From assembly GCA_012719445.1 (NCBI GenBank), contig JAAYAH010000037.1, positions 62,001-126,000 on the forward strand: a stretch of 64,000 nt of DNA. Reading direction: 5' to 3'. Source of the stretch: Actinomycetales bacterium. GTDB taxonomy: Bacteria > Actinomycetota > Actinomycetes > Actinomycetales > Kineosporiaceae. The notes under the pieces are model-generated. The model was not told the DNA's origin and did no database searches. It saw only the letters and a list, made by a program, of their open reading frames with translations. Position 1 is the first letter of the stretch. The number at the start of each line of letters is the position of its first letter. Position numbers and translations under genes: made by a program. This document shows positions 1-64,000 of this stretch, one piece after another.

Positions 1-1127
1 TCCTGCGGGCCAAGACCCCCGGTCGGATGCTCGGCGACAGCCTCGCCTACCTGGCCCGCGGCTCCGACGCGGTGATGTTCTTCCAGTGGCGCCCCGGCCG
101 GACCGGCTCCGAGGTCCACCACTCCGCGATGGTGCCGCACGCCGGCGCCGACACCCGGGTCTTCCGGGAGGTCGTGGAGCTGGGCGAGACCCTCGGCAGG
201 CTCGACGAGGTGGTCGGCAGCACGCTGCGGGCCGACGTCGCGATCCTGTGGGACGCCGACGCCTGGTGGGCGCTGGAAGCCCCTGGGTCCCCGTCACCGC
301 GGATGCGCTACCTCGATGCGCTCCGCCAGGCGCACCATGCCCTGTGGCGGGCGGGCGTCGTCACCGACTTCGCCCACCCGGAGGACGACCTGTCGCGCTA
401 CCGGCTGGTGCTCGCCCCGAGCGCGTACCTGCTCTCCGACGCCGCGGCGGCCTCGCTGTCGGCCTACGTCGACGGTGGCGGTCACCTGTTCGTCGGCTGC
501 TTCTCCGGGGTGGTGGACGCCACGGGCCGCACCCGACTCGGCGGCTATCCCGGCGGCCTGCGCGACGTGCTCGGGATCCGGGTCGAGGAGTTCCGCCCGC
601 TCGCGGACGGCGAGGAGGTCGTGCTCGCCCGGGCTCCGGCCTGGCCTGCCGAGGGTCGGCCGGACGGCGCTCCTGACCAGTCCCGGGACGACGCCCCGGA
701 CGGGGCCCGGGACGGGGGGCTGCGCGGGCGGTTGTGGTCGGAGTACCTGCACGCCCCGGGCGCCGAGGTGCTGGCCGGGTACCGGGGCGGGGTGCTCGAC
801 GGGCAGCCGGCCGTCACCCGGAACCGGTGGGGTACCGGCACCGGCTGGTACTGCTCCACCCGGTTGCGCGACGACGACCTCGCCGCTCTGCTCGCCGAGG
901 TCGGCAGGGCCGCCGGGGTCGCCCCGACGTGCCCCGGCCTGCCCGAGGGGGTCGAGGCGGTGCGCCGGCTGGCCCCGGACGGGCGGAGCTGGCTGTTCGC
1001 GTTCAACGACTCCGGAGCCGCGGTCGAGGTGCCGGCCAGGGGAGTGGAGCTGCTCACCGGCGCGGTGGTCACCGGCGCCGTCGAGGTGCAGTCCGGCGGG
1101 GTCGCCGTGGTCCGCGAGACCGGATGA
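1..1127 (+). CDS. Beta-galactosidase, GH42 family, C-terminal part (5' end outside window)
   Basis: This is the 3' part of a family 42 glycoside hydrolase, which removes terminal beta-galactosyl residues from oligosaccharides. The reading frame is open from base 3 and ends in TGA at 1125-1127, so the start and most of the catalytic barrel lie upstream of the window. The visible part begins at the end of the barrel with the GH42-like stretch around MFFQWRPGRTGSE and HSAMVPHAG. A flavodoxin-like trimerisation domain follows (DVAILWD..., RLVLAPSAYLLSD, then DGGGHLFVGCFSGVVD), and a short beta C-terminal domain closes the protein. A Pro/Asp/Arg-rich insert near bases 650-720 is probably a loop. 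The stop codon lies inside a 35-bp sequence that is repeated 49 bp downstream. The family call is firm; the substrate is inferred from the family. Confidence 0.88.
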   Translation, partial: LRAKTPGRMLGDSLAYLARGSDAVMFFQWRPGRTGSEVHHSAMVPHAGADTRVFREVVELGETLGRLDEVVGSTLRADVAILWDADAWWALEAPGSPSPRMRYLDALRQAHHALWRAGVVTDFAHPEDDLSRYRLVLAPSAYLLSDAAAASLSAYVDGGGHLFVGCFSGVVDATGRTRLGGYPGGLRDVLGIRVEEFRPLADGEEVVLARAPAWPAEGRPDGAPDQSRDDAPDGARDGGLRGRLWSEYLHAPGAEVLAGYRGGVLDGQPAVTRNRWGTGTGWYCSTRLRDDDLAALLAEVGRAAGVAPTCPGLPEGVEAVRRLAPDGRSWLFAFNDSGAAVEVPARGVELLTGAVVTGAVEVQSGGVAVVRETG

Positions 1128-1195
1128 TCCCGCCGCGACCCGCGACCCGCGACCCGCGACCCGCGAGACCGGGTGATCCCGCCGCGACCCGCGAC
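1112..1195. repeat. Duplicated gene end with short tandem repeats
   Basis: A 35-bp sequence at 1112-1146, which contains the stop codon of the GH42 gene, recurs at 1161-1195 with one A-to-G change. Between the copies the 7-bp unit ACCCGCG is iterated about five times. No gene is visible here. The duplication has copied the end of the coding region into the spacer, a pattern repeated elsewhere in the window. Confidence 0.8.
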
Positions 1196-1271
1196 GGCGG
1201 ATCAGGGCGTCGGCAGGCCCGACCCCGGTGATCGACCGGATCGCTCCTGGCCACCGCCTATGCTCCGGGGA

Positions 1272-1697
1272 GTGACGACCCACGGCGTGCAGGGCGACTC
1301 CGGGCAGGAACCGGGCCAGGACGACGGGCGACCCCGGCACCCGTCGGCGGTGTACGGGGTCGGCACCGATCCCGACCCGCGCTTCTCCCTCGCCAACGAA
1401 CGGACCACGCTGGCCTGGGAGCGCACCGCGCTCGCCGTCGTCGCCGCGGGGATCGGGCTGACCTCCCTCGCCAACCTCACCGCGCTGCCGCGGGGGGTGT
1501 ACGTGCTGTCGCTGGGCATGTGCCTGGCCGGAGGCTGGCTGGCGATCGCGGCGGTCCTCGACTGGCGGCGCCGGGAGCTGGCCCTGCGCACCGGGTGCGT
1601 CCTCCCCGCCCCCCGGTCGCTGCCCTGGCTCGCCGGGACGGTGGCCCTGGTCGCCCTGGCTCTCGCCTGCTGCGTGCTCGTCGTCGCCTGGGGGTGA
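1272..1697 (+). CDS. DUF202 family membrane protein
   Basis: A small inner-membrane protein of about 141 residues. After a polar N-terminus it shows the DUF202 signature DPRFSLANERTTLAWERTA, followed by three hydrophobic segments (around VVAAGIGLTSLANL, VLSLGMCLAGGWLAIAAV and WLAGTVALVALALACCVLVV). The family has no established biochemical role; yeast VTC subunits carry a related fold. I chose the GTG at 1272 because TATGCT at 1259-1264 lies 7 nt before it, the spacing of a leaderless promoter. An in-frame ATG at 1260 would overlap that hexamer. It is followed by a repeat-rich spacer and a palindromic element. Confidence 0.8.
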   Translation: MTTHGVQGDSGQEPGQDDGRPRHPSAVYGVGTDPDPRFSLANERTTLAWERTALAVVAAGIGLTSLANLTALPRGVYVLSLGMCLAGGWLAIAAVLDWRRRELALRTGCVLPAPRSLPWLAGTVALVALALACCVLVVAWG

Positions 1698-1737
1698 CCC
1701 GGCCACCGCGACACCGCTCGGCGTGTCACCGCTCGCC

Positions 1738-1780
1738 GCGTCACCCTCACCGCGTCACCCTCACCGCGACACCCTCGCCG
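1738..1780. repeat. 14-bp tandem repeat
   Basis: About three to four degenerate copies of a 14-bp unit (GCGTCACCCTCACC and close variants) lie just downstream of the DUF202 gene and upstream of the first 53-bp palindromic element. No coding signal is seen. Confidence 0.65.
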
Positions 1781-1805
1781 CGGCGTCCCTCGTTCCGGAG
1801 GTCCT

Positions 1806-1858
1806 CAAGATCTTGGTGAATGCGAACCGTGGAGCGCGTCGGATCCACCAAGATCTTG
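1806..1858. repeat. 53-bp palindromic element, copy A
   Basis: Imperfect inverted repeat with 19-bp arms (1806-1824 and 1840-1858) and a 15-nt loop. The arms pair at 17 of 19 positions; the core is CAAGATCTTGGTG. Two more copies with the same geometry occur at 15527 and 53241. It lies in the spacer between the DUF202 gene and the YjjI homologue. It may act as a terminator-like hairpin or be a REP/MITE-like mobile repeat. Confidence 0.88.
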
Positions 1859-1915
1859 GTTGTGCCCCTGTGGCCCGCCGCACGGTGTTCTCCGTACGGC
1901 GGTTAGCGTGACCGG

Positions 1916-3511
1916 GTGAGCAGCGAGCGCTCGGTCCGGCGGTCTCCGCACCCGGATGCCGGGATCCGGGACGCCGTCCGGCTGCTCCCACCGGTTCTCC
2001 TGCCCGACCACGCCGAGGTCCTCGACGGGGTCCTTGACGAGGTCCTCTGCGGGGCCCGCCGCCGCGCGGGCGAGCGGGCTCCGGGAGACCTGGCCGAGGC
2101 CGTCGCCGCCCTCTGGGCCGGGTACCGGTCCCTCGGCGCCCGTCCGGCGGGGCGGTCCACCGTCGTGGCCGACCAGGATCCTGTCCCCGCCGTGGCCGGC
2201 ACGGGGCTGATCCCGCTGCGGGAGACCCTGCACCCGGAGACCCCGCACCCGGAGACCCTGCACCTGGGGGCTCTGGACGCGCTGCTCGCGCCGTTCGCCG
2301 ACGGGGTGGAGCAGGAGGCCCTCGACACGGCGGTCGCCGACCTGCTCGCCGGGGTGGCTCGTGACCTGCCCGGGACGGCGGCATGGACCGATCTCGGCCC
2401 CGGCGACTCCGCGATCGCCCGAGCCGTGCTGCGCGCCGTCCCGGTGCTCGGCGTCGCGGCACCCGTTGTGGCCCTGCGCGTCGACGCGGAGACCCCCGAG
2501 TCGTTGCGCCGGGCCGCGGTCCTGGCCGCCGGGGCGCTGCCCCCCGCCACCGTGCGGATCCACCTCGTCGACCACCCGGCGGTGTCGGCAGGGCTGCCGT
2601 GGCCGTACGCGGTCGCTCCGGGACACGCCTACCTCCCCGCCGGGGGTGCTGCCGTGGTCGCCGTGCTCGACCTCGGCGTGGCCGCCCGGCGGTTCGGTGA
2701 GCGGCGGCGTCGTGAGGTGCTGGCCGGCACCGGGTCCGGCGTCGGTCGGGCCGGGCCTGATCTCGACGCCTTCCTCGACGAGGTGCTGCCGGACCTGGTC
2801 GCGGGGGCTGCGGCCGAGCTGTCCCTGGCCGTCGAGGCGATGGTCGACGGTCCCCTGCCGGCCGGGGCGGAACCGCCGGCACGCGAGCCCGATGACCCGT
2901 CTCGACCCGTGACCGGTGACCGGCAGCGATCCGTGGCCGATGCCCGGCGCCGGTGCGTGGCCGTGCTCGGGGTGGACGGGGTGGCCGAGGCCGTCGGAAC
3001 GGTCCTCGGGCAGGACCCGGCGGGTGTCGGGGCGGCTCCTGGTTCCGGCCCGGTGACGGTGACCGGTTCCGGGGGTGTCGTCGACTGTGCCGGGTACGGC
3101 GTCGACGCCGAGGCCGCCGAGGTCGCCGCGCTCCTGGTGCACCGCCTCGCGGATCTCGCTGCGGCCGTGCCCCCGGTCGGCCCGCGGATCACCGGTCCAC
3201 CGCTGCTGCACGCGCCGTTCGGCTCCACCGGGGTCCGGGTTCCCGACCACCTGGAGCCGCCCCCGTACAACCACCTGCGCACCCTCGCCGCCGTCCAGCC
3301 TGCCTTCGCCGCCGGGGCAGCGGACGTGCTCGCCCTCGACGCGGGGGTCCGGGAGAACCCGCAGGCCGGGGTGGACGTCGTCCGGGGCGCCTTCGCCTGC
3401 GGGGTGCGCGGGCTGGCGCTCGCGGTGCACGCCGTCCCGAAGGTGCGGGTCACCGGGTTCCTGGTGCGGCACGGCGTCGTCGTCAAGCCGGACGGTCCCC
3501 GGTGGAGGTGA
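1916..3511 (+). CDS. yjjI: YjjI-like glycyl radical protein
   Basis: A 531-residue protein that resembles the YjjI/DUF3029 group of glycyl radical enzymes, whose substrate is unknown. Recognisable blocks are LGPGDSAIARAVLR (about 160-173), EPPPYNHLRTL and LDAGVRENPQ (447-482), and the radical loop KVRVTGFLVRHG with Gly514 near the C-terminus. The next gene, 5 bp downstream, is the matching radical-SAM activase, which strongly supports a functional radical glycine. The four cysteines are at 45, 347, 391 and 495. The loop at 231-244 (YAVAPGHAYLPAGG), where the thiyl-radical Cys is expected from my memory of the E. coli protein, has none. TAGCGT at 1904-1909 lies 6 nt before the GTG, consistent with leaderless start. 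The family call is good, activity uncertain. Confidence 0.75.
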   Translation: MSSERSVRRSPHPDAGIRDAVRLLPPVLLPDHAEVLDGVLDEVLCGARRRAGERAPGDLAEAVAALWAGYRSLGARPAGRSTVVADQDPVPAVAGTGLIPLRETLHPETPHPETLHLGALDALLAPFADGVEQEALDTAVADLLAGVARDLPGTAAWTDLGPGDSAIARAVLRAVPVLGVAAPVVALRVDAETPESLRRAAVLAAGALPPATVRIHLVDHPAVSAGLPWPYAVAPGHAYLPAGGAAVVAVLDLGVAARRFGERRRREVLAGTGSGVGRAGPDLDAFLDEVLPDLVAGAAAELSLAVEAMVDGPLPAGAEPPAREPDDPSRPVTGDRQRSVADARRRCVAVLGVDGVAEAVGTVLGQDPAGVGAAPGSGPVTVTGSGGVVDCAGYGVDAEAAEVAALLVHRLADLAAAVPPVGPRITGPPLLHAPFGSTGVRVPDHLEPPPYNHLRTLAAVQPAFAAGAADVLALDAGVRENPQAGVDVVRGAFACGVRGLALAVHAVPKVRVTGFLVRHGVVVKPDGPRWR

Positions 3512-3516
3512 GCCCG

Positions 3517-4287
3517 GTGAGCCCTGAGGCGGGGTCGGAGGTGCGTGGCGTCGGGACGCGCGGGGCGGTCGTCGGCGGCTACGTCACCGACATCGACAGG
3601 GCCTCGGCCGTCGACGGTCCGGGGAACCGTTACGTGTTGTTCCTGCAGGGCTGTCAGTTCGACTGCCTGGTCTGCCACAACTCCTGCACCATCCCGCCGC
3701 CGCCCCGGTGGATGGTGCCGACCAGCGTCGACGAGACGCTCGCCGACATCCGATCCGTCGAGCCCTTCCTGTCCGGCATCACCGTCACCGGCGGAGAGGC
3801 CACCCTCCAGGCGCCGTTCGTGCACGCCCTGTTCACCGGGCTGCGGGCCGACCCGGTCATCCGGGGGCTCACCGCCTTCGTCGACACCAACGGGGACGCC
3901 GAGGCCGAGGTATGGGAGCTGCTCGCTCCGGTGACCGACGGGGTGATGGTGGACCTCAAGGCCCTCGACGACGAGATGCACGTCGTGCTCACCGGAACCT
4001 CCAACACCCGGGTGCTGGCCTCGATCACCTCCCTCGCGGCCAGGGGACTGCTGTACGAGGTGCGGCTGCTGCTGGTCCCCGGGCTGAACGACAGCGACGA
4101 GGTGCTGGACCGCACGGCGTCCTGGCTGCTCGGCGTCGACCCCGACCTCCGGGTGCGGATCAACGCCTTCCGCAGGGACGGGGTCCGGCCCTGCGCCCGG
4201 GACCTGCTCGAACCTCGCGCCGAGGACCTGGACAGGTACCGGTCGGTGCTCTCCGCCGCCGGGATCCGGCAGCTGACGACCTACTGA
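3517..4287 (+). CDS. yjjW: YjjW-like glycine radical enzyme activase (radical SAM)
   Basis: A 256-residue radical-SAM protein expected to abstract hydrogen from the radical glycine of the upstream YjjI homologue, using S-adenosylmethionine and a [4Fe-4S] cluster. The cluster motif CxxxCxxC is at Cys46, Cys50 and Cys53 (GCQFDCLVCHNSC), preceded by VDGPGNRYVLFLQG. The SAM-binding TVTGGEATLQ follows about 45 residues later, and VDLKALDDEMH and GLNDSDE match other activases. I see no second Cys cluster of the ferredoxin-insert type. The GTG at 3517 is preferred because GGAGG at 3504-3508 sits 8 nt upstream. A GTG at 3508 overlapping the yjjI stop (GTGA) is also possible. Both arrangements imply co-transcription with yjjI. 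Confidence 0.85.
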   Translation: MSPEAGSEVRGVGTRGAVVGGYVTDIDRASAVDGPGNRYVLFLQGCQFDCLVCHNSCTIPPPPRWMVPTSVDETLADIRSVEPFLSGITVTGGEATLQAPFVHALFTGLRADPVIRGLTAFVDTNGDAEAEVWELLAPVTDGVMVDLKALDDEMHVVLTGTSNTRVLASITSLAARGLLYEVRLLLVPGLNDSDEVLDRTASWLLGVDPDLRVRINAFRRDGVRPCARDLLEPRAEDLDRYRSVLSAAGIRQLTTY

Positions 4288-4379
4288 GGGTCGCCTCCCG
4301 AGGTCGCTCCGGAGTCGTCATCGCCGGGGTTGTCCGTTCGTCCCTCGCCTGCGCCGTGGGTCGGCTAAGGTCCCCGGCC

Positions 4380-6194
4380 GTGACCGAGGTGAGGGTGGGG
4401 CAGGAGGCGGCGGACGTGGAGCGCCCCGGGCATCAGGACGTGGTCGTGGACCCGGAGATCGGCCTGCACCTGACCGAGGTCGACGGGGTCCGGACGGTGT
4501 GGGCGCCGGTGCCCGGTCCGCTGCGGGCAGGACTGATGTTTCGGGTCGGCGCGGCCGACGAGACGCTGCCGACCGCCGGGATCACTCACCTGCTGGAGCA
4601 TCTCGCGCTGTTCGGCGTCGGCCGACCGGGGGACCACTCCAACGGGGCGGTCGGGCCGACCCTGATGAACCTCCACGTCACCGGTGACCAGGAGCTGGTC
4701 ACCGGGTTCTTCGACCAGGTGACCCGTCGGCTCACCGATCCCCCCGCCGAGCGGATCGACGCCGAGCGCGGCGTCATCAGGGCCGAACAGGCCGGTCGCC
4801 GCCGGGGCCTCATGGACGTGCTGCTCACCTGGCGGTACGGGGCGCGGACCTACGGCCTGACCGGACAGCAGCAGTACGGCGTCCAGCACCTCGACGTCGA
4901 GGCGGTGCGGGACTGGGCCGGCCGGTACACAACCCGGGGCAACGCGGTGCTGTGGCTGTCCGGTCCGCCGCCCGCGGGATTGCGGCTGCACCTGCCGGAC
5001 GGCGCGTACCGCCCACCGCCGGATCCCGCCGCCTCCGTGCTCCCCGGGTTCCCGGCCTGGTTCACCGACCGCCCGGGCGGCACGGCACTGCACACGGTCC
5101 TGCCCCGCGGTTGGGCGGTGCCCGCACTCCGGCGGGTGCTGGCCACCCGGCTGGTGGACGAACTGCGGGTCGCGCAGGCCGTCGCCTACGCGCCGGAGGT
5201 GGACTATCAGCCGCTGACCCGCGAGGTCGGTCAGCTCGTCGCCGTCACCGACCTGGTCCAGGGCCGGGAGGCCGACGGCGTCGACGCCTTCCTCGGGGTG
5301 CTCCGGCGCCTGGGCGGGGGACCGGGGATCTACGGAGCGGTGACCGAGGAGGACCTCGTCGAGTGGCGGGCGGACGTCGACCGGACGCTGAGCGACCCCA
5401 TGGCGCCACTGGGGGCCGTGGGGTCGGCGGCCCTGCAGACGCTCCTCGGCGACGGGGTCATCGCGATGGAGGCGCAGCGCGCGGAGCGCGAGCAGGTGAC
5501 CGTCGAGCAGGTCCGGGAGGCGGCGAAGGCCGCGCTGGACTCCACGCTGCTCGCGGTCCCGCCCGGTCGCGGTCCCACCGCGCCGCCCTGGCGTCCGGCC
5601 CCGCTGACGACCTCACCGCTGCTGGTCGGGCGGGAGTTCCCGCACCTCGACCCGGCGTGCTCCGGGGTCCGGCTGGTGGTGTCCCCCGAGGGCATCAGCA
5701 CCCGCTGGTCGGACGGATCCCACCTGACGGTGCGGGTCGACTCCACCGCCGCCGTACTGCGCCGGCCGGACGGGCACCGGGTGCTCGTCGCCGACGACGC
5801 CTGCCAGATCGATCTCGAACCCACCCTCTGGCACCGGGGGAGGGACATCACCGCCGCCGTGGACGCCCTGTGGCCGGAGCACCTGCGGATCGACCTGCCC
5901 GCCCGCGACCCGGGTGACGTGCCGAGACCGGCCAAGGGCTGGTGGTTACCGCGAACGGCACGCAGGCTCCGGTGGGCGATCGAGGACGTCATCCGCAAGG
6001 CGCCCTACGTCCTCCTCGTGCTGGCAGAGATCTGGTTCCTGGCCGCGCTCATGGAGAACATGGGTTGCTCTCTCCCGGTCGCGGTCGCCGTCGTGGGAGG
6101 GACGACGGCGGGTGTGGTGCTGCTGGCACTCCTCGCCCGGTGGTCCGCCGGAAGGTCTCCCTCACCGGACGGCGGAGAGCCGGAGCCCCTCTGA
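4380..6194 (+). CDS. M16-family zinc peptidase homologue with C-terminal membrane anchor
   Basis: A 604-residue protein with an N-terminal M16 (pitrilysin/insulinase) fold. The inverted zinc motif HLLEH is at 70-74, and a possible distal glutamate ligand lies in RGVIRAEQA (about 131-139). A second M16-like domain follows (ALRRVLATRLVDELRVAQAVAYAPEVDY). The last 90 residues hold two hydrophobic segments (KAPYVLLVLAEIWFLAAL and SLPVAVAVVGGTTAGVVLLALLA), so it is probably anchored in the membrane; the topology is not clear. Substrates are unknown. The GTG at 4380 is supported by TAAGGT at 4366-4371, 8 nt upstream. It follows yjjW by 92 bp and ends before a strong hairpin shared with the convergent carboxypeptidase gene. 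Confidence 0.8.
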   Translation: MTEVRVGQEAADVERPGHQDVVVDPEIGLHLTEVDGVRTVWAPVPGPLRAGLMFRVGAADETLPTAGITHLLEHLALFGVGRPGDHSNGAVGPTLMNLHVTGDQELVTGFFDQVTRRLTDPPAERIDAERGVIRAEQAGRRRGLMDVLLTWRYGARTYGLTGQQQYGVQHLDVEAVRDWAGRYTTRGNAVLWLSGPPPAGLRLHLPDGAYRPPPDPAASVLPGFPAWFTDRPGGTALHTVLPRGWAVPALRRVLATRLVDELRVAQAVAYAPEVDYQPLTREVGQLVAVTDLVQGREADGVDAFLGVLRRLGGGPGIYGAVTEEDLVEWRADVDRTLSDPMAPLGAVGSAALQTLLGDGVIAMEAQRAEREQVTVEQVREAAKAALDSTLLAVPPGRGPTAPPWRPAPLTTSPLLVGREFPHLDPACSGVRLVVSPEGISTRWSDGSHLTVRVDSTAAVLRRPDGHRVLVADDACQIDLEPTLWHRGRDITAAVDALWPEHLRIDLPARDPGDVPRPAKGWWLPRTARRLRWAIEDVIRKAPYVLLVLAEIWFLAALMENMGCSLPVAVAVVGGTTAGVVLLALLARWSAGRSPSPDGGEPEPL

Positions 6195-6237
6195 TCGCCC
6201 TGCAATCGGTCGTCACAGAGGTCCTCGGTCATCACTG

Positions 6238-6276
6238 TGCAGGGTCTCCGGGGGTGTGCGCCCCCGGAAACCCTGC
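6238..6276. terminator. Bidirectional hairpin terminator
   Basis: A near-perfect inverted repeat: arms TGCAGGGT-C-TCCGGGGG and CCCCCGGA-A-ACCCTGCA around a 5-nt loop. It lies between two convergent genes (the M16 peptidase ending at 6194 and the S66 carboxypeptidase ending at 6300), the expected place for a shared terminator. There is no T-tract, as is usual in high-GC actinobacteria. Confidence 0.85.
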
Positions 6277-6299
6277 AGTCTCCCGACCGGGCCTCACCC

Positions 6300-7223
6300 T
6301 CACGCCAGGCAGGGTTCGGCGATCTCCAGGAGGTGACGGTCGGCGTCCATCCGGACCCTGGCCCCGATCGGCAGCACCGTGTTCGGGCAGTTGTGGCCGA
6401 TGTCGGCGATCCGCAGCACCGGGACGTCGCAGCCGAGCTCGTCGAGCACCTCGACCAGCACGTCGACCAGGCGCAGCGGCGGGGCCTGACCGTCTCCGTC
6501 GACGTGGCCGACGACGATCCCGGCCACCCGGTCGAGCATCCCGGCCTGGGCGAGGTGGTGGAAGCAGCAGTGGCCGGCGTCCGCGGCGAACCCCAGGGTC
6601 TCCAGCAGCAGGACGGCGCCAGTGACGTCGGGGGCGAACGGGGTGCCGGCGAGCTTGCGCAGGCACTCGACGTTGCCGCCGAGCAGCGGTCCCTCCGCGA
6701 CGCCGGGGCGGATTGTCCCCCGGGGACCGGCCGGACGGACCGGGCCGACGGTGCCGTCGACGAGCCGGGCGGTGAACTCCTCGACGTCGTACGCCGACGG
6801 GTCCCTGCCCAGCCCCCACATGAGGTCCGGCCCGTGGAAGGTGATCAGACCGGTGCGCGCGAACACGGCGTTGACCAGCACCGTGATGTCGCTCATCCCG
6901 ACCAGGACCTTCGGGTTCGCGGCAAGGGCCGGCCAGTCGAGGAGGGGGAGGCAGGCGTTGGCCGTCGTCCCGCCCTGGGTGCACATGATCGCCCTGACCT
7001 CGGGATCGGCGACCATGCGGTTGAGGTCGGCCGCCTTCTCCGCCGGGGTCGCCGAGTACCCGAGCGAGGCCGAGAGCGCGTGGTCGGCGAGCCGCACCCG
7101 GAGACCCAGGTCCTCCAGCACGGCGATCCCGGCGTCCAACTGGGGGCGTCCCTCGTCGGTGACCACGGCCGAGGGGCTGACCACCCCGATGAGATCTCCC
7201 GGGGACAGTCGGGGGGCGATCAC
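6300..7223 (-). CDS. S66 family LD-carboxypeptidase-like protein
   Basis: A 307-residue cytoplasmic serine peptidase of the LdcA/MccF family. Members cleave the L,D-bond of muropeptides during wall recycling or inactivate microcin-like peptide nucleotides. The full catalytic triad is visible: Ser111 in VGMSDIT, Glu209 in LLLETLG and His277 in DIGHNCPN. The N-terminal block PRLSPGDLIGVVSPSA is also typical. No signal peptide is seen. GGAGGAG lies just upstream of the GTG start. It is separated by only 30 bp from the end of the ALDH-like gene and probably belongs to the deoC operon, which is an odd partner for a peptidoglycan enzyme. The substrate class within S66 cannot be settled from sequence alone. 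Confidence 0.88.
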   Translation of the reverse strand: MIAPRLSPGDLIGVVSPSAVVTDEGRPQLDAGIAVLEDLGLRVRLADHALSASLGYSATPAEKAADLNRMVADPEVRAIMCTQGGTTANACLPLLDWPALAANPKVLVGMSDITVLVNAVFARTGLITFHGPDLMWGLGRDPSAYDVEEFTARLVDGTVGPVRPAGPRGTIRPGVAEGPLLGGNVECLRKLAGTPFAPDVTGAVLLLETLGFAADAGHCCFHHLAQAGMLDRVAGIVVGHVDGDGQAPPLRLVDVLVEVLDELGCDVPVLRIADIGHNCPNTVLPIGARVRMDADRHLLEIAEPCLA

Positions 7224-7253
7224 GATGCTCTCCTCCGTTCGCGCGGATCCGGT

Positions 7254-9527
7254 TCAGCGGCCGAGCGGTTGCCAGACGGTGGTGTGCCGGCAGGCGGCCA
7301 GGACCAGCTCCGGCCAGGCCCGGGAATCGGGCGCGGTGACCACGGCGTCGAGCTCCGAGTGGTCCAGCAGCAGCGCCGCCGTCGTCCCGTCGCGGTCCGG
7401 GAGCAGGGTGACCAGCCCGGACGGTGCTCCGGCGGCTCCGAGCGCCTCCGTCAGGGCGGCCACCGTGGTGTCCGGGGTCCCCGGCGGCGCGACCGCGACG
7501 CAGCTGTTGCCGATCACCAGCAGCAGGGCCAGCGCACCGAGCAGGCGTGGGAGCGAGCCGGGGCCGGGGGCGAGCAGCGCGACCACGCCGAGCGGGGCGG
7601 TGACCGTGGTGCGCAGGTGCACGCCGTCCCCGGAGCGGCCGTCACCACCGGTCGCCGGGTCGGCGAGGACGGCGGCGACCCGGGGGAGGGCGTCGCCCCA
7701 GCCGGAGAGCCCGGTCCAGGCGGCGACCACCGCGGGCAGCTCCTCGCCGGAGATCCCGGGCAGCCGGTCGGCGTTGCGGGTCAGCTCCGCGGCGACCCGA
7801 TGGAGGGTGTGTCCGCGGTCCGCCGCGGGCAGCGCGTCCCAGGCCGGGGTCGCGGACCTGGCCGCGGCGACGGCATCCCGGACTGCATTCCGGACGGCGT
7901 CCCTGGCGGGTCCGTCGGGAACCGCATCTCCGCGCGGGAGGTCCCCGTCCGTGAGGTGCCCGTCCGTGACGCCGTCGGGCGGGCAGCCTCCGCGCAGGAA
8001 GGAGGAGACCCCCCGGCCGACGCAGCCCGGTCCGGACGGCGCGGGGGCCGAGGGACCGATCCGGTCGCCGGTACCGACCCACACCTCGGCGACCGGCAGC
8101 CGGCTCGCCGTCCACAGTGCCCGGGAGCCCTTCTCGCTCCACACCGCGGCGCACCCGGCGCCGGCGCCCCGGGACCGGACCACACCACCCGCCAGGGCGA
8201 GGCACTCCTCCGGGGTGCGGAAGGTGCGGACCACGAGCACCGGGCCGCCGGTGGCGTCGAGGGTCAGCGGGTCGTCCGGCGGCAGGTCGGTGACCAGCGT
8301 CGGCGGGAGCCAGCACCCGCGTTCCGGCCACCCGCCGGGAGGCGGGGCGGGGCTCCACCGGCCCGCGCCGCCGGCCACCGCCGCGTCGAGCCGCCGGAGG
8401 GTGCGGTCCCGTCGCGTCGCGGAGGTCATCGGGCCGAGATCGGTGTTGCGATCGAGCGGGTCGCCGACCCGCAGCGCCGTCATCCGCCACCGCAGCCGGT
8501 CGAGGACCTCGTCGGCGACGCTCTCCTGCACCAGCAGCACCGGCCCCGGTCGCAGCGGCAGCGCGTGCCCGGCGAGCACGCCGCCGACGACACCCTCGAC
8601 CGCGTCGTCCAGGGGCGCGTCCCGGTAGAGGACCGTCACCCCGGCGACGACAGGCCGGGCGGTCATGGCGGTCCTGGTGCCGGCCGCGGTCCCGGCGACC
8701 CGTCGGCAGGCCTCCGCCGGACCGGTCACCGCGACCAGGTCGACGCCGTCCCGCACCGCCAGGGCGGCGAGGTCGTCGTCGGCGGCGGGCACCACGCCGA
8801 GCAGTCCCGCGGGCAGGCCGGCGTCGCGGGCGATCCCGGCCAGGAACAGCGCGGTCAGCGGGGTGCGCCGCGAGGGCAGGACCACCACTCCGTTGCCCGC
8901 GGCGAGGGCGGGGAGGACCGCCTCCGCCAGGGTGCGCAGTGGCGCGTCGTCCCCCGGCAGCACGGCGACGACGCCGAACGGCCCCGGCCCGTCGTCCCCG
9001 TCGTCCTCGGGCGACGGGACGGGACTGCCCGGCCACCTCGGGAGGGTCGGCCGGTCGGCCCGACCTGCCGCGGCGACGGCGCGGGCCGCCACCAGCCTCG
9101 CCTCCACCTCCCGGGCCCAGGTGACGGGAGTCCCGGCGCCGAGGGATTCCACGACGGCGAGGTCGTCCCCGCGGCGGTCGAGTTCGGTCGCGAGGCGGCG
9201 CAGGTGGTCCGCGCGCCGGAACCCCGGAAGGAACCGCCACGAGTCCTGCCACGCCCGCCGGGTCGCCGCCACCGCGCGGTCGACGTCCCGCCCGTCGCCG
9301 ACGGCCACTTGGGAGAGCACCTCGCCGGTGGCCGGATCGCACACCTCCGCCGTGGCACCTCCTGCCGCCTCGACCTCCTCGCCGCCGATGACCAGCCCGT
9401 ACCCGGCGGCGGGCAGGCCTGCGGGACGGGGAACGAGGGCCGGGGACGCGCAGAGCCGCGGCAGGCCCTCCGCGGCAGCCGGCGACGGGACGTCGCGTGG
9501 GTCGGGTACCAGGCGCACCGTCACCAC
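7254..9527 (-). CDS. Fused ALDH-like protein, catalytic residues missing
   Basis: A 757-residue protein made of one nearly complete aldehyde dehydrogenase fold (about 45-505) and a second, partial one (about 550-757). ALDH landmarks are recognisable: EVCDPATGEVLSQVAVGDGRDVDRAV, PFGVVAVLPGD, ALAAGNGVVVLPS and NTDLGPM. The expected catalytic Cys is replaced by Leu323 (AGHALPLRPGP where GQxC is usual), the cofactor Lys by Leu217, and the LELGG Glu block is not visible (MTARPVVAG). The second copy covers mainly the cofactor-binding half, and it also lacks the Lys (NSCVAVAPP). The gene starts inside the end of deoC (GTG at 9527 or 9524 against the deoC TGA at 9523-9521), so the two are translationally coupled. 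It is either a pseudo-enzyme with a structural or channelling role or a highly divergent activity. Confidence 0.8.
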   Translation of the reverse strand: MVTVRLVPDPRDVPSPAAAEGLPRLCASPALVPRPAGLPAAGYGLVIGGEEVEAAGGATAEVCDPATGEVLSQVAVGDGRDVDRAVAATRRAWQDSWRFLPGFRRADHLRRLATELDRRGDDLAVVESLGAGTPVTWAREVEARLVAARAVAAAGRADRPTLPRWPGSPVPSPEDDGDDGPGPFGVVAVLPGDDAPLRTLAEAVLPALAAGNGVVVLPSRRTPLTALFLAGIARDAGLPAGLLGVVPAADDDLAALAVRDGVDLVAVTGPAEACRRVAGTAAGTRTAMTARPVVAGVTVLYRDAPLDDAVEGVVGGVLAGHALPLRPGPVLLVQESVADEVLDRLRWRMTALRVGDPLDRNTDLGPMTSATRRDRTLRRLDAAVAGGAGRWSPAPPPGGWPERGCWLPPTLVTDLPPDDPLTLDATGGPVLVVRTFRTPEECLALAGGVVRSRGAGAGCAAVWSEKGSRALWTASRLPVAEVWVGTGDRIGPSAPAPSGPGCVGRGVSSFLRGGCPPDGVTDGHLTDGDLPRGDAVPDGPARDAVRNAVRDAVAAARSATPAWDALPAADRGHTLHRVAAELTRNADRLPGISGEELPAVVAAWTGLSGWGDALPRVAAVLADPATGGDGRSGDGVHLRTTVTAPLGVVALLAPGPGSLPRLLGALALLLVIGNSCVAVAPPGTPDTTVAALTEALGAAGAPSGLVTLLPDRDGTTAALLLDHSELDAVVTAPDSRAWPELVLAACRHTTVWQPLGR

Positions 9528-10513
9528 CCTGCCCCGGGCGCGGGACGGCGGGCCGCCGTCCGCTGCCGCACCACGTCCCGGAGCAGCCCGGATGCGCCGA
9601 ACCGGAACAGGTCCGGCTCCAGCCAGGCGGTGCCGGCAGTCTCCTCGGCGAGCACCAGGTAGCGGAGGGCGTCGGCCGCGGTGCGGATCCCGCCGGCGAC
9701 CTTCACCCCGACCCTCCGACCGGTGAGGGTCGCCCAGTCACGGACGGCGGCCAGCATGACCAGGGCCGCCTCCGGGGTCGCGGCGGGGGAGATCTTCCCG
9801 GTGCTGGTCTTGATCATGTCGGCTCCGCCGAGCATGGCCAGCCAGGAGGCGTCCCGGATCGCGTCGGGGTCGCCCAGCTCACCGGTCTCCAGGATCACCT
9901 TGAGCCGCACCGGCTTCCTCCCCTCCGGCACGGCGTGGCAGATCTCCCTCACCGCCGTGACCTGCTCGACGACGAGCCCGTACCGACCGCCGAGGAACGC
10001 GCCCCGGTCGATGACCATGTCCACCTCGTCCGCCCCGGCGAGCACGGCGATCCGGGTGTCGGCGAGTCTGACCGCCGACGAGGCCCGGCCGCTCGGGAAG
10101 GCCGTCACCACCGCCGCGACCCGCACCGGGGCGGGGGGCTGGTCCGTTGCGTCCGCGGCGCGCAGCGGGACGACGGGTCGCAGCGCCTCGACGGCCACCG
10201 GGACCAGGTCTCCGTAGACGCACACGGCGGCGACGGTCGGGCAGTCCGGGTCACGGGGGTCGGGACGCCGGGCCGCCGCACACAGCGCGCGGACCGTGGC
10301 CGGGGTGTCCGAGCCCTCGAGGGTGGTCAGATCGGTCAGCCGGATCACCAGGTCGAGGGCCAGGACACGTGACGCGCCCTCCGGTACCCGGGTGGACAGC
10401 CGGGCGGCCCGGGCCACCAGCCCTGCCTCGTCCACCCCGGGGAGTCCCCGGAGCCAGCGGTGCAGGGAGGCGTCGTCGAGCGAGCTCACGAGGGAGCCGG
10501 AGGCCGGGACCAT
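9521..10513 (-). CDS. deoC: Deoxyribose-phosphate aldolase
   Basis: DERA, a class I aldolase that splits 2-deoxy-D-ribose-5-phosphate into acetaldehyde and glyceraldehyde-3-phosphate in deoxynucleoside catabolism. From the ATG at 10513 the protein has 330 residues. The Schiff-base lysine is Lys235 in ADMIKTSTGK, the proton-relay lysine is Lys271 in VGVKVAGGIR, and the acidic residue lies in ADEVDMVIDRGA. A GTG at 10555 would add 14 residues rich in Pro and Arg and looks less likely. The gene leads an operon with the ALDH-like and S66 genes. The phosphomutase and purine nucleoside phosphorylase that would supply its substrate lie 2 to 5 kb away. Confidence 0.93.
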   Translation of the reverse strand: MVPASGSLVSSLDDASLHRWLRGLPGVDEAGLVARAARLSTRVPEGASRVLALDLVIRLTDLTTLEGSDTPATVRALCAAARRPDPRDPDCPTVAAVCVYGDLVPVAVEALRPVVPLRAADATDQPPAPVRVAAVVTAFPSGRASSAVRLADTRIAVLAGADEVDMVIDRGAFLGGRYGLVVEQVTAVREICHAVPEGRKPVRLKVILETGELGDPDAIRDASWLAMLGGADMIKTSTGKISPAATPEAALVMLAAVRDWATLTGRRVGVKVAGGIRTAADALRYLVLAEETAGTAWLEPDLFRFGASGLLRDVVRQRTAARRPAPGAGW

Positions 10514-10663
10514 GTCCGGATCGCTGCTCCTTCCGGGAGGCGGGCGGAGGGGCACCGCGGAGCCGGTCGGGCGGTCGCGGTCGGTCCGCGGCGCAGACTA
10601 CCCGGCACCGGTGACGCTGCCGGTGTCCGCGACGTCGTGGTGCCTGGGTGTCTCCGGTGTCCC

Positions 10664-10755
10664 TCCGGTGCCCGCGGTGTCTCCGGTGCCCGCGGTGTCT
10701 CCGGTGTCCGCGGTGTCTCCGGTGCCCGCGGTGTCTCCGGTGTCCGCGAAGCCGT
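10664..10755. repeat. 18-bp minisatellite in the deoC upstream spacer
   Basis: About five copies of an 18-bp unit (CCGGTGCCCGCGGTGTCT and one-base variants) fill part of the 380-bp spacer between deoC and the divergent PH-domain gene. ORFs can be drawn through it on both strands (a CPRCLR repeat on plus, a TGDTAG repeat on minus), but neither has a supported start. The rest of the spacer (10514-10892) shows no gene. Confidence 0.8.
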
Positions 10756-10892
10756 GGAGTCCCGGTGCCCGCGGTGCCTCCGGTGTCCTCATGGCAGCGG
10801 ACCCGGCGTCCCGCGCGTCAGCCCGGCTCGCCTCACCGCTCGTGGATCGCCGGTCGGAGGGGGAGCGGTGCGGGCGTGGCAGGGTTGGCGGT

Positions 10893-11651
10893 GTGAACGG
10901 GCGGCGGGTCTACTGGTCGGCGACGGCGCGCGGAGCCGCCCTGGCCTACCTGGCGTTCGCGTGCTGGTGGCTGGTCGCGGTCCTCGTCGACGGCTCCGGC
11001 GAGGACCTGCTGGGCGTGGCGCCGTGGCTGCTCCTGGTGGGAGTCCTCGTCCACGCGGTGCTGTGGCGCCCGGTGGTGATTGTCGACGACGACGGGGTCG
11101 AACTGCGCAACGTGGTCCGCGACGTCCGGGTCCCGTGGTCGGAGCTGACGGAGGTGGAGACCCGCTACGCGCTCACCCTGGTCACCCGGGGCGGCCGGTT
11201 CCGAAGCTGGGCCGCCGCCGCCCCGGGACGTCCGGGTCTGCTGCGACGGGGGACCTGCCCGGGGGCGGACCGTGGGCTGCACGGTTCCCGTGGCCTCTCC
11301 GCGGAGCACGAACTGCCCGATCCTCGATGGACTCCCGGTCGGCAGGCGGGGACGGCGGCCAGTCGGGACCTGCGGGCCGACTCCGGTGCGGCGGCGTTCC
11401 TGATCGAGCAGAGGTGGGCCGCCTGGCGGGACGCGGTGGGAAGCCGGGTCCCTGCACCCCACGAGGCAGGACCGCGCACGGCAGTGCCTGACGACGCAGT
11501 GCCCGACGATGCGGGGTCTCGCGACGAGGAGCACCGGCAGCCGGGTCCGAGCCGGGGATGCTCCGGTCCCGAGGTGCGGTGGGCCCGAGTGGTCCTGGTC
11601 CTGGGCGCCGGAGCCGTGGCGTCGGTGGTCGTCACCCGGGTCCTGGGCTGA
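10893..11651 (+). CDS. Membrane protein with bacterial PH-like domain
   Basis: A 252-residue membrane protein of unknown function. Two N-terminal hydrophobic segments (AALAYLAFACWWLVAVLV and LLGVAPWLLLVGVLVHAVLW) are followed by a small beta domain resembling bacterial PH domains (VVIVDDDGVELRNVVRDVRVPWSELTEVE in the sequence, here abbreviated by its key VPWSEL turn). A long polar, Asp/Pro-rich region and a final hydrophobic segment (VVLVLGAGAVASVVVTRVLG) close the protein. CAGGGT at 10880-10885 lies 7 nt before the GTG, supporting a leaderless start. An 18-bp stretch of its 3' end is repeated 35 bp further on. Confidence 0.72.
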   Translation: MNGRRVYWSATARGAALAYLAFACWWLVAVLVDGSGEDLLGVAPWLLLVGVLVHAVLWRPVVIVDDDGVELRNVVRDVRVPWSELTEVETRYALTLVTRGGRFRSWAAAAPGRPGLLRRGTCPGADRGLHGSRGLSAEHELPDPRWTPGRQAGTAASRDLRADSGAAAFLIEQRWAAWRDAVGSRVPAPHEAGPRTAVPDDAVPDDAGSRDEEHRQPGPSRGCSGPEVRWARVVLVLGAGAVASVVVTRVLG

Positions 11652-11682
11652 ACCCCCGGGAGGCCGTCACCCGGGTCCTGGG
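11630..11682. repeat. 18-bp direct repeat flanking the stop codon
   Basis: The sequence CGTCACCCGGGTCCTGGG at 11630-11647 (last codons of the PH-domain gene) recurs at 11665-11682, abutting the stop codon of the convergent TPR gene. It is another copy of a gene end placed into the adjoining spacer. Confidence 0.75.
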
Positions 11683-11683
11683 G

Positions 11684-12175
11684 TCAGGCGCCCCGCTTGC
11701 GCATCCGGTTGAGCAGGGACCTGCGCCCGGCCGACGTCCTCGGCCTCTCCCGGGACCAGGAACCGGTGGCCGGGCGGCACTCGAGCAGACGGTCACGGGC
11801 ACCGGGCATCCGTGGGTCGGCGGCGAGCGCCCGGGACAGCCACTCCCTGGCCTGGTGGGTCTCGCCCAACTCCAGGAGCGCGACGCCGACGTCGTAGCAG
11901 GTGGTCCCGTCGAGGGGCTCGGGGGACGGGAGCATGCTCAGCTCCGTCGACGCCCCCAGGGGATCGCCACCCTTGAGCAGGGCCACGCCGAGCAGGAACC
12001 GGGCTCGCGCGTCCTCCGGCGAGAGCCTCAACCGCCGGCGCAGGGCGCGTGCGGCGTCCTCGTAGCACCCCTCGTCGAGGAGTTGTCGGCCGACGTCGAG
12101 GAGGGTCGGCGCCCGCTGTCGGGAGTGCGCTTGGTCGTCGCCTGTGGAGTCTCCGGCTCCGGACGCGGGCACCAT
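11684..12175 (-). CDS. Small TPR protein
   Basis: A soluble protein of about 163 residues with roughly three tetratricopeptide-like helix pairs: LLDEGCYEDAARALRRRLRLSPEDARARFLLGVALL (from about 32), GTTCYDVGVALLELGETHQAREWLSRALAADPRMPG, and the segment linking them. TPR domains mediate protein-protein contacts, and no catalytic domain is present. The C-terminus is strongly basic (RSLLNRMRKRG). AGGAGG is only 3 nt from the ATG at 12175, so the GTG one codon later (12172) may be the true start. An AT-richer stretch around 12280-12300 could hold its promoter. The partner protein is unknown. Confidence 0.72.
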   Translation of the reverse strand: MVPASGAGDSTGDDQAHSRQRAPTLLDVGRQLLDEGCYEDAARALRRRLRLSPEDARARFLLGVALLKGGDPLGASTELSMLPSPEPLDGTTCYDVGVALLELGETHQAREWLSRALAADPRMPGARDRLLECRPATGSWSRERPRTSAGRRSLLNRMRKRGA

Positions 12176-12409
12176 GGACCTCCTTGTGAGTGGTCGTGCG
12201 CCTCCATCACGGCGTCAGCCCGTACCCGATCACGCCGTGGGACGTCGCCCAGACGCCCCGCAGACCTTCTCACTCCTGCTTATCGAGTTATACCTGTTCG
12301 GGTGCGGGTGCGCGGCACGAACGGACGAGGTGCAGCCCCGAGTCGGATACCGAAATGTTCCGGAAGGGGGAAATACCCGCCCCGGTAGGGTGTGTGCCGA
12401 TCCGAGCCG

Positions 12410-14332
12410 TCACCGGGCGTCGACGAGTCGGGACAAGTCGGCAGCAGCGCCCCGCAGCAGTCCCCTCGCGGCGGCCCGGTCCGACGACAGTGATCTCCCC
12501 GGGGCCGGGGCGACGACCTCCAGGTAGCACTTGAGCTTGGGCTCCGTCCCGCTGGGTCGGACGATGACGCGGAGGCCGTCCGCGGTGCGGAACCGCAGGG
12601 CGTCGGTCGCCGGGAGGTGGGAGCCCGCCTCCGGCCGGGTGAGGTCGTCGACGGAGGTGACCTTCCCCGGGCCGATCCGAGCGGGCGGTCGGTGCCGGAG
12701 TCGGGCCATGGCGGCGTCGGCGCCCCGGCGGCCCGTGAATCGGATTGCGAGGGCGTCGGTCAGGTGCACCCCGTAGCGGCGGTCCAGGTCGTCGAGGGCG
12801 TCGTCGACGGTCCGGCCGACGGCCTTCAGCCGGGCGACGAGCTCGGCCAGCAGCAGCGTCGCCGTGATCCCGTCCTTGTCCCGGACCAGGTCCGGGGCGA
12901 CGCAGTAGCCGAGGGCCTCCTCGTAGGCGTAGGTCAGCCCGGGGACCCGGGCCAGCCACTTGAACCCGGTCAGGGTCTCCACATGGCGGCAGCCGTGGGC
13001 CGAGGCGATCGTGCGGAGCCGCTGCGAGGACACCACCGAACAGGCGATCACGGCCGTCGTGCCGACGTCCTCCCGCGAGCGCCGGTCGAGCAGGTGCTCG
13101 GCGAGCAGGCAGCCGAGCTCGTCGCCGCTCAGCAGCCGCCACCCGCCCGGGTCCGGTGCCGGTATCGCGGCGGCGCACCGGTCGGCGTCGGGGTCGGTGG
13201 CGACGACGAGGTCCGCGCCGTGCCGGCTCGCGGTGGCCACGGCGAGGTCGAGGGCGCCGGGCTCCTCCGGGTTGGGGTAGGGCACGGTGGGGAAGCGGGG
13301 GTCGGGTTCGGCCTGCTCGGCGACCATCCGCGGGGTCGGGAACCCGGCTCCGACCAGGGCAGCCGACAGCAGCCGGCCACCCACCCCGTGCAGCGGGGTG
13401 ATCACCAGGGACAGGTCGCGCGGGCTCGCCGGGTCGAGGAGACCGACGGCCGCATCGAGGTACTCCGCGACGACGCCGTCGTCGAGCATCCGCCAGCCTT
13501 CGTCCGCGATCGGCACCTCACCGGTCCGGCCCACGGCCGCGATGTGACCGGCGATCTCGGTGTCGGCGGGCGGCACGATCTGGACCCCCCTGCCGTCCGG
13601 CCCCTCGGTCCGCCCTCCCCGGTAGACCTTGTACCCGTTGTCCTCCGCCGGGTTGTGACTGGCCGTGACCATGACTCCGGCGTCGGCGTCCAGCCACCGG
13701 ACGGCGAAGGCGAGCACCGGTGTCGGCAGGGCCTCGGGGAGCAGCAGGGCCGTGCACCCGGCCGCGGTGAGCACCCCGCAGGTGTCCCGGGCGAAGGCCG
13801 CCGAGCCGCGTCGGGCGTCGTGGCCGACGACCACCCGGGGGGTCCCGGGAACCGTCCGGTGGAGCTGGGCCGCCAGCCCAGCCGCCGCCCGGATGACGAC
13901 GGTGCGGTTCATCCGGTTCGGTCCAGCCCCCATCCGGCCGCGCAGCCCGGCGGTCCCGAACCGGAGCTGCCCGTCGAACCGGTCGGCGAGGTCGGCGCGA
14001 GCGGCCTCGGCACCGGCGCCGCCGGCCGCCCGGGCCAGGAGGTCGTCGAGCTCGGCCCGGGTGTCGGGGTCCGGGTCGTCGTCCCGCCAGGAGAGCACCC
14101 GGGACCGGAGGTCCTCCCAGCCCGGCCCATCGGTCGCCGGTCCACCCGGCGCCGTGCCGTCCGGTGTCACCGTCGCACTGGGCGTCGGCCCATCGATCGC
14201 CGGCCCATCGATCGCCGGCCCATCGGTCGCCGGGCCACCCGGTGCCGTCGCGTCCGGCGTCGACGGGTTCGGCCTCGGTGCGCCGGACGACCCTGTGCTC
14301 GGCTCCGCCTCGCCCCTGGGGTGGTCGCTCAC
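12410..14332 (-). CDS. pmmB: Phosphohexomutase / phosphopentomutase (PmmB type)
   Basis: An alpha-D-phosphohexomutase family enzyme that moves phosphate between C1 and C6 (or C5) of sugar phosphates. Four signature loops are intact: the phosphoserine TASHNP, the metal loop DPDADRC, the sugar-binding YEEALGYC and the phosphate-binding RPSGTEPKLK. About 640 residues follow from the GTG at 14332; a GTG at 14386 would add 18. The first 70 or so residues are low complexity with repeats of GPAIDGP, encoded by an in-frame tandem repeat near 14180-14250, and precede the usual domain 1. Lying between deoC and the purine nucleoside phosphorylase, it is a good candidate for the (deoxy)ribose-1-phosphate mutase of nucleoside salvage. 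Phosphomannomutase activity remains possible. Confidence 0.87.
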   Translation of the reverse strand: MSDHPRGEAEPSTGSSGAPRPNPSTPDATAPGGPATDGPAIDGPAIDGPTPSATVTPDGTAPGGPATDGPGWEDLRSRVLSWRDDDPDPDTRAELDDLLARAAGGAGAEAARADLADRFDGQLRFGTAGLRGRMGAGPNRMNRTVVIRAAAGLAAQLHRTVPGTPRVVVGHDARRGSAAFARDTCGVLTAAGCTALLLPEALPTPVLAFAVRWLDADAGVMVTASHNPAEDNGYKVYRGGRTEGPDGRGVQIVPPADTEIAGHIAAVGRTGEVPIADEGWRMLDDGVVAEYLDAAVGLLDPASPRDLSLVITPLHGVGGRLLSAALVGAGFPTPRMVAEQAEPDPRFPTVPYPNPEEPGALDLAVATASRHGADLVVATDPDADRCAAAIPAPDPGGWRLLSGDELGCLLAEHLLDRRSREDVGTTAVIACSVVSSQRLRTIASAHGCRHVETLTGFKWLARVPGLTYAYEEALGYCVAPDLVRDKDGITATLLLAELVARLKAVGRTVDDALDDLDRRYGVHLTDALAIRFTGRRGADAAMARLRHRPPARIGPGKVTSVDDLTRPEAGSHLPATDALRFRTADGLRVIVRPSGTEPKLKCYLEVVAPAPGRSLSSDRAAARGLLRGAAADLSRLVDAR

Positions 14333-14495
14333 CCGGGCACGGTACCCGGTCGCCGTGCCCGCACCTCGCTCATCGTCATGGGGCACGACCGGTACAGGTC
14401 TCGGGGCTCGGCCTGTGCCCGGACAGGTCCGGGTCGAGGTGCGGCCGGTGCGCGGATCGGCCCTGGTCGAGGCGTGCCACCGTTACCGTGGGGCC

Positions 14496-15407
14496 GTGAT
14501 CCGGGATCCCTCCACCGACCTCGACGACCCCGCGACCGACCCGACGGACCTCGCCCGCCTCGCCGCCGAGGAGATCGCCGCGGCCACCGGCTCTGACCGG
14601 CACGACATCGTCCTCGTCGCCGGGTCCGGCTGGGCGGAGGCCATGGCGACCGTGGGGGAGTGCGTGGCGGAACTGCCCGCGGCGGAGATCACCGGCTTCG
14701 CCCCGTCCGCGGTGCCGGGACACCGGGGGGTGATCCGCTCGGTCCTGGTCCGTGCAGGACCAGCCGTCGACGACGACGCAGCCGCCGTCCGTGATGGTGG
14801 GATCGACGCTGCTGCCGACCGCGACGCTGCCCCCGTTCGCAGGGTCCTGGTGCTCGGCTGTCGCAGCCACCTCTACGAGGGCCGGGGAGTCCGCGCGGTG
14901 GCGCACGGGGTCCGCACCGCCGCAGCCGCGGGATGCTCGGTCGCCGTGCTCACCAACGGGTGCGGGAGCATCGACGTCTCCTGGCCGCCGGGGACCCTCG
15001 TCCTCATCGGCGACCACATCAACCTCACCGGGGCCTCGCCCCTGGAGGGTCCCCGCTTCCTCGACCTGAGCGAGGCCTACGCGTCGAGGCTGCGTGCGCT
15101 GTGCCGGACCGTGGACCCGTCCCTGCCGGAGGGCGTCTACGTGCAGTTCCGCGGTCCCGCCTTCGAGACCCCGGCCGAGGTCCGGATGGCTGCCGCCCTC
15201 GGCGGGCACCTGGTCGGGATGTCGACGGCGCTGGAGACGGTCGCCGCGCGGGAGGCCGGTCTGGACGTGCTGGGCCTGTCCCTGGTGACGAACCCGGCGG
15301 CCGGGGTCACCTCCGCTCCCCTCCACCACACGGAGGTGCTGGCCGCCGGGCGGTCCGCGGCGGACCGGCTCGCCGACTTCCTGGCCCGGGTGCTCCCTCT
15401 GCTGTAG
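14496..15407 (+). CDS. Purine nucleoside phosphorylase
   Basis: A 303-residue trimeric-type (family 2) purine nucleoside phosphorylase, which converts purine (deoxy)nucleosides and phosphate to base and (deoxy)ribose-1-phosphate. Family motifs: VLVAGSGWAE, GCRSHLYEGRG (phosphate-binding His), LTNGCGSID, GDHINLTGASPLEG, GVYVQFRGPAFETPAEVRM and VGMSTALE, ending with LVTNPAAG, which carries the purine-binding Asn. A loop at about 90-112 is unusually rich in Asp/Ala. TACCGT at 14484-14489 lies 6 nt before the GTG, consistent with a leaderless mRNA. It is divergent from the phosphomutase, which would use its product. Confidence 0.9.
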   Translation: MIRDPSTDLDDPATDPTDLARLAAEEIAAATGSDRHDIVLVAGSGWAEAMATVGECVAELPAAEITGFAPSAVPGHRGVIRSVLVRAGPAVDDDAAAVRDGGIDAAADRDAAPVRRVLVLGCRSHLYEGRGVRAVAHGVRTAAAAGCSVAVLTNGCGSIDVSWPPGTLVLIGDHINLTGASPLEGPRFLDLSEAYASRLRALCRTVDPSLPEGVYVQFRGPAFETPAEVRMAAALGGHLVGMSTALETVAAREAGLDVLGLSLVTNPAAGVTSAPLHHTEVLAAGRSAADRLADFLARVLPLL

Positions 15408-15420
15408 GTCTCGTCCCGGA

Positions 15421-15462
15421 GGTCTCTGGCCTCGTCCCGGAGGTCTCTGGTCTCCTCCGGGA
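15421..15462. repeat. 21-bp tandem repeat
   Basis: Two copies of a 21-bp unit (15421-15441 and 15442-15462, differing at about three bases), preceded by a partial copy that merges into the end of the purine nucleoside phosphorylase gene. Confidence 0.65.
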
Positions 15463-15526
15463 GGTCCCGCCGCCTGCCCCTGGCCGGTGTCCCCTGCCCG
15501 CAGCGGCTCCACCGTCCGCACATTGG

Positions 15527-15579
15527 CATGATCTTGGTGGATCCGAACCGGATGCTGTGCCGAATCCACCAAGATCATG
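15527..15579. repeat. 53-bp palindromic element, copy B
   Basis: Inverted repeat with 19-bp arms (15527-15545, 15561-15579; one mismatch) and a 15-nt loop. The left arm is CATGATCTTGGTGGATCCG. It lies between convergent genes (PNP and the MmpL-type exporter), where it could act as a terminator. Same geometry as the copies at 1806 and 53241. Confidence 0.9.
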
Positions 15580-15590
15580 GTGCTCCACCT

Positions 15591-15690
15591 CGTACCGACG
15601 GGGTCAGCCCGTACCGACGGGGTCAGCCCGTACCGACGGGACCACCCCGCACCGACGGGACCACCCCGCACCGACGACGTCAGCTCACGC
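15591..15690. repeat. 19-bp tandem repeat overlapping the MmpL gene end
   Basis: Five copies of a 19-bp unit (CGTACCGACGGGGTCAGCC and variants) run from 15591 to 15685. The last one contains the stop codon of the MmpL-type exporter gene. It looks like an iterated copy of the gene's 3' end. Confidence 0.8.
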
Positions 15691-17863
15691 CGACGAGGTC
15701 CTCGGTGCGTGCCGGGCTCGGGTCGTCGCCGTCCGGGGTCGGGACGGCCCCCTCGTCGCTCCACCCGAGGCGCCGCTGCCACCGCTGCAGCGGTGCGGGA
15801 GCCCACCATGCGGCGGGGCCGAGCAGCCTCAGCACGGCCGGGACCAGGACCGCGCGGACCACGGTGGCGTCGACGACGATGGCGACTGCCATGCCGACCC
15901 CGATCATCTTGATGAACGTGATGCCCGAGGTGGAGAAGGCGCCGATGACCACGACGAGCAGCAGCGCCGCGCTGGTGATGATCCTCCCGGTGCGCTGCAG
16001 CCCGGCGGCGACGGCCGCGGTCGCGTCACCGGTGCTCCGCCAGTGCTCGGCGATCCGGCTGAGCAGGAACACCTCGTAGTCCATCGACAGCCCGAAGATG
16101 ATCGCGAGCATGAGGATCGGCTGGGTGGTCTCGATCGTCCCGGTCGGGGTGAAGCCGAGGAGGTCGGCCAGGTGGCCGTCCTGGAAGATCCACACCACGA
16201 CGCCGAAACTCGCTCCGATGGACACGACGTTCGCCAGGATGGCCGTCAGCGGCAGCACCACGGAGCCGAAGGCCAGGAAGAGCAGCAGGAACGTGGCGAC
16301 GGCCATGACGCCGATCATCAGCGGCAGCCGGTCGGCGATGCTCGCCCTCACGTCCACCTGGTAGGCACTGGCCCCGCCGACGAGGACCTCGACGCCGGTC
16401 GGCTCCGGCAGGTCACGGATCGCGGTGACCAGGTCGAGGGTCTCGGCGTCGAGGGCGCCGCCTGCGTGGTCGACGGCGAGCAGGGTGGCGGTCGGGGTCG
16501 AGGCCTGCGGGGTCACCGCGGTGACGCCGTCGAGCTCCTCGACAGCGGCCACGAGGGCCGTCGCGGCGTCCGGGCCGCCCTCGACGAGGACCGAGATCGG
16601 GTAGGCGTCCGTGCCGCGGAACTGCTCGCGCATGATCTCGTCCACCACCCGGGCCTCGGCTCCCTCGGGCAGGGCCCGGGTGTCGATGCCGCCGAACTCG
16701 GCCCGGAGGAAGGGTGCCCCGAGGGTCAGCAGCAGGGCGACGGCGGTACCGGCGAACACCACCGGGCGGCGCATGACGACGCGGGCGAACCGGGCCCAGC
16801 CGTCCCGTCCGCCACCGGCGGACCTCCGGCGGAACCGGGGGAGCCGCAGCGCGTCCAGCCGATGGTCGAGCACCGCGAGCACGGCGGGGAGCAGGGTGAG
16901 CGCCGACACCAGCGCGACGAGGACCGCGGCGATCCCGCCGAAGGCCATCGAGCGCAGGAAGACCTGGGGGAAGAGCAGCAGACCGGCCAGCGAGCCGGCG
17001 ACGGTGACCCCGGACACGACGACGGTGCGGCCCGCCGTCGCCATGGTCGCGGCGAGGGCGTCACCGAGGTCGAGCCTGGCCCGGCGCTCCTCGCGGAACC
17101 GGCTCACCACGAAGAGCGCGTAGTCGATCGAGAGTCCCAACCCGAGCAGGGTGACGATGTTGACCGCGAAGACGGAGACGTCGGTGATCTCGGCGAGGCC
17201 GCGCAGGATGGCGAAGGATCCCAGCATGGTGGCCACGCCCACGAGGAGGGGGACGCCCGCGGCGACGGCACTGCCGAAGATGATCACGAGCAGTACGAGC
17301 AGGATCGGCAGCGACAGCCCCTCCGCCCGGCCGAGGTCGGCCGAGACCTGCTCGCTGATCTGCCCGTTCGTCGCCGCCTCCCCGCCGAGCCGGACCTGCA
17401 GCCCGGCCCCGACGGAGCGCAGCATCGGCTCGATCTCCTCGTAGGCGGTCACCCGGTCACCGTGGTTCCTCCCGGCCAGTTGGACGGCGGCGATGGTGTC
17501 GCGCCGGTCGGTCGAGACCAGGGCGGGCGAGCCGCCGCTGTTCCAGTAGGTGGTGACCCGGGTGACCGCCTCGGGCGGCAGGGCGTCGAGCGCCCGGGTG
17601 ACGGCGTCCCGGTACCCCGGGTCGTCGACGGTGCGGTCGGGGCTGGAGTACAGCACGACGAGGTCGGTCGCCTGGCGGCCGACGGTCGCCTCCACCCGGG
17701 CCTCGATCCGGGTGGACTCGGCGTTCGGGTCCTCGAAGCCGCCGGGGATCAGCGTCGAGAACACCGACGCCCCCCACACCGCCGCCACGGTCACCGCCAC
17801 GGCGCCCGTGACGAGAACGACCCATCTCCAGCGCACCACCACGCGGCCCCATCCTGCGAGCAT
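15680..17863 (-). CDS. MMPL family RND transporter
   Basis: A 727-residue inner-membrane exporter with the two-fold RND layout of MmpL/YdfJ proteins: one TM segment, a periplasmic domain, five to six TM segments, then the same again. The proton-relay Asp-Tyr pairs are conserved in both halves (GLGLSIDYALFVVSRFREER and FGLSMDYEVFLLSRI). Relatives export lipids or hydrophobic compounds driven by proton motive force; the substrate here is unknown. The ATG at 17863 has GGGAG 9 nt upstream. It is divergent from a TetR regulator with repeated operator-like half-sites in the shared spacer, the usual arrangement for a locally repressed exporter. Confidence 0.9.
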   Translation of the reverse strand: MLAGWGRVVVRWRWVVLVTGAVAVTVAAVWGASVFSTLIPGGFEDPNAESTRIEARVEATVGRQATDLVVLYSSPDRTVDDPGYRDAVTRALDALPPEAVTRVTTYWNSGGSPALVSTDRRDTIAAVQLAGRNHGDRVTAYEEIEPMLRSVGAGLQVRLGGEAATNGQISEQVSADLGRAEGLSLPILLVLLVIIFGSAVAAGVPLLVGVATMLGSFAILRGLAEITDVSVFAVNIVTLLGLGLSIDYALFVVSRFREERRARLDLGDALAATMATAGRTVVVSGVTVAGSLAGLLLFPQVFLRSMAFGGIAAVLVALVSALTLLPAVLAVLDHRLDALRLPRFRRRSAGGGRDGWARFARVVMRRPVVFAGTAVALLLTLGAPFLRAEFGGIDTRALPEGAEARVVDEIMREQFRGTDAYPISVLVEGGPDAATALVAAVEELDGVTAVTPQASTPTATLLAVDHAGGALDAETLDLVTAIRDLPEPTGVEVLVGGASAYQVDVRASIADRLPLMIGVMAVATFLLLFLAFGSVVLPLTAILANVVSIGASFGVVVWIFQDGHLADLLGFTPTGTIETTQPILMLAIIFGLSMDYEVFLLSRIAEHWRSTGDATAAVAAGLQRTGRIITSAALLLVVVIGAFSTSGITFIKMIGVGMAVAIVVDATVVRAVLVPAVLRLLGPAAWWAPAPLQRWQRRLGWSDEGAVPTPDGDDPSPARTEDLVGVS

Positions 17864-17921
17864 GACCTTCGGCTCCCGACTCTCGACGTCCTCGCGGCGT
17901 AGGCTGGTCGCCCGAGGAGTG

Positions 17922-17964
17922 AACAGTGTTAGCGAACGGTGTTAACTTTGAAGTGCACCGTTAA
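17922..17964. promoter_or_regulatory. Candidate TetR operator between mmpL and tetR
   Basis: Two direct half-sites, AACAGTGTTA (17922-17931) and AACGGTGTTA (17935-17944), are followed by CACCGTT (17956-17962), the inverted form of AACGGTG. An outer palindrome GTTAGC...GTTAAC spans 17928-17946. The cluster sits in a 125-bp divergent spacer and is more AT-rich than its surroundings. It probably binds the adjacent TetR protein to control both genes; this is inference. Confidence 0.6.
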
Positions 17965-17988
17965 TGACTGTCAAGAGGAATCGCCAAA

Positions 17989-18783
17989 GTGACGGATGTA
18001 TCCAGTCGGGACGAGGTGCCCCCTCCGACCCGCAGGGAGCGGGTCCGTGCTGCGACCGTGCAGGAGATCAAGCAGGTCACCCGGCGGCTCCTCGTGGAGC
18101 GGGGACCGCAGCAGGTCAGCCTGCGCGCCATCGCCCGGGAGATGGGCATGACAGCCCCCGGGCTCTACCGGTACTTCCCCAGCTACGACGACCTCCTGGT
18201 CGAGCTCGTCGCGGACATGTACGGCGAGCTGGCCGATCTCCTCATCGAGGAACGGGAGGCCGTCCCCGGTGCCGATCCCGGTTGCCGCCTCGTCGTCACC
18301 ACCCGGGCCTTCCGTGCCTGGGCCGTGGCCCACCCCAGGGAGTACGGCCTGCTCTTCGCGAGCCCGGTTCCCTCGCTGAAGGAGATCGCGGCGCCCCCGC
18401 ACTCCTGCAGCTCCGTGCACCTGTCCGGGATGCGGTTCGGCAACGTGTTCGTCGAGGCCTTCTTCGAGCTCTGGGGTTGGCGGCCGTTCCCGGTCCCGGC
18501 CGACGATGAGCTGCCCGGAGGGCTCGTCTCACAGTTCGTCGGCTACCGGGCCGAACTGGCCGAGCTCTACGGTGACGAGATCGCCCAGGTGCCGCTCGGG
18601 GCGTTCCACGTGTTCCTCGCCTGCTGGGTGCGGCTCTACGGGCTCGTCGCCCTGGAGGTGTTCTCGCACCTGCACTTCTGCCTCACCGACGTCGAACCGT
18701 TCTTCGAGGCGAACCTGGAGGACCTCGCGGCCCAGCTCGGCATCCCCGCGGAGACGGTCAGGAGGGGTCGGCCGGTCCGGTGA
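17989..18783 (+). CDS. TetR/AcrR family transcriptional regulator
   Basis: A 264-residue repressor-type protein. The N-terminal TetR helix-turn-helix spans about residues 14-65 (RERVRAATVQEIKQVTRRLL, then SLRAIAREMGMTAPGLYRYFPSYDDLL). The rest is an all-helical ligand-binding domain of the WHG/TetR_C_13 kind (AFRAWAVAHPREYGLLFASPVP). GAGGAA at 17975-17980 lies 8 nt before the GTG. It is divergent from the MmpL-type exporter and probably represses it until a hydrophobic inducer binds. Its last 26 bp overlap the 3' end of the convergent gamma-glutamylcyclotransferase-like gene. Confidence 0.9.
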   Translation: MTDVSSRDEVPPPTRRERVRAATVQEIKQVTRRLLVERGPQQVSLRAIAREMGMTAPGLYRYFPSYDDLLVELVADMYGELADLLIEEREAVPGADPGCRLVVTTRAFRAWAVAHPREYGLLFASPVPSLKEIAAPPHSCSSVHLSGMRFGNVFVEAFFELWGWRPFPVPADDELPGGLVSQFVGYRAELAELYGDEIAQVPLGAFHVFLACWVRLYGLVALEVFSHLHFCLTDVEPFFEANLEDLAAQLGIPAETVRRGRPVR

Positions 18784-19237
18784 TGCTGTCCTTGGCCGCG
18801 ACGCAGGGATGTGACCGTAGCGCCTCGACGTAGTCGTCCGGGGCGCCGCCCGCCTCCGCGGCGTCGGCGAGCATGCCGAGGTAGTGCGCGTTGGGGAGCC
18901 CGCCCTCGTAGGCGTCGAGCACGTAGATCCAGGCGAGCGCGTCGCCGTCCAGGGTCTGCACCCGTACCCGGATCTTGCGGAACAGGCCGATCGCCGCGCC
19001 CTCCCACTCGTCGAGCGACCGTTCGTCGGCCGGGGTGAGGTCGTAGAGGGTCACGTACACCTGGTGGCCGGGGTCCTCGACGACCGTGCCGAGGGCGCCG
19101 TCCCAGCCGTTGCCCCCGCCACCGAAGGTGAGTCGCCAGCCCTGCAGCCATCCCGTGCCCTGCAGCGGTGAGTGTGGTGCCCTGAGGGCCATCCGCTCAG
19201 GGTCGAGGTTGGCGCCGTAGGCGGCGTACAAGGCCAT
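18758..19237 (-). CDS. Gamma-glutamylcyclotransferase-like protein
   Basis: A 159-residue AIG2/GGCT-fold protein. The substrate loop YAAYGANLDPERM at the N-terminus corresponds to YGSNL, and the likely catalytic glutamate is in DEWEGAAIGLFRKI (about 79-92). Relatives release 5-oxoproline from gamma-glutamyl peptides or amines, but many homologues are uncharacterised, so the substrate is open. TACCCT (minus strand, 19249-19244) lies 6 nt before the ATG, suggesting a leaderless mRNA. Its 3' end overlaps the convergent tetR gene by 26 bp. Confidence 0.83.
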   Translation of the reverse strand: MALYAAYGANLDPERMALRAPHSPLQGTGWLQGWRLTFGGGGNGWDGALGTVVEDPGHQVYVTLYDLTPADERSLDEWEGAAIGLFRKIRVRVQTLDGDALAWIYVLDAYEGGLPNAHYLGMLADAAEAGGAPDDYVEALRSHPCVAAKDSITGPADPS

Positions 19238-19462
19238 GGGTCAAGGGTAGAGACCGGAGGCCGGGATGCGCGGTAGGTCCAGGCCACCTCGTGGGATCGC
19301 CGTGTTGTGGGGTGGGTCACCGGGACCCTGTCCGCTCAGGGCACCGTCGCCGCGTCCCACGGCCCGGGACCACCTGCCGGAGACCGGAGACCGGGGAGCG
19401 ACCGGGGTGCCGGGGGACGGCGGGGGAACAGATGCGGGGCGGGGGGTGTTGTCGGGGACCAG

Positions 19463-19476
19463 TACCTCTGGGGGTA
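19463..19476 (+). promoter_or_regulatory. CsoR-like GC-palindrome before thioredoxin
   Basis: TACCTCTGGGGGTA is a near-palindrome (2 of 7 pairs mismatched) of the TACCCC-GGGGTA type bound by CsoR-family metal or persulfide sensors. It ends 27 bp before the thioredoxin ATG, and the -10-like TATATC follows at once, so a bound repressor would block transcription. No csoR gene is in the window. The rest of the 266-bp spacer from 19238 holds nothing else I recognise. Confidence 0.5.
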
Positions 19477-19503
19477 TATCGATCACGGAACCGGGAGCCG
19501 GAC

Positions 19504-19920
19504 ATGGCAACGATCACGATGACACCCGCCAACCACGACACCACCGTGGCCGACGGGATCGTCCTCATCGACTTCTGGGCCTCGTGGTGCGGGCCCTGCC
19601 TGAGGTTCGCACCGGTCTTCGAGCGGGTCTCGGAACGGCATCCCGACCTGGTCTTCGCCAAGGTCGACACCGAGCGGGAGCTCGATCTCGCCCGACGGTA
19701 CGCAGTGACCTCCATCCCCACACTGGTGATCTACCGGGACGGGATCCCGGTCTTCGGCCAGCCGGGAGCGCTGCAGGAGGCGTCACTGGAGGATCTCGTC
19801 CGCCAGGTCAGAGAGCTCGACATGGACGAGGTACGGGCCGGCTACGCCGAGCAGGTCGACGCAGCCCGGGACGGGCAGGCCGATGCAGCCAGGGACGGAC
19901 AGGACAGCCGGACCGCCTGA
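19504..19920 (+). CDS. Thioredoxin
   Basis: A 138-residue cytoplasmic thioredoxin with the redox motif WCGPC (FWASWCGPCLRFAPVF, about 26-41) and the cis-Pro loop TSIPTLVIYRDG. It would reduce protein disulfides using electrons from thioredoxin reductase. The C-terminal 25 residues extend past the normal fold and are a repeat (DAARDGQ twice). I chose the ATG at 19504, which follows GGGAGC. A longer upstream reading frame would cross the CsoR-like site. This is a stand-alone gene, not paired with a reductase, and the operator suggests induction by copper or reactive sulfur rather than housekeeping expression. Confidence 0.9.
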   Translation: MATITMTPANHDTTVADGIVLIDFWASWCGPCLRFAPVFERVSERHPDLVFAKVDTERELDLARRYAVTSIPTLVIYRDGIPVFGQPGALQEASLEDLVRQVRELDMDEVRAGYAEQVDAARDGQADAARDGQDSRTA

Positions 19921-19957
19921 TCCGTGCTCGGGGACGGCGCCGTCGGGGAACAGGGGC

Positions 19958-22153
19958 TCAGCCGCGACCGAGAGCCAGGTCCACGACCACCGCGCGGTGG
20001 TCGGTTCCGGTGACGATCACCGTGCCGATCGCGGTGACCCCGACCCTGCCGCCGACGAGCACATGGTCGAGGGGCACCAGCGGCAGCGGACCCCACGCGG
20101 GCCAGGTGGGCCGGAGCCCTCGTCCGGCCGCGTCACCCGCGTCCTCGAGCCCGGTGACCTTCTCCAGCCGGCGGTAGTCCGCGTTCCAGGGCGTCCCGTT
20201 GAGATCTCCCACGAGCAGCCGTCGGGGGGCACCGCTGCGCGCGGCCTCGGTCACCGCCCGAAGGTCCCGGTGCCACGGCCCGGCGTCCCTCAGGAGGGGG
20301 AGGCCCGACGGCAGCGGGCTGACCACCTGGGCGGCGACGAGCTCAACGTCGCCCGCCGGAGTACGGACGGTCCCCCTGGCGACGGGGGCGTTGGTGCCCT
20401 CGACCGGAGCGATCACGTCGACCGGGAACCGACTCCACACGCCGAGGCGGCCGTAGTCGTCGTCCACCTGGCTGAGCCACCGCGGCTGGACCACGGCGTC
20501 GATCCCGGCCGCCGTGAGCGCGTGCGCCAGGGAGTCGGTGACCTCGGTGAGGACGAGCAGGTCGACGGCGTGCTCGCGGACGGCGGTCGCGATCTGCTGG
20601 GGGTCCGCCTCGCCGACGTGGGTGTTGAGCACCATGACCCGCATCGGCACGGTGCCCCTGCCGAGTTCCGGCGCGGGTGCGGCGTACGGGGCGACGAGGA
20701 TCCAGGGCACGGTCGCGGCCACGGTCCCCACCACGACGGTGACCCACTGCCGCCCCCGTGCCGCGAAGGCGATGACCGGGATGGCCGCGATGCTCGCCAG
20801 CGGCGACAGCGCGGCTCCGGCGACGATCACCGCGTGCGGGCCGGGGACGAAGGCGGTCGCCACCCAGCAGGCGAGCCCGACCGCGAGCAGGAGCAGGACG
20901 AGGTTCGCCGCCGGGGGGTTGACCTTGGGCAGCCGGGACGGCAGCTCCCGCCAGGCCTGCAGCCGGGCAGCCCTGCCGCCGAGCAGCCCGGGGTCCTGGT
21001 CGTCGGGGTCGTCCGGGGCGTCGTGGGGGGACCGGTCCGGCTCGCCGACAGGGGCGGGGGACGGCGCAGGGACCGGGCGGGACCGGGGCACCGCCCGCTG
21101 CCGTGACGTCGCCCGGTCCGGGGCCTGCGGCGTGCCCAGGGCGAGCTCCTCGTCGAGGCTGAGCGGTCTCGCCCCGGCCGAGGTGTCCGCCGGGGCGACG
21201 TCGACCAGCGGGAACCCGGCCATCGGGACGTCGGTCTGGGGGACGTCGAGAAGGGGGTAGCCGACCAGCGGGACGTCGAGAGGGGGCGCCGTGGGCTGGT
21301 GGTCGGTGGGCGGCGGTGCCGGGGGCAGGTGCGACGTCCCGTCCCGTCCCGTCCCGAGCAGCGGGTCCCGGGACGACCACGATCCACCGGACCCCTGGCC
21401 GATCCGGCCCTCCGCGCCGGGGACCGGCCTTCCGGCCGCGGTCCTGCCGGTGGGGGTCCTGCCAGTGGGGATCCCGGAGGTGCTGCGACCGGACGGCGGG
21501 GCGAGCGGGCGCATGGCCCCGGTGCCGGTGGTCAGGCCGCCGGTGAGCCCGCTCCCGGGGTACCCGGACGGCGCGGCGGCTGCCTCCTGGGCCCGTTCCG
21601 CCGCCCGGGCGGCACGGCGGCTGGTCGGGAGGGGGTGGCCGGAGGTGACGGGGCGGCTCGTCGGCGCGGGGCCGGTCCGGGGGACGGGCTGCTCCGGCGT
21701 GGGCCGGGACGGCGGGCCCGCCACGGGCCGCTGGTACCCGCCGGTGACGGGATGCCCGGTCGGCTGGCGCGACGGTGTCGGTCGGGGTTCGGGCCGGGAC
21801 TGCTGTCGCGGAGCCTCCTCCGGCCGCGCCTGGCCGCCCTGGCCCCGGCGGCCGGAGCCGCGCTCGCGCCGGGACGGGGCAGGGGAGGGGGAGGGGGATG
21901 AACCGCCGTCGCCGGCCGGGTCGGCGCCGAGCACCCAGCCGAGCGGGTCCTCCGCCGCGGGCGACCGGTCGCGGCCGGTCCGCTCCGCCCGCCCGCCCCG
22001 CTGCCCGCGGGAGCCTCGCTGGTCGCGCCCGCTCCGGCTGTTCCGGGGGCGGGACCGGTCCGGGGACGGGAACGGGTCGTCGAACGGCCAGGGATCGCCG
22101 CCGGAGGACCCTCCCCGCGAGCCGCCGCGGGAGGGTGCGTCGCGGTCGTTCAC
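19958..22153 (-). CDS. Membrane endonuclease/exonuclease/phosphatase family protein with long disordered N-terminus
   Basis: A 731-residue protein. The first 420 or so residues are low complexity, rich in Pro, Gly, Arg and Ser, and probably cytoplasmic and disordered. Three hydrophobic segments follow (NLVLLLLAVGLACWVATAF, AVIVAGAALSPLASIAAI and WVTVVVGTVAATVPWILVA). The C-terminal domain (about 510-731) is an EEP phosphodiesterase/phosphatase with LNTHVGE, LTEVT, GDLNGTPWN, LDHVLV and GTDHRAVVVDL, so all usual metal and catalytic positions are present. It is likely to face outside and to act on DNA, nucleotides or lipid phosphates; the substrate is unknown. GGAAGGG precedes the GTG. It lies 52 bp downstream of ackA and is probably co-transcribed with it. 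Confidence 0.82.
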   Translation of the reverse strand: MNDRDAPSRGGSRGGSSGGDPWPFDDPFPSPDRSRPRNSRSGRDQRGSRGQRGGRAERTGRDRSPAAEDPLGWVLGADPAGDGGSSPSPSPAPSRRERGSGRRGQGGQARPEEAPRQQSRPEPRPTPSRQPTGHPVTGGYQRPVAGPPSRPTPEQPVPRTGPAPTSRPVTSGHPLPTSRRAARAAERAQEAAAAPSGYPGSGLTGGLTTGTGAMRPLAPPSGRSTSGIPTGRTPTGRTAAGRPVPGAEGRIGQGSGGSWSSRDPLLGTGRDGTSHLPPAPPPTDHQPTAPPLDVPLVGYPLLDVPQTDVPMAGFPLVDVAPADTSAGARPLSLDEELALGTPQAPDRATSRQRAVPRSRPVPAPSPAPVGEPDRSPHDAPDDPDDQDPGLLGGRAARLQAWRELPSRLPKVNPPAANLVLLLLAVGLACWVATAFVPGPHAVIVAGAALSPLASIAAIPVIAFAARGRQWVTVVVGTVAATVPWILVAPYAAPAPELGRGTVPMRVMVLNTHVGEADPQQIATAVREHAVDLLVLTEVTDSLAHALTAAGIDAVVQPRWLSQVDDDYGRLGVWSRFPVDVIAPVEGTNAPVARGTVRTPAGDVELVAAQVVSPLPSGLPLLRDAGPWHRDLRAVTEAARSGAPRRLLVGDLNGTPWNADYRRLEKVTGLEDAGDAAGRGLRPTWPAWGPLPLVPLDHVLVGGRVGVTAIGTVIVTGTDHRAVVVDLALGRG

Positions 22154-22205
22154 CCGAGGTCCCTTCCGTCGGTCGGCGTCTGCGGCTGCCGGTGCTCACC
22201 GGTGC

Positions 22206-23456
22206 TCACCGTACGGTGCTGTCCGTTCCCTCCTCGACCCCCTCGGCGACCTCGAGCGACTGGCGGGCGATCTCGCGCTCCTCGTCCGTCGGTACGACGA
22301 GGACCGCGACCGGCGCGCCGTCCGGGCTGATGACGCGTGGCCCGGACGCACCGGCCTCGTTGCGCTCGGGGTCCACGCGGATCCCGAGCCCCTCGAGCCC
22401 GGCCAGACTGCGCCGACGCACCGCGGGGCTGTTCTCCCCGACCCCGGCGGTGAACGTCACGGCGTCGAGACGTCCGAGGACGGCGAGGTAGGCCCCGACG
22501 TAGCAGCGGATCCGGTAACAGTAGACGTCCAGCGCGAGCGTGGCATCCCTGTCCCCGGACTCCGATCGGGCGATCACCTCGCGCATATCGGTCACTCCGG
22601 CCATACCGAGCAGGCCGCTGCGCCGGTTGAGGGCGTCGTCGACGTCCTGGCCGCTCATCCCGGCGACCCGGCAGAGGTGGGCGGGCAGGGCCGGGTCGAC
22701 GTCGCCGCTCCTGGTGCCCATGACCAGCCCCTGCAGCGGGGTCAGCCCCATCGAGGTGTCCACGCTGCGGCCTCCGGCTACGGCGCAGGCACTCGCCCCG
22801 TTGCCGAGGTGCAGGACGACGGAGTTGACCTGCTCCAGCGGCCGGCCGAGGACACGGGCGGTCTCCCGGGAGACGTAGGCGTGCGAGGTGCCGTGGAAGC
22901 CGTACCGGCGGATCCCGTACCGGTGCCGCCACTCCCGCGGGACGGCGTAGGTCGCCGCGACCTCCGGCAGCGTGGCGTGGAAGGCGGTGTCGAAGATCGC
23001 GACGTGGGGGACGTGGGGGAGGGTGTCCCTCGCCACCCGGATCCCCTCGATGTTCGCCGGGTTGTGCAGGGGGGCCAACACGGACATCTTCTCCAGGGTC
23101 CCCAGCAGCTCGTCGTCGACGACCATCGGCTTCCGGAACTGCTCCCCGCCGTGGACGACCCGGTGCCCCACCGCGGCCAGCCCCGCCGTGGCCAGGTCAG
23201 GGCCGTGCGCGGTGAACGCGTCCCGGATGGCGGTCAGCGCCTCGGCGTGGTCCCTCGCCAGGACCGGTCCCTCGTGGGCGCGATCGCCGCCGGTGTGCGT
23301 GCGGTGGGTCAGCCGGGACTCCGGGGTTCCCAGCCGCTCGACGGCGCCGCGGGCGAGCACCAGCCCGGTCGCCGGTTCGAGGAGGCGGTACTTCACCGAG
23401 GAGGACCCGCAGTTGAGGACGAGGACTCTGCTCCCTGCCGTCCGGCTCCCTGTCAT
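22206..23456 (-). CDS. ackA: Acetate kinase
   Basis: A 416-residue acetate kinase (ASKHA fold) that interconverts acetate plus ATP and acetyl phosphate plus ADP. Signatures: VLVLNCGSSSVKY near the N-terminus, GHRVVHGGEQF, IFDTAFHATLP, GFHGTSHAYV, HLGNGASACAV, MGTRSGDVDP, and FTAGVGENSP with the metal-binding Glu. The first residues (MTGSRTAGSR) match the peptide encoded by the 32-bp repeat just upstream. The start codon overlaps the stop of the last repeat-encoded mini-ORF (ATGA), so translation probably depends on coupling from pta. Confidence 0.95.
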   Translation of the reverse strand: MTGSRTAGSRVLVLNCGSSSVKYRLLEPATGLVLARGAVERLGTPESRLTHRTHTGGDRAHEGPVLARDHAEALTAIRDAFTAHGPDLATAGLAAVGHRVVHGGEQFRKPMVVDDELLGTLEKMSVLAPLHNPANIEGIRVARDTLPHVPHVAIFDTAFHATLPEVAATYAVPREWRHRYGIRRYGFHGTSHAYVSRETARVLGRPLEQVNSVVLHLGNGASACAVAGGRSVDTSMGLTPLQGLVMGTRSGDVDPALPAHLCRVAGMSGQDVDDALNRRSGLLGMAGVTDMREVIARSESGDRDATLALDVYCYRIRCYVGAYLAVLGRLDAVTFTAGVGENSPAVRRRSLAGLEGLGIRVDPERNEAGASGPRVISPDGAPVAVLVVPTDEEREIARQSLEVAEGVEEGTDSTVR

Positions 23457-23588
23457 CCGGCGCTCCCTGTCGTCCGGCTCCGTGTCATCCGGCGCTCCCT
23501 GTCGTCCGGCTCCGTGTCATCCGGCGCTCCCTGTCGTCCGGCTCCGTGTCATCCGGCGCTCCCTGTCGTCCGGTTCCGTGTCATCCGG
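23451..23588 (-). repeat. 32-bp tandem repeat forming a chain of four 11-codon ORFs between pta and ackA
   Basis: Four complete 32-bp units plus a partial one fill the whole pta-ackA spacer. On the minus strand each unit reads as an 11-codon ORF (MTRSRTTGSAG, or N for S in the first) whose TGA overlaps the next ATG as ATGA. The ORFs are 23584-23549, 23552-23517, 23520-23485 and 23488-23453. The pta stop (23583-23581) overlaps the first ATG and the last stop overlaps the ackA ATG (23456). In all but the first, the ATG has GGGAG 6 nt upstream. The unit closely resembles the first 32 bases of ackA, so it arose by duplicating an ancestral pta/ackA ATGA overlap. Translation of these ORFs is inferred. 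Confidence 0.88.
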
Positions 23589-25782
23589 CACCCACGACAG
23601 GGAGGTTCGTCGTCATCGGCTGCTCCTGCTCCTGCTCCGGCACGGGCTTGCGGGGCGGAGCCGGCGTGGTCGCGGGCAGGGCGAGGGCGACGGCGGGGAC
23701 CTCCTGCGCCCAGGTGAGCTGGAGCTGGGCCTGCACCGCGGTGATGGCGACGGTGGTGACGATGTCCCGGACCGTCGCTCCCCTGGACAGGTCGTTCACC
23801 GGCATCCGCAGACCCTGCAGGACCGGTCCGACGGCGACGGCACCGGCGCTGCGCTGCACCGCCTTGTAGGTGTTATTGCCCGTGTTGAGGTCGGGGAACA
23901 CGAAGACCGTCGCCCGGCCGGCGACGCTGCTCTCCGGGAGCTTGGTGCTGGCGACGCCCGCGTCGATGGCCGCGTCGTACTGGATCGGCCCCTCGACCTG
24001 GAGCTGCGGGGCGCGCTCGCGGACGAGCTGGGTGGCGGTGCGCACCTTGTCGACGTCGGCGCCCCGGCCGGACTCGCCGGTGGAGTAGGACAGCATCGCG
24101 ATCCGCGGCTCGACCCCGAAGGCGGCCGCCGTCCCGGCGGAGGAGATCGCGATGTCGGCGAGCTGCTCCGCGGTGGGGTCGGGGTTCACCGCGCAGTCGC
24201 CGTAGACGAGCACCCTGTCGGCGAGGCACATGAAGAACACGCTGCTGACCACGGAGACACCGGGGACGGTCCGGATCACCTGGAAGGCGGGCCGGATGGT
24301 GTGCGCCGTGGTGTGCGAGGCCCCCGACACCATCCCGTCGGCGATGCCGAGGGCCACCATGAGGGTCCCGGCGTAGGAGACGTCGGTGACCATGTCGAGG
24401 GCGGCGTCCATGGCGACGCCCTTGTGGGCCCGGAGCCGGGCGTACTCCGCGGCGAGCTGGTGTCGGAGCTCGTCGTCGCAGGGGTCGAGCACCTGGCAGG
24501 CCGAGACGTCGACCCCGGCGAGCGCGGCGGCCCGCTCCACCGCCTCCGGTGCCCCGAGCAGGATGATGTCGGCGATGTCGCGGTGCAGGACCTGCTCGGC
24601 GGCGCGGAGCACCCTCGGCTCGGTACCCTCCGGGAGCACGATCCGCTTGCGCTGGGCCCTGGCCCGTTGCACGAGTTCGTGCTCGAACATGAGCGGGGTC
24701 ACCGCGTGGCTGCGGGCGAGGTCGAGCCGGTCGAGCAGCCGCGCCCCGTCGATGTGCCGGTCGAAGAGCTCCAGTGCGGCCTTGACCTTGCCGGGCGAGG
24801 AGTCGGTGAGCCTGCCCCTTGTGCCCGCGGCGACGGTCGCCGCCTCGAAGGTGTTCAGCGGGGTCGCGCCGACCGGCAGGCTGGTGCCGAGGCCGTCGAC
24901 GAGCCGGCGGACGATCGGCTCCGGTTGCAGTCCCCCGGTGAGCAGGACCCCGGCCAGCCGGGGGAAGGTCTGCGAGTGGTGGGCCATGAGGATGCCGACG
25001 AGCATGTCCGAGCGGTCACCGGGGACGATGGCGAGGCAGCCCGGCCGCAGGTGCTGGAGCACCCGGGGCAGGGTCATCGCCGCGACGACGAACGACAGCG
25101 CCTCCGACTCGAGCCGGCGCGGCGAGCCGAACAGCGTCCCGGCGCGGCAGGCCTGGAAGACCTGACCCACCTGCGGGGCGGAGAGCAGGGGGAGCTCCGG
25201 GAGCACCTCGACGTTCGGGAAGTGGGACAGCGCGGCCCGGATGGTGTCCTGCTCGTGCCGGGGGACCCTGGTCGCCACCACGCCGAGGACCTCGCAGGAG
25301 CGGGCGGCCAGCGAGTTCAGGGCGACGTCCATGGTCGCCGCGACGTCCTGGGGCGAGCGGTCGTGCGCGGTGAGGACCAGCAGGAACGGCGACCCGAGGT
25401 TCACCGCGATCATGGCGTTGACGTCGAGCTCGGTCGGCGCGCCCGGGTCGGTGTAGTCGGTGCCGATGACGAGGACCGCGTCGTGCCGCCGCTCGACCTC
25501 GGCGAACCGGTCGACGATGGTCTCCATCGCGGCGGCCGGGTCGGCGTGGACGTCGTCGTAGGTGACCCCGCAGCACGCGGCCGCGGCGGTGTCGTCCGGG
25601 ATGAGCTGGGGGTACCGCTCGCGGAACAGGGTGACCAGGGGGTCGATGGCACCGGCCCGGACCACGGGCAGGAACAGCCCCACCTTGCCGACCCGGCGAG
25701 CCATGGCGTCGAGGACACCCAGGGCGACGACCGACTTACCGCTCTCCGGCCCTGCTCCCGCGACGTAGAGGGATCTCGCCAT
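23581..25782 (-). CDS. pta: Phosphate acetyltransferase, long form
   Basis: A 733-residue phosphotransacetylase that converts acetyl-CoA plus phosphate to acetyl phosphate plus CoA. The N-terminal part is a P-loop AAA_26 domain (SLYVAGAGPESGKS), followed by a DRTGG-like regulatory domain (about 215-320: PGCLAIVPGDRSDML). The C-terminal catalytic PTA domain (about 395-710) begins RKRIVLPEGTEPRVLRAAE, with SGASHTTAHTIRPAFQVI, LSYSTGESGRG, and KLPESSVAGRATVFVFPDLNTGN, where key blocks are FPDLNTGN and PVLQGL. The ATG at 25782 has TAGCCT 7 nt upstream on the minus strand, suggesting a leaderless mRNA. Its stop codon is the entry into the repeat chain that leads to ackA. Confidence 0.94.
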   Translation of the reverse strand: MARSLYVAGAGPESGKSVVALGVLDAMARRVGKVGLFLPVVRAGAIDPLVTLFRERYPQLIPDDTAAAACCGVTYDDVHADPAAAMETIVDRFAEVERRHDAVLVIGTDYTDPGAPTELDVNAMIAVNLGSPFLLVLTAHDRSPQDVAATMDVALNSLAARSCEVLGVVATRVPRHEQDTIRAALSHFPNVEVLPELPLLSAPQVGQVFQACRAGTLFGSPRRLESEALSFVVAAMTLPRVLQHLRPGCLAIVPGDRSDMLVGILMAHHSQTFPRLAGVLLTGGLQPEPIVRRLVDGLGTSLPVGATPLNTFEAATVAAGTRGRLTDSSPGKVKAALELFDRHIDGARLLDRLDLARSHAVTPLMFEHELVQRARAQRKRIVLPEGTEPRVLRAAEQVLHRDIADIILLGAPEAVERAAALAGVDVSACQVLDPCDDELRHQLAAEYARLRAHKGVAMDAALDMVTDVSYAGTLMVALGIADGMVSGASHTTAHTIRPAFQVIRTVPGVSVVSSVFFMCLADRVLVYGDCAVNPDPTAEQLADIAISSAGTAAAFGVEPRIAMLSYSTGESGRGADVDKVRTATQLVRERAPQLQVEGPIQYDAAIDAGVASTKLPESSVAGRATVFVFPDLNTGNNTYKAVQRSAGAVAVGPVLQGLRMPVNDLSRGATVRDIVTTVAITAVQAQLQLTWAQEVPAVALALPATTPAPPRKPVPEQEQEQPMTTNLPVVGAG

Positions 25783-25861
25783 GACCACGAGGCTATCCGG
25801 CCGAACCCCGGCGATCGACGACGGTTGTGTGACCCTCGCCGCTCCGGTGGGGCTCCGGCGG

Positions 25862-25879
25862 GGAGCCGATGTCGGCTCC
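25862..25879. terminator. Hairpin downstream of the GGDEF-EAL gene
   Basis: Perfect 8-bp stem GGAGCCGA/TCGGCTCC with a 2-nt loop, 21 bp beyond the stop codon of the GGDEF-EAL gene and upstream of pta. A likely terminator that separates the two minus-strand transcripts. Confidence 0.55.
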
Positions 25880-25899
25880 GGGGCCGGGTGGCGCGGGGA

Positions 25900-28494
25900 T
25901 CAGCGCTTCCGGGACCGGAGCAGGTCGAGGAACGCCTCGCCGGTCATCGCCGACCCGAAGAAGTTGCCCTGGCCGATGTCGCAGCCGAGGTCGGCGAGCG
26001 ACCGCGCGGCCGTCTCGTCCTCGATGCCCTCGGCGACCACCCGCAGCCGCAGGCCGTGGGCCATGGCGATGGTGTGCCGGACGATGGTCGCGGTGGTCCT
26101 GCGGGAGAGGTCCCCGGTGAACACCTGGTCCAGCTTCACCTCGTCCACGGGGAGCTCGCGCAGGTAGGCGAGCGAGGAGTAGCCGGTGCCGTAGTCGTCG
26201 ATGGAGACGGCGACGCCGTCGGCCCGCCAGTGCTGCAGCAGTTCCGCGACCCGGGTCCTGTCGGTGAGCAGGGCGTCCTCGGTGATCTCGACGTGGAGCG
26301 CCTCGCCGGGGAGGGCGTAGCGGTTGAGGGCGTCCTCGACGAGCTCCCTGACGTCGGAGGAGGCGAGGTCCTCCGCGGTGAGGTTGACGCTCACCGGCAC
26401 CCGGTGACCCTCGACCCACCAGGTCAGGCAGGCCGCGAGGGCCTGGTCGAGGACCAGCCGGGCGACCGGTCGCAGCAGCCCGGTCTGCGCCGCGAGCGGC
26501 AGGAAGTCCTCGGGGAGCAGGACGCCGTCCTGGGGGTGGCGCCACCTGGCCAGGGCCTCGGCCCCGATGATCTGCCCGCCGCGCAGGTCGACCTGGGGCT
26601 GGAGGTGCACCTCGAGCTGGCCGCCGTCGAGGGCGGCGCGCAGCTCGTCGATCCGGCGCAGGCGTTCCGGTCCCTGGTGGTCGCGCAGCGGGTCGTAGAC
26701 GGCGAGGCCGGCGCCGCCGCGCTTGGCCCGGTACATGGCGACGTCGGCCTTGCGGAGCAGGTCCGTCGGGTCGTCCCGGGGAGGTCTCGCGGTGGCGATC
26801 CCGACGCTGGCGCTGACGTGCAGCCGGGTGCCGTCGATCTCGAACGGGTCGACGAGGGCGGCCTGCATGGCCGAGGCCACCCGGACGGCGCCGCTGCGCT
26901 CCACCCCCGGCAGCACCACGGCGAACTCGTCCCCGCCGAGCCGCGCCAGCAGCTGGTCCGGCCGCAGCACCGTGCGCAGCCGAGCGCCGACCGCGGCGAG
27001 CAGCCGGTCGCCGGCGTCGTGGCCGAGGGCGTCGTTGACCTCCTTGAACCGGTCGAGGTCCACGAGCAGCAGGGCGATCCAGGGGTCGCCGGAGATGATC
27101 TCACCGTCGCGGCGGCCGGCGGGTCGTTCCCGCTCCGAGCGGTGCGCCGGGGCGAGCGAGGGGGGACCGGTGATCGACCGCTGGTCCTGCCCGGCGCCGA
27201 CCCCCTCCGGAGGGGTCCTGCCGTTGAGGAGGATGGGGATGCCGCCCGTGGTCGGGTCGGGGGCCAGCGCCTCGGAGACGGCCTGCCGGTTGGCGAGTCC
27301 GGTGACGTGGTCGGTGCGGTCGAGGCGCAGCGCGTCGATGCTGCCGCGGAGCTGCCACACCGAGACACCGAGCCGCACCAGGCCGATGGTCACGCAGCCG
27401 AGGGCGGTCAGCGACGCCTTCCGGTCGATCCCGTCCACGGCGAGCGCCAGCCCGATGAGGACGGCGGACGAGGTGACGGCGACCGTCGGCAGCAGGGCCG
27501 CCCGCACCGCGTGGTCGGGGACGGCGCGGCACCCCGGCAGCCTCCTGCCCCTTGTCCACCCGGTCGCCGGGGCCCCCGGCTGGAGGGATCGCCAGCGGGT
27601 CCCCGCGGCGACGGCGATGAACGTCGGCGCCAGCAGCCACACCCCGTGCACTATCGCGGTGAGCAGCTCGGCCGGGTGGTCGGGGGGGACGAGGGCGACC
27701 AGGTCGGCCACGACCGTCGCGGCGATCCCGGCCGCGATCCACCACAGGTAGGACAGGGACGACCGGTAGGCCGTCGCCAGGCCGAGCACCGCCGCGAGCA
27801 GGATCAGGTCGGCCATGGGATGGCTCCTGCCGCTGCCGGGCAGGTCGGAGGCCCAGGCGCCCACCGTCGGCAGGAGGTCCGCCCTGCCGGTGGCGGTGGA
27901 GCCGAGGGCGGCCAGGCCGACCGCCAGCACCGCGAGGCCGACGACCACGCCGTCCCACCACATGCTCAGCACCCAGCGTGGGGTGCGGGTCCGCAGCAGC
28001 AGCACGGCCGCCACCAGGACCAGCGGGTGGAAGCCGAGCCGGGCGAGGTCGGTGGTCAGGGTGAGCTGCTCGGTCGCGGCGTCCCGGTCGAAGGCATGGG
28101 TCAGCAGGTCGACGGCGAGCAGCCAGCCGTTGGCCAGGGCGAGCAGCAACCAGGCCGTCGCCGTGGCCCGGTGATGGCGTTCGAGGCGGGCGACCAGCGC
28201 GCAGAGGAGGGTGGCGACGAGGACGATCGCGGGGGCGAGCACGTGGTCGGCCAGGAGTCGGAGCGACCCCGAGGTCACCGGAACGCCGAGCCAGAACACC
28301 GCGACCAGGCCGAGCGGGAAGAACCGGAGCCGGGCGGCAGGACCGGCGGCGGGGTGGTGTCCGCCGTCGCTGGAGTGCCGCCCGGAGCGGGGGAGGTCGC
28401 CCTCGCGCCGGTGCGGTGCGCTGCGCTGGTGGCTGCGCTGGTGGTCCCGGGCACCGGCGGGTTCGACCGGGCCGGAGCCGGCTGCGGTTCTCAT
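25900..28494 (-). CDS. Membrane GGDEF-EAL cyclic-di-GMP protein
   Basis: An 864-residue protein with about eight N-terminal TM segments (residues 60-360), then a diguanylate cyclase GGDEF domain and a C-terminal EAL phosphodiesterase domain. The cyclase active site RLGGDEFAVVL is intact. The EAL domain has GAEALARWRHP, VSVNLTAEDL, EITEDALL, SIDDYGTGYSSLAYL, DEVKLD and AEGIED, so it looks catalytically competent too. About 50 residues within the GGDEF domain after RTDHVTGLANRQ form a Pro/Gly/Arg-rich insertion. Net output, synthesis or breakdown of c-di-GMP, cannot be told from sequence. The ATG at 28494 is the most plausible start (28494 to 25900 encodes the full TM region). No partner gene is evident. 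Confidence 0.88.
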   Translation of the reverse strand: MRTAAGSGPVEPAGARDHQRSHQRSAPHRREGDLPRSGRHSSDGGHHPAAGPAARLRFFPLGLVAVFWLGVPVTSGSLRLLADHVLAPAIVLVATLLCALVARLERHHRATATAWLLLALANGWLLAVDLLTHAFDRDAATEQLTLTTDLARLGFHPLVLVAAVLLLRTRTPRWVLSMWWDGVVVGLAVLAVGLAALGSTATGRADLLPTVGAWASDLPGSGRSHPMADLILLAAVLGLATAYRSSLSYLWWIAAGIAATVVADLVALVPPDHPAELLTAIVHGVWLLAPTFIAVAAGTRWRSLQPGAPATGWTRGRRLPGCRAVPDHAVRAALLPTVAVTSSAVLIGLALAVDGIDRKASLTALGCVTIGLVRLGVSVWQLRGSIDALRLDRTDHVTGLANRQAVSEALAPDPTTGGIPILLNGRTPPEGVGAGQDQRSITGPPSLAPAHRSERERPAGRRDGEIISGDPWIALLLVDLDRFKEVNDALGHDAGDRLLAAVGARLRTVLRPDQLLARLGGDEFAVVLPGVERSGAVRVASAMQAALVDPFEIDGTRLHVSASVGIATARPPRDDPTDLLRKADVAMYRAKRGGAGLAVYDPLRDHQGPERLRRIDELRAALDGGQLEVHLQPQVDLRGGQIIGAEALARWRHPQDGVLLPEDFLPLAAQTGLLRPVARLVLDQALAACLTWWVEGHRVPVSVNLTAEDLASSDVRELVEDALNRYALPGEALHVEITEDALLTDRTRVAELLQHWRADGVAVSIDDYGTGYSSLAYLRELPVDEVKLDQVFTGDLSRRTTATIVRHTIAMAHGLRLRVVAEGIEDETAARSLADLGCDIGQGNFFGSAMTGEAFLDLLRSRKR

Positions 28495-28819
28495 GCTCGT
28501 GTCGCGATCATTCTCATCAGATGCTCGTGGCGTCCCCGCCCGTCGGCGTGCTCGGCTCGGCCGTTGTCCGTTCGCTCGTAGCAATGGCGTACCCGCGGGT
28601 GACCGGTGAGGGGCCCCCAGCTGTCTTCCGGAACCCGCACCGCCCAGTGTCACCCTCCGCAGTGCCCACGTCCACCTCTCCCGGGGAATGGAGCCAATCC
28701 GACTACATACGGTTACGACAAGGTGTCGGGATGCGGTTGCCGGGTGTGCCGAGAGCGACCCGTGGCGGCGGTGGGTGACCTCGCTGGACGGGGAGTGTCC
28801 CCCTGGCCGCCGGCCGGCG
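28495..28819. other. 325-bp spacer without a recognised gene
   Basis: Between the start of the GGDEF-EAL gene and the end of maf. No ORF has a supported start and no RNA gene was recognised. A less GC-rich stretch near 28690-28730 may contain the promoter of the GGDEF-EAL gene. A short GGGGA/TCCCC inverted repeat near 28790-28805 lies just past the maf stop codon and could terminate the maf transcript. Confidence 0.4.
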
Positions 28820-29479
28820 TCAGGTCCAGAGCCGGTGCCAGGGGACGCCGACCTCGGCCAGCAGCTCGCGCAGCAGCGGGAGCGAGATCCCGACCACGTT
28901 GTGGTGGTCGCCCTCGATCCCGGTGACGAAGGGCCCGCCGAGCCCGTCGACGGTGAAGGCGCCGGCGACCCGCAGCGGCTCGCCGGTCGCCACGTAGGCG
29001 TCGATCTCCTCGTCGGTGAGGTCGGCGAAGTGCACCGTGGTGGAGGCCACCGCACCGAGGGTCCCTCCGGTCCCCTCCTCCCGGCTGTCGACCACCCAGT
29101 GCCCGGTGTGCAGGGTCCCGGAGCGGCCGCGCATCCGCCGCCACCGCTCGCAGGCGGCCGCGGCGTCCCCCGGCTTGCCGTGCGACTCGCCGTCCAGCTC
29201 CAGCACCGAGTCGCAGCCGACGACCAGGCTGTCGGCCCCGGCCCCGCCGTCACCGGTTGCGGCGTCCCGGTCCTGCTCCAGCAGCCGCGCCACGTCCTCG
29301 GCCTTGGCCCGGGCCAGCAGCAGCGCGACGTCGGCCGGGTCGGTCACCCCGTAGCGGGACACCACGGCGTCCTCGTCGACGAGGGACACCCGCACCGTGG
29401 GGCGGACCCCCGCCGCCTCGAGGGTGGCCAGCCGCGCGGGGGAGGCCGAGGCGAGGACCAGTTCGATCCGGTCCGTCAC
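28820..29479 (-). CDS. maf: Maf-family nucleoside triphosphate pyrophosphatase
   Basis: A 219-residue Maf protein. The family hydrolyses non-canonical or canonical nucleoside triphosphates (dTTP/UTP, or m7GTP) to monophosphates and is linked to house-cleaning and septum control. Motifs: LASASPARLATLEAAG, VVGCDSVLELDG, GKPGD, and the C-terminal GAFTVDGLGG...IEGDHHNVVGISLPLLRELL. An acidic/Gly insert (DRDAATGDGGAGAD) precedes the second motif. Its ATG overlaps the DUF885 stop (ATGA at 29479-29476), so it is translationally coupled. The substrate subtype is undecided. Confidence 0.92.
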   Translation of the reverse strand: MTDRIELVLASASPARLATLEAAGVRPTVRVSLVDEDAVVSRYGVTDPADVALLLARAKAEDVARLLEQDRDAATGDGGAGADSLVVGCDSVLELDGESHGKPGDAAAACERWRRMRGRSGTLHTGHWVVDSREEGTGGTLGAVASTTVHFADLTDEEIDAYVATGEPLRVAGAFTVDGLGGPFVTGIEGDHHNVVGISLPLLRELLAEVGVPWHRLWT

Positions 29480-31242
29480 CGCGGTCCGTCCGTCGCCGGC
29501 ACCGGCTCGGGCCGCTGCGGAGCGGTCCCCAGCAGGGCGGAGCGGAGGACGTCGAGCCCGACCGATCCGACGGCCAGTGCCCGGGTGTGGAAGGACCGCA
29601 GGTCGAACGCGGGGCCCTCGCGCCGGCGGAGCGTCTCACGCAGGTCCAGCCACGTCCGCTCGCCCAGCGAGTACGCCGGCGCCTGGCCGGGCCAGCCGAG
29701 GTACCGGTCGAGCTCGAAGGCCCTGGTCGCCTCGTGCATCCGGGTGTGTGCGGTGAGGAAGCGCCAGGCCTTGTCCGCGTCCCAGGTCCCGCCGCCGACC
29801 TCCGCCGGGGCGGTGAGCCGGCAGTGCACCCCGATGTCGACGACCACCCGGGAGGCCCGGAGCGCCTGGGAGTCCAGGAGCCCCATCCGGTCGCCCGGGT
29901 CGTCGAGGAAGCCCAGCTCGGCCATGAGCCGCTCGGCGTACAGGGCCCAGCCCTCGCCGTGCCCGCTCACCCAGCAGCTGAGGCGCCGCCACCGGTTGAG
30001 CTCGTCCCTGCGGTGGATCGTGCCGGCTATCTGCAGGTGGTGGCCTGGAACCCCCTCGTGGAAGATCGTCGAGGTCTCCCGCCAGGTCGAGAAGCCGGTC
30101 ATGCCCCTCGGCACCGACCACCACATCTGGCCCGGACGGCTCAGGTCGTCGGTCGGGGCCGTGTAGTAGATGGCGCCCGAGGTCGACGGCGCGATCCGGC
30201 AGGTGAGGGTGCGCAGCGGCTCCGGGATGGTGAAGTGGGTGTCCGCGAGGTCGGCGATCGCCGTGTCCGAGAGGCGCTGCATCCAGTCCCGGAAGGCCTC
30301 GGCACCGACGACGGTCCGCGCCGGGTCGGCGTCGAGGGCCGCGATCGCCGCGTCGATGGCCTCCGCGGTCGGAGCCGAGACCGGCACGTCCCCCGGAACG
30401 ATCCGGCGGGCGGTCCTGGCCATCTCCGCCTCGATCTCGGCCACCTCGGACAGCCCCCAGGCGTAGGCCTCGTCGAGGTCGACACCGGTGCCGAGGAAGG
30501 CCCGGGAGTACAGGGGGTACCGGTCCCGCCCCACGGCGTCCTCGGGCGCGGCCTGCGGCAGGAGCTCCTCGCGCAGCCAGTCGGCGAAGCCGGTGTAGGC
30601 GGCAGCCGCGCTCTCCGCCGCGGCGTGCAGCGCCCCGGCCAGCCGGCCGCCCGCGACCACCCCGGCGGATGCCGGTGCGCCGCCGGCGAACCCGACGAAG
30701 AAGCCGTCCGGGGCCCCGAACTCCGCGGCCTGCTCGGCCGCGACGACGACCTGCCGCGCGGGGATCCGGTGCCCCCGGGACACCGCGTGCCGGAGGCTCT
30801 CCCGCGCACCGGCCAACGCCTCGCCCACCGCCAGCAGCCGACCGAGGTTGGCCTCCCAGTCCTCGGCGGTTGCCGAGGGGGCGACGTCGAAGACCTCGCG
30901 GACGATCTGCAGCGGGGAGGAGATGTTGTTGAGCGACGCCTCGTAGCACCCCACCTCGTGCAGGGCCAGTTCGGCGCCGAGCCGTTCCCGCAGCGCCGCG
31001 ATCGTGATCGTGTCCACGGGGTCGGCAGCGTCGAGGCCGTCCAGTTCGGAGAGCGTTCTGCGACACAGCGCGGCGCGGGCGTCCAGCCCGGCGGGCGAGA
31101 AGTCGGAGAGCCGGGCGTCGTTGCCGTGCAGACCGAGGAAGGTCGCCGAGATGGGGTCGAGGTCGAGCGTTGCGTCGAGGTGCCGCTCGGCGACCTCGTC
31201 GACGGGCGTCGTGCGACGCGGGTGGTTCGCGGGGGCGCTCAC
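29476..31242 (-). CDS. DUF885 family putative zinc metallopeptidase
   Basis: A 588-residue protein of the DUF885 family, a largely helical gluzincin-like group often annotated as M3-like or carboxypeptidase-like. The zinc motif HEGVPGHH is at about 395-402 with flanking IFHEGVPGHHLQIAG, and SCWVSGHGEGWALYAERLMAELG provides the downstream Glu ligand. YTAPTDDLSRPGQMWW just before is also characteristic. No signal peptide is apparent, so it is probably cytoplasmic. The GTG at 31242 is preferred over an ATG/GTG 45 codons upstream because TACGCT (31255-31250, minus) sits 7 nt before it. It is followed by maf with an ATGA overlap. Confidence 0.85.
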   Translation of the reverse strand: MSAPANHPRRTTPVDEVAERHLDATLDLDPISATFLGLHGNDARLSDFSPAGLDARAALCRRTLSELDGLDAADPVDTITIAALRERLGAELALHEVGCYEASLNNISSPLQIVREVFDVAPSATAEDWEANLGRLLAVGEALAGARESLRHAVSRGHRIPARQVVVAAEQAAEFGAPDGFFVGFAGGAPASAGVVAGGRLAGALHAAAESAAAAYTGFADWLREELLPQAAPEDAVGRDRYPLYSRAFLGTGVDLDEAYAWGLSEVAEIEAEMARTARRIVPGDVPVSAPTAEAIDAAIAALDADPARTVVGAEAFRDWMQRLSDTAIADLADTHFTIPEPLRTLTCRIAPSTSGAIYYTAPTDDLSRPGQMWWSVPRGMTGFSTWRETSTIFHEGVPGHHLQIAGTIHRRDELNRWRRLSCWVSGHGEGWALYAERLMAELGFLDDPGDRMGLLDSQALRASRVVVDIGVHCRLTAPAEVGGGTWDADKAWRFLTAHTRMHEATRAFELDRYLGWPGQAPAYSLGERTWLDLRETLRRREGPAFDLRSFHTRALAVGSVGLDVLRSALLGTAPQRPEPVPATDGPR

Positions 31243-31328
31243 CAGGCAGAGCGTAGACGGCGCGGTCCACGCGGCGTCCACGAACCGCTGCCGCGAGACC
31301 GGCCGGCAGGGTCGGGCAGGCTGGGGGT

Positions 31329-31907
31329 ATGCCGGTGAACTCAGGCCCCGCCACCACCTGGATCGTCGCCGGGGCACCCGGTGCCGGGAAGACGACGGTC
31401 GCGCGGGTGCTCGCCGGGCTGCTGGATCCGGTCCCGGCCGTCCTCGACAAGGACACCCTGTTCGGCGGCCTGGTGCGGGAGGTGCTCGCCGTCAACGGCA
31501 GGCAGGACAGCGAGCGCGAGGGCCCCTGGTACGACCGGCACGTGAAGGTGCACGAGTACGGAGCCATGACGGCCGCCGCGCGGGAGATCCGGGCGCCGGG
31601 CTGTCCGGTGATGCTCGTGGCGCCCTTCACCGGGCAGATCCGTGACCTGCGGGGGTGGTCCGCCTGGGTCGCCGATCTGGGCGGTGAGCCGGTGCGGTTG
31701 GTGTGGGTGCGCTCGGACGCCGAGACCCTGCGCGGCCGGCTGGTGTCCCGGGGGCGTTCCCTCGACGGCGGCAAGCTCGACGACTTCGACGCCTTCGTCG
31801 CCAGGATGCGCCCGGACACCCCTCCGCCGGTCCCGCACCTGGAGATCGACAACCGGTTCGGCGCCCCGCCGCTCCGGGACCAGTTGGAGGCCGCCACCCT
31901 CAGGTGA
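31329..31907 (+). CDS. P-loop kinase-like protein (AAA_33)
   Basis: A 192-residue P-loop protein of the small-molecule kinase type. The Walker A motif GAPGAGKTT is at about 15-23, followed by VLDKDTLFGGLVREVL, with the Asp typical of shikimate/gluconate-kinase-like folds. A lid-like Arg stretch (ETLRGRLVSRGRSLDGGKL) lies at about 134-152. Probable role: ATP-dependent phosphorylation of an unidentified small molecule. CAGGCT at 31317-31322 is 6 nt before the ATG, consistent with a leaderless start. It is divergent from the DUF885-maf pair. Confidence 0.75.
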   Translation: MPVNSGPATTWIVAGAPGAGKTTVARVLAGLLDPVPAVLDKDTLFGGLVREVLAVNGRQDSEREGPWYDRHVKVHEYGAMTAAAREIRAPGCPVMLVAPFTGQIRDLRGWSAWVADLGGEPVRLVWVRSDAETLRGRLVSRGRSLDGGKLDDFDAFVARMRPDTPPPVPHLEIDNRFGAPPLRDQLEAATLR

Positions 31908-32013
31908 CCGTCCCGGACGTCGCCGGTGGCGATCGACACGACGCCGGATGGTGGCACGGAACCCCCGACGGTGCGAGGCTGAGGGCGTCCATCGCCGAGC
32001 CGAGGAGACCGAC

Positions 32014-32286
32014 GTGACCGGAGATCCCGCACCGAGACCCGTGACCGACGACCAGTCCTCAGCCGACGCGTCCCAGGGGACCGGGCGCGCCGCGGAGTCC
32101 GGCGCCGCGGAGGCGGGCACCGCCGGCGACGTCACCCGGAAGTTCCAGGAGGCGCTGGAGCGTAAGCACGGGCCTCGGGGCGCGCACCAGGAGGCCGGTG
32201 CCGACCAGGAGAAGTCCCGGGTGCACGGCGGGGCCCACGGCCCGGCCAGGACCCAGCGGTCGTTCCGCCGCAAGGCGGGCGGCTGA
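32014..32286 (+). CDS. DUF5302 family small protein
   Basis: A 90-residue, very polar protein. The C-terminal half matches the DUF5302 pattern common in actinobacteria: DVTRKFQEALERKHG, then KSRVHGGAHGPARTQRSFRRKAGG. The first 40 residues are Ala/Gly/Asp-rich and probably disordered. No function is known; the basic tail could bind nucleic acid, but this is speculation. GAGGAG at 32002-32007 lies 6 nt before the GTG. It ends before a hairpin shared with the convergent lipoprotein gene. Confidence 0.75.
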   Translation: MTGDPAPRPVTDDQSSADASQGTGRAAESGAAEAGTAGDVTRKFQEALERKHGPRGAHQEAGADQEKSRVHGGAHGPARTQRSFRRKAGG

Positions 32287-32302
32287 TCAGCGCCGTTCCG
32301 GA

Positions 32303-32330
32303 GGGGAGCCGTTCCGGAGGACGGCTCCCC
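32303..32330. terminator. Hairpin between convergent genes
   Basis: Perfect 10-bp stem GGGGAGCCGT/ACGGCTCCCC with an 8-nt loop, between the stop codons of the DUF5302 gene (32286) and the lipoprotein gene (32370). A probable bidirectional terminator. Confidence 0.7.
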
Positions 32331-32369
32331 GGTACCGACCCCGGCGGGGACGACTCCCCGACGGGAGGG

Positions 32370-32765
32370 TCACTCGGCGGGGGGCGCCGTGGTGTCCTGC
32401 GTCGACGACGCGGTGCCCCGGCAGAACTTCAGGCCCTCGGCCACCAGCGGGCCCAGTGCCTTCTTGGTGCCGGGGGCTGTGGGGTCGTCGGCCCAGATGG
32501 GACTCACCGACCTGCCGAGCTTGCCGACGGTCGCCGGGCCGTTGAGCGCGTAGACCTTGCCTTCGTGCTCGAAGGTGACCGCTCCGTGGTACTGGGGACC
32601 CTCGCAGCGCAGCCGTCCGCTGTCCACGGTGAGCGGCCACTGGTCGCCGAACACACTCTTGCTGATCTCCCGGCCCGGCGCGTCCTCGTTCACGGGGTCC
32701 GACGCCGAACAACCGGTGACCAGCAGGGCCAGTGCGGCCACCGGCACGACAACGAGAGGGCGCAC
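32370..32765 (-). CDS. DUF2511 lipoprotein
   Basis: A 131-residue secreted lipoprotein. From the GTG at 32765 it has a signal peptide (VRPLVVVPVAALALLVTGC) with lipobox VTGC, so it should be diacylated and held on the outer face of the membrane. The mature part (ISKSVFGDQWPLTVDSG...YHGAVTFEHEGKVYALNGPA) resembles DUF2511, the family of E. coli YebY. Two cysteines after the lipobox (in RLRCEG and LKFCRG) may form a disulfide. AAGGAG lies 6 nt upstream of the start. Function unknown. Confidence 0.75.
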   Translation of the reverse strand: MRPLVVVPVAALALLVTGCSASDPVNEDAPGREISKSVFGDQWPLTVDSGRLRCEGPQYHGAVTFEHEGKVYALNGPATVGKLGRSVSPIWADDPTAPGTKKALGPLVAEGLKFCRGTASSTQDTTAPPAE

Positions 32766-32976
32766 GGGTGTCTCCTTGATCGTCGTTACCGCGGGTGCGC
32801 GCATACCCTAAACGGATCCCGGCCTGCGGACCAGAGGGTGACGTCACCCCCGGGAGGTGCCCACGATCAGCCGGATTCGATCACTCTCGGTGAGCGGAGC
32901 TGGGGTGGTGTCGCCGGGCTCACCGGTCGGCTCTCCCCGGTCCGGCGGAGCGGGGGCCCCGGCCTAGGCTGTGACG

Positions 32977-33930
32977 GTGGACGAGATCCAGGGCGGTGTC
33001 TCCGGGGGCGGCGCGCAGGAGGCGGCGCAGGAGGCGTGGAGCGACCTCGCCCGCCCGCCGCTGCGGGTGCAGGAGCTCCGGAGGGCGCTGGTCGAGGGAC
33101 CCGCTCCGGCCTGGCGGGCTCTCGACGTCCTCGCCAGCACAGGGTCGACGAACGCGGACCTCGCGGAGCGGGCCCGGAACGGCGAGCCGGAGGGACTGGT
33201 GGTGCTGGCGGACCACCAGCACGCCGGGCGCGGTCGGCTGACCCGTTCCTGGGAGGCGCCGCCCCGCGCGTCGCTGGCGTGCTCGGTCCTGCTGCGTCCC
33301 GGGACCGTCGGAGCCGACGGCGCCCCCGCGGTCGACCCGAGGCACTGGTCCTGGCTGAGCATGATCGGTGGTCTGGCCGTGGTGGACGCGCTCACCCGGG
33401 TCTGCGGTCTGCCCGCGAGGCTCAAGTGGCCCAACGACGTACTGGTGCCGGGGCCGGGCTCGGTCGGGGCCGACGACCCGGCGACGGACCACCTCAAGGT
33501 CTGCGGGGTCCTCGCGGAGGTCGTGCCCGGCGGTGCCGTGGTCCTCGGCACGGGGATCAACGTCACCCAGGACGGCGCCGAACTGCCGGTCCCCGGTGCG
33601 ACCTCGCTGTGGATGGCCGGCGCCGCGGCCACCGACCGGAGCACCGTGGCCAAGGCGTACCTGCGTGCCCTGTCCTCCCGGTACCGCGACTGGCGGCGGG
33701 CGGAGGGCGACCCGCTACGGTCCGGGGTTGCGGCCGCCTACCGGGAGGCGTGCCGGACGATCGGCAGGCAGGTACGGGTGCATCTGCCAGGGGAGCAGGT
33801 CCTCGAGGGCGTCGCGGAGGAGGTGGACGCCGAGGGCCGGCTCGTCGTCCGCGATCCCGCGGGCGGGCTGACGGCGCTGGCCGCCGGGGACGTGGTACAC
33901 GTCAGGGCACCCGATCACGGATTCGGCTGA
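32977..33930 (+). CDS. birA: Biotin--[acetyl-CoA-carboxylase] ligase
   Basis: A 317-residue biotin protein ligase, which makes biotinyl-AMP and transfers biotin to acyl-CoA carboxylase carrier domains. It has no N-terminal helix-turn-helix, so it is a class I ligase without repressor function. Catalytic motifs: STGSTNADL, HQHAGRGRLTRSWEAP (biotinyl-AMP loop), LKWPNDVLV and LGTGINVTQ. The C-terminal SH3-like cap is at about 265-310. TAGGCT at 32965-32970 lies 6 nt before the GTG at 32977, so I prefer this over the GTG at 32971. Upstream neighbours are unrelated; the PH-domain gene follows by 31 bp, as in mycobacteria. Confidence 0.92.
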   Translation: MDEIQGGVSGGGAQEAAQEAWSDLARPPLRVQELRRALVEGPAPAWRALDVLASTGSTNADLAERARNGEPEGLVVLADHQHAGRGRLTRSWEAPPRASLACSVLLRPGTVGADGAPAVDPRHWSWLSMIGGLAVVDALTRVCGLPARLKWPNDVLVPGPGSVGADDPATDHLKVCGVLAEVVPGGAVVLGTGINVTQDGAELPVPGATSLWMAGAAATDRSTVAKAYLRALSSRYRDWRRAEGDPLRSGVAAAYREACRTIGRQVRVHLPGEQVLEGVAEEVDAEGRLVVRDPAGGLTALAAGDVVHVRAPDHGFG

Positions 33931-33961
33931 CCCGAGACCCTGAGGAAGGGATGATCGGCGC

Positions 33962-34537
33962 ATGGCTTTCCCCCAGCGCATCCTCGGCGACGACGAGAAG
34001 CTCGTCATGGTGCTGAGGCAACACGTCAAGATCCTGGCCGGTCCGTTCGCCCTGCTGGTCGTCCTGGCGGCGTTCACCACGGTCCTGATCGGGGCGGTAC
34101 GGGGCCGCACCGGCGAGACCGTGCTGACCGTGGTGATCCTCGTGGCCGCTGGAGGAGTGCTCCTCCGCTGGGTGCTGTGGCCGTTCCTGGTCTGGTGGAA
34201 CGACGTCTTCGTCATCACCAACGAGCGGTTGATCACCCGGAAGGGCGTGCTCAACCGCGAGGGCCGGGACATCCCGCTGGTGCGGATCAACGACATCGCG
34301 TTCACGCACAGCCTGTGGGACCGGATCCTCGGCTGCGGGACCCTCGTCGTGGAGTCGGCGGGGGAGCGCGGTCAGGTCACCTTCACCGACGTGCCGAGGG
34401 TGGAGCGGGTCCAGCGGATCCTCTTCGAGCTCTGCGACGACCTCCGGACGCCGGACGCGGGGACCCGCGGGCCGGGGCACGAGGCGGTCGAGGCGCCAGA
34501 GGGGCACGAGGGGCACGAGGACCGCTCCACCCGGTGA
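33962..34537 (+). CDS. PH domain-containing membrane protein
   Basis: A 191-residue membrane protein of the YdbS/bPH_2 type. After a polar N-terminus (FPQRILGDDEKLVMVLRQH) come two TM segments (ILAGPFALLVVLAAFTTVLI and VLTVVILVAAGGVLLRWVL). A PH-like beta domain follows (VFVITNERLITRKGVLNREG, DIPLVRINDIAFTHSLWDRILG). The C-terminal tail is acidic with His-Glu repeats (APEGHEGHED), encoded by a short tandem repeat. Its position right after birA is conserved among related actinobacteria as far as I recall. Function unknown; a role in the envelope is inferred. Confidence 0.82.
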   Translation: MAFPQRILGDDEKLVMVLRQHVKILAGPFALLVVLAAFTTVLIGAVRGRTGETVLTVVILVAAGGVLLRWVLWPFLVWWNDVFVITNERLITRKGVLNREGRDIPLVRINDIAFTHSLWDRILGCGTLVVESAGERGQVTFTDVPRVERVQRILFELCDDLRTPDAGTRGPGHEAVEAPEGHEGHEDRSTR

Positions 34538-34594
34538 GGTGACGGCCTGCTCCGGTGCGGGCCGGGACGGCGGGCCGGGGCGTAGGGTGCCGCT

Positions 34595-34849
34595 GTGGCC
34601 GACGCACCCGTACCCCCCACCGCGATTGAGATGATCCGCGAGGTCTACACCAATCGCGACATCCTCCCCGAGGAGCTCGCGGCCTGGGCGTTCTTCGTCT
34701 CCGGCGTCGTCATGTTCGCCGCGGTCCAGCAGGAGCTCCTCGGGCTCCTGATGATGGTGGTCGGCGGTGCCCTGACGTACCACGCACACCGCCGTGCCTT
34801 CTTCCGCTACGTCGAGCGCAGCCAGGAAGAGGATGGCAGGCGATCCTGA
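34595..34849 (+). CDS. Small two-TM membrane protein
   Basis: An 84-residue protein with a polar N-terminus (VADAPVPPTAIEMIREVYTN), two hydrophobic segments (ELAAWAFFVSGVVMFAAV and ELLGLLMMVVGGALTYHA) and a basic, charged C-terminus (HRRAFFRYVERSQEEDG). No family recognised. TAGGGT at 34583-34588 lies 6 nt before the GTG, good support for the start and for a leaderless mRNA. Its last 17 bp overlap the start of the YdeI-like gene. Confidence 0.68.
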   Translation: MADAPVPPTAIEMIREVYTNRDILPEELAAWAFFVSGVVMFAAVQQELLGLLMMVVGGALTYHAHRRAFFRYVERSQEEDGRRS

Positions 34850-35558
34850 CCACGGCCCGGCCGCGTCCGGCCGCCCTGACCCGACCCCTGCCGGTCGGCA
34901 CGGGGCCGGTCGGCTCGGGTCCGGCCGGGTCGGGTCCGGCCGGGTCGGCGGCCTGCCGGACGACGGGTTGCCCGTCCTCACGTTCGGGTCCGCGGCGGAG
35001 TTCCGGACCTGGTTGGAGGCCCGGCACGCCGTCGCGGACGGGCTCTGGCTGAAGATCGCCAAGAAGGGCGGCCCGGCCGAGTCGGTCTCCGCGTCGGACG
35101 CCCTCGACCTCGCGCTGTGCCACGGCTGGATCGACGGCCTGCGGAACGCGCTCGACGAGACCCACTGGCTCCTCCGGTTCACCCCCCGCCGACCGCGCAG
35201 CACCTGGTCCCAGGTCAACTGTGAGCGGGTCGTCGCCCTGACCCGACAGGGGCGGATGCACCCGGCCGGGCTGCGGGAGGTGGAGCGGGCCAAGGCCGAC
35301 GGACGGTGGGAGGCCGCCTACCAGAGGCACGAGGGCCTCGTCCCGGACGACCTCGCGGCGGCCCTGGCCGCGAACGAGGCGGCCGGAGGCTTCTTCGCGT
35401 CGCTCGGTGCCACCGACCGGCGGGCGATCCTCAACCACATCCGCGACGCCAAACGCCAGCAGACGCGGACCCGGCGCATCGAGGAGTGCGTCGCCCTGCT
35501 CGCCTCCGGCCACACCCTGCGGTCCCGCCCCGGTAGCCGCTCCGGCCCGCGGCGCTGA
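34833..35558 (+). CDS. YdeI/OmpD-associated family protein
   Basis: A 241-residue protein of the YdeI (bacteriocin-protection-like) family. The core runs from FGSAAEFRTWLEARH through GLWLKIAKKG, LALCHGWIDGLRNALDETHWLLRFTPRRPRS (key block CHGWIDG) to NHIRDAKRQQTRTRRIEE. The N-terminal 40 residues carry a Gly/Ser/Arg repeat (GRLGSGRVGSGRVGG) from a short tandem DNA repeat. Family members are linked to resistance against cationic peptides, but the mechanism is unknown. The ATG at 34833 overlaps the end of the previous gene; a GTG at 34794 is a longer alternative. Confidence 0.82.
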   Translation: MAGDPDHGPAASGRPDPTPAGRHGAGRLGSGRVGSGRVGGLPDDGLPVLTFGSAAEFRTWLEARHAVADGLWLKIAKKGGPAESVSASDALDLALCHGWIDGLRNALDETHWLLRFTPRRPRSTWSQVNCERVVALTRQGRMHPAGLREVERAKADGRWEAAYQRHEGLVPDDLAAALAANEAAGGFFASLGATDRRAILNHIRDAKRQQTRTRRIEECVALLASGHTLRSRPGSRSGPRR

Positions 35559-35584
35559 GTACCGCTACCCGGGGACCGGTACTC
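35557..35584. terminator. Weak hairpin after the YdeI-like gene
   Basis: 8-bp stem GAGTACCG/CGGTACTC with a 12-nt loop, immediately downstream of the YdeI-like stop codon. A possible terminator. Confidence 0.45.
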
Positions 35585-35654
35585 GGCCGCCGGTCCGGGA
35601 GCTGGGTAGTCCTGCCCTCCACCCCGGCCACCGCGGACCGGGACCCTGACGGGC

Positions 35655-38600
35655 ATGGCCACCGGACCCAGGTTCGTCGACAGGTACCTGCTCGTCGACG
35701 CCGGCCGCTGTCCGTCCTGCGCGACACCGCTCCCCTCGTCCGCCTGCCCTCGGTGCGGGCTGGACCTGTCGGGGGAGCAGGGGCAGCGGTTGTGGGAGGT
35801 GTCCCGCCGGGTCGCGGCCATGATCGACGAGCGGGACGCGCTCCTCGCCGTGCTGCCCAGGCGAAACGCTCCACGGGACGTCGCCCGGAGCCGGCGACAG
35901 GGCGTACCCGGGGCCGTTCCGGGCTCGACGGACGGTGTCGCTCCCGCGGCCGGGGCTCCCCGGCCGGAGCACCGGGGCGTCCCCGCGGCGGCCGTCCCCG
36001 CCACCGGGCACGGGGTCACGCCGGGGCAGAGGGTCCCGCCGGGGCAGGGGGTCCCGCCGGGGCAGGGGGCTCAGCCAGGGCACGGGGTTCCGTCCGGCGC
36101 CGCGCGGACCGTGCCGGCGGTCCAGGGGACCCTGCTCGGGCTCGGCGCACTGCTGCTCTCGGTGGCGGCCGTCGTGTTCCTCGCCTACTCGTGGTCCCGG
36201 CTCGGGCTGGCCGGCCGGGCCTCGGTCGTCGCAGGGCTCACCGCCGCGGTGCTGGTGACGGCGGCCCGGCTCCGCCCCCGGCTGCCCGGCACGGCGGAGG
36301 CGCTGGGTGCGGTCGCGGTCGTGCTGCTGCTCGCCGACTCCGGGGCGGCGCGCGCCACCGGGCTCGGTGGGCTGGACGACCTCCCCCTCCTCGACCACCT
36401 CGCGCTCACCTGCGCCGTGGTGGGTCTCGTCCTTGGCGCGGCGGCGATCGGTCGGCTGCGGGCCTGGTCCCTCGGCGCCGTGCTGCTCGGTCCCGCGGCG
36501 GCGGTGCTCGCCGGAGCCGCGGCGGCCTGTCACACCCATCGGGCACGGGATCTCGTGCTCGGACTGCTCGCGGCCGCCGCCGTGACGGGCACGCGCCGGA
36601 TCCTGCCTCGTGGGCTGGTCGCGGAGCGGGTCGTGCTCACCGTGCTCGGCGGCCTCGCGCTGGCCGCCTGCCTGCCCACCTCGCTGGCGGTCTCCGTCGG
36701 CGGGGCCCACGGTCAGGCCACCCTCCTGCTGCTCGCCGCGGCGGGCGTCTCCGTCATCCAGGCGGCCGTCGACGGCAGCCGCGGCATGGCGGGTCCCGCG
36801 GATCGAGAGGAGTCGACGGGTGCGCCGGAGCCGGCGGACATCGGCGCAGCGACCTGGTGGGCGCTGGCCGGTGCGCTCGCCGGGACCGCCGCGGTGACGG
36901 CCGGGGTGTCCCTGGTCGACGGGACCTCCGCCCCGGCGATCTGGGCCATCGCGGCCTGTCCGGCCCTGGTCTCGCTGGTGGTGCTGCTCGCCCACCGGCT
37001 GACCACCCGGGCTGCAGCCGCGGTGACCCCGTCGGTGCCGACACCGGCCACCGCCGCCAGGACGGCTCCGCCCCCCGTCAACACCGCCGCCCGGGGATTC
37101 GTCGTGGCCGCGGCTCTGGTCTGGGCACTCACCGTCGTGCCGGCCGTCGTGCTCGCCGCCGTCGGCCTGGTCCGGGTCCTCACGACGGCGGTGCCCCTGT
37201 GGCGGCACGATCCGGGAGCGTCCCTCGCCGCGGCGGGCGGGGCAGCGGACCCGCTGCGGGCCGGGGCGGTCACGACCTGGCAGGTGCTCGTCGTCACGGC
37301 ACTGCTCACGGCGGCGGCAGCCACCGCGCTCGCCGTCCGTCGCGGCAGCGCCGGCCCGACCGGAGCGGGTGCCGGCGTCGTCGCCACGGCCGCGGTGGGC
37401 TGCCTCGTCCTGCTGCTGCCGCTCGGCCCGGCGCTGCCCCTGGCCGCGGTCGTGGTCGGGCTGACCCTCGGCTCCGCGGTCAGCGCCACGGTCCTCGTCC
37501 TGTCCCGGCGCCGGATCGCCTCCGGCAGGGGGGCCGCCGCCCGGCACGGGGCGGGCGGCGGCCTCGTCACCGGATGGGCCGCCGGTGGCCTGGCGGTCGC
37601 CGTCGCCTGGGGCGTCGAGCCGCTGAGCGTCCCGGTCACCCTGCTCGGCGCGGGGGCGTTGCTGTTCGCCCGACGGGGGGCGCGGCTGCCCGGCACCCGG
37701 GTGCTGCTCGTGCTCGGTGCCACGGGGGCGGCGCTGATCGCGGCGGGGGCCGCCGCGGGACCCGCCGGGTGGAGACCGGCCGACGGGGTCGTGCTCGCCG
37801 GTCTCGCCGGGGCCGTGTCCGTCGCCGCGGTGCTGGCCGTCCCGGGACCGGGCCGGTGGCGGCCCTCGGCGTGGACCTGGTCGGCCGAGGAACGCCTGGT
37901 CGCCGCGGTGACCTCGGCCGTGGCCCTGGTCGGCGCGCTGGCGGCGACCGCGGTGCTGGGTGCCGCCGCCGGGGGGCAGGCGGCCAGGCCCCGGCTGCTC
38001 GTCCTGCTGCCCGCCGCCTGCGTCGCGGCGCTCGTCGTCGCGGTCGTGGCCCCGCGGACGCTCGGCCGGTCCGGGGGCGGGGACGCCGGGCTGTCCGTCG
38101 CCGCGCTGGCGGCCGGGGTGCTGCCGGTCACCACGGCGGCGCTGGCGGCGGTACTGGTGGGCGAGGTGGCCCCGGGGGTCGCGGTCTGCCTCCCCGCGGC
38201 CGGGGTGGTTGCGGCGACGGGCCTGCTGCTCGCCGTCGCGGTGTCCCTCGGGCTGGACGGGAGCCGTCGCCCGGCGGTCGAGGGGGGAGCCGCCGTCGCG
38301 GGGTTCGCCTCCCTCGTCGGTGTGCCGGACGCCGACCGTTCCTGGATCGTGTTCCTCCTGCTCGGAGTCGGTGCCGCCGCTGTCGCCCTCGCGCCGGACC
38401 GGCGGCCGGTCGGCTGGGTGGCCTGGCTGCTGCTCACCTCCTCGACGTGGATCCGGCTCGCCCTCGACGACGTCGCCGTCGTCGAGGCGTACACGGTTCC
38501 ACCGGCCGTGGCCCTGTTGGCGGTCGCGGTCCTGCGCCTGCGTCGGACGGCCCGCTCCACGACCCCCGGTTCCGGCGACGCCGGAACCGACACGTGGTCG

Positions 38601-39752
38601 GGGTGGCGGGTCCTCCTGCCCGGCACCGGCCTTGCCCTGGTCCCGAGCGTCGTGGCGTCAGCGGGCGGAGGGGACCCGCGACCCGCGGCGCTCGTCGGGC
38701 TGGGGATCGGGTCGGTGGTGGTGGCCGCGACGGTTCCGAGGTCGTGGCCTCGGGCCTACCTGTTGCTGGTGGGTTCGGCAGCCGCGGTGGGGGCCGCGGC
38801 GGCGCAGGTGCTGTCCGCGCTGGCCCGGGGGACGGGATCTCCCGGGTCGGCGCGGATCGGGATCTCTCCCCGCGATGTCGAGCTGTGGACACTGCCGGCG
38901 GCCGCGGTGCTCCTGGGGGCGGCTCTCGTCGCGGTGCGCATCGGGCGGCAGTTCCGGTCCCTCCCGGCTCCGGTGCTCCCCGCTCTGCTCGTCGCCGGGG
39001 TGCCGACCCTGGTGGTGTCGGCATGGGACGGCGGTGCCCGGTCGTCCGGCCGCGCCGCCGGGCTCCTCGCCGGTGCGGTGGTGGTCGCCCTGCTCGCCGG
39101 CTCGCCCTGGGCCGTGGGGGTCCGCTCCGCCTCCGGATCGCCCGGGACGGCCGGGCGCGTCGGGACACCCCGGGGTCTCCGCCTCTCCGCGGTGTTCGGG
39201 GCAGCCGGTCCGGGCGTCGGCGGGTCGGGGCCGGCACCGGGGCTCCCGGTGACGGCGGTGGTGGCGATGACGTTGGCGGGTGGTGCGGCGCTGCTCGGGC
39301 TCGGCGGAGGCGTCGGGCCGGCGGAGGCGTGGACCGCACCGGTGGGCGTCGGGCTGCTCGTGCTCGGCTGGCGGGGCCTGCGGCGGAACCCGCACCGGAC
39401 CTCCTGGCACGGGCTCGCCCCCGGGCTCGGCGTCCTCCTGCTCCCGAGCCTGCTGCTGGCCCTGATCGGGGACGACACCCCGCGGGCCGTCGGCCTCGTG
39501 GTGGTGGCGGTGGGCGTGCTCTGGGCAGGGGCCGCGACCCGGATGCAGGCCCCTGTCGTCCTCGGTGCCGGTGTGCTCGGGGTCCACGCGGTGCACCTGC
39601 TGGGGCCGGCCGTGGCCGGGGCCGTCGACGCCGTGCCCCGCTGGGTCGTGCTGGCGCTGGCCGGTGTCCTGCTGCTGGTGCTGGGGGCGACCTACGAGCG
39701 GCGGCTACGCGACCTTCACGCGGTACGTCTGCGGTTCGCCGCCCTGCGTTGA
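35655..39752 (+). CDS. Very large multi-spanning membrane protein with N-terminal zinc ribbon (SCO7613-like)
   Basis: A 1365-residue protein. The N-terminus has a zinc ribbon with Cys19, Cys22, Cys31 and Cys34 (CPSC...CPRC). A linker follows with the iterated peptide PPGQGVPPGQGAQPGHG (residues 120-142). From about 155 to the end there are several dozen Ala/Leu/Val-rich hydrophobic segments with short polar loops, typical of the SCO7613 C-terminal-domain membrane proteins of actinomycetes. No catalytic motif is visible and the role is unknown. GACCCT at 35642-35647 is 7 nt before the ATG. Its 3' end overlaps the convergent GtrA gene by 37 bp. The base composition is extreme even for this genome. 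Confidence 0.8.
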   Translation: MATGPRFVDRYLLVDAGRCPSCATPLPSSACPRCGLDLSGEQGQRLWEVSRRVAAMIDERDALLAVLPRRNAPRDVARSRRQGVPGAVPGSTDGVAPAAGAPRPEHRGVPAAAVPATGHGVTPGQRVPPGQGVPPGQGAQPGHGVPSGAARTVPAVQGTLLGLGALLLSVAAVVFLAYSWSRLGLAGRASVVAGLTAAVLVTAARLRPRLPGTAEALGAVAVVLLLADSGAARATGLGGLDDLPLLDHLALTCAVVGLVLGAAAIGRLRAWSLGAVLLGPAAAVLAGAAAACHTHRARDLVLGLLAAAAVTGTRRILPRGLVAERVVLTVLGGLALAACLPTSLAVSVGGAHGQATLLLLAAAGVSVIQAAVDGSRGMAGPADREESTGAPEPADIGAATWWALAGALAGTAAVTAGVSLVDGTSAPAIWAIAACPALVSLVVLLAHRLTTRAAAAVTPSVPTPATAARTAPPPVNTAARGFVVAAALVWALTVVPAVVLAAVGLVRVLTTAVPLWRHDPGASLAAAGGAADPLRAGAVTTWQVLVVTALLTAAAATALAVRRGSAGPTGAGAGVVATAAVGCLVLLLPLGPALPLAAVVVGLTLGSAVSATVLVLSRRRIASGRGAAARHGAGGGLVTGWAAGGLAVAVAWGVEPLSVPVTLLGAGALLFARRGARLPGTRVLLVLGATGAALIAAGAAAGPAGWRPADGVVLAGLAGAVSVAAVLAVPGPGRWRPSAWTWSAEERLVAAVTSAVALVGALAATAVLGAAAGGQAARPRLLVLLPAACVAALVVAVVAPRTLGRSGGGDAGLSVAALAAGVLPVTTAALAAVLVGEVAPGVAVCLPAAGVVAATGLLLAVAVSLGLDGSRRPAVEGGAAVAGFASLVGVPDADRSWIVFLLLGVGAAAVALAPDRRPVGWVAWLLLTSSTWIRLALDDVAVVEAYTVPPAVALLAVAVLRLRRTARSTTPGSGDAGTDTWSGWRVLLPGTGLALVPSVVASAGGGDPRPAALVGLGIGSVVVAATVPRSWPRAYLLLVGSAAAVGAAAAQVLSALARGTGSPGSARIGISPRDVELWTLPAAAVLLGAALVAVRIGRQFRSLPAPVLPALLVAGVPTLVVSAWDGGARSSGRAAGLLAGAVVVALLAGSPWAVGVRSASGSPGTAGRVGTPRGLRLSAVFGAAGPGVGGSGPAPGLPVTAVVAMTLAGGAALLGLGGGVGPAEAWTAPVGVGLLVLGWRGLRRNPHRTSWHGLAPGLGVLLLPSLLLALIGDDTPRAVGLVVVAVGVLWAGAATRMQAPVVLGAGVLGVHAVHLLGPAVAGAVDAVPRWVVLALAGVLLLVLGATYERRLRDLHAVRLRFAALR

Positions 39753-40417
39753 ACCCCGTTCGCGGTGCCGTTGGTCGGCACCCGGACGGTACCCGTGCCG
39801 TTCGCGGCGACCGCGCTGGTGTCGGTGACCGGAACCGGGTGCAGGGTCACGGCGTCCAGCCCGGCCGCGAGGGTGCCGGGCTCCGCCACGGCGACGGGGG
39901 ACGTCGCCTCCGGGGAGGCCGCGGGAGCCGGGACGGCGGGCTTGGCCCGCAGGTCGGTGAAGACGAAGGTCCGATAGGCCCAGAACCGGAAGATGGTGCC
40001 GAGGCCGAGCCCGATGACATTGCCGGAGATGTTGTCGGCGAGTGCGGAGTCGAGCCCGAGGACGTAGTGCGAGAAACCGATGCAGCCGGCGGAGATGAGC
40101 AGGCCGCCGACGTTCATGACGGCGAACAGGACGAACTCCTGGCGCATGGCCGCCTTGCGGCGATGCCGGAACGTCCAGTACCGGTTGCCGAGCCAGGCCA
40201 CGACCGTCGCGACACCGACGGACACGACCTTCGCCATGAGCGGCTTGTGCTCCAGCGGCGCCTCGGTCAGCGGCCACCACCCGGTGCGCAGGAGGTTGTA
40301 GACGTAGACATCGACGACATACGCCACAGCGCCCACCGCACCGAACTTGACGATCTCGCGGTAGACGACGTCGACGGCCGCCCGGATCCGGGTGATGAGC
40401 CCGACGGCGGCGCTCAC
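39716..40417 (-). CDS. GtrA family membrane protein
   Basis: A 233-residue protein with the GtrA fold of four TM segments: FGAVGAVAYVVDVYVYNLL (about 28-46), PLMAKVVSVGVATVVAWLGNRYWTFRHRR as segment two with the typical NRYWTF motif, FVLFAVMNVGGLLISAGCI, and NVIGLGLGTIFRFWAYRTFVF. GtrA proteins flip or support transfer of polyprenyl-linked sugars in envelope polysaccharide modification. The C-terminal 70 residues are a disordered Ala/Pro/Thr/Val tail. GAGG sits 6 nt before the GTG. In mycobacteria a GtrA protein lies next to purK-purE, and here it lies next to purE. Confidence 0.9.
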   Translation of the reverse strand: MSAAVGLITRIRAAVDVVYREIVKFGAVGAVAYVVDVYVYNLLRTGWWPLTEAPLEHKPLMAKVVSVGVATVVAWLGNRYWTFRHRRKAAMRQEFVLFAVMNVGGLLISAGCIGFSHYVLGLDSALADNISGNVIGLGLGTIFRFWAYRTFVFTDLRAKPAVPAPAASPEATSPVAVAEPGTLAAGLDAVTLHPVPVTDTSAVAANGTGTVRVPTNGTANGVQRRAANRRRTA

Positions 40418-40883
40418 GTGTTCCTCACGCCCGGCAGGTTACTCGCCCAACGTGTACACGAATAGGGAGCTGTGGGGCTGAACATGGGGCCTTACTGGGC
40501 ATATCACCCACTGTTCGTGCGGAATTCATCACCTTCTGTGTCCATGATTACTGGGCGTTCCGTCGCCCGCACGCCGTGCTGAGGAGCTCACCGCGATCCC
40601 GGGTGGGAGCTGCTCCGCGGGCGGAGGTGACGGCACCCGCGTTACGGTGTGAGGGCCCTCCCGCCCTCCGTCCCCGGGACCGCCGTGGGTCGGCCAGGCA
40701 GCGGGTTCAGCGGGGCAACGGCTCCTGACAGGGCGAAGGTCCGGAGGGGCGACGGGCCCTGACAGGGCACGAGTTCAGGCCAGGCACGGATTCAGACAGG
40801 GCACGGATTCAGACAGGGCACGAGTTCAGACAGGGCACCGCGTCGTCGTGGGACGGGCGGTCCGGGTCGCAGGGATGGTGGGC
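40418..40883. other. 466-bp spacer between GtrA and purE; purK not present
   Basis: No gene found. The part near GtrA (40480-40565) is the least GC-rich DNA in the area and probably holds the GtrA promoter. The part next to purE is a 17-bp tandem repeat. Related genomes usually carry purK at this place; no remnant of it could be recognised. Confidence 0.55.
40761..40838. repeat. 17-bp tandem repeat before purE
   Basis: About 4.5 copies of a 17-bp unit (GACAGGGCACGAGTTCA with variants GGATTCA) at 40761, 40778, 40795, 40812 and 40829. It ends 45 bp before the purE start, in a position to affect its promoter. Confidence 0.82.
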
Positions 40884-41420
40884 ATGCCGGAACAGCCGCT
40901 CGTCGGCGTCCTCATGGGGTCCGACTCCGATTGGCCGATCATGGAGGAGGCGGCGAAGGTCCTCGACGACTTCGACGTCGCCTACGAGGCCGAGGTGCTC
41001 TCGGCCCACCGGATGCCCCGCCAGACGGTGGCCTATGCCGAGGGCGCGCACGAGCGCGGGATCCGGGTGATCATCGCCGGTGCGGGGGGAGCCGCCCACC
41101 TGCCGGGGGTCGTGGCCGCGCTGACCCCGCTCCCGGTCATCGGTGTCCCGGTGCCGCTGCGGTACCTGGACGGGATGGACTCGCTGCTGTCCATGGTCCA
41201 GATGCCGGCCGGGATCCCGGTGGCGACGGTGTCGGTGGCCGGCGCGCGCAACGCCGGCCTGCTCGCCGTCCGGATCCTGGGCGCAGGCTCGGGGGAGCAG
41301 GCCGACCGGCTCCGCGCGGCGATGCTCGGCTACGCCGACCGGCTCCGCGAGGAGGCGACGGCCAAGGGCGAGCGGCTGCGGGCACGGCGTTCCGCAGGGG
41401 CCGGCTTCACGGTCTCCTGA
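40884..41420 (+). CDS. purE: N5-carboxyaminoimidazole ribonucleotide mutase
   Basis: A 178-residue class I PurE, which converts N5-CAIR to CAIR in purine synthesis. Signature blocks: [49 protein letters not shown], and [21 protein letters not shown] (in pieces: [16 protein letters not shown]). The C-terminal 25 residues extend beyond the usual fold. I start at ATG 40884; ATGs at 40875 and 40848 are possible. Class I PurE needs N5-CAIR made by PurK, and purK is not adjacent, so it must lie elsewhere if this enzyme works in the usual pathway. Its stop codon lies in a 15-bp unit that is iterated downstream. Confidence 0.93.
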
Positions 41421-41505
41421 CCCGATCCCCGGTCTCCCGACCGACGGTCTCCTGACCGACGGTCTCCTGACCGACGGTCTCCTGACCGACGGTCTCCCGA
41501 CCCGG
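41411..41505. repeat. 15-bp tandem repeat copied from the purE end
   Basis: The end of purE (GGTCTCCTGA at 41411-41420, including the stop codon) is followed by repeated units GGTCTCCTGACCGAC (perfect at 41446, 41461 and 41476) with variants on both sides. The repeat fills most of the gap to the convergent LCP gene. Confidence 0.82.
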
Positions 41506-41538
41506 TCGACGGTCTCCCGGTCGACGACCGCAGCCCGG

Positions 41539-42864
41539 TCAGCTCCGCGAGAACAGGTCCTTCTGCTCCTCGGCGAGTGGTCGGATCTTCTCCGTGTCGT
41601 TGGCACGCAGGGCGGAGAAGAGCCGGCGGGCTCCTGCCTGGTCCCACAGCACCGACGAACCGGCCGACGTCTGGTAGTTGGGGTTGCCGACGGGCACGGT
41701 GATCGACAGACCCCCGCCGCCCGCCGCAGCACGCATGCCGAGGACGAACTGGCCGAGGGCGACCGGGCTCGTCCCCTCGTCGACGGTCAGCGCGTTCCCA
41801 CCGGCGTGCGCCGCCGGGATGGACCGCCACGGCACCGCGAGCACCGACGGCGAGAGCGTCCGGGAGACGATCGCCGAGAGCACCTTGCGCTGCCGCTCCA
41901 CCCGACCCAGGTCACCGCGGGGGTCGCTGTACCGGGCCCTGGCGTAGCCGAGGGCCGTCCTGCCGTCGAACTCCTGGCATCCCGCCTTGACGTTGATGTG
42001 CGCCTTGGTGTCCCGGAGCGCGCGGGACACGCACACCTCCACCCCGCCGACGGCGTCGACGACGGCCGCGAAGCCGCCGAGACCGGTCTCGACGTAGTTG
42101 TCGATCCGCAGGCCCGTCGCCTGTTCGACCGTCCTGACCAGGAGTCGGGGGCCGCCGAAGGCGTACGCGGCGTTGATCTTGTTGGAGCCGTGGCCGGGGA
42201 TGGGGACGTAGGAGTCCCTGGGGATGCTCACCAGGACCGTCGGTCGCCCGCCGCCGGGGACGTGCAGCAGCATGATCGTGTCCGTGCGGCGCCCCCGCAC
42301 CCGCCCGGTGCCCAGGTTCCGGCGTTCCTCGGCGCTGAGCTCGTCCCGGGAGTCGCTGCCCACCACGAGGAAGGTCCGCCCGGGGGTTCCGGCCCGGTCC
42401 GAGCTGCCGAGGGCGTCGACGCGGTCGAGGCTGGTCCAGGCGACGATCGCCAGGACGAACGGGTAGGCGATGACGGCGAGAACCACCAGCGGCACGATCC
42501 TGCGGAGGCGTGGTCGCCGCAGCCGCCCACCGCGGGGGAGTCCCAGGGTGTGCGGGATCCGCGGCCCGCCGGGGGGCTGGTGCGGCTGCTGGTACGGCGG
42601 CGGGTACTGCGGGCCGGGCGGGTACTGCGGGCCGGGCGGGTACTGCGGCGCGAGCGGGTCGGGCGGGTACGGCGAGCCCGGGGGCGGGTCCGGGTACCCG
42701 GACCCCGGTCGGCCGGGGGCAGCCGGGGCGGGGGAGCCGTCGTCGAGTCCCCATCCCGCCGGTCCCGCCTGGGCACCGCCGGACCACAGGCGTGGTCGTG
42801 CCCGGTAGACCGTCCCCGGGCGTTCGCGATCGGGACTGCGCCCCCGTCCGAACCTGAGCCTCAC
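41539..42864 (-). CDS. LytR-CpsA-Psr (LCP) family ligase
   Basis: A 441-residue type II membrane protein. A Pro/Tyr/Gly-rich cytoplasmic N-terminus (QYPPGPQYPPGPQYPP repeat) is followed by one TM segment (IVPLVVLAVIAYPFVLAIVAW, about 122-142) and an extracytoplasmic LCP domain. Motifs: FLVVGSDSRDELS, RGRRTDTIMLLHV, VSIPRDSYVPIPGHGSNKINAAYAFGG (abbreviated by SIPRDS and KINAAY), GVEVCVSRAL and GYARARYSDPRGDLGRVERQ, the last with the catalytic Arg residues. LCP enzymes move glycopolymers from polyprenyl diphosphate to peptidoglycan. GGGAG lies 7 nt before the GTG. A second LCP gene lies 3 kb away. Confidence 0.93.
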   Translation of the reverse strand: MRLRFGRGRSPDRERPGTVYRARPRLWSGGAQAGPAGWGLDDGSPAPAAPGRPGSGYPDPPPGSPYPPDPLAPQYPPGPQYPPGPQYPPPYQQPHQPPGGPRIPHTLGLPRGGRLRRPRLRRIVPLVVLAVIAYPFVLAIVAWTSLDRVDALGSSDRAGTPGRTFLVVGSDSRDELSAEERRNLGTGRVRGRRTDTIMLLHVPGGGRPTVLVSIPRDSYVPIPGHGSNKINAAYAFGGPRLLVRTVEQATGLRIDNYVETGLGGFAAVVDAVGGVEVCVSRALRDTKAHINVKAGCQEFDGRTALGYARARYSDPRGDLGRVERQRKVLSAIVSRTLSPSVLAVPWRSIPAAHAGGNALTVDEGTSPVALGQFVLGMRAAAGGGGLSITVPVGNPNYQTSAGSSVLWDQAGARRLFSALRANDTEKIRPLAEEQKDLFSRS

Positions 42865-42936
42865 CGAGCGCTCCCTCTCTTCACGTCGTTCGTCACCGGC
42901 AGGCCCGTCACGCCCCCGTCACCGGGCCGGGCCACC

Positions 42937-43386
42937 TCACGGCAGGCCGAGCCCCGGTGCCTCGATGGCGGGGCAGGTGTCCATGACGACGTCGAGCCCC
43001 GCCGCACGGGCCCTCGCCGCCGCGGCCTCGTCGATCACCCCGAGTTGCAGCCACACGGCCCCGGCGCCGACGGCGATCGCCTCGTCCACGATCGCCCCCG
43101 CGAGGTCGGAGCGCACGAAGACGTCGACGACGTCGACGCGCCCCGGCACCTCGGCCAGGCCGGCGTACCCCTTCGCCCCGTGGACCGTGTCGGCCCGCGG
43201 GTGCACCGGAACGATCCTCATGCCGAGCTGGTCGGCCAGGTAGCCGGCGATCCGGTACGCGACCCGGCTCGGGTTCTGGGACAACCCCACCACAGCCCAG
43301 GTCCCCGGGGTGGTCAGCAGTCGGCGGATCACCTCGGGGTCGTTGACGTGCCGTCCGGCGGGCGCGGCCTCGATCGGGGAGTCCAT
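42937..43386 (-). CDS. CoA-binding domain protein (YccU-like)
   Basis: A 149-residue Rossmann-fold protein of the CoA_binding_2 family. WAVVGLSQNPSRVAYRIAGYL (about 30-50) gives the nucleotide loop, VPVHPRADTVHGAKGYAGLAEVPGRVDVVDVFV the central part, and VWLQLGVIDEAAAARARAAG plus DTCPAIE the C-terminus. Relatives bind CoA; the physiological role is not established. CAGACT (43398-43393, minus) lies 6 nt before the ATG. It is followed closely by the LCP gene on the same strand. Confidence 0.88.
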   Translation of the reverse strand: MDSPIEAAPAGRHVNDPEVIRRLLTTPGTWAVVGLSQNPSRVAYRIAGYLADQLGMRIVPVHPRADTVHGAKGYAGLAEVPGRVDVVDVFVRSDLAGAIVDEAIAVGAGAVWLQLGVIDEAAAARARAAGLDVVMDTCPAIEAPGLGLP

Positions 43387-43477
43387 GCCAGCAGTCTGCC
43401 GTGGACTGCGACCGGAGGCGCGCAGGACCCCCGATATGGTCCGGGCATGTCCCGGTTGGTCCCCGGTCGGACCGGCT

Positions 43478-43546
43478 GACCGTCAGCTCCGGACCGTCAG
43501 CTCCAGGTCGGCAGCTCCGGACCGTCAGAGCCAGGTCGGCAGCTCC
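43478..43546. repeat. 28-bp tandem duplication of the maleylpyruvate isomerase-like gene end
   Basis: A 28-bp unit at 43519-43546 contains the last codons and the TGA of the convergently read minus-strand gene. It is repeated at 43491-43518 with a two-base change and partly again from 43478. Same pattern as at purE and the MmpL gene. Confidence 0.8.
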
Positions 43547-44271
43547 GGCAGCCGGCCGGTGGAGACGGTGAGCCCGGCACCGGCGCCCCGTCCGGCCAGC
43601 CACCCGCACAGGGCGTGCCCGGGACCGCTGACCACGGGGAGCCCGGCGTCGCGACCGGAGGCGGCGTCGGCCGGCCGCAGCGACAGCTCCCTGCCGAGGT
43701 CCTCCGCCAGGAGTATGACCGGCGGGACGCCGGGACGGGCGCCGACGTCGGCGGCGAGGTCGTCGAGGAGCCACCGGACGAACGGCTCCGGCCAGTCGGC
43801 GGTGCGGTACCCGGCGTCGAGGTCCACGTGGTGGATCTCGACCTCGCGCAGCCGTGACCGCACCGTCCACGAGGCCGGGGTCAGCATGCCGTTGTGCCAG
43901 CGGACCTCGGCGTCCCACGCGTCCTGGTCCATGGCGGCCATCACGTCCGCCAACCGGGCCGCGGACTCGGCGAGGTCCCGGAGGTGCTCCTCCGGTGGGT
44001 TGCCCGCGCCGGCCTCGATCCCGGCGACCCGGTGCGCCCGGCTGGGGTACCCGGGGATCGGTACGCCCACGAGCACCCCCACGAGCACTCCGGTGTAGGC
44101 GTCGGCGTTGCGGGCGAGGTGGGACAGCACGTGGCCGCGGGTCCACCCGGGCAGCAGCGAGGGCTCGGCCAGCGCGGCCGGGTCGAGGGCTCGCGCCGTC
44201 CGCAGCAACCGGTCGGTGGCCGCCCGGATCGTCGGGAACACGGACTCGAGGGTTTCGGGGGACGTCGTCAT
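43525..44271 (-). CDS. Maleylpyruvate isomerase family (mycothiol-dependent DinB-like) protein
   Basis: A 248-residue protein of the TIGR03083/MDMPI group. The DinB four-helix bundle covers about residues 10-155, with metal-ligand candidates in GWTRGHVLSHLARNADAY (His47/His51 region) and REVEIHHVDLDAGY. A C-terminal sterol-carrier-like domain completes it (RELSLRPADA...GPGHALCGWLAGRG). Characterised relatives isomerise maleylpyruvate with mycothiol as cofactor, but most paralogues have unknown substrates. No aromatic-catabolism genes are nearby, so true maleylpyruvate isomerase is not claimed. The presence of the fold is consistent with a mycothiol-making actinobacterium. Confidence 0.85.
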   Translation of the reverse strand: MTTSPETLESVFPTIRAATDRLLRTARALDPAALAEPSLLPGWTRGHVLSHLARNADAYTGVLVGVLVGVPIPGYPSRAHRVAGIEAGAGNPPEEHLRDLAESAARLADVMAAMDQDAWDAEVRWHNGMLTPASWTVRSRLREVEIHHVDLDAGYRTADWPEPFVRWLLDDLAADVGARPGVPPVILLAEDLGRELSLRPADAASGRDAGLPVVSGPGHALCGWLAGRGAGAGLTVSTGRLPELPTWL

Positions 44272-44337
44272 ACCAGGATCCTCGACCGCAGGGACGGGTG
44301 CGTCAGCCGGTTTACGGCGGAAGTCGGTCGCGACGGC

Positions 44338-45678
44338 TCAGCCCCGTGGCCTGCCGAGGGCGCGGTAGTTCCAGCCGGCGGCCCTCCACAGCTGGGCGTC
44401 GAGGGCGTTGCGGCCGTCGAGGACGTTCCGCGCCCGCACCACCTCGCCCAGCGAGGCCGGGTCGAGCCCGCGGTACTCCCGCCACTCGGTGAGCAGCAGG
44501 ACGACGTCCGCGCCCTGGCAGGCGACCTCGACCTTCTCCTCGTAACGGAGGTCCGGCCAGGCCCTGCGGGCGTTCTCCAGGGCGGCCGGGTCGGTGACGA
44601 CGACGTCACCGCCCTGCAGCCGGATCTGGGCGGCGACGTTGAGGGCTGGGGAGTCGCGGATGTCGTCGCTGTCCGGCTTGAACGCGGCACCGAGCACGGT
44701 GACCTTGCGGCCGAGGAAGGACCCGCCGACCTCCTGGCGGGCCAGGTCGACCATCCGGGTGCGCCGTCGCATGTTGATCGCGTCCACCTCGCGGAGGAAG
44801 GTCAGCGCCTGGTCGGCACCGAGCTCTCCCGCCCTCGCCATGAACGCCCGGATGTCCTTGGGCAGGCAGCCGCCGCCGAAGCCCAGCCCGGCGCGGAGGA
44901 ACCTGGCCCCGATCCGGTCGTCGTGGCCGATCGCGGCGGCCAGGGTGGTCACGTCGGCCCCCGCCGCCTCGCACACCTCGGCCATCGCGTTGATGAACGA
45001 GATCTTGGTGGCGAGGAAGGCGTTGGCCGCCGTCTTGACGAGTTCGGCCGTCGCGTAGTCGGCGGTGATCACCGGGATGCCGGCGGCGACGGGCTCGGCG
45101 TAGACCTCGTCGAGCAGGGCCTTGGCGCGCCGGGCGTCGTCCGGGTCCGGGGGCAGCCCGTAGACGATCCGGTCGGGGTGCACGGTGTCCTCGACCGCGT
45201 GCCCCTCGCGGAGGAACTCCGGGTTCCAGGCCAGCGCGGCACCGGGCACCGCCTCCCCGATCCGGTCCGCGAGCCGGGCTGCCGTGCCCACCGGCACCGT
45301 CGACTTGCCGACCACCAGGTCGCCCGGCCGCAGGTGCGGCAGCAGCGCGGAGACGGCCGCGTCGACGTAGCTGGTGTCGGCGGCGAACTCGCCCCGGCGC
45401 TGCGGCGTCCCCACGCAGACGAAGTGGACGGTGGGGCCGTCGGCTCCCGGCGGTCGCGCGATCGCGGCGACGTCGGTGGTGAACCTCAACCGTCCTGTCG
45501 CGCAGGTGCGCTGCAGGACCTCGGGGAGACCGGGCTCGAAGAAGGGCGCGCGGGCCGCGGACAGGTCGGCGACCTTGCGCTCGTCGACATCGATCCCCAG
45601 GACCTCGTGACCGACGTCAGCCATGCAGGCGGCGTGCACAGCACCGAGGTACCCGCACCCCACGACGGAGATACGCAC
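44338..45678 (-). CDS. ugd: UDP-glucose 6-dehydrogenase family protein
   Basis: A 446-residue enzyme of the UDP-glucose/GDP-mannose dehydrogenase family. Likely reaction: UDP-glucose plus 2 NAD+ to UDP-glucuronate. N-terminal Rossmann motif ISVVGCGYLGAVHAACMA, central VGKSTVPVGTAARLAD and WNPEFLREGHAVED, catalytic Cys271 in GLGFGGGCLPKD, Lys215 in ELVKTAANAFLATKISFIN, and C-terminal VLGAAFKPDSDDIRDSP. The GTG at 45678 is backed by TAAGCT (45691-45686, minus) 7 nt upstream. Lying between two LCP genes and near glycosyltransferases, it probably supplies UDP-glucuronate for an envelope polysaccharide. Confidence 0.92.
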   Translation of the reverse strand: MRISVVGCGYLGAVHAACMADVGHEVLGIDVDERKVADLSAARAPFFEPGLPEVLQRTCATGRLRFTTDVAAIARPPGADGPTVHFVCVGTPQRRGEFAADTSYVDAAVSALLPHLRPGDLVVGKSTVPVGTAARLADRIGEAVPGAALAWNPEFLREGHAVEDTVHPDRIVYGLPPDPDDARRAKALLDEVYAEPVAAGIPVITADYATAELVKTAANAFLATKISFINAMAEVCEAAGADVTTLAAAIGHDDRIGARFLRAGLGFGGGCLPKDIRAFMARAGELGADQALTFLREVDAINMRRRTRMVDLARQEVGGSFLGRKVTVLGAAFKPDSDDIRDSPALNVAAQIRLQGGDVVVTDPAALENARRAWPDLRYEEKVEVACQGADVVLLLTEWREYRGLDPASLGEVVRARNVLDGRNALDAQLWRAAGWNYRALGRPRG

Positions 45679-45785
45679 CTCGCGAAGCTTACGCGACCCC
45701 CGGAGCCACCGGAGGCGTCTCGGTCCATCGCAGCACGCGGCGGGGCGAACACGGAATGCCCTCCCGGCACCGCGATACTGAGCCC

Positions 45786-47336
45786 ATGGCACCACCGACT
45801 GTCACGACGCATCAACGTTGTGTAGTCAAATCGTCCTCCTCGGCGCGGCCTCCGTCCGCTCGCCCGCTCGCCGATCCCACCCTGCTCTCGCCGAGGGTCC
45901 GGGTCTGGCGGGCCCTCGTGCTGCTGCTGGTCACGGCGGTGCTGCCGGGGGCAGGACAGGTGGTCGGCGGCAACCGTCGGCTGGGCCGGGTCGCGCTCGC
46001 CGCATGGCTGACCGTGGTCGCGTCGGTGCTGCTCCTCGCGGCGGTGCTGGTCCTCGACAGCCGCCTCGCGGTGTCCCTGCTGACCCGGCCGACGGTGCTC
46101 GGGGCGCTGGCGATCGCCTGCTTCGCGGCGGCGGCCGCCTGGCCCGTCCTGCTCGTCGACGCGTGGCGGCTCGGGCGCGTCGATCTGCTGCCCCCGCGGT
46201 CCCGGCGACACCTGGCGGCCATGGTCGCCGTCCTGGTGCTGGTGACGTCCCTGCCGCTGGTGGCCGTGGGGCGCAGGACGTGGGCCGCCGCCGACCTCAT
46301 CCACGGGGTCTTCGGCTCCGGCACCCGCACCGAGGCCGTCGACGGCCGGTACACCGTGCTGCTCCTCGGCGGGGACGCCGGCCGGACCCGGATCGGGCTG
46401 CGGCCGGACAGCATCACCCTCGCCAGCGTCGACGCCGGCACCGGGGACACCGTCCTGTTCAGCCTGCCCCGCAACCTCGAGAACGTGCCCTTCCCCAAGG
46501 GGAGCCCGGCGGCGAAGGCCCTCCCCCGGGGCTGGTCCTGCGGTGACCGGTGCCTGATCAACGGCCTCTACACCTGGGGGGCCGAGCACCCGGAGCTGTT
46601 CCCCGGGGCGCGCGACCCCGGTGCCGAGGCGATGAAGCAGGCCGTCTCGGCCGTGCTCGGCGTCACCGTGAACTACTACGTGCTCATCGACCTGCGCGGG
46701 TTCCAGAGCCTCGTCGACGCCATGGGCGGGATCGACGTCGTCGTGGGGTCGCGGGTGCCCATCGGCGGCGGGACCCATCCGGTCGTCGGCTACATCCAGC
46801 CCGGCCGACGGCACCTCGACGGGTACCGCGCGCTGTGGCTGGCCAGGTCCCGGCACGGGTCGGCCGACTACGCCCGGATGGCGCGGCAGCGCTGCGTGAT
46901 GACGGCCATGCTCGACCAGCTCGATCCCGCGACCGTGCTGGCCCGGTTCGAGGACATCGCCGCGGCGAGCAAGAACGTGGTGCGCACCGACATCCCCTCC
47001 TCCCGGCTGGGGACGTTCGTCGACCTCGCCGTCAAGGCCAAGCGGCGACCCGTCACCAGCGTCCAGTTCGTCCCCCCGCTGATCCGACCCGCCTACCCGG
47101 ACTACCGACTGATCCGTGACCGGGTGGAGTCGGCGCTGGAGGCGGTGCGGGCCTCCGCGGAGGAGCCTGCGGGGCGGGGCGCCACGACCGGGTCCCGGCG
47201 GGCAGGGGACTCCCGCGGCGCCGGGGCCGGTGCCCGGAGGGACCCGGCACGGGCCGGCGCGTCCGACGCCGCCGGCTCCACAGGGGCAGGGAGGGACGGC
47301 CCGGCGGACGCCAGGTCGATCTGTCGAGCGGGATGA
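45786..47336 (+). CDS. LCP family ligase with N-terminal membrane domain
   Basis: A 516-residue membrane protein. Three to four TM segments occupy residues 40-165 (VLLLVTAVLPGAGQVVGGNRR, VASVLLLAAVLVLDS, LAIACFAAAAAWPVLLVD, AMVAVLVLVTSLPLVAVG). The LCP domain follows, with VLLLGGDAGRTRIGLRPDSITL, FSLPRNLENVPFP, NGLYTWGAEHP, LIDLRGFQSLVDAMGGIDV and LWLARSRHGSADYARMARQRC. GATACT at 45774-45779 is 6 nt before the ATG. The Ala/Gly/Arg tail (about 465-516) looks disordered. It is divergent from ugd and heads a plus-strand run towards the glycosyltransferase and ABC exporter. Confidence 0.92.
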   Translation: MAPPTVTTHQRCVVKSSSSARPPSARPLADPTLLSPRVRVWRALVLLLVTAVLPGAGQVVGGNRRLGRVALAAWLTVVASVLLLAAVLVLDSRLAVSLLTRPTVLGALAIACFAAAAAWPVLLVDAWRLGRVDLLPPRSRRHLAAMVAVLVLVTSLPLVAVGRRTWAAADLIHGVFGSGTRTEAVDGRYTVLLLGGDAGRTRIGLRPDSITLASVDAGTGDTVLFSLPRNLENVPFPKGSPAAKALPRGWSCGDRCLINGLYTWGAEHPELFPGARDPGAEAMKQAVSAVLGVTVNYYVLIDLRGFQSLVDAMGGIDVVVGSRVPIGGGTHPVVGYIQPGRRHLDGYRALWLARSRHGSADYARMARQRCVMTAMLDQLDPATVLARFEDIAAASKNVVRTDIPSSRLGTFVDLAVKAKRRPVTSVQFVPPLIRPAYPDYRLIRDRVESALEAVRASAEEPAGRGATTGSRRAGDSRGAGAGARRDPARAGASDAAGSTGAGRDGPADARSICRAG

Positions 47337-47385
47337 GGCCGACCTTCCCTCGCGCAGGGTCCGGGGTCGGCTACCGTCTGCCCTG

Positions 47386-48456
47386 ATGTCTCCGGATCCC
47401 CACGCCCCGTTCGACCCGCTCGATCATGCCGAGGGTCGCTGGCCCGCCGTGTCCGTCGTCATGCCCGTCCTCAACGAGGAACTCCACCTCGCCGACGCGG
47501 TGCGGCGCATCCTCGTCCAGGACTACCCGGGGGAGCTGGAGATCGTCATCGCTCTCGGGCCGTCCCGGGACCGGACCGACGAGATCGCCACCGGGCTGGC
47601 CGCCACCGACCCGCGGGTCCGCACCGTCGCCAACCCCAGCGGGCGCACCCCGGCAGGGCTCAACGCCGCCATCGCCGCGTCCCGGCACCCGATCGTGGTC
47701 CGGGTCGACGGCCACGGCCTGCTCACTCCGGGTTACGTCCGCACCGCGGTCCGGCTGCTGGAGGCCACCGGGGCGGCCAACGTCGGCGGGCTGATGGCCG
47801 CGGAGGGCTACACCGACTTCACCAGGGCCGTCGCCAGGGCGATGACCTCCCGGTTCGGCGTCGGCGGGGCCAGGTTCCACACCGGGGGCGCGGCGGGACC
47901 CGCGGAGACGGTCTACCTGGGCGTGTTCCGACGTGAGGTCCTCGACGAGCTCGGCGGCTACGACGAGTCGTTCGTCCGGGCACAGGACTGGGAGCTCAAC
48001 CACCGGATCCGGGCCGCGGGGCGGCTGATCTGGTTCTCCCCCGACCTCGCGGTCACCTACCGGCCCCGGGCCAGCCTGCGCGCCCTCGCCCGGCAGTACC
48101 TCCACTACGGCCGCTGGCGCCGGGTGGTCATGCGGCACCACAACGGGACGGCGAGCCTCAGGTACCTGGCGGCACCGGTCGCGACCCTCGGCTGCCTGCT
48201 GGGCCTGCTCGGCGCGGTGCTGACCCCGTGGGCACTGGTGCTGCCCGGCGGGTACCTCGCGGCCGTGCTCCTCGGCAGCGCCGTCACCGCCCCGGGACTG
48301 CCGTGGCGGGCCGTGGCCGCCCTCCCCGCCGTGTACGCGACCATGCACCTGTCCTGGGGTTTCGGGTTCCTCACCAGCCCCAGGTCGTTGGGGCGGGGCA
48401 TCGGGACGCCGCCGCGCAACACCCCGACGGTCCCGCACCTGGGTGCGAAGGGGTGA
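47386..48456 (+). CDS. Family 2 glycosyltransferase with C-terminal TM region
   Basis: A 356-residue GT-A enzyme of the ExoA/succinoglycan type. VSVVMPVLNEELHLADAV opens the fold, VRVDGHG stands at the DxD position (Asp only once, DGH), TGGAAGPAETVYLGVFRREVL and the acceptor/base motif DESFVRAQDWELNHRIRAAG follow. Two to three TM segments (APVATLGCLLGLLGAVL, LVLPGGYLAAVLLGSAV) anchor the C-terminus. It should build an envelope glycan at the inner membrane face. TACCGT at 47372-47377, 8 nt before the ATG, supports the start. The ABC exporter lies directly downstream. Confidence 0.88.
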   Translation: MSPDPHAPFDPLDHAEGRWPAVSVVMPVLNEELHLADAVRRILVQDYPGELEIVIALGPSRDRTDEIATGLAATDPRVRTVANPSGRTPAGLNAAIAASRHPIVVRVDGHGLLTPGYVRTAVRLLEATGAANVGGLMAAEGYTDFTRAVARAMTSRFGVGGARFHTGGAAGPAETVYLGVFRREVLDELGGYDESFVRAQDWELNHRIRAAGRLIWFSPDLAVTYRPRASLRALARQYLHYGRWRRVVMRHHNGTASLRYLAAPVATLGCLLGLLGAVLTPWALVLPGGYLAAVLLGSAVTAPGLPWRAVAALPAVYATMHLSWGFGFLTSPRSLGRGIGTPPRNTPTVPHLGAKG

Positions 48457-48643
48457 GGGGTGCCATGGCATCCTGTCGGGTCGGTGACGTTTCGTGCCGG
48501 GCGATGCACCGATCCCCTGGACGTCTCGTGGGTGCCGGGCCAGGATGCCCTGGCCGCCTCGTTCACCGGGCCGGCGGAACACCCGGTCCCGTGCCTGCCG
48601 CCCGCGTCACCGGTCGGCGCAGTGTCTCCCCCGAGGAGGGTCC

Positions 48644-49516
48644 GTGAGTCGGAACGGCACAGCAGGTCCCGACGTGCCGGTGCAGGTCTTCACGCCGTTC
48701 CGGCGCGGGGTCCCGGCTCTGCGGCCGTACCTACGGGACATGTGGGGTCGCCGGCTGTTCGCCATGGAGCTGGCGAGGGCGGAGCTCCGCACCGCGAACG
48801 TCGGCACCGGCCTCGGACAGCTGTGGCTGATCCTCAACCCGCTGCTGCTGACCTTCGTCTACTACCTGCTGGTCGCGATCATCCGCGCCAAGCCGGGCGG
48901 CATCGACTACCTGGCCCACCTCATGGCCGGGATGTTCCTCTACTACTTCTTCTCCAGCTCGGTGACCGGCGGGGCCGCCTCCATCGTCAACAGCGGACGG
49001 CTGATCCTCAACACGGCCTTCCCCAAGATGCTGCTGCCGCTGTCGGTGGTCCTGGTGAGCTTCTGGCGGTTCCTGCCCAGCCTGCTCATCTACGCGCTGG
49101 TGCACATGGTGGCGGGGCTCGGCCTGAGCTGGAACATGCTGTGGGGACTGGTGTCGGTGGCCTGCATGGTGGTGTTCGCGACCGGGATGTCGATGCTCTT
49201 CGCGACCATGAACGTGTACTTCCGGGACACCCGCAGCTTCCTGCCCTACTGCATGCGGATCTGGCTGTACATGTCCCCGGTGCTGTGGCAGGTCGACGAC
49301 CCCGAGATCCGGGTGAAGCTTGGCGGGCTGATCTCGGTCCTGGAGTACGGCAACCCGATGTTCTCGATCATCGGATCCTGGTCGAAGTCCGTGGTCTACG
49401 GGGAGTTCCCCGGCTGGGGGATGTTCGGCACCGCCGCGGCATGGGCGATCGGGGGACTCGCCCTGGGGTCCTACGTCCTGCTATCCCGGGAGCGTGAGTT
49501 CGCTGTCCGCCTCTGA
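48644..49516 (+). CDS. Polysaccharide ABC exporter, permease subunit (Wzm/TagG type)
   Basis: A 290-residue ABC-2 membrane protein with about six TM segments after an amphipathic N-terminus (RDMWGRRLFAMELARAELRTA). The segment LGQLWLILNPLLLTFVYYLLV is typical of exporters of undecaprenyl-linked O-antigen, teichoic acid or galactan. FRDTRSFLPYCMRIWLYMSPVLW is a conserved loop. The GTG at 48644 follows GAGGAG (48633-48638, spacer 5). The ATPase gene begins inside its last codons. The 188-bp gap from the upstream glycosyltransferase shows no gene. Confidence 0.9.
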   Translation: MSRNGTAGPDVPVQVFTPFRRGVPALRPYLRDMWGRRLFAMELARAELRTANVGTGLGQLWLILNPLLLTFVYYLLVAIIRAKPGGIDYLAHLMAGMFLYYFFSSSVTGGAASIVNSGRLILNTAFPKMLLPLSVVLVSFWRFLPSLLIYALVHMVAGLGLSWNMLWGLVSVACMVVFATGMSMLFATMNVYFRDTRSFLPYCMRIWLYMSPVLWQVDDPEIRVKLGGLISVLEYGNPMFSIIGSWSKSVVYGEFPGWGMFGTAAAWAIGGLALGSYVLLSREREFAVRL

Positions 49517-50321
49517 CCTGGCAACCAGCCCACAGGACGTGTCCGTGACCAGCCCGTTGAGCGTGAGTGTCACCGACCTGCACGTCACCTACCGGGTGAA
49601 CGTCGACCGTCGCCCGACGATGAGCCAGGCGGTCCGCCGCCTGGGCAGGCGGCAGCGGATCGTGCACGAGGTCGAGGCCCTGAGGGGGCTGACCTTCGAC
49701 GTGCCGCAGGGCGAGGTGCTCGGGGTCATCGGGGCCAACGGGGCTGGCAAGTCGACGCTCATGCGGACCCTGGCCGGCATCCTGCCGCCGACCAGGGGCC
49801 GGGTCGAGGTGCACGGCCGGGTGAGCACCCTGCTCGCCCTCGGGGTCGGGTTCAACTCCAAGCTCACCGGGCGGGACAACGTCGTCCTCGGTGGCCTCGC
49901 GGCCGGGTTGAACCGGGAGGAGATCGCCGCCCGCTACGACGAGATCGCCGCCTTCGCCGATCTCCGGGACAACGCCATCGACATGCCGATGCGCACCTAC
50001 TCCTCCGGGATGTACTCGCGACTGGCGTTCGCCGTCGCGGTGCACATGGAGCCGGACATCCTCATCATCGACGAGGCGCTCTCCACCGGGGACGCCAAGT
50101 TCAAGAAGAAGTCCTTCGACCGGATCAAGCTGCTGTGCGGCCAGGCCAGGACGATCTTCCTGGTCAGCCACGGTCTCGGCATCATCAAGCAGCTCTGCAG
50201 CGAGGTCATGTGGCTCAAGGACGGCACCGTCCAGGCCAGGGACACCCCGGCCAAGGTGGTCGCCGCCTACACCCGCTGGCTCGAGGTCGGCGACGAGGCC
50301 GTCGCCACCGAGGACATGTAG
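49494..50321 (+). CDS. Polysaccharide ABC exporter, ATPase subunit (Wzt/TagH type)
   Basis: A 275-residue ATPase that pairs with the overlapping permease gene (23-bp overlap). Walker A GANGAGKST is at 80-88, the signature YSSGMYSRLAF at about 166-176, Walker B ILIIDEALSTGD and the switch His in LVSHGLG. The N-terminal extension before the nucleotide domain (VTDLHVTYRVN...MSQAVRRLGRR) is typical of the TagH/Wzt group. There is no C-terminal carbohydrate-binding domain, so the exporter probably does not need a capped chain end. The substrate (teichoic-acid-like or galactan-like) is inferred from context only. Two hairpins follow. Confidence 0.92.
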   Translation: MSSLSASDLATSPQDVSVTSPLSVSVTDLHVTYRVNVDRRPTMSQAVRRLGRRQRIVHEVEALRGLTFDVPQGEVLGVIGANGAGKSTLMRTLAGILPPTRGRVEVHGRVSTLLALGVGFNSKLTGRDNVVLGGLAAGLNREEIAARYDEIAAFADLRDNAIDMPMRTYSSGMYSRLAFAVAVHMEPDILIIDEALSTGDAKFKKKSFDRIKLLCGQARTIFLVSHGLGIIKQLCSEVMWLKDGTVQARDTPAKVVAAYTRWLEVGDEAVATEDM

Positions 50322-50327
50322 CCACAC

Positions 50328-50353
50328 CGGGATCCCCGTCGTCGGGGACCCCG
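50328..50353 (+). terminator. Hairpin 1 after the ABC exporter
   Basis: 11-bp stem with one mismatch (CGGGATCCCCG/CGGGGACCCCG, loop TCGT) starting 7 bp after the ATPase stop codon. Confidence 0.6.
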
Positions 50354-50415
50354 TCGCCCGGCACCGGGATCTCCCGCCGCCGCACGGGCCGCTGCGACCG
50401 GGCGGCGCTGTCCGT

Positions 50416-50454
50416 GCGTTCACCCGACCGGCGGGCGTCCGGTCGGGTGAACGC
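50416..50454 (+). terminator. Hairpin 2 after the ABC exporter
   Basis: Perfect 16-bp stem GCGTTCACCCGACCGG/CCGGTCGGGTGAACGC with a 7-nt loop, about 95 bp after the ATPase stop codon and before the amidase gene. Probably a strong terminator, although an RNA attenuator in front of the amidase gene is also possible. Confidence 0.75.
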
Positions 50455-50591
50455 GCCGCCGGGCGATCACCTTCCGTCACCTCGTTCCCCCGTCTGCGTA
50501 CCCGTTCGGGGGGACCGTCCCTTGAGATCGACCTCCGTCGTGCCGATGACCACGAGTGACAACGGTTCGACACGTGAACGGGACGACCTCG

Positions 50592-53069
50592 ATGAGACTT
50601 CTCCCACCGGCCCTGCTCGCCGCCGCTCTCGCGTCCGCCCTGCTCGCCGTCCCGACCGCGACCGCGACGTCGGTCGACGCCGGACCGCGGCCAGTCTCCC
50701 CCCGGATCACCTCCCTCGCGGTGCCGGCGGTACCCCCCGTCGCACCCGCGGCGAGGGCCCGGGCCGGTGCGACGGCGGAGGGCCCGGCCGGAGCGTCCGG
50801 CCCGGTGCTGGTCGCGGAGATCAGCAGGGACCGGACGTCGCCGTTCGACGTCGCCGCTCTCACCTGGGACGCGGGGTCGACCCCCGGCGGCATGGCCGTC
50901 ACCGTCGCGGTGCACCGGGAGAGCCGGTGGACGGACTGGGAGCCGTTGGAGCCCATGGACGGCGAGGGGCCCGACGCCGGGACCGCCGAGGCCGCGGGCA
51001 GCGCCGCAAGGGTGGGTACCGACCCCCTGCTCACCGAGCGGGCGGACGGCATCAGGGTGCTGGTGCGCTCCGCGACCGGTGACGCCCCGCGCGGGCTCCG
51101 GCTGGAGCTCATCGACGCCGGGCGGTCCTCGGCCGACGGCACCTCCCCGGACGCAGCCCCCGAGGTCGCCGCCGCGACCGTCGCCGGGGGCGCCGCGACC
51201 CGGTGGGCGCCCGACGGTCGCCGGGACGCCGCCCTGGCCTCCGCCCCGGCCCACCACCCCAGCCTGATCACCCGCAGGCAGTGGGGTGCCGACGAGCGGT
51301 TGCGCAACGACGACCCCGGGACCAACCCGACGGTGAAGGCGCTGATCCTGCACCACACCGCCGGCTCCAACAGCTACTCCAAGGCCGGGGCCTACGCGCA
51401 GATCCGGGGGGTGTACGCCTACCACACCCGGGCACTGCACTGGAGCGACATCGCCTACAACATCGTCATCGACCGGTACGGCCGGATCTACGAGGGGCGG
51501 GCGGGCAGCATCACGCAGGCGGTGCGCGGAGCCCACTCCGGCGGGTTCAACGTCAACACCATGGGCATCTCGGTGCTGGGGAACTTCGACGTCGCCCGGC
51601 CCCCTGCCGCCGTCGTCAACGCAGTCACCCGGGTCATGACCTGGAAGGCCGAGCAGTACGGGATCAATCCCGGCGGCAGCACCCGGCTCACCTCGGCCGG
51701 TGGGGGAACCGCCCGGTGGGGCGCCGGCAAGACGGTGACGAAGCCGGTGCTCATGGGACACCGCGACGTCGGGCTGACGGCCTGTCCCGGCCGCTACCTC
51801 TACGCGCACCTGTCGGCGGTCCGCGCCTCGGTGCGGACGTCGATGAGGCCCGGCCTCACCGGGGCGTCCCTGTCGGCCCGCACGGTCCGCCACGGGGGGA
51901 AACCGCTGGTGTTCTCCGCCGGCGTGCCGACCACCCAGGACTGGACCCTCACCGTCACCTCGCCGTGCGCGGGTGTGGTGCGGACCCTGTCCGGGCAGAC
52001 GAGGTCCCGGATCCAGGCGGCCTGGGACCTCAGGGACTCCTCCGGTGAGCAGGTTCCGCCCGGGGCCTACCGGCTCGCGGTGACCACCCGGTCGCCCGCG
52101 GGCCGGGGGCCGACGTGGACCGCCGACGTCGAGATCCTGACCACCCAGGACGCGCCGGTGCCCGGCTGCGCAGCGGGCAGGATCAGCGCGGCCGACGTCT
52201 ACGCCACCTCGGTGCTCGTCGGGCGGGCGGCGTTCCCGCGGGCGACGAGCGCCGTCCTGGCCGCGGCCACGACCACCGGGACGACCGCGGCCCCCCTCGC
52301 CGCGGCCAAACACGCCCCGCTGCTGCTCACCACCGCCGACCGGTTGCCCGCGTCGGTCGCGGCCGACCTCCGCTCGCGCGGGGTGAGCCGGGTGTGGCTG
52401 GTCGGCAGCACGGGGTCGATCCGACCGGCCGTGGAGCGGCAGCTCCGTGAGCTCGGGGTGACCACGGTGACGAGGATCACCGGGAGCACCACGTACCTCT
52501 CGGCGGCCAGGGTCGCCGAGGCCATGGCACCCACCTCGGGGGAGGCCGTGCTGATACCCGGCAGCGGCTGGGGGTTCCGGGAGGCCATGGCCGCCGGCGG
52601 GGCGGCCGCCGGGACCGGCCGGCCGATCCTCTTCGTCACCAGGGCCGGGGTCCCCGCCGCGACGGCGGATGCCCTGAGGTCGTTGCGGATCAGGACCGTG
52701 CTGCTCGTCGAGGGGAGGGACGCCGTCGGCCCGGCGGTACGGAAGCGCCTCGCCGAACTGGGGGTCACCACGGTGACCAGGGTCTCGGCGAACGGCCGGG
52801 TCGCCGTGGCGGCCGGGGTCGCGGAGGCCGTCGCCGACCTGCTGCCGAGGGGGGCCGCGGCGGTGGTCGGGGTCGACGACCCGGACCCGCTCACCGTGGT
52901 CGCGGCGAGCGGGCTGGCACGTCCCGTGCTCGTGACGCGGAGGTCCGCGGTGCCCGAGGAGGCTCGTGCCCTGCTGAGGCGGAGCACGGTCTCGACCGTG
53001 CTGGTTGTCGGGGGCCGGGACGCCGTCAGCACGGGCACCATCCGCGCCCTGGCCTCGGCGGTGCGGTGA
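50592..53069 (+). CDS. Secreted N-acetylmuramoyl-L-alanine amidase with cell-wall-binding repeats
   Basis: An exported wall hydrolase of about 825 residues (from ATG 50592; GTGs at 50556 and 50574 are alternatives). The signal peptide is MRLLPPALLAAALASALLA with a likely cut after TATA. A beta-rich region follows (about 40-190), then an Amidase_2/PGRP domain (about 215-400): RRQWGADERLR, LILHHTAGSNSYS with the first zinc His, GAHSGGFNVNTMGISVLG, and GHRDVGLTACPGRYLY with His and Cys ligands. A FlgD-like domain comes next (SSGEQVPPGAYRLAVTTRS). The C-terminal 300 residues are three cell-wall-binding-2 repeats (RISAADVYATSVLVGRAAFP, TRITGSTTYLSAARVAEAM and so on). It should cleave the MurNAc-L-Ala bond while bound to wall polymer. 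Confidence 0.9.
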   Translation: MRLLPPALLAAALASALLAVPTATATSVDAGPRPVSPRITSLAVPAVPPVAPAARARAGATAEGPAGASGPVLVAEISRDRTSPFDVAALTWDAGSTPGGMAVTVAVHRESRWTDWEPLEPMDGEGPDAGTAEAAGSAARVGTDPLLTERADGIRVLVRSATGDAPRGLRLELIDAGRSSADGTSPDAAPEVAAATVAGGAATRWAPDGRRDAALASAPAHHPSLITRRQWGADERLRNDDPGTNPTVKALILHHTAGSNSYSKAGAYAQIRGVYAYHTRALHWSDIAYNIVIDRYGRIYEGRAGSITQAVRGAHSGGFNVNTMGISVLGNFDVARPPAAVVNAVTRVMTWKAEQYGINPGGSTRLTSAGGGTARWGAGKTVTKPVLMGHRDVGLTACPGRYLYAHLSAVRASVRTSMRPGLTGASLSARTVRHGGKPLVFSAGVPTTQDWTLTVTSPCAGVVRTLSGQTRSRIQAAWDLRDSSGEQVPPGAYRLAVTTRSPAGRGPTWTADVEILTTQDAPVPGCAAGRISAADVYATSVLVGRAAFPRATSAVLAAATTTGTTAAPLAAAKHAPLLLTTADRLPASVAADLRSRGVSRVWLVGSTGSIRPAVERQLRELGVTTVTRITGSTTYLSAARVAEAMAPTSGEAVLIPGSGWGFREAMAAGGAAAGTGRPILFVTRAGVPAATADALRSLRIRTVLLVEGRDAVGPAVRKRLAELGVTTVTRVSANGRVAVAAGVAEAVADLLPRGAAAVVGVDDPDPLTVVAASGLARPVLVTRRSAVPEEARALLRRSTVSTVLVVGGRDAVSTGTIRALASAVR

Positions 53070-53240
53070 TGGGCCGTCACGTGGCTGCGGCGCCGCCTCG
53101 CCGTGGGGGCGGGCGAGCCGGCAGGCGGCGTGGGCCGTCGGACCGCCGGGCCAGGGCGCTGCGGGGCCGCCACGTGCGGGGCGGCCGTCCGGCGCCCGGG
53201 GCTCGACGCGAGCGGAGCGCACTCCTGCCGCCGGAGCTTT

Positions 53241-53293
53241 CATGATCTTGGTGGATCCGGCACCGTACGCGGTCCGGATCCACCAAGATCTTG
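53241..53293. repeat. 53-bp palindromic element, copy C
   Basis: Inverted repeat with 19-bp arms (53241-53259, 53275-53293; one mismatch) and a 15-nt loop. The left arm is identical to that of copy B. It lies between the amidase and FHA genes, both on the plus strand. Confidence 0.9.
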
Positions 53294-53409
53294 TGAAGGC
53301 CCGGTGGGGCAAGGGGCTCCTCCCGGGCTGAGCCAGGATGGAGGCGCCGTCCCCGGCCGGGTGCGACCCGGCAGGCGGGAGAGCCGGCAGACGGGGAGAG
53401 GCGGACGCG

Positions 53410-54195
53410 GTGCGTACCGGGGCGGAGACCGTGCTCATCTGGGTTCCCGAGCCGCCGGGCGGCGCCGGTCCGCAGTCGGTGGAACTCGTTCCCGGCGGGA
53501 CGGCGACCTTCGGCCGGGGCGAGCAGGGGCATCCCGTCGACGTCCGGCTCCCGGACGCCGCGGTGTCCCGGATCGCCGGCCGGATCCGGGCCGTCGAGGA
53601 CTTCTGGATGATCAGCAACCTGAGCGCCGGGACCACCTACGTCGTGGAGAACCCCGAGGGCGGGGGCGAGTTCGTCAAGGTCGCGCCGGGACGGCTGGAC
53701 ATGCCGGTGCCCTTCGAGTTCGCCCGGGTCGTCGTGCCCTCGACCGGCGGTCCGGCGTCCTTCCAGGTATTCGCGCCGAGGCACCAGTTCGGCGATCCCC
53801 ACGTCCCGGGGCTGGGCGGGGCGGGGGAGCCCACCGTCCAGGCGTTCCCGCTCGACCGGACGGCCAAGTACTTCCTCGTCCTCGTCGCCATGTGCGAGCC
53901 GGCCCTGCGGGACAGCACCTCGGTCGCGATCCCGACCGCCGCGGAGATCGTGCAGCGGCTCGGCGGGCACCCGTCCTGCGGCGATCTCACCGTGTCGGCG
54001 GTGCACTTCCACATCGACTACCTGGCGTCGCACAAGCTGAGGGTGAAGGAGCGGGCGCGCGAGGGGCAGCAGTCGCGCACCGAGTGGCAGCGGTCGGCCC
54101 TGGTCTCGCTGGCGCTGCGGTTCGACCTGGTGCGCGAGGACCACCTGGCCCTGCTCCCGCCGGTGGGTGCCACCTCCAGGACCCGGACCAGGTGA
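53410..54195 (+). CDS. FHA domain protein with C-terminal winged-helix-like region
   Basis: A 261-residue cytoplasmic protein. An FHA-like fold spans about 8-110: VELVPGGTATFGRGEQG, DVRLPDAAVSRIAGRIRAVED and WMISNLSAGTTYVVENPEG. The Gly-Arg and Ser-Arg phosphate-contact positions are kept, but the conserved His of the SRxH motif is Ala (SRIAG). The C-terminal half (PTAAEIVQRLGGHPSC...FHIDYLASHKLRVKERARE) resembles a winged helix seen with some actinobacterial FHA proteins. The GTG at 53410 follows GGGGAGAGG; an ATG at 53338 is a longer option. It converges, 12 bp apart, with a Ser/Thr kinase gene, so it is a plausible phosphothreonine reader for that kinase. Confidence 0.8.
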   Translation: MRTGAETVLIWVPEPPGGAGPQSVELVPGGTATFGRGEQGHPVDVRLPDAAVSRIAGRIRAVEDFWMISNLSAGTTYVVENPEGGGEFVKVAPGRLDMPVPFEFARVVVPSTGGPASFQVFAPRHQFGDPHVPGLGGAGEPTVQAFPLDRTAKYFLVLVAMCEPALRDSTSVAIPTAAEIVQRLGGHPSCGDLTVSAVHFHIDYLASHKLRVKERAREGQQSRTEWQRSALVSLALRFDLVREDHLALLPPVGATSRTRTR

Positions 54196-54207
54196 CGGGC
54201 GGTGCGG

Positions 54208-55950
54208 TCAGCCGGGCGGCGTGCCGGGCCGGGTCCGTCCGGGGTCGTACAGGGCGCGGTAGTACTCGACCCGGGCGACGAACCCGCCTGCCTCCGGCGG
54301 GATCCCGTTCACCGCGCGCACCCGCTCGGTGTTGAACTGGTACCCCGCCGCAACCAGCAGCCCCGGGTCGCCGGGGACGCCGGTGAGCTCCGGCAGGTAC
54401 CGGCAGGCGAACCGGCCGACCGCGGAGACGGACATCTCCGGCGGGAACGGCGGGGTGGGGACCGAGGCCTGCTGCTCCGGTGGCAGGTGGTATCGCAGCA
54501 CCCGGGGGGTCCACCGGGCGATGCCGTACTCGTCCCGCGCCGGATCGGCGAGGTCGGGGTCGAAGTCGCTCTCCACCTTGAGGATGGCAGCGACCAGGGC
54601 GGGTGAGAGCCCCGACAGGGAACAGGACGTGCCGGCCTGGACGATCAGGGCCCGGTACCGCACCGGGATCCCGACTCCGGTGCGCAGCGTGCCCGCGCCG
54701 ACCACCGTGCCGGCCGTGCCCGTCGTCGGCGTCGTGGCCGTCGGTGTGGCGGGCGAGGTCCCGGTGGCCGGGGACGGGCCCTCCGGTGCACCCCCCGCCG
54801 TCGGCGCCGGGACCGCTCCGCCGGTGCCCGGGACGCCGACCGGCCCGCGCGCCGCCTCCTGCCCGGTGGGCTCCTCCGGGAGGCCGGGGAGCCAGCCGGG
54901 CCGTTCCACGAGCGTCGCCGCGGCGCCGAGGGCCACGAACAGGCAGGCCGTGGCCAGCGCCGGCGACGCCCGGCGGAGGCCCCGTCGCCTGCGCCGCGGG
55001 CGGCGGGGCATGGCGAGCGTCCGCGCCCTGGCGGCGACGGTCGCCATGGCGGTGGCCCCCCGGCGGGCGGGGTCGCGTTCGAGGCAGTCCGCGACGAGCT
55101 CGCGCCAGCCGGTGGGGAGCGCCGTCAGCGAGGTCAGCTCCCCCCGCCCGGCGGCGTACTCGGTCGCGGCGGCGAACCGGGCCCGGCTGGTGCTGCCGGG
55201 GAACGGCAGCCCGCCGGTGAGCAGCTGGAAGGCGGTCACACCGAACGCCCAGGTGTCGGCCGTGGTACGCACCGCGCGGCCGCGGACGCTCAGCGTCTCG
55301 GCCTGTGCCTCGGGCGGGGTGTGGTCGATCGAGCCGACCGGGGGGAGGTACCCGTGGGTGCCCTCCAGCTCCGCGGTCAGGCCGAAGTCGGTCAGCCGGG
55401 TGGAGCCGTCCGGCATCACGAGCACGTTGGCCGGCTTGACGTCGCCGTGCACCCAGCCCGCGGCGTGCAGGTGGGCCAGCGTGTCCGCGAGCTCGGCCAC
55501 CATCCGGGGTGCTCGGGGAACGGGTCGGCCCGGGCATCGGTCGAGCAGGGTCTGCACCGTGTCGGTCGCCAGCTCCATGACGAGGACGACGCATCCGTCC
55601 AGCTCGGGGTCGCCGGGGTCGGTGACGGTGAGCATCTCGTAGGTGCGCACCAGCCCCGGGTGTTCGGGGAGCGACCGGGCTCGCTGCTCGCGCCGGGCCA
55701 TGTCGGCAACGTGCCGCAGGTGACGCGGGGTGAGGGTGCCGGCGGGCAGGAACTTCAGCGCCGCCCGGGCCGGTAGCTCCGCCGCGCCGGAGACCCGCCG
55801 GTCGGTGGCCGTCCGGCGGGTGGTCGTCCGGCGGGCGGCGTAGACGCTGCCCCAACTGCCGGTCGCGATCCCCGAGACGACCCGCCAGCGGCCGACCCGG
55901 TACCCCGGAGGCACCCTGACCGCCCAGGCGTCGGGTGCCTCCGTGACCAC
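54208..55950 (-). CDS. Transmembrane Ser/Thr kinase fused to an outer lytic-transglycosylase-like domain
   Basis: A 580-residue protein with three parts. The kinase domain (about 18-305) has the Gly loop GIATGSWGSVY, Lys66 in AALKFLP, catalytic Asp170 in HGDVKPANVLV, metal Asp188 in TDFG and the APE-like TPPEAQ; it is HGD rather than HRD. After an Arg cluster (PRRPRRRRRGLRR) comes one TM segment (331-349), then a Pro/Thr/Ala linker of about 75 residues. The C-terminal domain (about 430-575) looks like an SLT/lysozyme fold: LSPALVAAILKVESDFDP with Glu460 in the catalytic position, YGIARWTP, and AAGYQFNTERVRAVNGIPP. It may sense or cut peptidoglycan outside and signal by phosphorylation inside; inference. 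GGAG precedes the GTG. Confidence 0.85.
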   Translation of the reverse strand: MVTEAPDAWAVRVPPGYRVGRWRVVSGIATGSWGSVYAARRTTTRRTATDRRVSGAAELPARAALKFLPAGTLTPRHLRHVADMARREQRARSLPEHPGLVRTYEMLTVTDPGDPELDGCVVLVMELATDTVQTLLDRCPGRPVPRAPRMVAELADTLAHLHAAGWVHGDVKPANVLVMPDGSTRLTDFGLTAELEGTHGYLPPVGSIDHTPPEAQAETLSVRGRAVRTTADTWAFGVTAFQLLTGGLPFPGSTSRARFAAATEYAAGRGELTSLTALPTGWRELVADCLERDPARRGATAMATVAARARTLAMPRRPRRRRRGLRRASPALATACLFVALGAAATLVERPGWLPGLPEEPTGQEAARGPVGVPGTGGAVPAPTAGGAPEGPSPATGTSPATPTATTPTTGTAGTVVGAGTLRTGVGIPVRYRALIVQAGTSCSLSGLSPALVAAILKVESDFDPDLADPARDEYGIARWTPRVLRYHLPPEQQASVPTPPFPPEMSVSAVGRFACRYLPELTGVPGDPGLLVAAGYQFNTERVRAVNGIPPEAGGFVARVEYYRALYDPGRTRPGTPPG

Positions 55951-56040
55951 CGGGCCAACTCCTCACCTCGCGTGGGTGAGGATGATAGGGCCGCTCCCGG
56001 CCGCCGGGGGACCGACCCGTGGCGGGCGGGCGGACTCCAC

Positions 56041-56658
56041 TCAGGCGGAGTACCCGCGCAGGGCGATCCAGTGGGCCATCCGGGCCGTGGTCATCCAGTA
56101 CCAGCCGTAGCCGTTGGCGTCGGCGGAGTCGGCGACCTTCACGAGGTCGCCGTCGGCGCCGTACCCGACGATCGTCAGGTAGTGACCGCCGCTGTAGGTG
56201 TGCCAGTCACCGTCGGTGTCCACGGCCGATCCGACCACGTTCGCGACGATCGCGTACCCGCGGGGGATGTCGTAGGTGACGTCCCACCGGAGCCGGGAGA
56301 TCTCGGCACTCGTCGCGTAGTACCTGGGGACCATCTTGGTCTCGTAGAACGACGTGGACGCGAGCCCGTTGAGCACCCGGGTGACGTCGTACGCCGAGTT
56401 GGTGCCGGCGGTGGTCGTCCCCAGCCGGCCGGCGATGTAGCTCTGGCTGTAGGTGTACCCGCGAGCGGTCAGGGCCATCCTGGTCGCGGCGGGGCCGCAG
56501 TAGTAGCCGTTCTGCTGCCACTGGAACGTGTAGCTGACCTGTGCGGACGCCGCCGCGGTCGCGGGGGGCGCCGTCATCGTGGTGGTCGTCACCACCGCGA
56601 GGCCGACGGCGGCGGCCGTGGTGAGTGCCCTGACGGTCCTGGTCCTGGTCATGATCAT
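56041..56658 (-). CDS. Secreted C39-like cysteine peptidase
   Basis: A 205-residue exported protein. The Sec signal peptide covers about residues 1-36 (TRTVRALTTAAAVGLAVVTT, cut near ATAAA). The papain-like C39_2 domain has Cys54 in QNGYYCGPAATRMAL, His159 in YSGGHYLTIVGYG and Asp177 in KVADSAD, so the catalytic triad appears complete. The mature domain is Tyr/Trp-rich and small. It probably acts as an outer-surface or secreted protease; the substrate is unknown. GGGAG lies upstream of the ATG pair at 56658/56652. It is divergent from the S55 peptidase gene. Confidence 0.85.
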   Translation of the reverse strand: MIMTRTRTVRALTTAAAVGLAVVTTTTMTAPPATAAASAQVSYTFQWQQNGYYCGPAATRMALTARGYTYSQSYIAGRLGTTTAGTNSAYDVTRVLNGLASTSFYETKMVPRYYATSAEISRLRWDVTYDIPRGYAIVANVVGSAVDTDGDWHTYSGGHYLTIVGYGADGDLVKVADSADANGYGWYWMTTARMAHWIALRGYSA

Positions 56659-56744
56659 GGCTCTCCCGGGCTCCCTTCTCCGATGCGCCGGACGGGCGGT
56701 CCCCCCGGCGCGCTCACCGTTCCACCGCGGGCGAGCCCGGGGAA

Positions 56745-56760
56745 CCTGGAGGCCTCCAGG
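56745..56760. promoter_or_regulatory. 16-bp perfect palindrome between divergent peptidase genes
   Basis: CCTGGAGGCCTCCAGG lies in the 257-bp spacer between the C39 and S55 peptidase genes, about 90 bp before the C39 start. It could be an operator for a dimeric regulator controlling one or both genes. The GC-rich background makes chance palindromes less rare, so confidence is modest. Otherwise the spacer holds no gene. Confidence 0.45.
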
Positions 56761-56915
56761 GTGGGATCCCTGCGGGAGCGTGGCCGGATGCGGGGGGCCG
56801 GATGCGGGGCGGCGGACCGGGAGCGGGGGGACTTCTCGTTCCCCCTGTCAACCTCCGGGGGGCACGGCGGCGTATGGAAGTGCGACCTCATCACTCCTGA
56901 GACGGGGGACCTCCT

Positions 56916-58679
56916 GTGCATCGCAGACGCATGACCATCGCCGCCGCGGCCGTGACCACGTTCCTGTCCGGGATCGGCCTCGCCGCCCCGGCCTCCTTCG
57001 CCGCCGATCCGACCGTCGCGCCGATCGCCTGTCCGGACACCTTCCCGACGGCCGAGGCCGTCGACGGGGTGGCCGGTGTCGGCTGGACGGTCGAACGTGG
57101 TACCCGGCCGTCATCCTTCACCGCGACCGTCCTCGGCCGGGTGACCGACGGAATCGCTCCCGGTGTCGACATGATCATGGCCGATCTCGACTCGCCCGCG
57201 CTCACCAGGGCCGGCGGTGTCTGGGCCGGCATGTCGGGATCGCCGGTCTATGCCAAGGACGGGCGCCTGATCGGGGCGGTGTCCTACACCCTCGGCATGA
57301 ACACCTCGATCGCGGGACTGACCCCTGCCGCGTCCCTGAAGGCGCTGCTCGGCAGGCAGTCGGAGACGTCGAAGGTGGTGAAGGGCACGGAGCGGGTCGC
57401 CGTCCCGGCCCGGGAGTTGGACGCGCTCGCCGCCACCCGCGAGGTGACCGAGCAGGAGGCGGCCAGCACAGGGTTCCGGCGACTGGAGATCCCGGTCACG
57501 GTCACCGGGTCCGCCACGGCGGCCAGGAAGGCGCTGAGCACCTCCGGCAGGGGTGTCGGCGGGCTGCGGGTCGTGTCCGGCGGCGCGAGCGGCACCACCT
57601 CGGCCGCTGCGGCGACCGAGGTGGTGCCGGGAGGCAACTTCGCCGTCTCGCTGGCGTACGGCACCTGGACGGCTGCCGGGGTCGGAACGACGACCATGGT
57701 CTGCGACGGGAAGGCCGTCGGCTTCGGGCACCCCGTGCTCGGCTTCGGCGTGTCGGCCAACACCGCGCACCTCGCCGACGCGGTCTACGTCCAGAGGGAC
57801 GAGGTGAACGGCTCCTACAAGGTCGCCAACATCGGCGGGATCGTCGGGACCGTGACCTCCGACCGGACCGCCGGCGTGATGGCCACCCTCGGTGAGGGTC
57901 CGAAGGCGGTGCCGGTCACGAGCAGGCTCACCGCCGACGACGGGACGGTCACCGCGACCACGACCTGGTGCACCGAGCCGTACTACGTCGATCGGGCGGC
58001 CGGCTTCCACCTCCTCTCCTCGATCGCCACGGTGCAGGGAGCAGACGCCAGCGGCGGGTCGGCCGCGTTGACGACGAGGATCACGGGGGTGCGGGGGACC
58101 GGCACGGCGTTCACCCTGACCCGGAGCGACCACTACGGGGCGGTGCGGTTCCTCGGGGAGGAGATCGCCAAGCCGGTCATGGACACGGTGTGGGCCCTCG
58201 CCGACACGTCGCTCGAGAACGCTCGGATCACCGGCGTGACGTTCAGCGGCAGCGTCAGCGAGACGGTGAGGCAGTACCACGTGACCGGCGTCGCGGTGAG
58301 GAAGGGCTCGAGCTACGTCACGGTCCCGAAGGTGATCACCGCGAAGCCCGGTACGACGGTCCGGGTCAGGGTGACCCTCGGCGACCTCGGCGGGTTCACC
58401 ACCAAGAACGTCGTCCTCGCCGTCCCCGTACCCGCGAAGACCCGGGGCTGGACGGGCTCGATCGACCTGGCCCTCGGCTCCCAGGGGCTCGACCTCTCGG
58501 CCTCCTCCTACGCCGCGCTGCTCACGAGCCTGCGGAACGCCCCGACCAACGACCTGTACCTCGGTGAGCTCACCCTGGAGAATCCCAGCACCGGCAGGGT
58601 CACGAGGTCGACGGTGTCCCGCCGACTCAACGGCGAAGTGACGCCGTACACCAGGACGCTGAGGATCAGGGTCGGCTGA
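56916..58679 (+). CDS. Secreted SpoIVB-type (S55) serine peptidase-like protein
   Basis: A 587-residue exported protein. The signal peptide (VHRRRMTIAAAAVTTFLSG...AAPASFAA) is followed by an S55 domain (about 40-330). Catalytic candidates are Ser107 in GVWAGMSGSPVYAKDG and the His in VGFGHPVLGFG, with TVTSDRTAGVMATLG downstream; all three blocks match SpoIVB-like proteins. The C-terminal 250 residues are beta-rich and of unknown fold. In spore formers SpoIVB triggers sigma-K processing, but large secreted S55 proteins also occur in actinobacteria with unknown roles. GGGGGA lies 6 nt before the GTG. It is followed by a perfect 25-bp hairpin. Confidence 0.82.
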   Translation: MHRRRMTIAAAAVTTFLSGIGLAAPASFAADPTVAPIACPDTFPTAEAVDGVAGVGWTVERGTRPSSFTATVLGRVTDGIAPGVDMIMADLDSPALTRAGGVWAGMSGSPVYAKDGRLIGAVSYTLGMNTSIAGLTPAASLKALLGRQSETSKVVKGTERVAVPARELDALAATREVTEQEAASTGFRRLEIPVTVTGSATAARKALSTSGRGVGGLRVVSGGASGTTSAAAATEVVPGGNFAVSLAYGTWTAAGVGTTTMVCDGKAVGFGHPVLGFGVSANTAHLADAVYVQRDEVNGSYKVANIGGIVGTVTSDRTAGVMATLGEGPKAVPVTSRLTADDGTVTATTTWCTEPYYVDRAAGFHLLSSIATVQGADASGGSAALTTRITGVRGTGTAFTLTRSDHYGAVRFLGEEIAKPVMDTVWALADTSLENARITGVTFSGSVSETVRQYHVTGVAVRKGSSYVTVPKVITAKPGTTVRVRVTLGDLGGFTTKNVVLAVPVPAKTRGWTGSIDLALGSQGLDLSASSYAALLTSLRNAPTNDLYLGELTLENPSTGRVTRSTVSRRLNGEVTPYTRTLRIRVG

Positions 58680-58698
58680 TCCGGCAGGTCCTGCCACC

Positions 58699-58753
58699 AC
58701 TCCGTCGCGGCGGTCCGCGACCCGAGGAGGGTCGCGGACCGCCGCGACGGAGT
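58699..58753. terminator. Perfect 25-bp stem hairpin
   Basis: Arms 58699-58723 and 58729-58753 are perfectly complementary over 25 bp, with the 5-nt loop GAGGA. It begins 20 bp after the stop codon of the S55 gene and ends 72 bp before the next gene. This is the strongest hairpin noticed in the window. It is a likely terminator, but a perfect stem of this length is unusual and could come from a recent inverted duplication. Confidence 0.8.
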
Positions 58754-58824
58754 CGCCGGTCGGCACTCCGGAGGCTGCGGGGCAGGGGGCCGGGAGCACG
58801 GATCGGGAAGGTAACGTCGCCGTC

Positions 58825-61158
58825 GTGGAGGACATGACGGCCGCCGTGGACGGCGCGCCCCCCGTCGGCGGGACCGTCTCGGCGGGGGAGCGGAGGGCGC
58901 CCACCCGGGGGGAACGCTGGTCCGGGGTCCTGCTCATGAGGTCGGGGCCGCTGGCAGCCGGGGTCCTGCTCGCCGTCGCCCTCGCCGCCCTGCTCCTGGT
59001 GCCGGTCGGGCTGTGGCGACCGGTCGTCGCCGCGCCGGTGATCCTCGTCGGCCTCGCCGTGGCGTGGCGGGTCGCCCTGCTCGTCCCGGCACTGCCCACT
59101 CCGCCGGTCGGAGGAGCCGCCCACGGGGCCCCGGCGTGGGCCGGGCTCGTCTCCCTGGCCGCCGCTCTCGGCCACCTCGGGTGGGCAGCGGCCACCCACG
59201 CCGAGCACGTGATCCTGCGTCGGGACGCCGGGTCCTACGCGCTCTACGCGCAGTGGATCGCCACCAGGGCCCACCTGCCCGTCGACGCCCGGCTCGACGC
59301 CTTCGGCGGCTCCGCCGCGCTGGCGGACCGGGCGTTCACCCTGGCCAGCCCGGCCTACTACCAGGTCGTCCACGGCAGCGGGACCGAGGCGAGCGCCGAT
59401 GTCGTCCCCCAGTTCCTGCTCGGAGCCCCGGCCTGGTTATCGGTCGGGTACTGGCTGGGCGACTGGACGGGCCTGCTCGTGGCGCCGGCGGTGCTCGGGG
59501 GTGCCGCGGTGCTCGCGGCGGCCGGTCTGACCGCGCGGCTGGTCGGCCCGCGCTGGGCTCCCGTCGCCGCGGTCGCGCTCGCCGTGGCCCAGCCGGTCCT
59601 GCACGCCTCCCGGTCGACCTACTCGGAGCCCGCGGCGCTGCTCCTGGTGCTCGCGGCCGCGAGCGTCCTCGTCGACGCCACCTCGGTCCGGGCCGCGACG
59701 CGGGTGCCAGCTGAAGGGTCGGTCGAGGTGCCGGCCGAGGCGTCGGCGCAGGCTCCGTTCCCGGTGCCGGTCGGGGCGTCGGCGAGGGCGCTGGGGTTCG
59801 TCGCGGGGGCGTTCGCGGGGCTGGCGGGCCTGGTCCGGGTCGACGCCCTCCGCGAGGTCGCCCTGCTGCTCCCGGTGGCGGCGGTACTGGCCGTGCGGAG
59901 GCACCCCGCGGCCGGGCCACTGGCGGCGGGGGCCCTCGGCGGGATCACGCTCTCCGGCCTGGCCGCCGTCTGGCTCTCCCGCCCGTACCTCGGCTCCATC
60001 GCCGGATCGCTGCTGCCCCTGGTCGGGATCACCGTCGTCCTCGGGGTCGGCAGCGCCGTCACCGTCCGGATCCACCGGCGGCGGGCCGGCTCCGGCGCGG
60101 CGGACGGTGCTGCGGATCCGGCCGGTTCCGGCACGGGGGACGGCGCGGCGGATCGCGGCGGTCCGTCGTGGTCGCGGCGACTGCCGGAGATCACGGCCGG
60201 TCTCGTCGTCGGGGCCGGGGCGGCTCTCGCGAGCCGGCCGCTGTGGCAGACGGTCCACCAGTCCCCGGACGACCCCGGTTCCCGCTACGTCGCCGGGCTG
60301 CAGCGAGGGCTCGGCCTGCCGGTGGACGGCGCCCGCACCTACGCGGAGCACAGCGTGCAGTGGGTGTCCTGGTGGACCGGTCCGGTCGCGCTGCTGCTCG
60401 CCCTCGGCACCTACGCCGTCCTGGCCGGGCGCGCCGTCTCCTGGTTGCGGCGGCGGCGCGAGGACGTGCCGGGCTGGCTCGGGCCCGCCGTGGTGGCGTT
60501 CGGCTCCACGGTGCTGACCCTCTACCGGCCGGGGATCACCCCCGACCACCCCTGGGCCGACCGGCGGCTGGTGCCGGTCGTCCTTCCCGCGGTCGTCATC
60601 GCCGCGACCGCGGCCGTGGCGTGGCTGACCCCCTCGGCCCGCGACCTGGTGCGGGGGAGGGGCGCCGCGCCGAGGACGGTCCTCGCCGCACGCGCGGTCG
60701 CCGTGGCCGGGGTCGTGGCCGTGGTGCTCCCGGCGCTGCTGGCGACCTGGCCGGTCGCCACCGACCGCACCGAGCGGGGGCAGCTCGCCGCCGTGCGGAC
60801 GGTGTGCCGGTCGCTCGGGCCCCGGGACGCCGTCCTGGTCCTGGACAACCGGGGCCGCAACGAGTGGCCGCAGGTGATCAGGGGCGTGTGCGACCGTCCC
60901 GTCGCCGTCATCGCGGCCTGGCGGGAGTCCGACGAGGCGGCTGCCGCGACCAGGATCGCCGGCCGGATCGCCGCCGCCGGGTACCGGCCGGTGCTGCTGG
61001 AGACGACCGACCCCGCCCGGTTGGCGGCGCTGGGGCTCGACCCGGTGCACATCGTCTCGCTGCGCACCACCGAGGACCAGCGGCTCCTCGTCCGCAGACC
61101 CGACGGAGTCGCCGGGTTGACCGTCGAGGTGTGGACCGCGGCCTGGACCGGAGGGTGA
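58825..61158 (+). CDS. Polytopic membrane protein, possible GT-C-type glycosyltransferase
   Basis: A 777-residue membrane protein with about a dozen TM segments. The first outer loop has the acidic motif EHVILRRDAGSYALYAQWIA (about 129-148), which resembles the catalytic loop of GT-C enzymes that use polyprenyl-phosphate sugars. Further features are an Ala/Val/Glu-rich repeat insert (VPAEGSVEVPAEASAQAPFPVP) and a C-terminal soluble Rossmann-like region (AVRTVCRSLGPRDAVLVLDNRG...). No close family name can be given. TAACGT at 58812-58817 is 7 nt before the GTG. It lies directly before a GT2 and a GT4 gene and probably works with them on an envelope glycan. Confidence 0.72.
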   Translation: MEDMTAAVDGAPPVGGTVSAGERRAPTRGERWSGVLLMRSGPLAAGVLLAVALAALLLVPVGLWRPVVAAPVILVGLAVAWRVALLVPALPTPPVGGAAHGAPAWAGLVSLAAALGHLGWAAATHAEHVILRRDAGSYALYAQWIATRAHLPVDARLDAFGGSAALADRAFTLASPAYYQVVHGSGTEASADVVPQFLLGAPAWLSVGYWLGDWTGLLVAPAVLGGAAVLAAAGLTARLVGPRWAPVAAVALAVAQPVLHASRSTYSEPAALLLVLAAASVLVDATSVRAATRVPAEGSVEVPAEASAQAPFPVPVGASARALGFVAGAFAGLAGLVRVDALREVALLLPVAAVLAVRRHPAAGPLAAGALGGITLSGLAAVWLSRPYLGSIAGSLLPLVGITVVLGVGSAVTVRIHRRRAGSGAADGAADPAGSGTGDGAADRGGPSWSRRLPEITAGLVVGAGAALASRPLWQTVHQSPDDPGSRYVAGLQRGLGLPVDGARTYAEHSVQWVSWWTGPVALLLALGTYAVLAGRAVSWLRRRREDVPGWLGPAVVAFGSTVLTLYRPGITPDHPWADRRLVPVVLPAVVIAATAAVAWLTPSARDLVRGRGAAPRTVLAARAVAVAGVVAVVLPALLATWPVATDRTERGQLAAVRTVCRSLGPRDAVLVLDNRGRNEWPQVIRGVCDRPVAVIAAWRESDEAAAATRIAGRIAAAGYRPVLLETTDPARLAALGLDPVHIVSLRTTEDQRLLVRRPDGVAGLTVEVWTAAWTGG

Positions 61159-61203
61159 CGCCGTGCTCACGGCTCTGACACGGCGGGGTAGCCTCGCTGC
61201 GCG

Positions 61204-62202
61204 ATGAACGTCTTCACTCCCTCCCCGGATCCCGGACCCGACGCCGACGCCGACGCCGAGCCGGTCGTCAGCGTCGTCCTGCCCTGCTACAACGAGCAGG
61301 ACCACGTGCTGGCCGAGCTCGAGCGCATCACCGTGGCGCTCGACGCCTCCGGCCTGCCGTACGAGCTGCTGGCCATCGACGACGCCAGCACCGACGAGAC
61401 CCTCGCCGTGCTCCGCGAGGCCGAACCCCGCTTCCCCCGGATGCGGGTGCTGGCCTTCCGGCGCAACGGGGGGTCGGGGACGGTGCGGCGGATCGGCACC
61501 CAGCGCGCCCGCGGCGAGATCGTGGTGTGGACCGACGCGGACATGACCTACCCCAACGAGCGCATCCCGGAACTGGTCCGGCTGCTCCTCGACGACCCGA
61601 CCTACGACCAGGTCGTCGGCGCGAGGACCAGCGAGGAGGGCTCGCACAAGTGGCTGCGACTGCCGGCCAAGTGGTTCATCCGCAAGATCGCCGAGCGGCT
61701 CACCAACGAGCGGATCCCCGACCTGAACTCCGGGCTGCGGGCGTTCCGGCGCCAGGTGGCACTGCCCTACCTGCGGCTGCTGCCGGCCGGTTTCTCCTGC
61801 GTCACCACGATCACGCTGGCGTTCCTGTCCAACCAGCACGACGTCCGCTACGTGCCGATCGAGTACGCGAAGCGGGCCGGTAAGTCCAAGTTCCACTTCG
61901 TCAGGGACGCCTACCGCTACATCCTCCAGGTGCTGCGGATGGTGATGTACTTCGACCCGCTCAAGGTGCTCATGCCGCCCGCGTTGTGGCTGCTGCTGGC
62001 CGGGGTGGTCAAGGGCATCGTCGACATGGTCCGGCACCCGTTCTACTTCCCGGCCAGCACGGTGCTCACCGTGCTCGCAGCGCTGATCATCGGCTCGATG
62101 GCGCTGATGGCCGACCTCGTGGTCCGCTCGCGGGGGGACGCCGTGCAGGCCGACCTCGTGCTCCCGGACGACGAGCGGACCCTCGCGTCCGGCCGGCGGT
62201 AG
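61204..62202 (+). CDS. Polyprenyl-phosphate glycosyltransferase (DPM1/GT2 type)
   Basis: A 332-residue GT2 enzyme like dolichol-phosphate mannose synthases. VSVVLPCYNEQDHVLAEL, LLAIDDASTDETL and VVWTDADMTYP (the DxD metal motif) form the active site, followed by DLNSGLRAFRR and EYAKRAGKSKFHF. Two C-terminal TM segments (LMPPALWLLLAGVVKGIV and STVLTVLAALIIGSMALMADLVV) anchor it. It would load a sugar on a polyprenyl phosphate at the inner face of the membrane, matching the GT-C-like protein upstream, which could use the product outside. TAGCCT at 61189-61194 lies 9 nt before the ATG. The GT4 gene follows by 12 bp. Confidence 0.9.
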   Translation: MNVFTPSPDPGPDADADAEPVVSVVLPCYNEQDHVLAELERITVALDASGLPYELLAIDDASTDETLAVLREAEPRFPRMRVLAFRRNGGSGTVRRIGTQRARGEIVVWTDADMTYPNERIPELVRLLLDDPTYDQVVGARTSEEGSHKWLRLPAKWFIRKIAERLTNERIPDLNSGLRAFRRQVALPYLRLLPAGFSCVTTITLAFLSNQHDVRYVPIEYAKRAGKSKFHFVRDAYRYILQVLRMVMYFDPLKVLMPPALWLLLAGVVKGIVDMVRHPFYFPASTVLTVLAALIIGSMALMADLVVRSRGDAVQADLVLPDDERTLASGRR

Positions 62203-62214
62203 GGCGGCGGGCGA

Positions 62215-63561
62215 GTGCGCGTTGCCCTGGTCGGTGCGACCCATCCGTACAAGGGCGGGGTCGCCGCGCACACCACCGAGACGGCGCACCGACTGGCGGC
62301 GGCCGGGCACGACGTCGACCTCGTCTCCTGGGCCAGCCTGTATCCCGCCCTGCTCTACCCCGGGGAGCAGGCGGTGCCGGACGGCGCCCCCGACCTGCCG
62401 CCGTATCCCCGGACCGACTACCTGCTGCGCTGGTACAGCCCGGTGTCCTGGTGGCGGGCCGGGGTCCGGTTGCGGCGGTACGCGCTCGTCGTGCTCGTCG
62501 TCGTCGTGCCGGTGCAGGTCCCGGCCCTGCTGACCCTGGTGCGCTCGATCAGGGCCGGTCGGGGTGGGCGGGGGCCGGGGGTCGTCGCCATCGTCCACAA
62601 CGTGGCCCCGCACGAGTCCCACCCGGGGGCGGTGGCGCTCATGCGCCGGATGCTCGGCGCCGTCGACGGGGTGCTGGTGCACTCCGTCGACCAGGCCGAG
62701 CTCGCCCGGCGGAACGGTGCCGGGAGGGTCGCGGTCGCCGGTCTGCCGCCGCACTGGCCCGGCGGTCCGCCGACCGCTCCCCGGTCCGCCGACCGGGGCA
62801 CGGTGGGGGAGCCGGAGCCCGGCGGCGGCCTCCCGGCTGAGCCCCCCTGCGGGCAGCGCGCTGCGGCCTCCGGCGGGCAGCAGGCCGTGCCCTCCGGTGA
62901 GCGACCGGTCGTGCGCGTCCTCGCCCTCGGCATGGTGCGCGAGTACAAGGGCGTGGATCTGCTGCTCGAAGCCGCCCGCGGCGTTCCCGGGGTGCAGGTG
63001 ACCGTTGCGGGCGAGCAGTGGGGCGAGGCGGGGGCGACGGTGCGCCGCCTGGCCGAGGAGCCGGGGCTGTGCGACCGGGTGCGGCTGCGCTCCGGATACG
63101 TGCCCGGGATCGAGGTCCCCGGGCTGCTCGCCGCCCACGACGTGCTCGCCCTGACCTACCGGCACGCCACCGCGTCGCAGAACGTGAGCCTCGCCCACGG
63201 GCACCGGCTCCCGGTGCTCGCCTCCCGGGTCGGCACCTTCCCCGACGAGGTGCGTGACGGCGTCGACGGGCTGCTCGTCGAGCCGGGCGACGTGCAGGCG
63301 TTGGCGGACGCGCTGCGGCGGCTGACCGAGCCCGGAGCGCTCGACCGGCTTCGCGCCGGGGTCCCCGAGGTCGACGTCGACGGTCCCTGGCGGAGCTACC
63401 TCGACGCCCTCCTCTCCCTCACCACGGACCGGCCCGCACGACCTCCCGCGGACCGTCCCGCTCCACCCGCGTCGGACCGGCCCGCACGTTCTCCCGCGGA
63501 CCGTCCCGCCTCGGACCAGTTCACCGCGGACCAGCCCGCACCGCCGGAGGTGGGGTCGTGA
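62215..63561 (+). CDS. Family 4 glycosyltransferase
   Basis: A 448-residue GT-B enzyme. The N-terminal domain begins VRVALVGATHPYKGGVAAHTTETAHRL and includes AIVHNVAPHESHPG; the C-terminal donor domain has RVLALGMVREYKGVDLLLEAARG, RLRSGYVPGIEVPGLLAAHDVLALTYRHATASQ and PVLASRVGTFPDEVRDGVDGLLVEPGD (end block FPDEVRDGVDGLLV). Between the domains (about 183-222) is a Pro/Ala/Gly/Glu-rich insert, and the last 45 residues are a degenerate PADRPA repeat. Both are probably disordered and come from local tandem duplications. The GTG start and 12-bp gap suggest coupling with the GT2 gene. The acceptor is unknown. Confidence 0.88.
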   Translation: MRVALVGATHPYKGGVAAHTTETAHRLAAAGHDVDLVSWASLYPALLYPGEQAVPDGAPDLPPYPRTDYLLRWYSPVSWWRAGVRLRRYALVVLVVVVPVQVPALLTLVRSIRAGRGGRGPGVVAIVHNVAPHESHPGAVALMRRMLGAVDGVLVHSVDQAELARRNGAGRVAVAGLPPHWPGGPPTAPRSADRGTVGEPEPGGGLPAEPPCGQRAAASGGQQAVPSGERPVVRVLALGMVREYKGVDLLLEAARGVPGVQVTVAGEQWGEAGATVRRLAEEPGLCDRVRLRSGYVPGIEVPGLLAAHDVLALTYRHATASQNVSLAHGHRLPVLASRVGTFPDEVRDGVDGLLVEPGDVQALADALRRLTEPGALDRLRAGVPEVDVDGPWRSYLDALLSLTTDRPARPPADRPAPPASDRPARSPADRPASDQFTADQPAPPEVGS

Positions 63562-64000
63562 CCAGGGACACCGTGCTCAAGGCCGTCTCCGTCGCTCTCG
63601 CCGTCGCCCGGTCCCGCTGGACCCGGTGGATCGTCGGCGGACTCGCGGCCGCCCTCGCCGTCTGGGCCGTCGCCGTGGAGTGGGACGCGGTCGTCGGCGC
63701 CCTCGGCCGGCTCGACCCGGCGGCGCTGGTGCTCGCCCTCGTCGCGACCGCGGGCAACCTCGTGCTGGCCGGGGCGATGTGGCGGGTCGCCCTCGCCGAC
63801 CTCGGCTCCCGGCTGGGCTGGGCGACCGCGGCCCGGGTGTACTTCGTCGGGCAGGTCGGCAAGTACATCCCCGGCAGCGTCTGGCCCATGATCATGCAGG
63901 CGGAGCTGGCCAGCGACCACGGGGTGCCGCGGCGGCGCTCGGCGACGGCGTCCGCGGTCTCCCTGCTCTTCGCGGTCGCCAGCGGCATGCTCGTCGTTCT
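63558..64000 (+). CDS. Flippase-like / lysylphosphatidylglycerol synthase TM protein, N-terminal part
   Basis: The first 147 codons of a membrane protein of the UPF0104 (AglD/MprF-flippase-like) family; it runs off the window. The GTG start overlaps the GT4 stop codon (GTGA), so the genes are coupled. Hydrophobic segments WIVGGLAAALAVWAVAVEW and LVLALVATAGNLVLAGAMW are visible, then the hallmark RVYFVGQVGKYIPGSVWPMI. Such proteins often sit with glycosyltransferases and may flip lipid-linked sugars. The end, and any fused catalytic domain, cannot be seen. Confidence 0.85.
   Translation, partial: MTRDTVLKAVSVALAVARSRWTRWIVGGLAAALAVWAVAVEWDAVVGALGRLDPAALVLALVATAGNLVLAGAMWRVALADLGSRLGWATAARVYFVGQVGKYIPGSVWPMIMQAELASDHGVPRRRSATASAVSLLFAVASGMLVV

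Follow-up and report, generated by a model that had tools for sequence, protein, structure and literature searches.

A chain of repeat-built mini-ORFs between pta and ackA as a candidate re-initiation relay

The pta and ackA genes of the Actinomycetales bacterium studied here are separated by a 124-nt insert made of tandem repeats, and short ORFs run through this insert from end to end. Does such an insert cut the translational coupling of the two genes, preserve it, or tune it? We addressed this question in the window, by which we mean the whole 64,000-nt stretch of DNA analyzed, and by comparison with other parts of the same genome and with related genomes.

Anatomy and probable origin of the array

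The upstream gene, pta (phosphate acetyltransferase), occupies positions 23581 to 25788 of the minus strand, with GTG 25788, the first in-frame start, as its putative start codon; its product matches PTA_PTB (PF01515; 3.6e-126). The downstream gene, ackA (acetate kinase), lies at 22206 to 23456 on the same strand, and its product matches Acetate_kinase (PF00871; 3.5e-144). Spanning their junction is the top-scoring tandem array of the window (23430 to 23589; period 32, 5.0 copies, 97% match, score 299, the first of 57 rows). In register, it consists of five 32-bp units (23431 to 23590, minus strand), with no differences among the middle three and a few changed bases in the outer two; as a tandem array of near-identical units it has the makeup of a VNTR or minisatellite. 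The copy number is that of the assembly, a draft of 283 contigs. When used as a DNA query against its own genome, the array matched a single place, itself.

The pta stop codon TGA (23583 to 23581) lies inside an ATGA (23584 to 23581, minus strand), from which four 11-codon mini-ORFs, chained by 4-nt ATGA overlaps, lead to the ackA ATG at 23456. Mini-ORF 1 (23549 to 23584) reads MTRNRTTGSAG and overlaps the pta stop; mini-ORFs 2 (23517 to 23552), 3 (23485 to 23520), and 4 (23453 to 23488) all read MTRSRTTGSAG, and the TGA of the last overlaps the ackA ATG (all on the minus strand). The 4-nt stop/start overlap typical of termination-reinitiation pairs is thus present five times in series. Coordinates and translations confirmed this chain as the initial annotation had described it, along with the placement of an SD-like GGGAG 6 nt before the ATG of ackA (23463 to 23467) and of mini-ORFs 4 (23495 to 23499), 3 (23527 to 23531), and 2 (23559 to 23563), all on the minus strand, and its absence before mini-ORF 1. 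Scored against an anti-SD string, the ackA site reached -8.0 kcal/mol, an ordinary value beside the median of -8.15 in 88 directly overlapping pta-ackA junctions, and mini-ORF 1 has a weaker site (-6.3).

Within the open ackA frame, ATG 23456 is the sole ATG, GTG, or TTG before the conserved VLVLN, and the frame is closed by a stop 31 codons before the V of that motif. Translation from this ATG begins MTGSRTAGSRVLVLN, and the last repeat unit holds both the start and the first codons. An independent ackA promoter together with a start beyond the repeat had been named at the outset as a finding that would speak against a relay. Because 23456 is the only such codon in frame, a start outside the repeat is excluded for ATG, GTG, and TTG, and a scan with the sigma-70 consensus alone detected no sigma-70-like promoter between 23000 and 24200.

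The 32-bp unit is itself a dimer of a 15-bp half and a 17-bp half that are identical at 13 of 15 positions, a likeness that none of 2,000 shuffles reached and that is visible in the first ten AckA residues (MTGSR-TAGSR). If the repeats are removed in thought, what is left is an ordinary ATGA junction and an AckA that begins MTGSRVLVLN, similar to its relatives. The dimer and the overlap seen in relatives support the earlier proposal that the unit was copied from the pta/ackA junction and the first ackA codons. From these features we infer an order of duplication events. The ancestral operon would have had an ordinary 4-nt pta/ackA overlap, as in most of the relatives compared; a 15-bp in-frame duplication would have doubled the first ackA codons, from MTGSR to MTGSR-TAGSR; a 32-bp segment across the ATGA would then have been multiplied in tandem; and each copy, 32 being 2 mod 3, would have turned into an ORF of 11 codons, its stop overlapping the start of the following one. 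The identity of the middle units and the slight differences at the ends suggest recent growth from the middle. A possible decayed unit 0 in the 3' end of pta (23585 to 23616, minus strand) is weak: an ATGA lies 32 nt before the pta ATGA, and 19 of 32 bases equal those of the next unit by hand count.

How much of this architecture follows from arithmetic? When every unit carries an ATGA and measures 2 mod 3, each ATG necessarily meets the following TGA in frame, so that a relay is almost automatic and can appear without selection. In simulations, about 81% of random 32-bp units at 72% GC stayed open, and random units of 2 mod 3, with lengths from 20 to 77, retained the relay in 63 to 87% of trials. 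By the same arithmetic, a unit of 0 mod 3 would lengthen AckA and one of 1 mod 3 would break the chain. The relay survives any copy number, and the initial claim that copy number can change free of frame trouble is borne out, the unit being 2 mod 3 and carrying its own ATGA. All five units keep the ATGA and the open frame, but with so few differences among them this cannot be read as a sign of selection. The array exceeds chance, and the chaining of its ORFs is largely an arithmetic consequence of unit length. Since such a chain is the expected product of duplicating an ATGA junction in a unit of 2 mod 3, the chain itself is no evidence of tuning.

Mini-ORF chains in the genome, in relatives, and across the order

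A second relay is present in the same genome, where three 26-bp units (G000:C104:25930-26011, or L213 5930-6011; plus strand) lead from pncB to pncA. The pncB gene (NAPRTase_N, PF17767) ends in GTGA and is followed by the mini-ORFs VTTGPWPAR, MTTGPWPAG, and MTTGGRTAG, each closed by a stop codon, and then by pncA (Isochorismatase, PF00857; MTTRALVIVDVQNDF). The unit is unrelated in sequence to that at pta-ackA, and its length, 26, is also 2 mod 3. Strong SD-like sites precede the first mini-ORF (-16.3) and pncA (-15.0), with the middle two at -6.3. The pncB junction could be scored at 18 of 30 PncA loci, this genome included; 7 junctions have a direct -4 overlap, 9 lack RTGA, 1 is an overrun, and 1 is the relay described here.

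We counted mini-ORF chains in 1,494,600 of the 5,418,350 bases of this genome (81 pieces from contigs of inferable length, including the window and also C104, in which the second relay had already been found), using approximate gene calls from a simple codon model. Of the 664 co-directional pairs (1.49 Mb), 175 overlap directly at -4, and in 48 a chain of one to four mini-ORFs connects the two genes. Under a conservative null that retains downstream in-frame starts, chains of at least one mini-ORF were found at 33 of 115 eligible pairs, versus 26.7 ± 3.0 expected and a null maximum of 35, whereas chains of at least two were found at 15 of 115 (pta-ackA and pncB-pncA included), versus 6.7 ± 1.7 expected and a maximum of 12 in 300 simulations. 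The excess of chains of at least one is modest, and chance alone often yields single-step chains in this genome. A looser null (41 of 127 versus 18.2 ± 2.8) was rejected, since genuine start codons can be lost under it.

In 818.5 kb of the genome, with strands counted apart, tandem repeats with in-register RTGA formed 18 clusters of 0 mod 3, 13 of 2 mod 3, and 5 of 1 mod 3. By frame reading, three of these clusters lie between two coding frames: pta-ackA, pncB-pncA, and a chain in L217. The L217 chain (steps of 23, 17, and 53 nt; 16781 to 16874, plus strand) runs from the RNase HII stop GTGA to a DUF2469 gene and carries a short repeat, CGACGGCAGGGTGA, at two steps; we grade it as weak, since residue 26 is where the DUF2469 domain starts. 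Three successive ATGAs occur at 161 places in the genome, and pncB-pncA and a place in C96 were picked by eye among the matches listed, so that other relays may have escaped notice. The latter (G000:C96:73514; 29 bp, two copies) was dropped as a third candidate, its upstream frame being open for only about 80 codons and its PRiA4_ORF3-like gene starting in a different frame. A search of the genome for the SD-ATGA pair pattern matched this array alone, at three places, and the RTGA form of the pattern added two repeat-free places. Candidates for one-step relays were seen at L211 6833 (minus strand) and L332 3798 (plus strand), which look like 14-bp and 11-bp duplications, respectively, both 2 mod 3. 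Other chains between co-directional predicted genes of the window lie at 1124, 1694, 31904, and 34534 (plus strand) and at 42940 (minus strand), and many of these may be chance.

Relatives were compared at 114 pta-ackA junctions, taken from 117 of 170 AckA loci (L002-L058 and L271-L330, with L044, L054, and L292 excluded from the junction count). The loci L271-L330 are 60 of the AckA matches listed, mainly high-ranking ones that reach near the N terminus; L059-L111, which were left out, are mostly non-actinobacterial and include at least four actinobacterial loci (L063, L066, L071, and L075). The AckA comparison covered 57 other genomes, all from other genera, and one species may be present twice in the junction sample. 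A direct 4-nt overlap (ATGA, GTGA, and TTGA alike) was found at 88 of the 114 junctions, and at 22 the pta stop carries no start of this kind. The four others are the array described here, a single-step chain (L329, 71 nt), one overrun, and one dead end, so that a clean, repeat-built multistep relay is rare, at 1 of 114 junctions. The array is absent from all four same-family junctions compared (L003, L004, L005, and L007); an AckA match was found in 10 other genomes of the family, and these junctions come from 4 of them. Repeats of other lengths occur at pta-ackA in L003 (12 bp), L005, L012, and L034 (15 bp each), L007 (51 bp), and L011 (19 bp, in an overlap-free junction), and none of them forms a relay. 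In L007 (G001, same family) the repeat is in frame and extends the AckA N terminus with a Thr/Ala/Gly-rich stretch while the direct overlap is retained. In L329 (G090), the single mini-ORF is not repeat built and joins the pta GTGA to the ackA ATGA.

Period-32 ATGA triples were found in 18 of 198 genomes of the order, the 12 other same-family genomes included, versus 16 of 198 for a period-31 control; within the family, the only ones outside this genome were two places of a 16-bp repeat in G002. Eleven period-32 stretches from other genomes (L258-L268), chosen for repeated-looking units and holding 12 of the 28 places listed outside this genome, were opened. None contained a relay linking two same-strand genes, and 7 of the 11 have an opposite-strand, coding-like frame within about 100 nt downstream. 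An order-wide mod-3 rule was rejected, period 32 being about as frequent as period 31 and the opened stretches not being relays. Nine of the stretches (L258-L261 and L264-L268) carry ATGATC-containing tandem repeats at 32-bp spacing in intergenic gaps, in several genera of the order; such repeats often adjoin an opposite-strand gene, and related places are spaced 31 bp apart. Repeats of 31 bp that contain ATGA also occur in family f20 (G049, G091, G117, and G169), with many in G049 and G169. The SD-ATGA pair pattern matched in 232 of 396 genomes of the order, mostly as repeat-free single pairs among the matches listed. In L269 (G359:C9, at about 1505), two steps of similar sequence lie between two same-strand, coding-like frames; the 26-nt GTGA step is followed by a 27-nt step in frame with the gene, and it was rejected as not being a clean relay. 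A repeat-like match in L270 has period 31 and was likewise set aside.

Because this genome holds two unrelated clean cases and an excess of chains of at least two mini-ORFs, we keep open a broader reading to which we give limited credence: 2-mod-3 duplication across 4-nt overlaps would be a recurrent route to relays in this lineage, and each added step would loosen the second gene further from the first, making relay length a discrete dial.

Probable re-initiation along the chain and alternative readings

On balance, we consider it fairly probable that the array is a duplication-born re-initiation relay that preserves pta-ackA coupling and probably shifts the AckA:Pta ratio. A ribosome leaving pta would reach ackA through five successive re-initiations at -4 nt, and coupling could survive the 124-nt insert, since each mini-ORF restores the -4 geometry. 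In published work, coupling is lost at gaps of about 20 to 40 nt, and a 124-nt insert without mini-ORFs should therefore uncouple ackA. In E. coli two-reporter constructs, a 38-nt gap lowered re-initiation by 80 to 90% for two gene pairs and abolished it for a third, and the final 15 nt of the upstream gene were sufficient (PMC10666635). The dependence of coupling on distance is strong in both E. coli and H. volcanii (PMC6728339, PMC10666635), and SD motifs aid coupling to varying degrees (PMC6728339).

Every step of such a relay would lose some ribosomes, and the SD of each unit may add some. With e as the probability of re-initiation and i as the new entry per unit, a purely formal model of AckA per Pta, x(k+1) = e × x(k) + i, tends to the limit i/(1-e), and the number of units would move AckA:Pta from one-step coupling toward a plateau set by new entry. 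That ribosomes use the mini-ORFs, and that this use affects AckA, is what we infer from the sequence. An effect of the array on AckA dose is likely and would be small or moderate. Part of ackA translation may be independent of the relay, since ackA could start without it from an SD of its own that is of ordinary strength. We think that the array arose and persists mainly through tolerance, with coupling preserved.

The array could instead be an inert minisatellite, formed by slippage at a weakly constrained junction, in which case ackA would rely on the SD that it has in the last unit and the mini-ORFs would matter little. The ordinary strength of that SD fits this account, as do the relay-free repeats, in frame or noncoding, at other pta-ackA junctions (51 bp in L007, 19 bp in L011, and 15 bp in L034) and the frequency of single-step chains by chance in this genome. 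Coupling is moreover not universal in E. coli, where published overlapping pairs start partly or wholly anew (menDH with about 40% new initiation and bioBF uncoupled) (PMC6728339). In contrast, four H. volcanii pairs are strictly coupled (PMC6728339), and this, together with the strong distance dependence cited above and the retention of ATGA and open frame in all five units, highly alike as they are, argues against inertness, which we regard as unlikely.

The initial annotation had gone further than the relay that we favor and had suggested that copy number could tune ackA translation. In such a copy-number dial, the number of units would be selected to set the AckA:Pta ratio or would let a population vary it. 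Identical middle units suggest recent expansion, the chain persists at any copy number, and the recursion above gives a graded response, as a model; at low e with new entry, however, the modeled response flattens after a few units. On the sequence as it stands, such a dial seems improbable.

We consider it very improbable that the array is an RNA switch, in which the 3' end of pta (CUCCCUGUCGU) would pair with one ACGACAGGGAG and keep an SD hidden as long as no ribosome has arrived at the pta stop, which would tighten the coupling. The candidate SD-masking segment (23594 to 23604, minus strand) is an 11-nt perfect complement of ACGACAGGGAG, equaled or bettered by 20 of 4,972 random 60-nt pieces of the window; the stem is present in the MFE, and the GGGAG before mini-ORF 2 is predicted to be paired with the pta tail (0.02 unpaired). 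A single tail would nevertheless mask one SD at a time, the ackA SD is predicted to be 0.56 unpaired, and the predicted fold of the whole region does not surpass that of shuffled sequences (z, -0.95), a result on which global RNA structure at the array was rejected. Rfam, at gathering score, returned no family between 22000 and 26000. Lastly, it is scarcely credible that the repeats are DNA or RNA binding sites, such as regulator iterons, with the ORFs incidental: direct repeats at a fixed 32-bp spacing could bind proteins, but the array matches its own genome at no place other than itself, and the unit is accounted for by duplicated coding sequence.

Comparison with known systems

Under the preferred reading of a duplication-born relay, repeat expansion between two coupled genes need not disrupt their coupling, since every copy brings the overlap with it. 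Should ribosomes pass the four mini-ORFs serially, the junction would offer a natural test of repeated re-initiation efficiency, in which step number could be set against protein ratios; mycobacterial interspersed repetitive units (MIRUs) pose the same question. A 2-mod-3 unit length also provides a simple rule for finding relays, the short ORFs of which are likely skipped by ordinary annotation.

The initial annotation knew of no such arrangement. This holds for pta-ackA within the open-access literature searched, in which we recognized neither a repeat relay at pta-ackA nor tandem-repeat relays generally; it does not hold for the principle, which is known from MIRUs (PMC12548453). According to a 2025 review, the ORF within a MIRU becomes coupled at -4 nt to the gene that follows, and the effect on expression is probably minimal (PMC12548453); the array described here likewise has a repeat unit with an ORF coupled at -4 nt to the next gene. 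At senX3-regX3, several MIRU units, of 77 and 53 bp, stand between the genes (PMC4213456); both lengths are 2 mod 3 by our arithmetic. Promoter activity has been reported for that spacer as well (PMC4213456). MIRUs are apparently mobile and insert at start codons (PMC12548453), whereas the array here appears to be copied from the local junction. Nor does it form an interspersed family: it occupies one place in the genome, and the pncB-pncA unit differs in sequence.

The ATGA at every step is the standard geometry of coupling by -4 termination-reinitiation (PMC6728339, PMC10666635), but there a single overlap is involved, and here five successive overlaps and four repeat-made mini-ORFs. VNTR3239, before M. 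tuberculosis fpg1, is similar in that the length of an intergenic repeat is reported to correlate with expression (PMC2734929); it differs in that expression was measured as mRNA level and that chained mini-ORFs are not among the features described in the available portion of that report (PMC2734929). The relay principle is thus already known from MIRUs, and what differs here is the origin by local copying and the presence of two unrelated cases in one genome.
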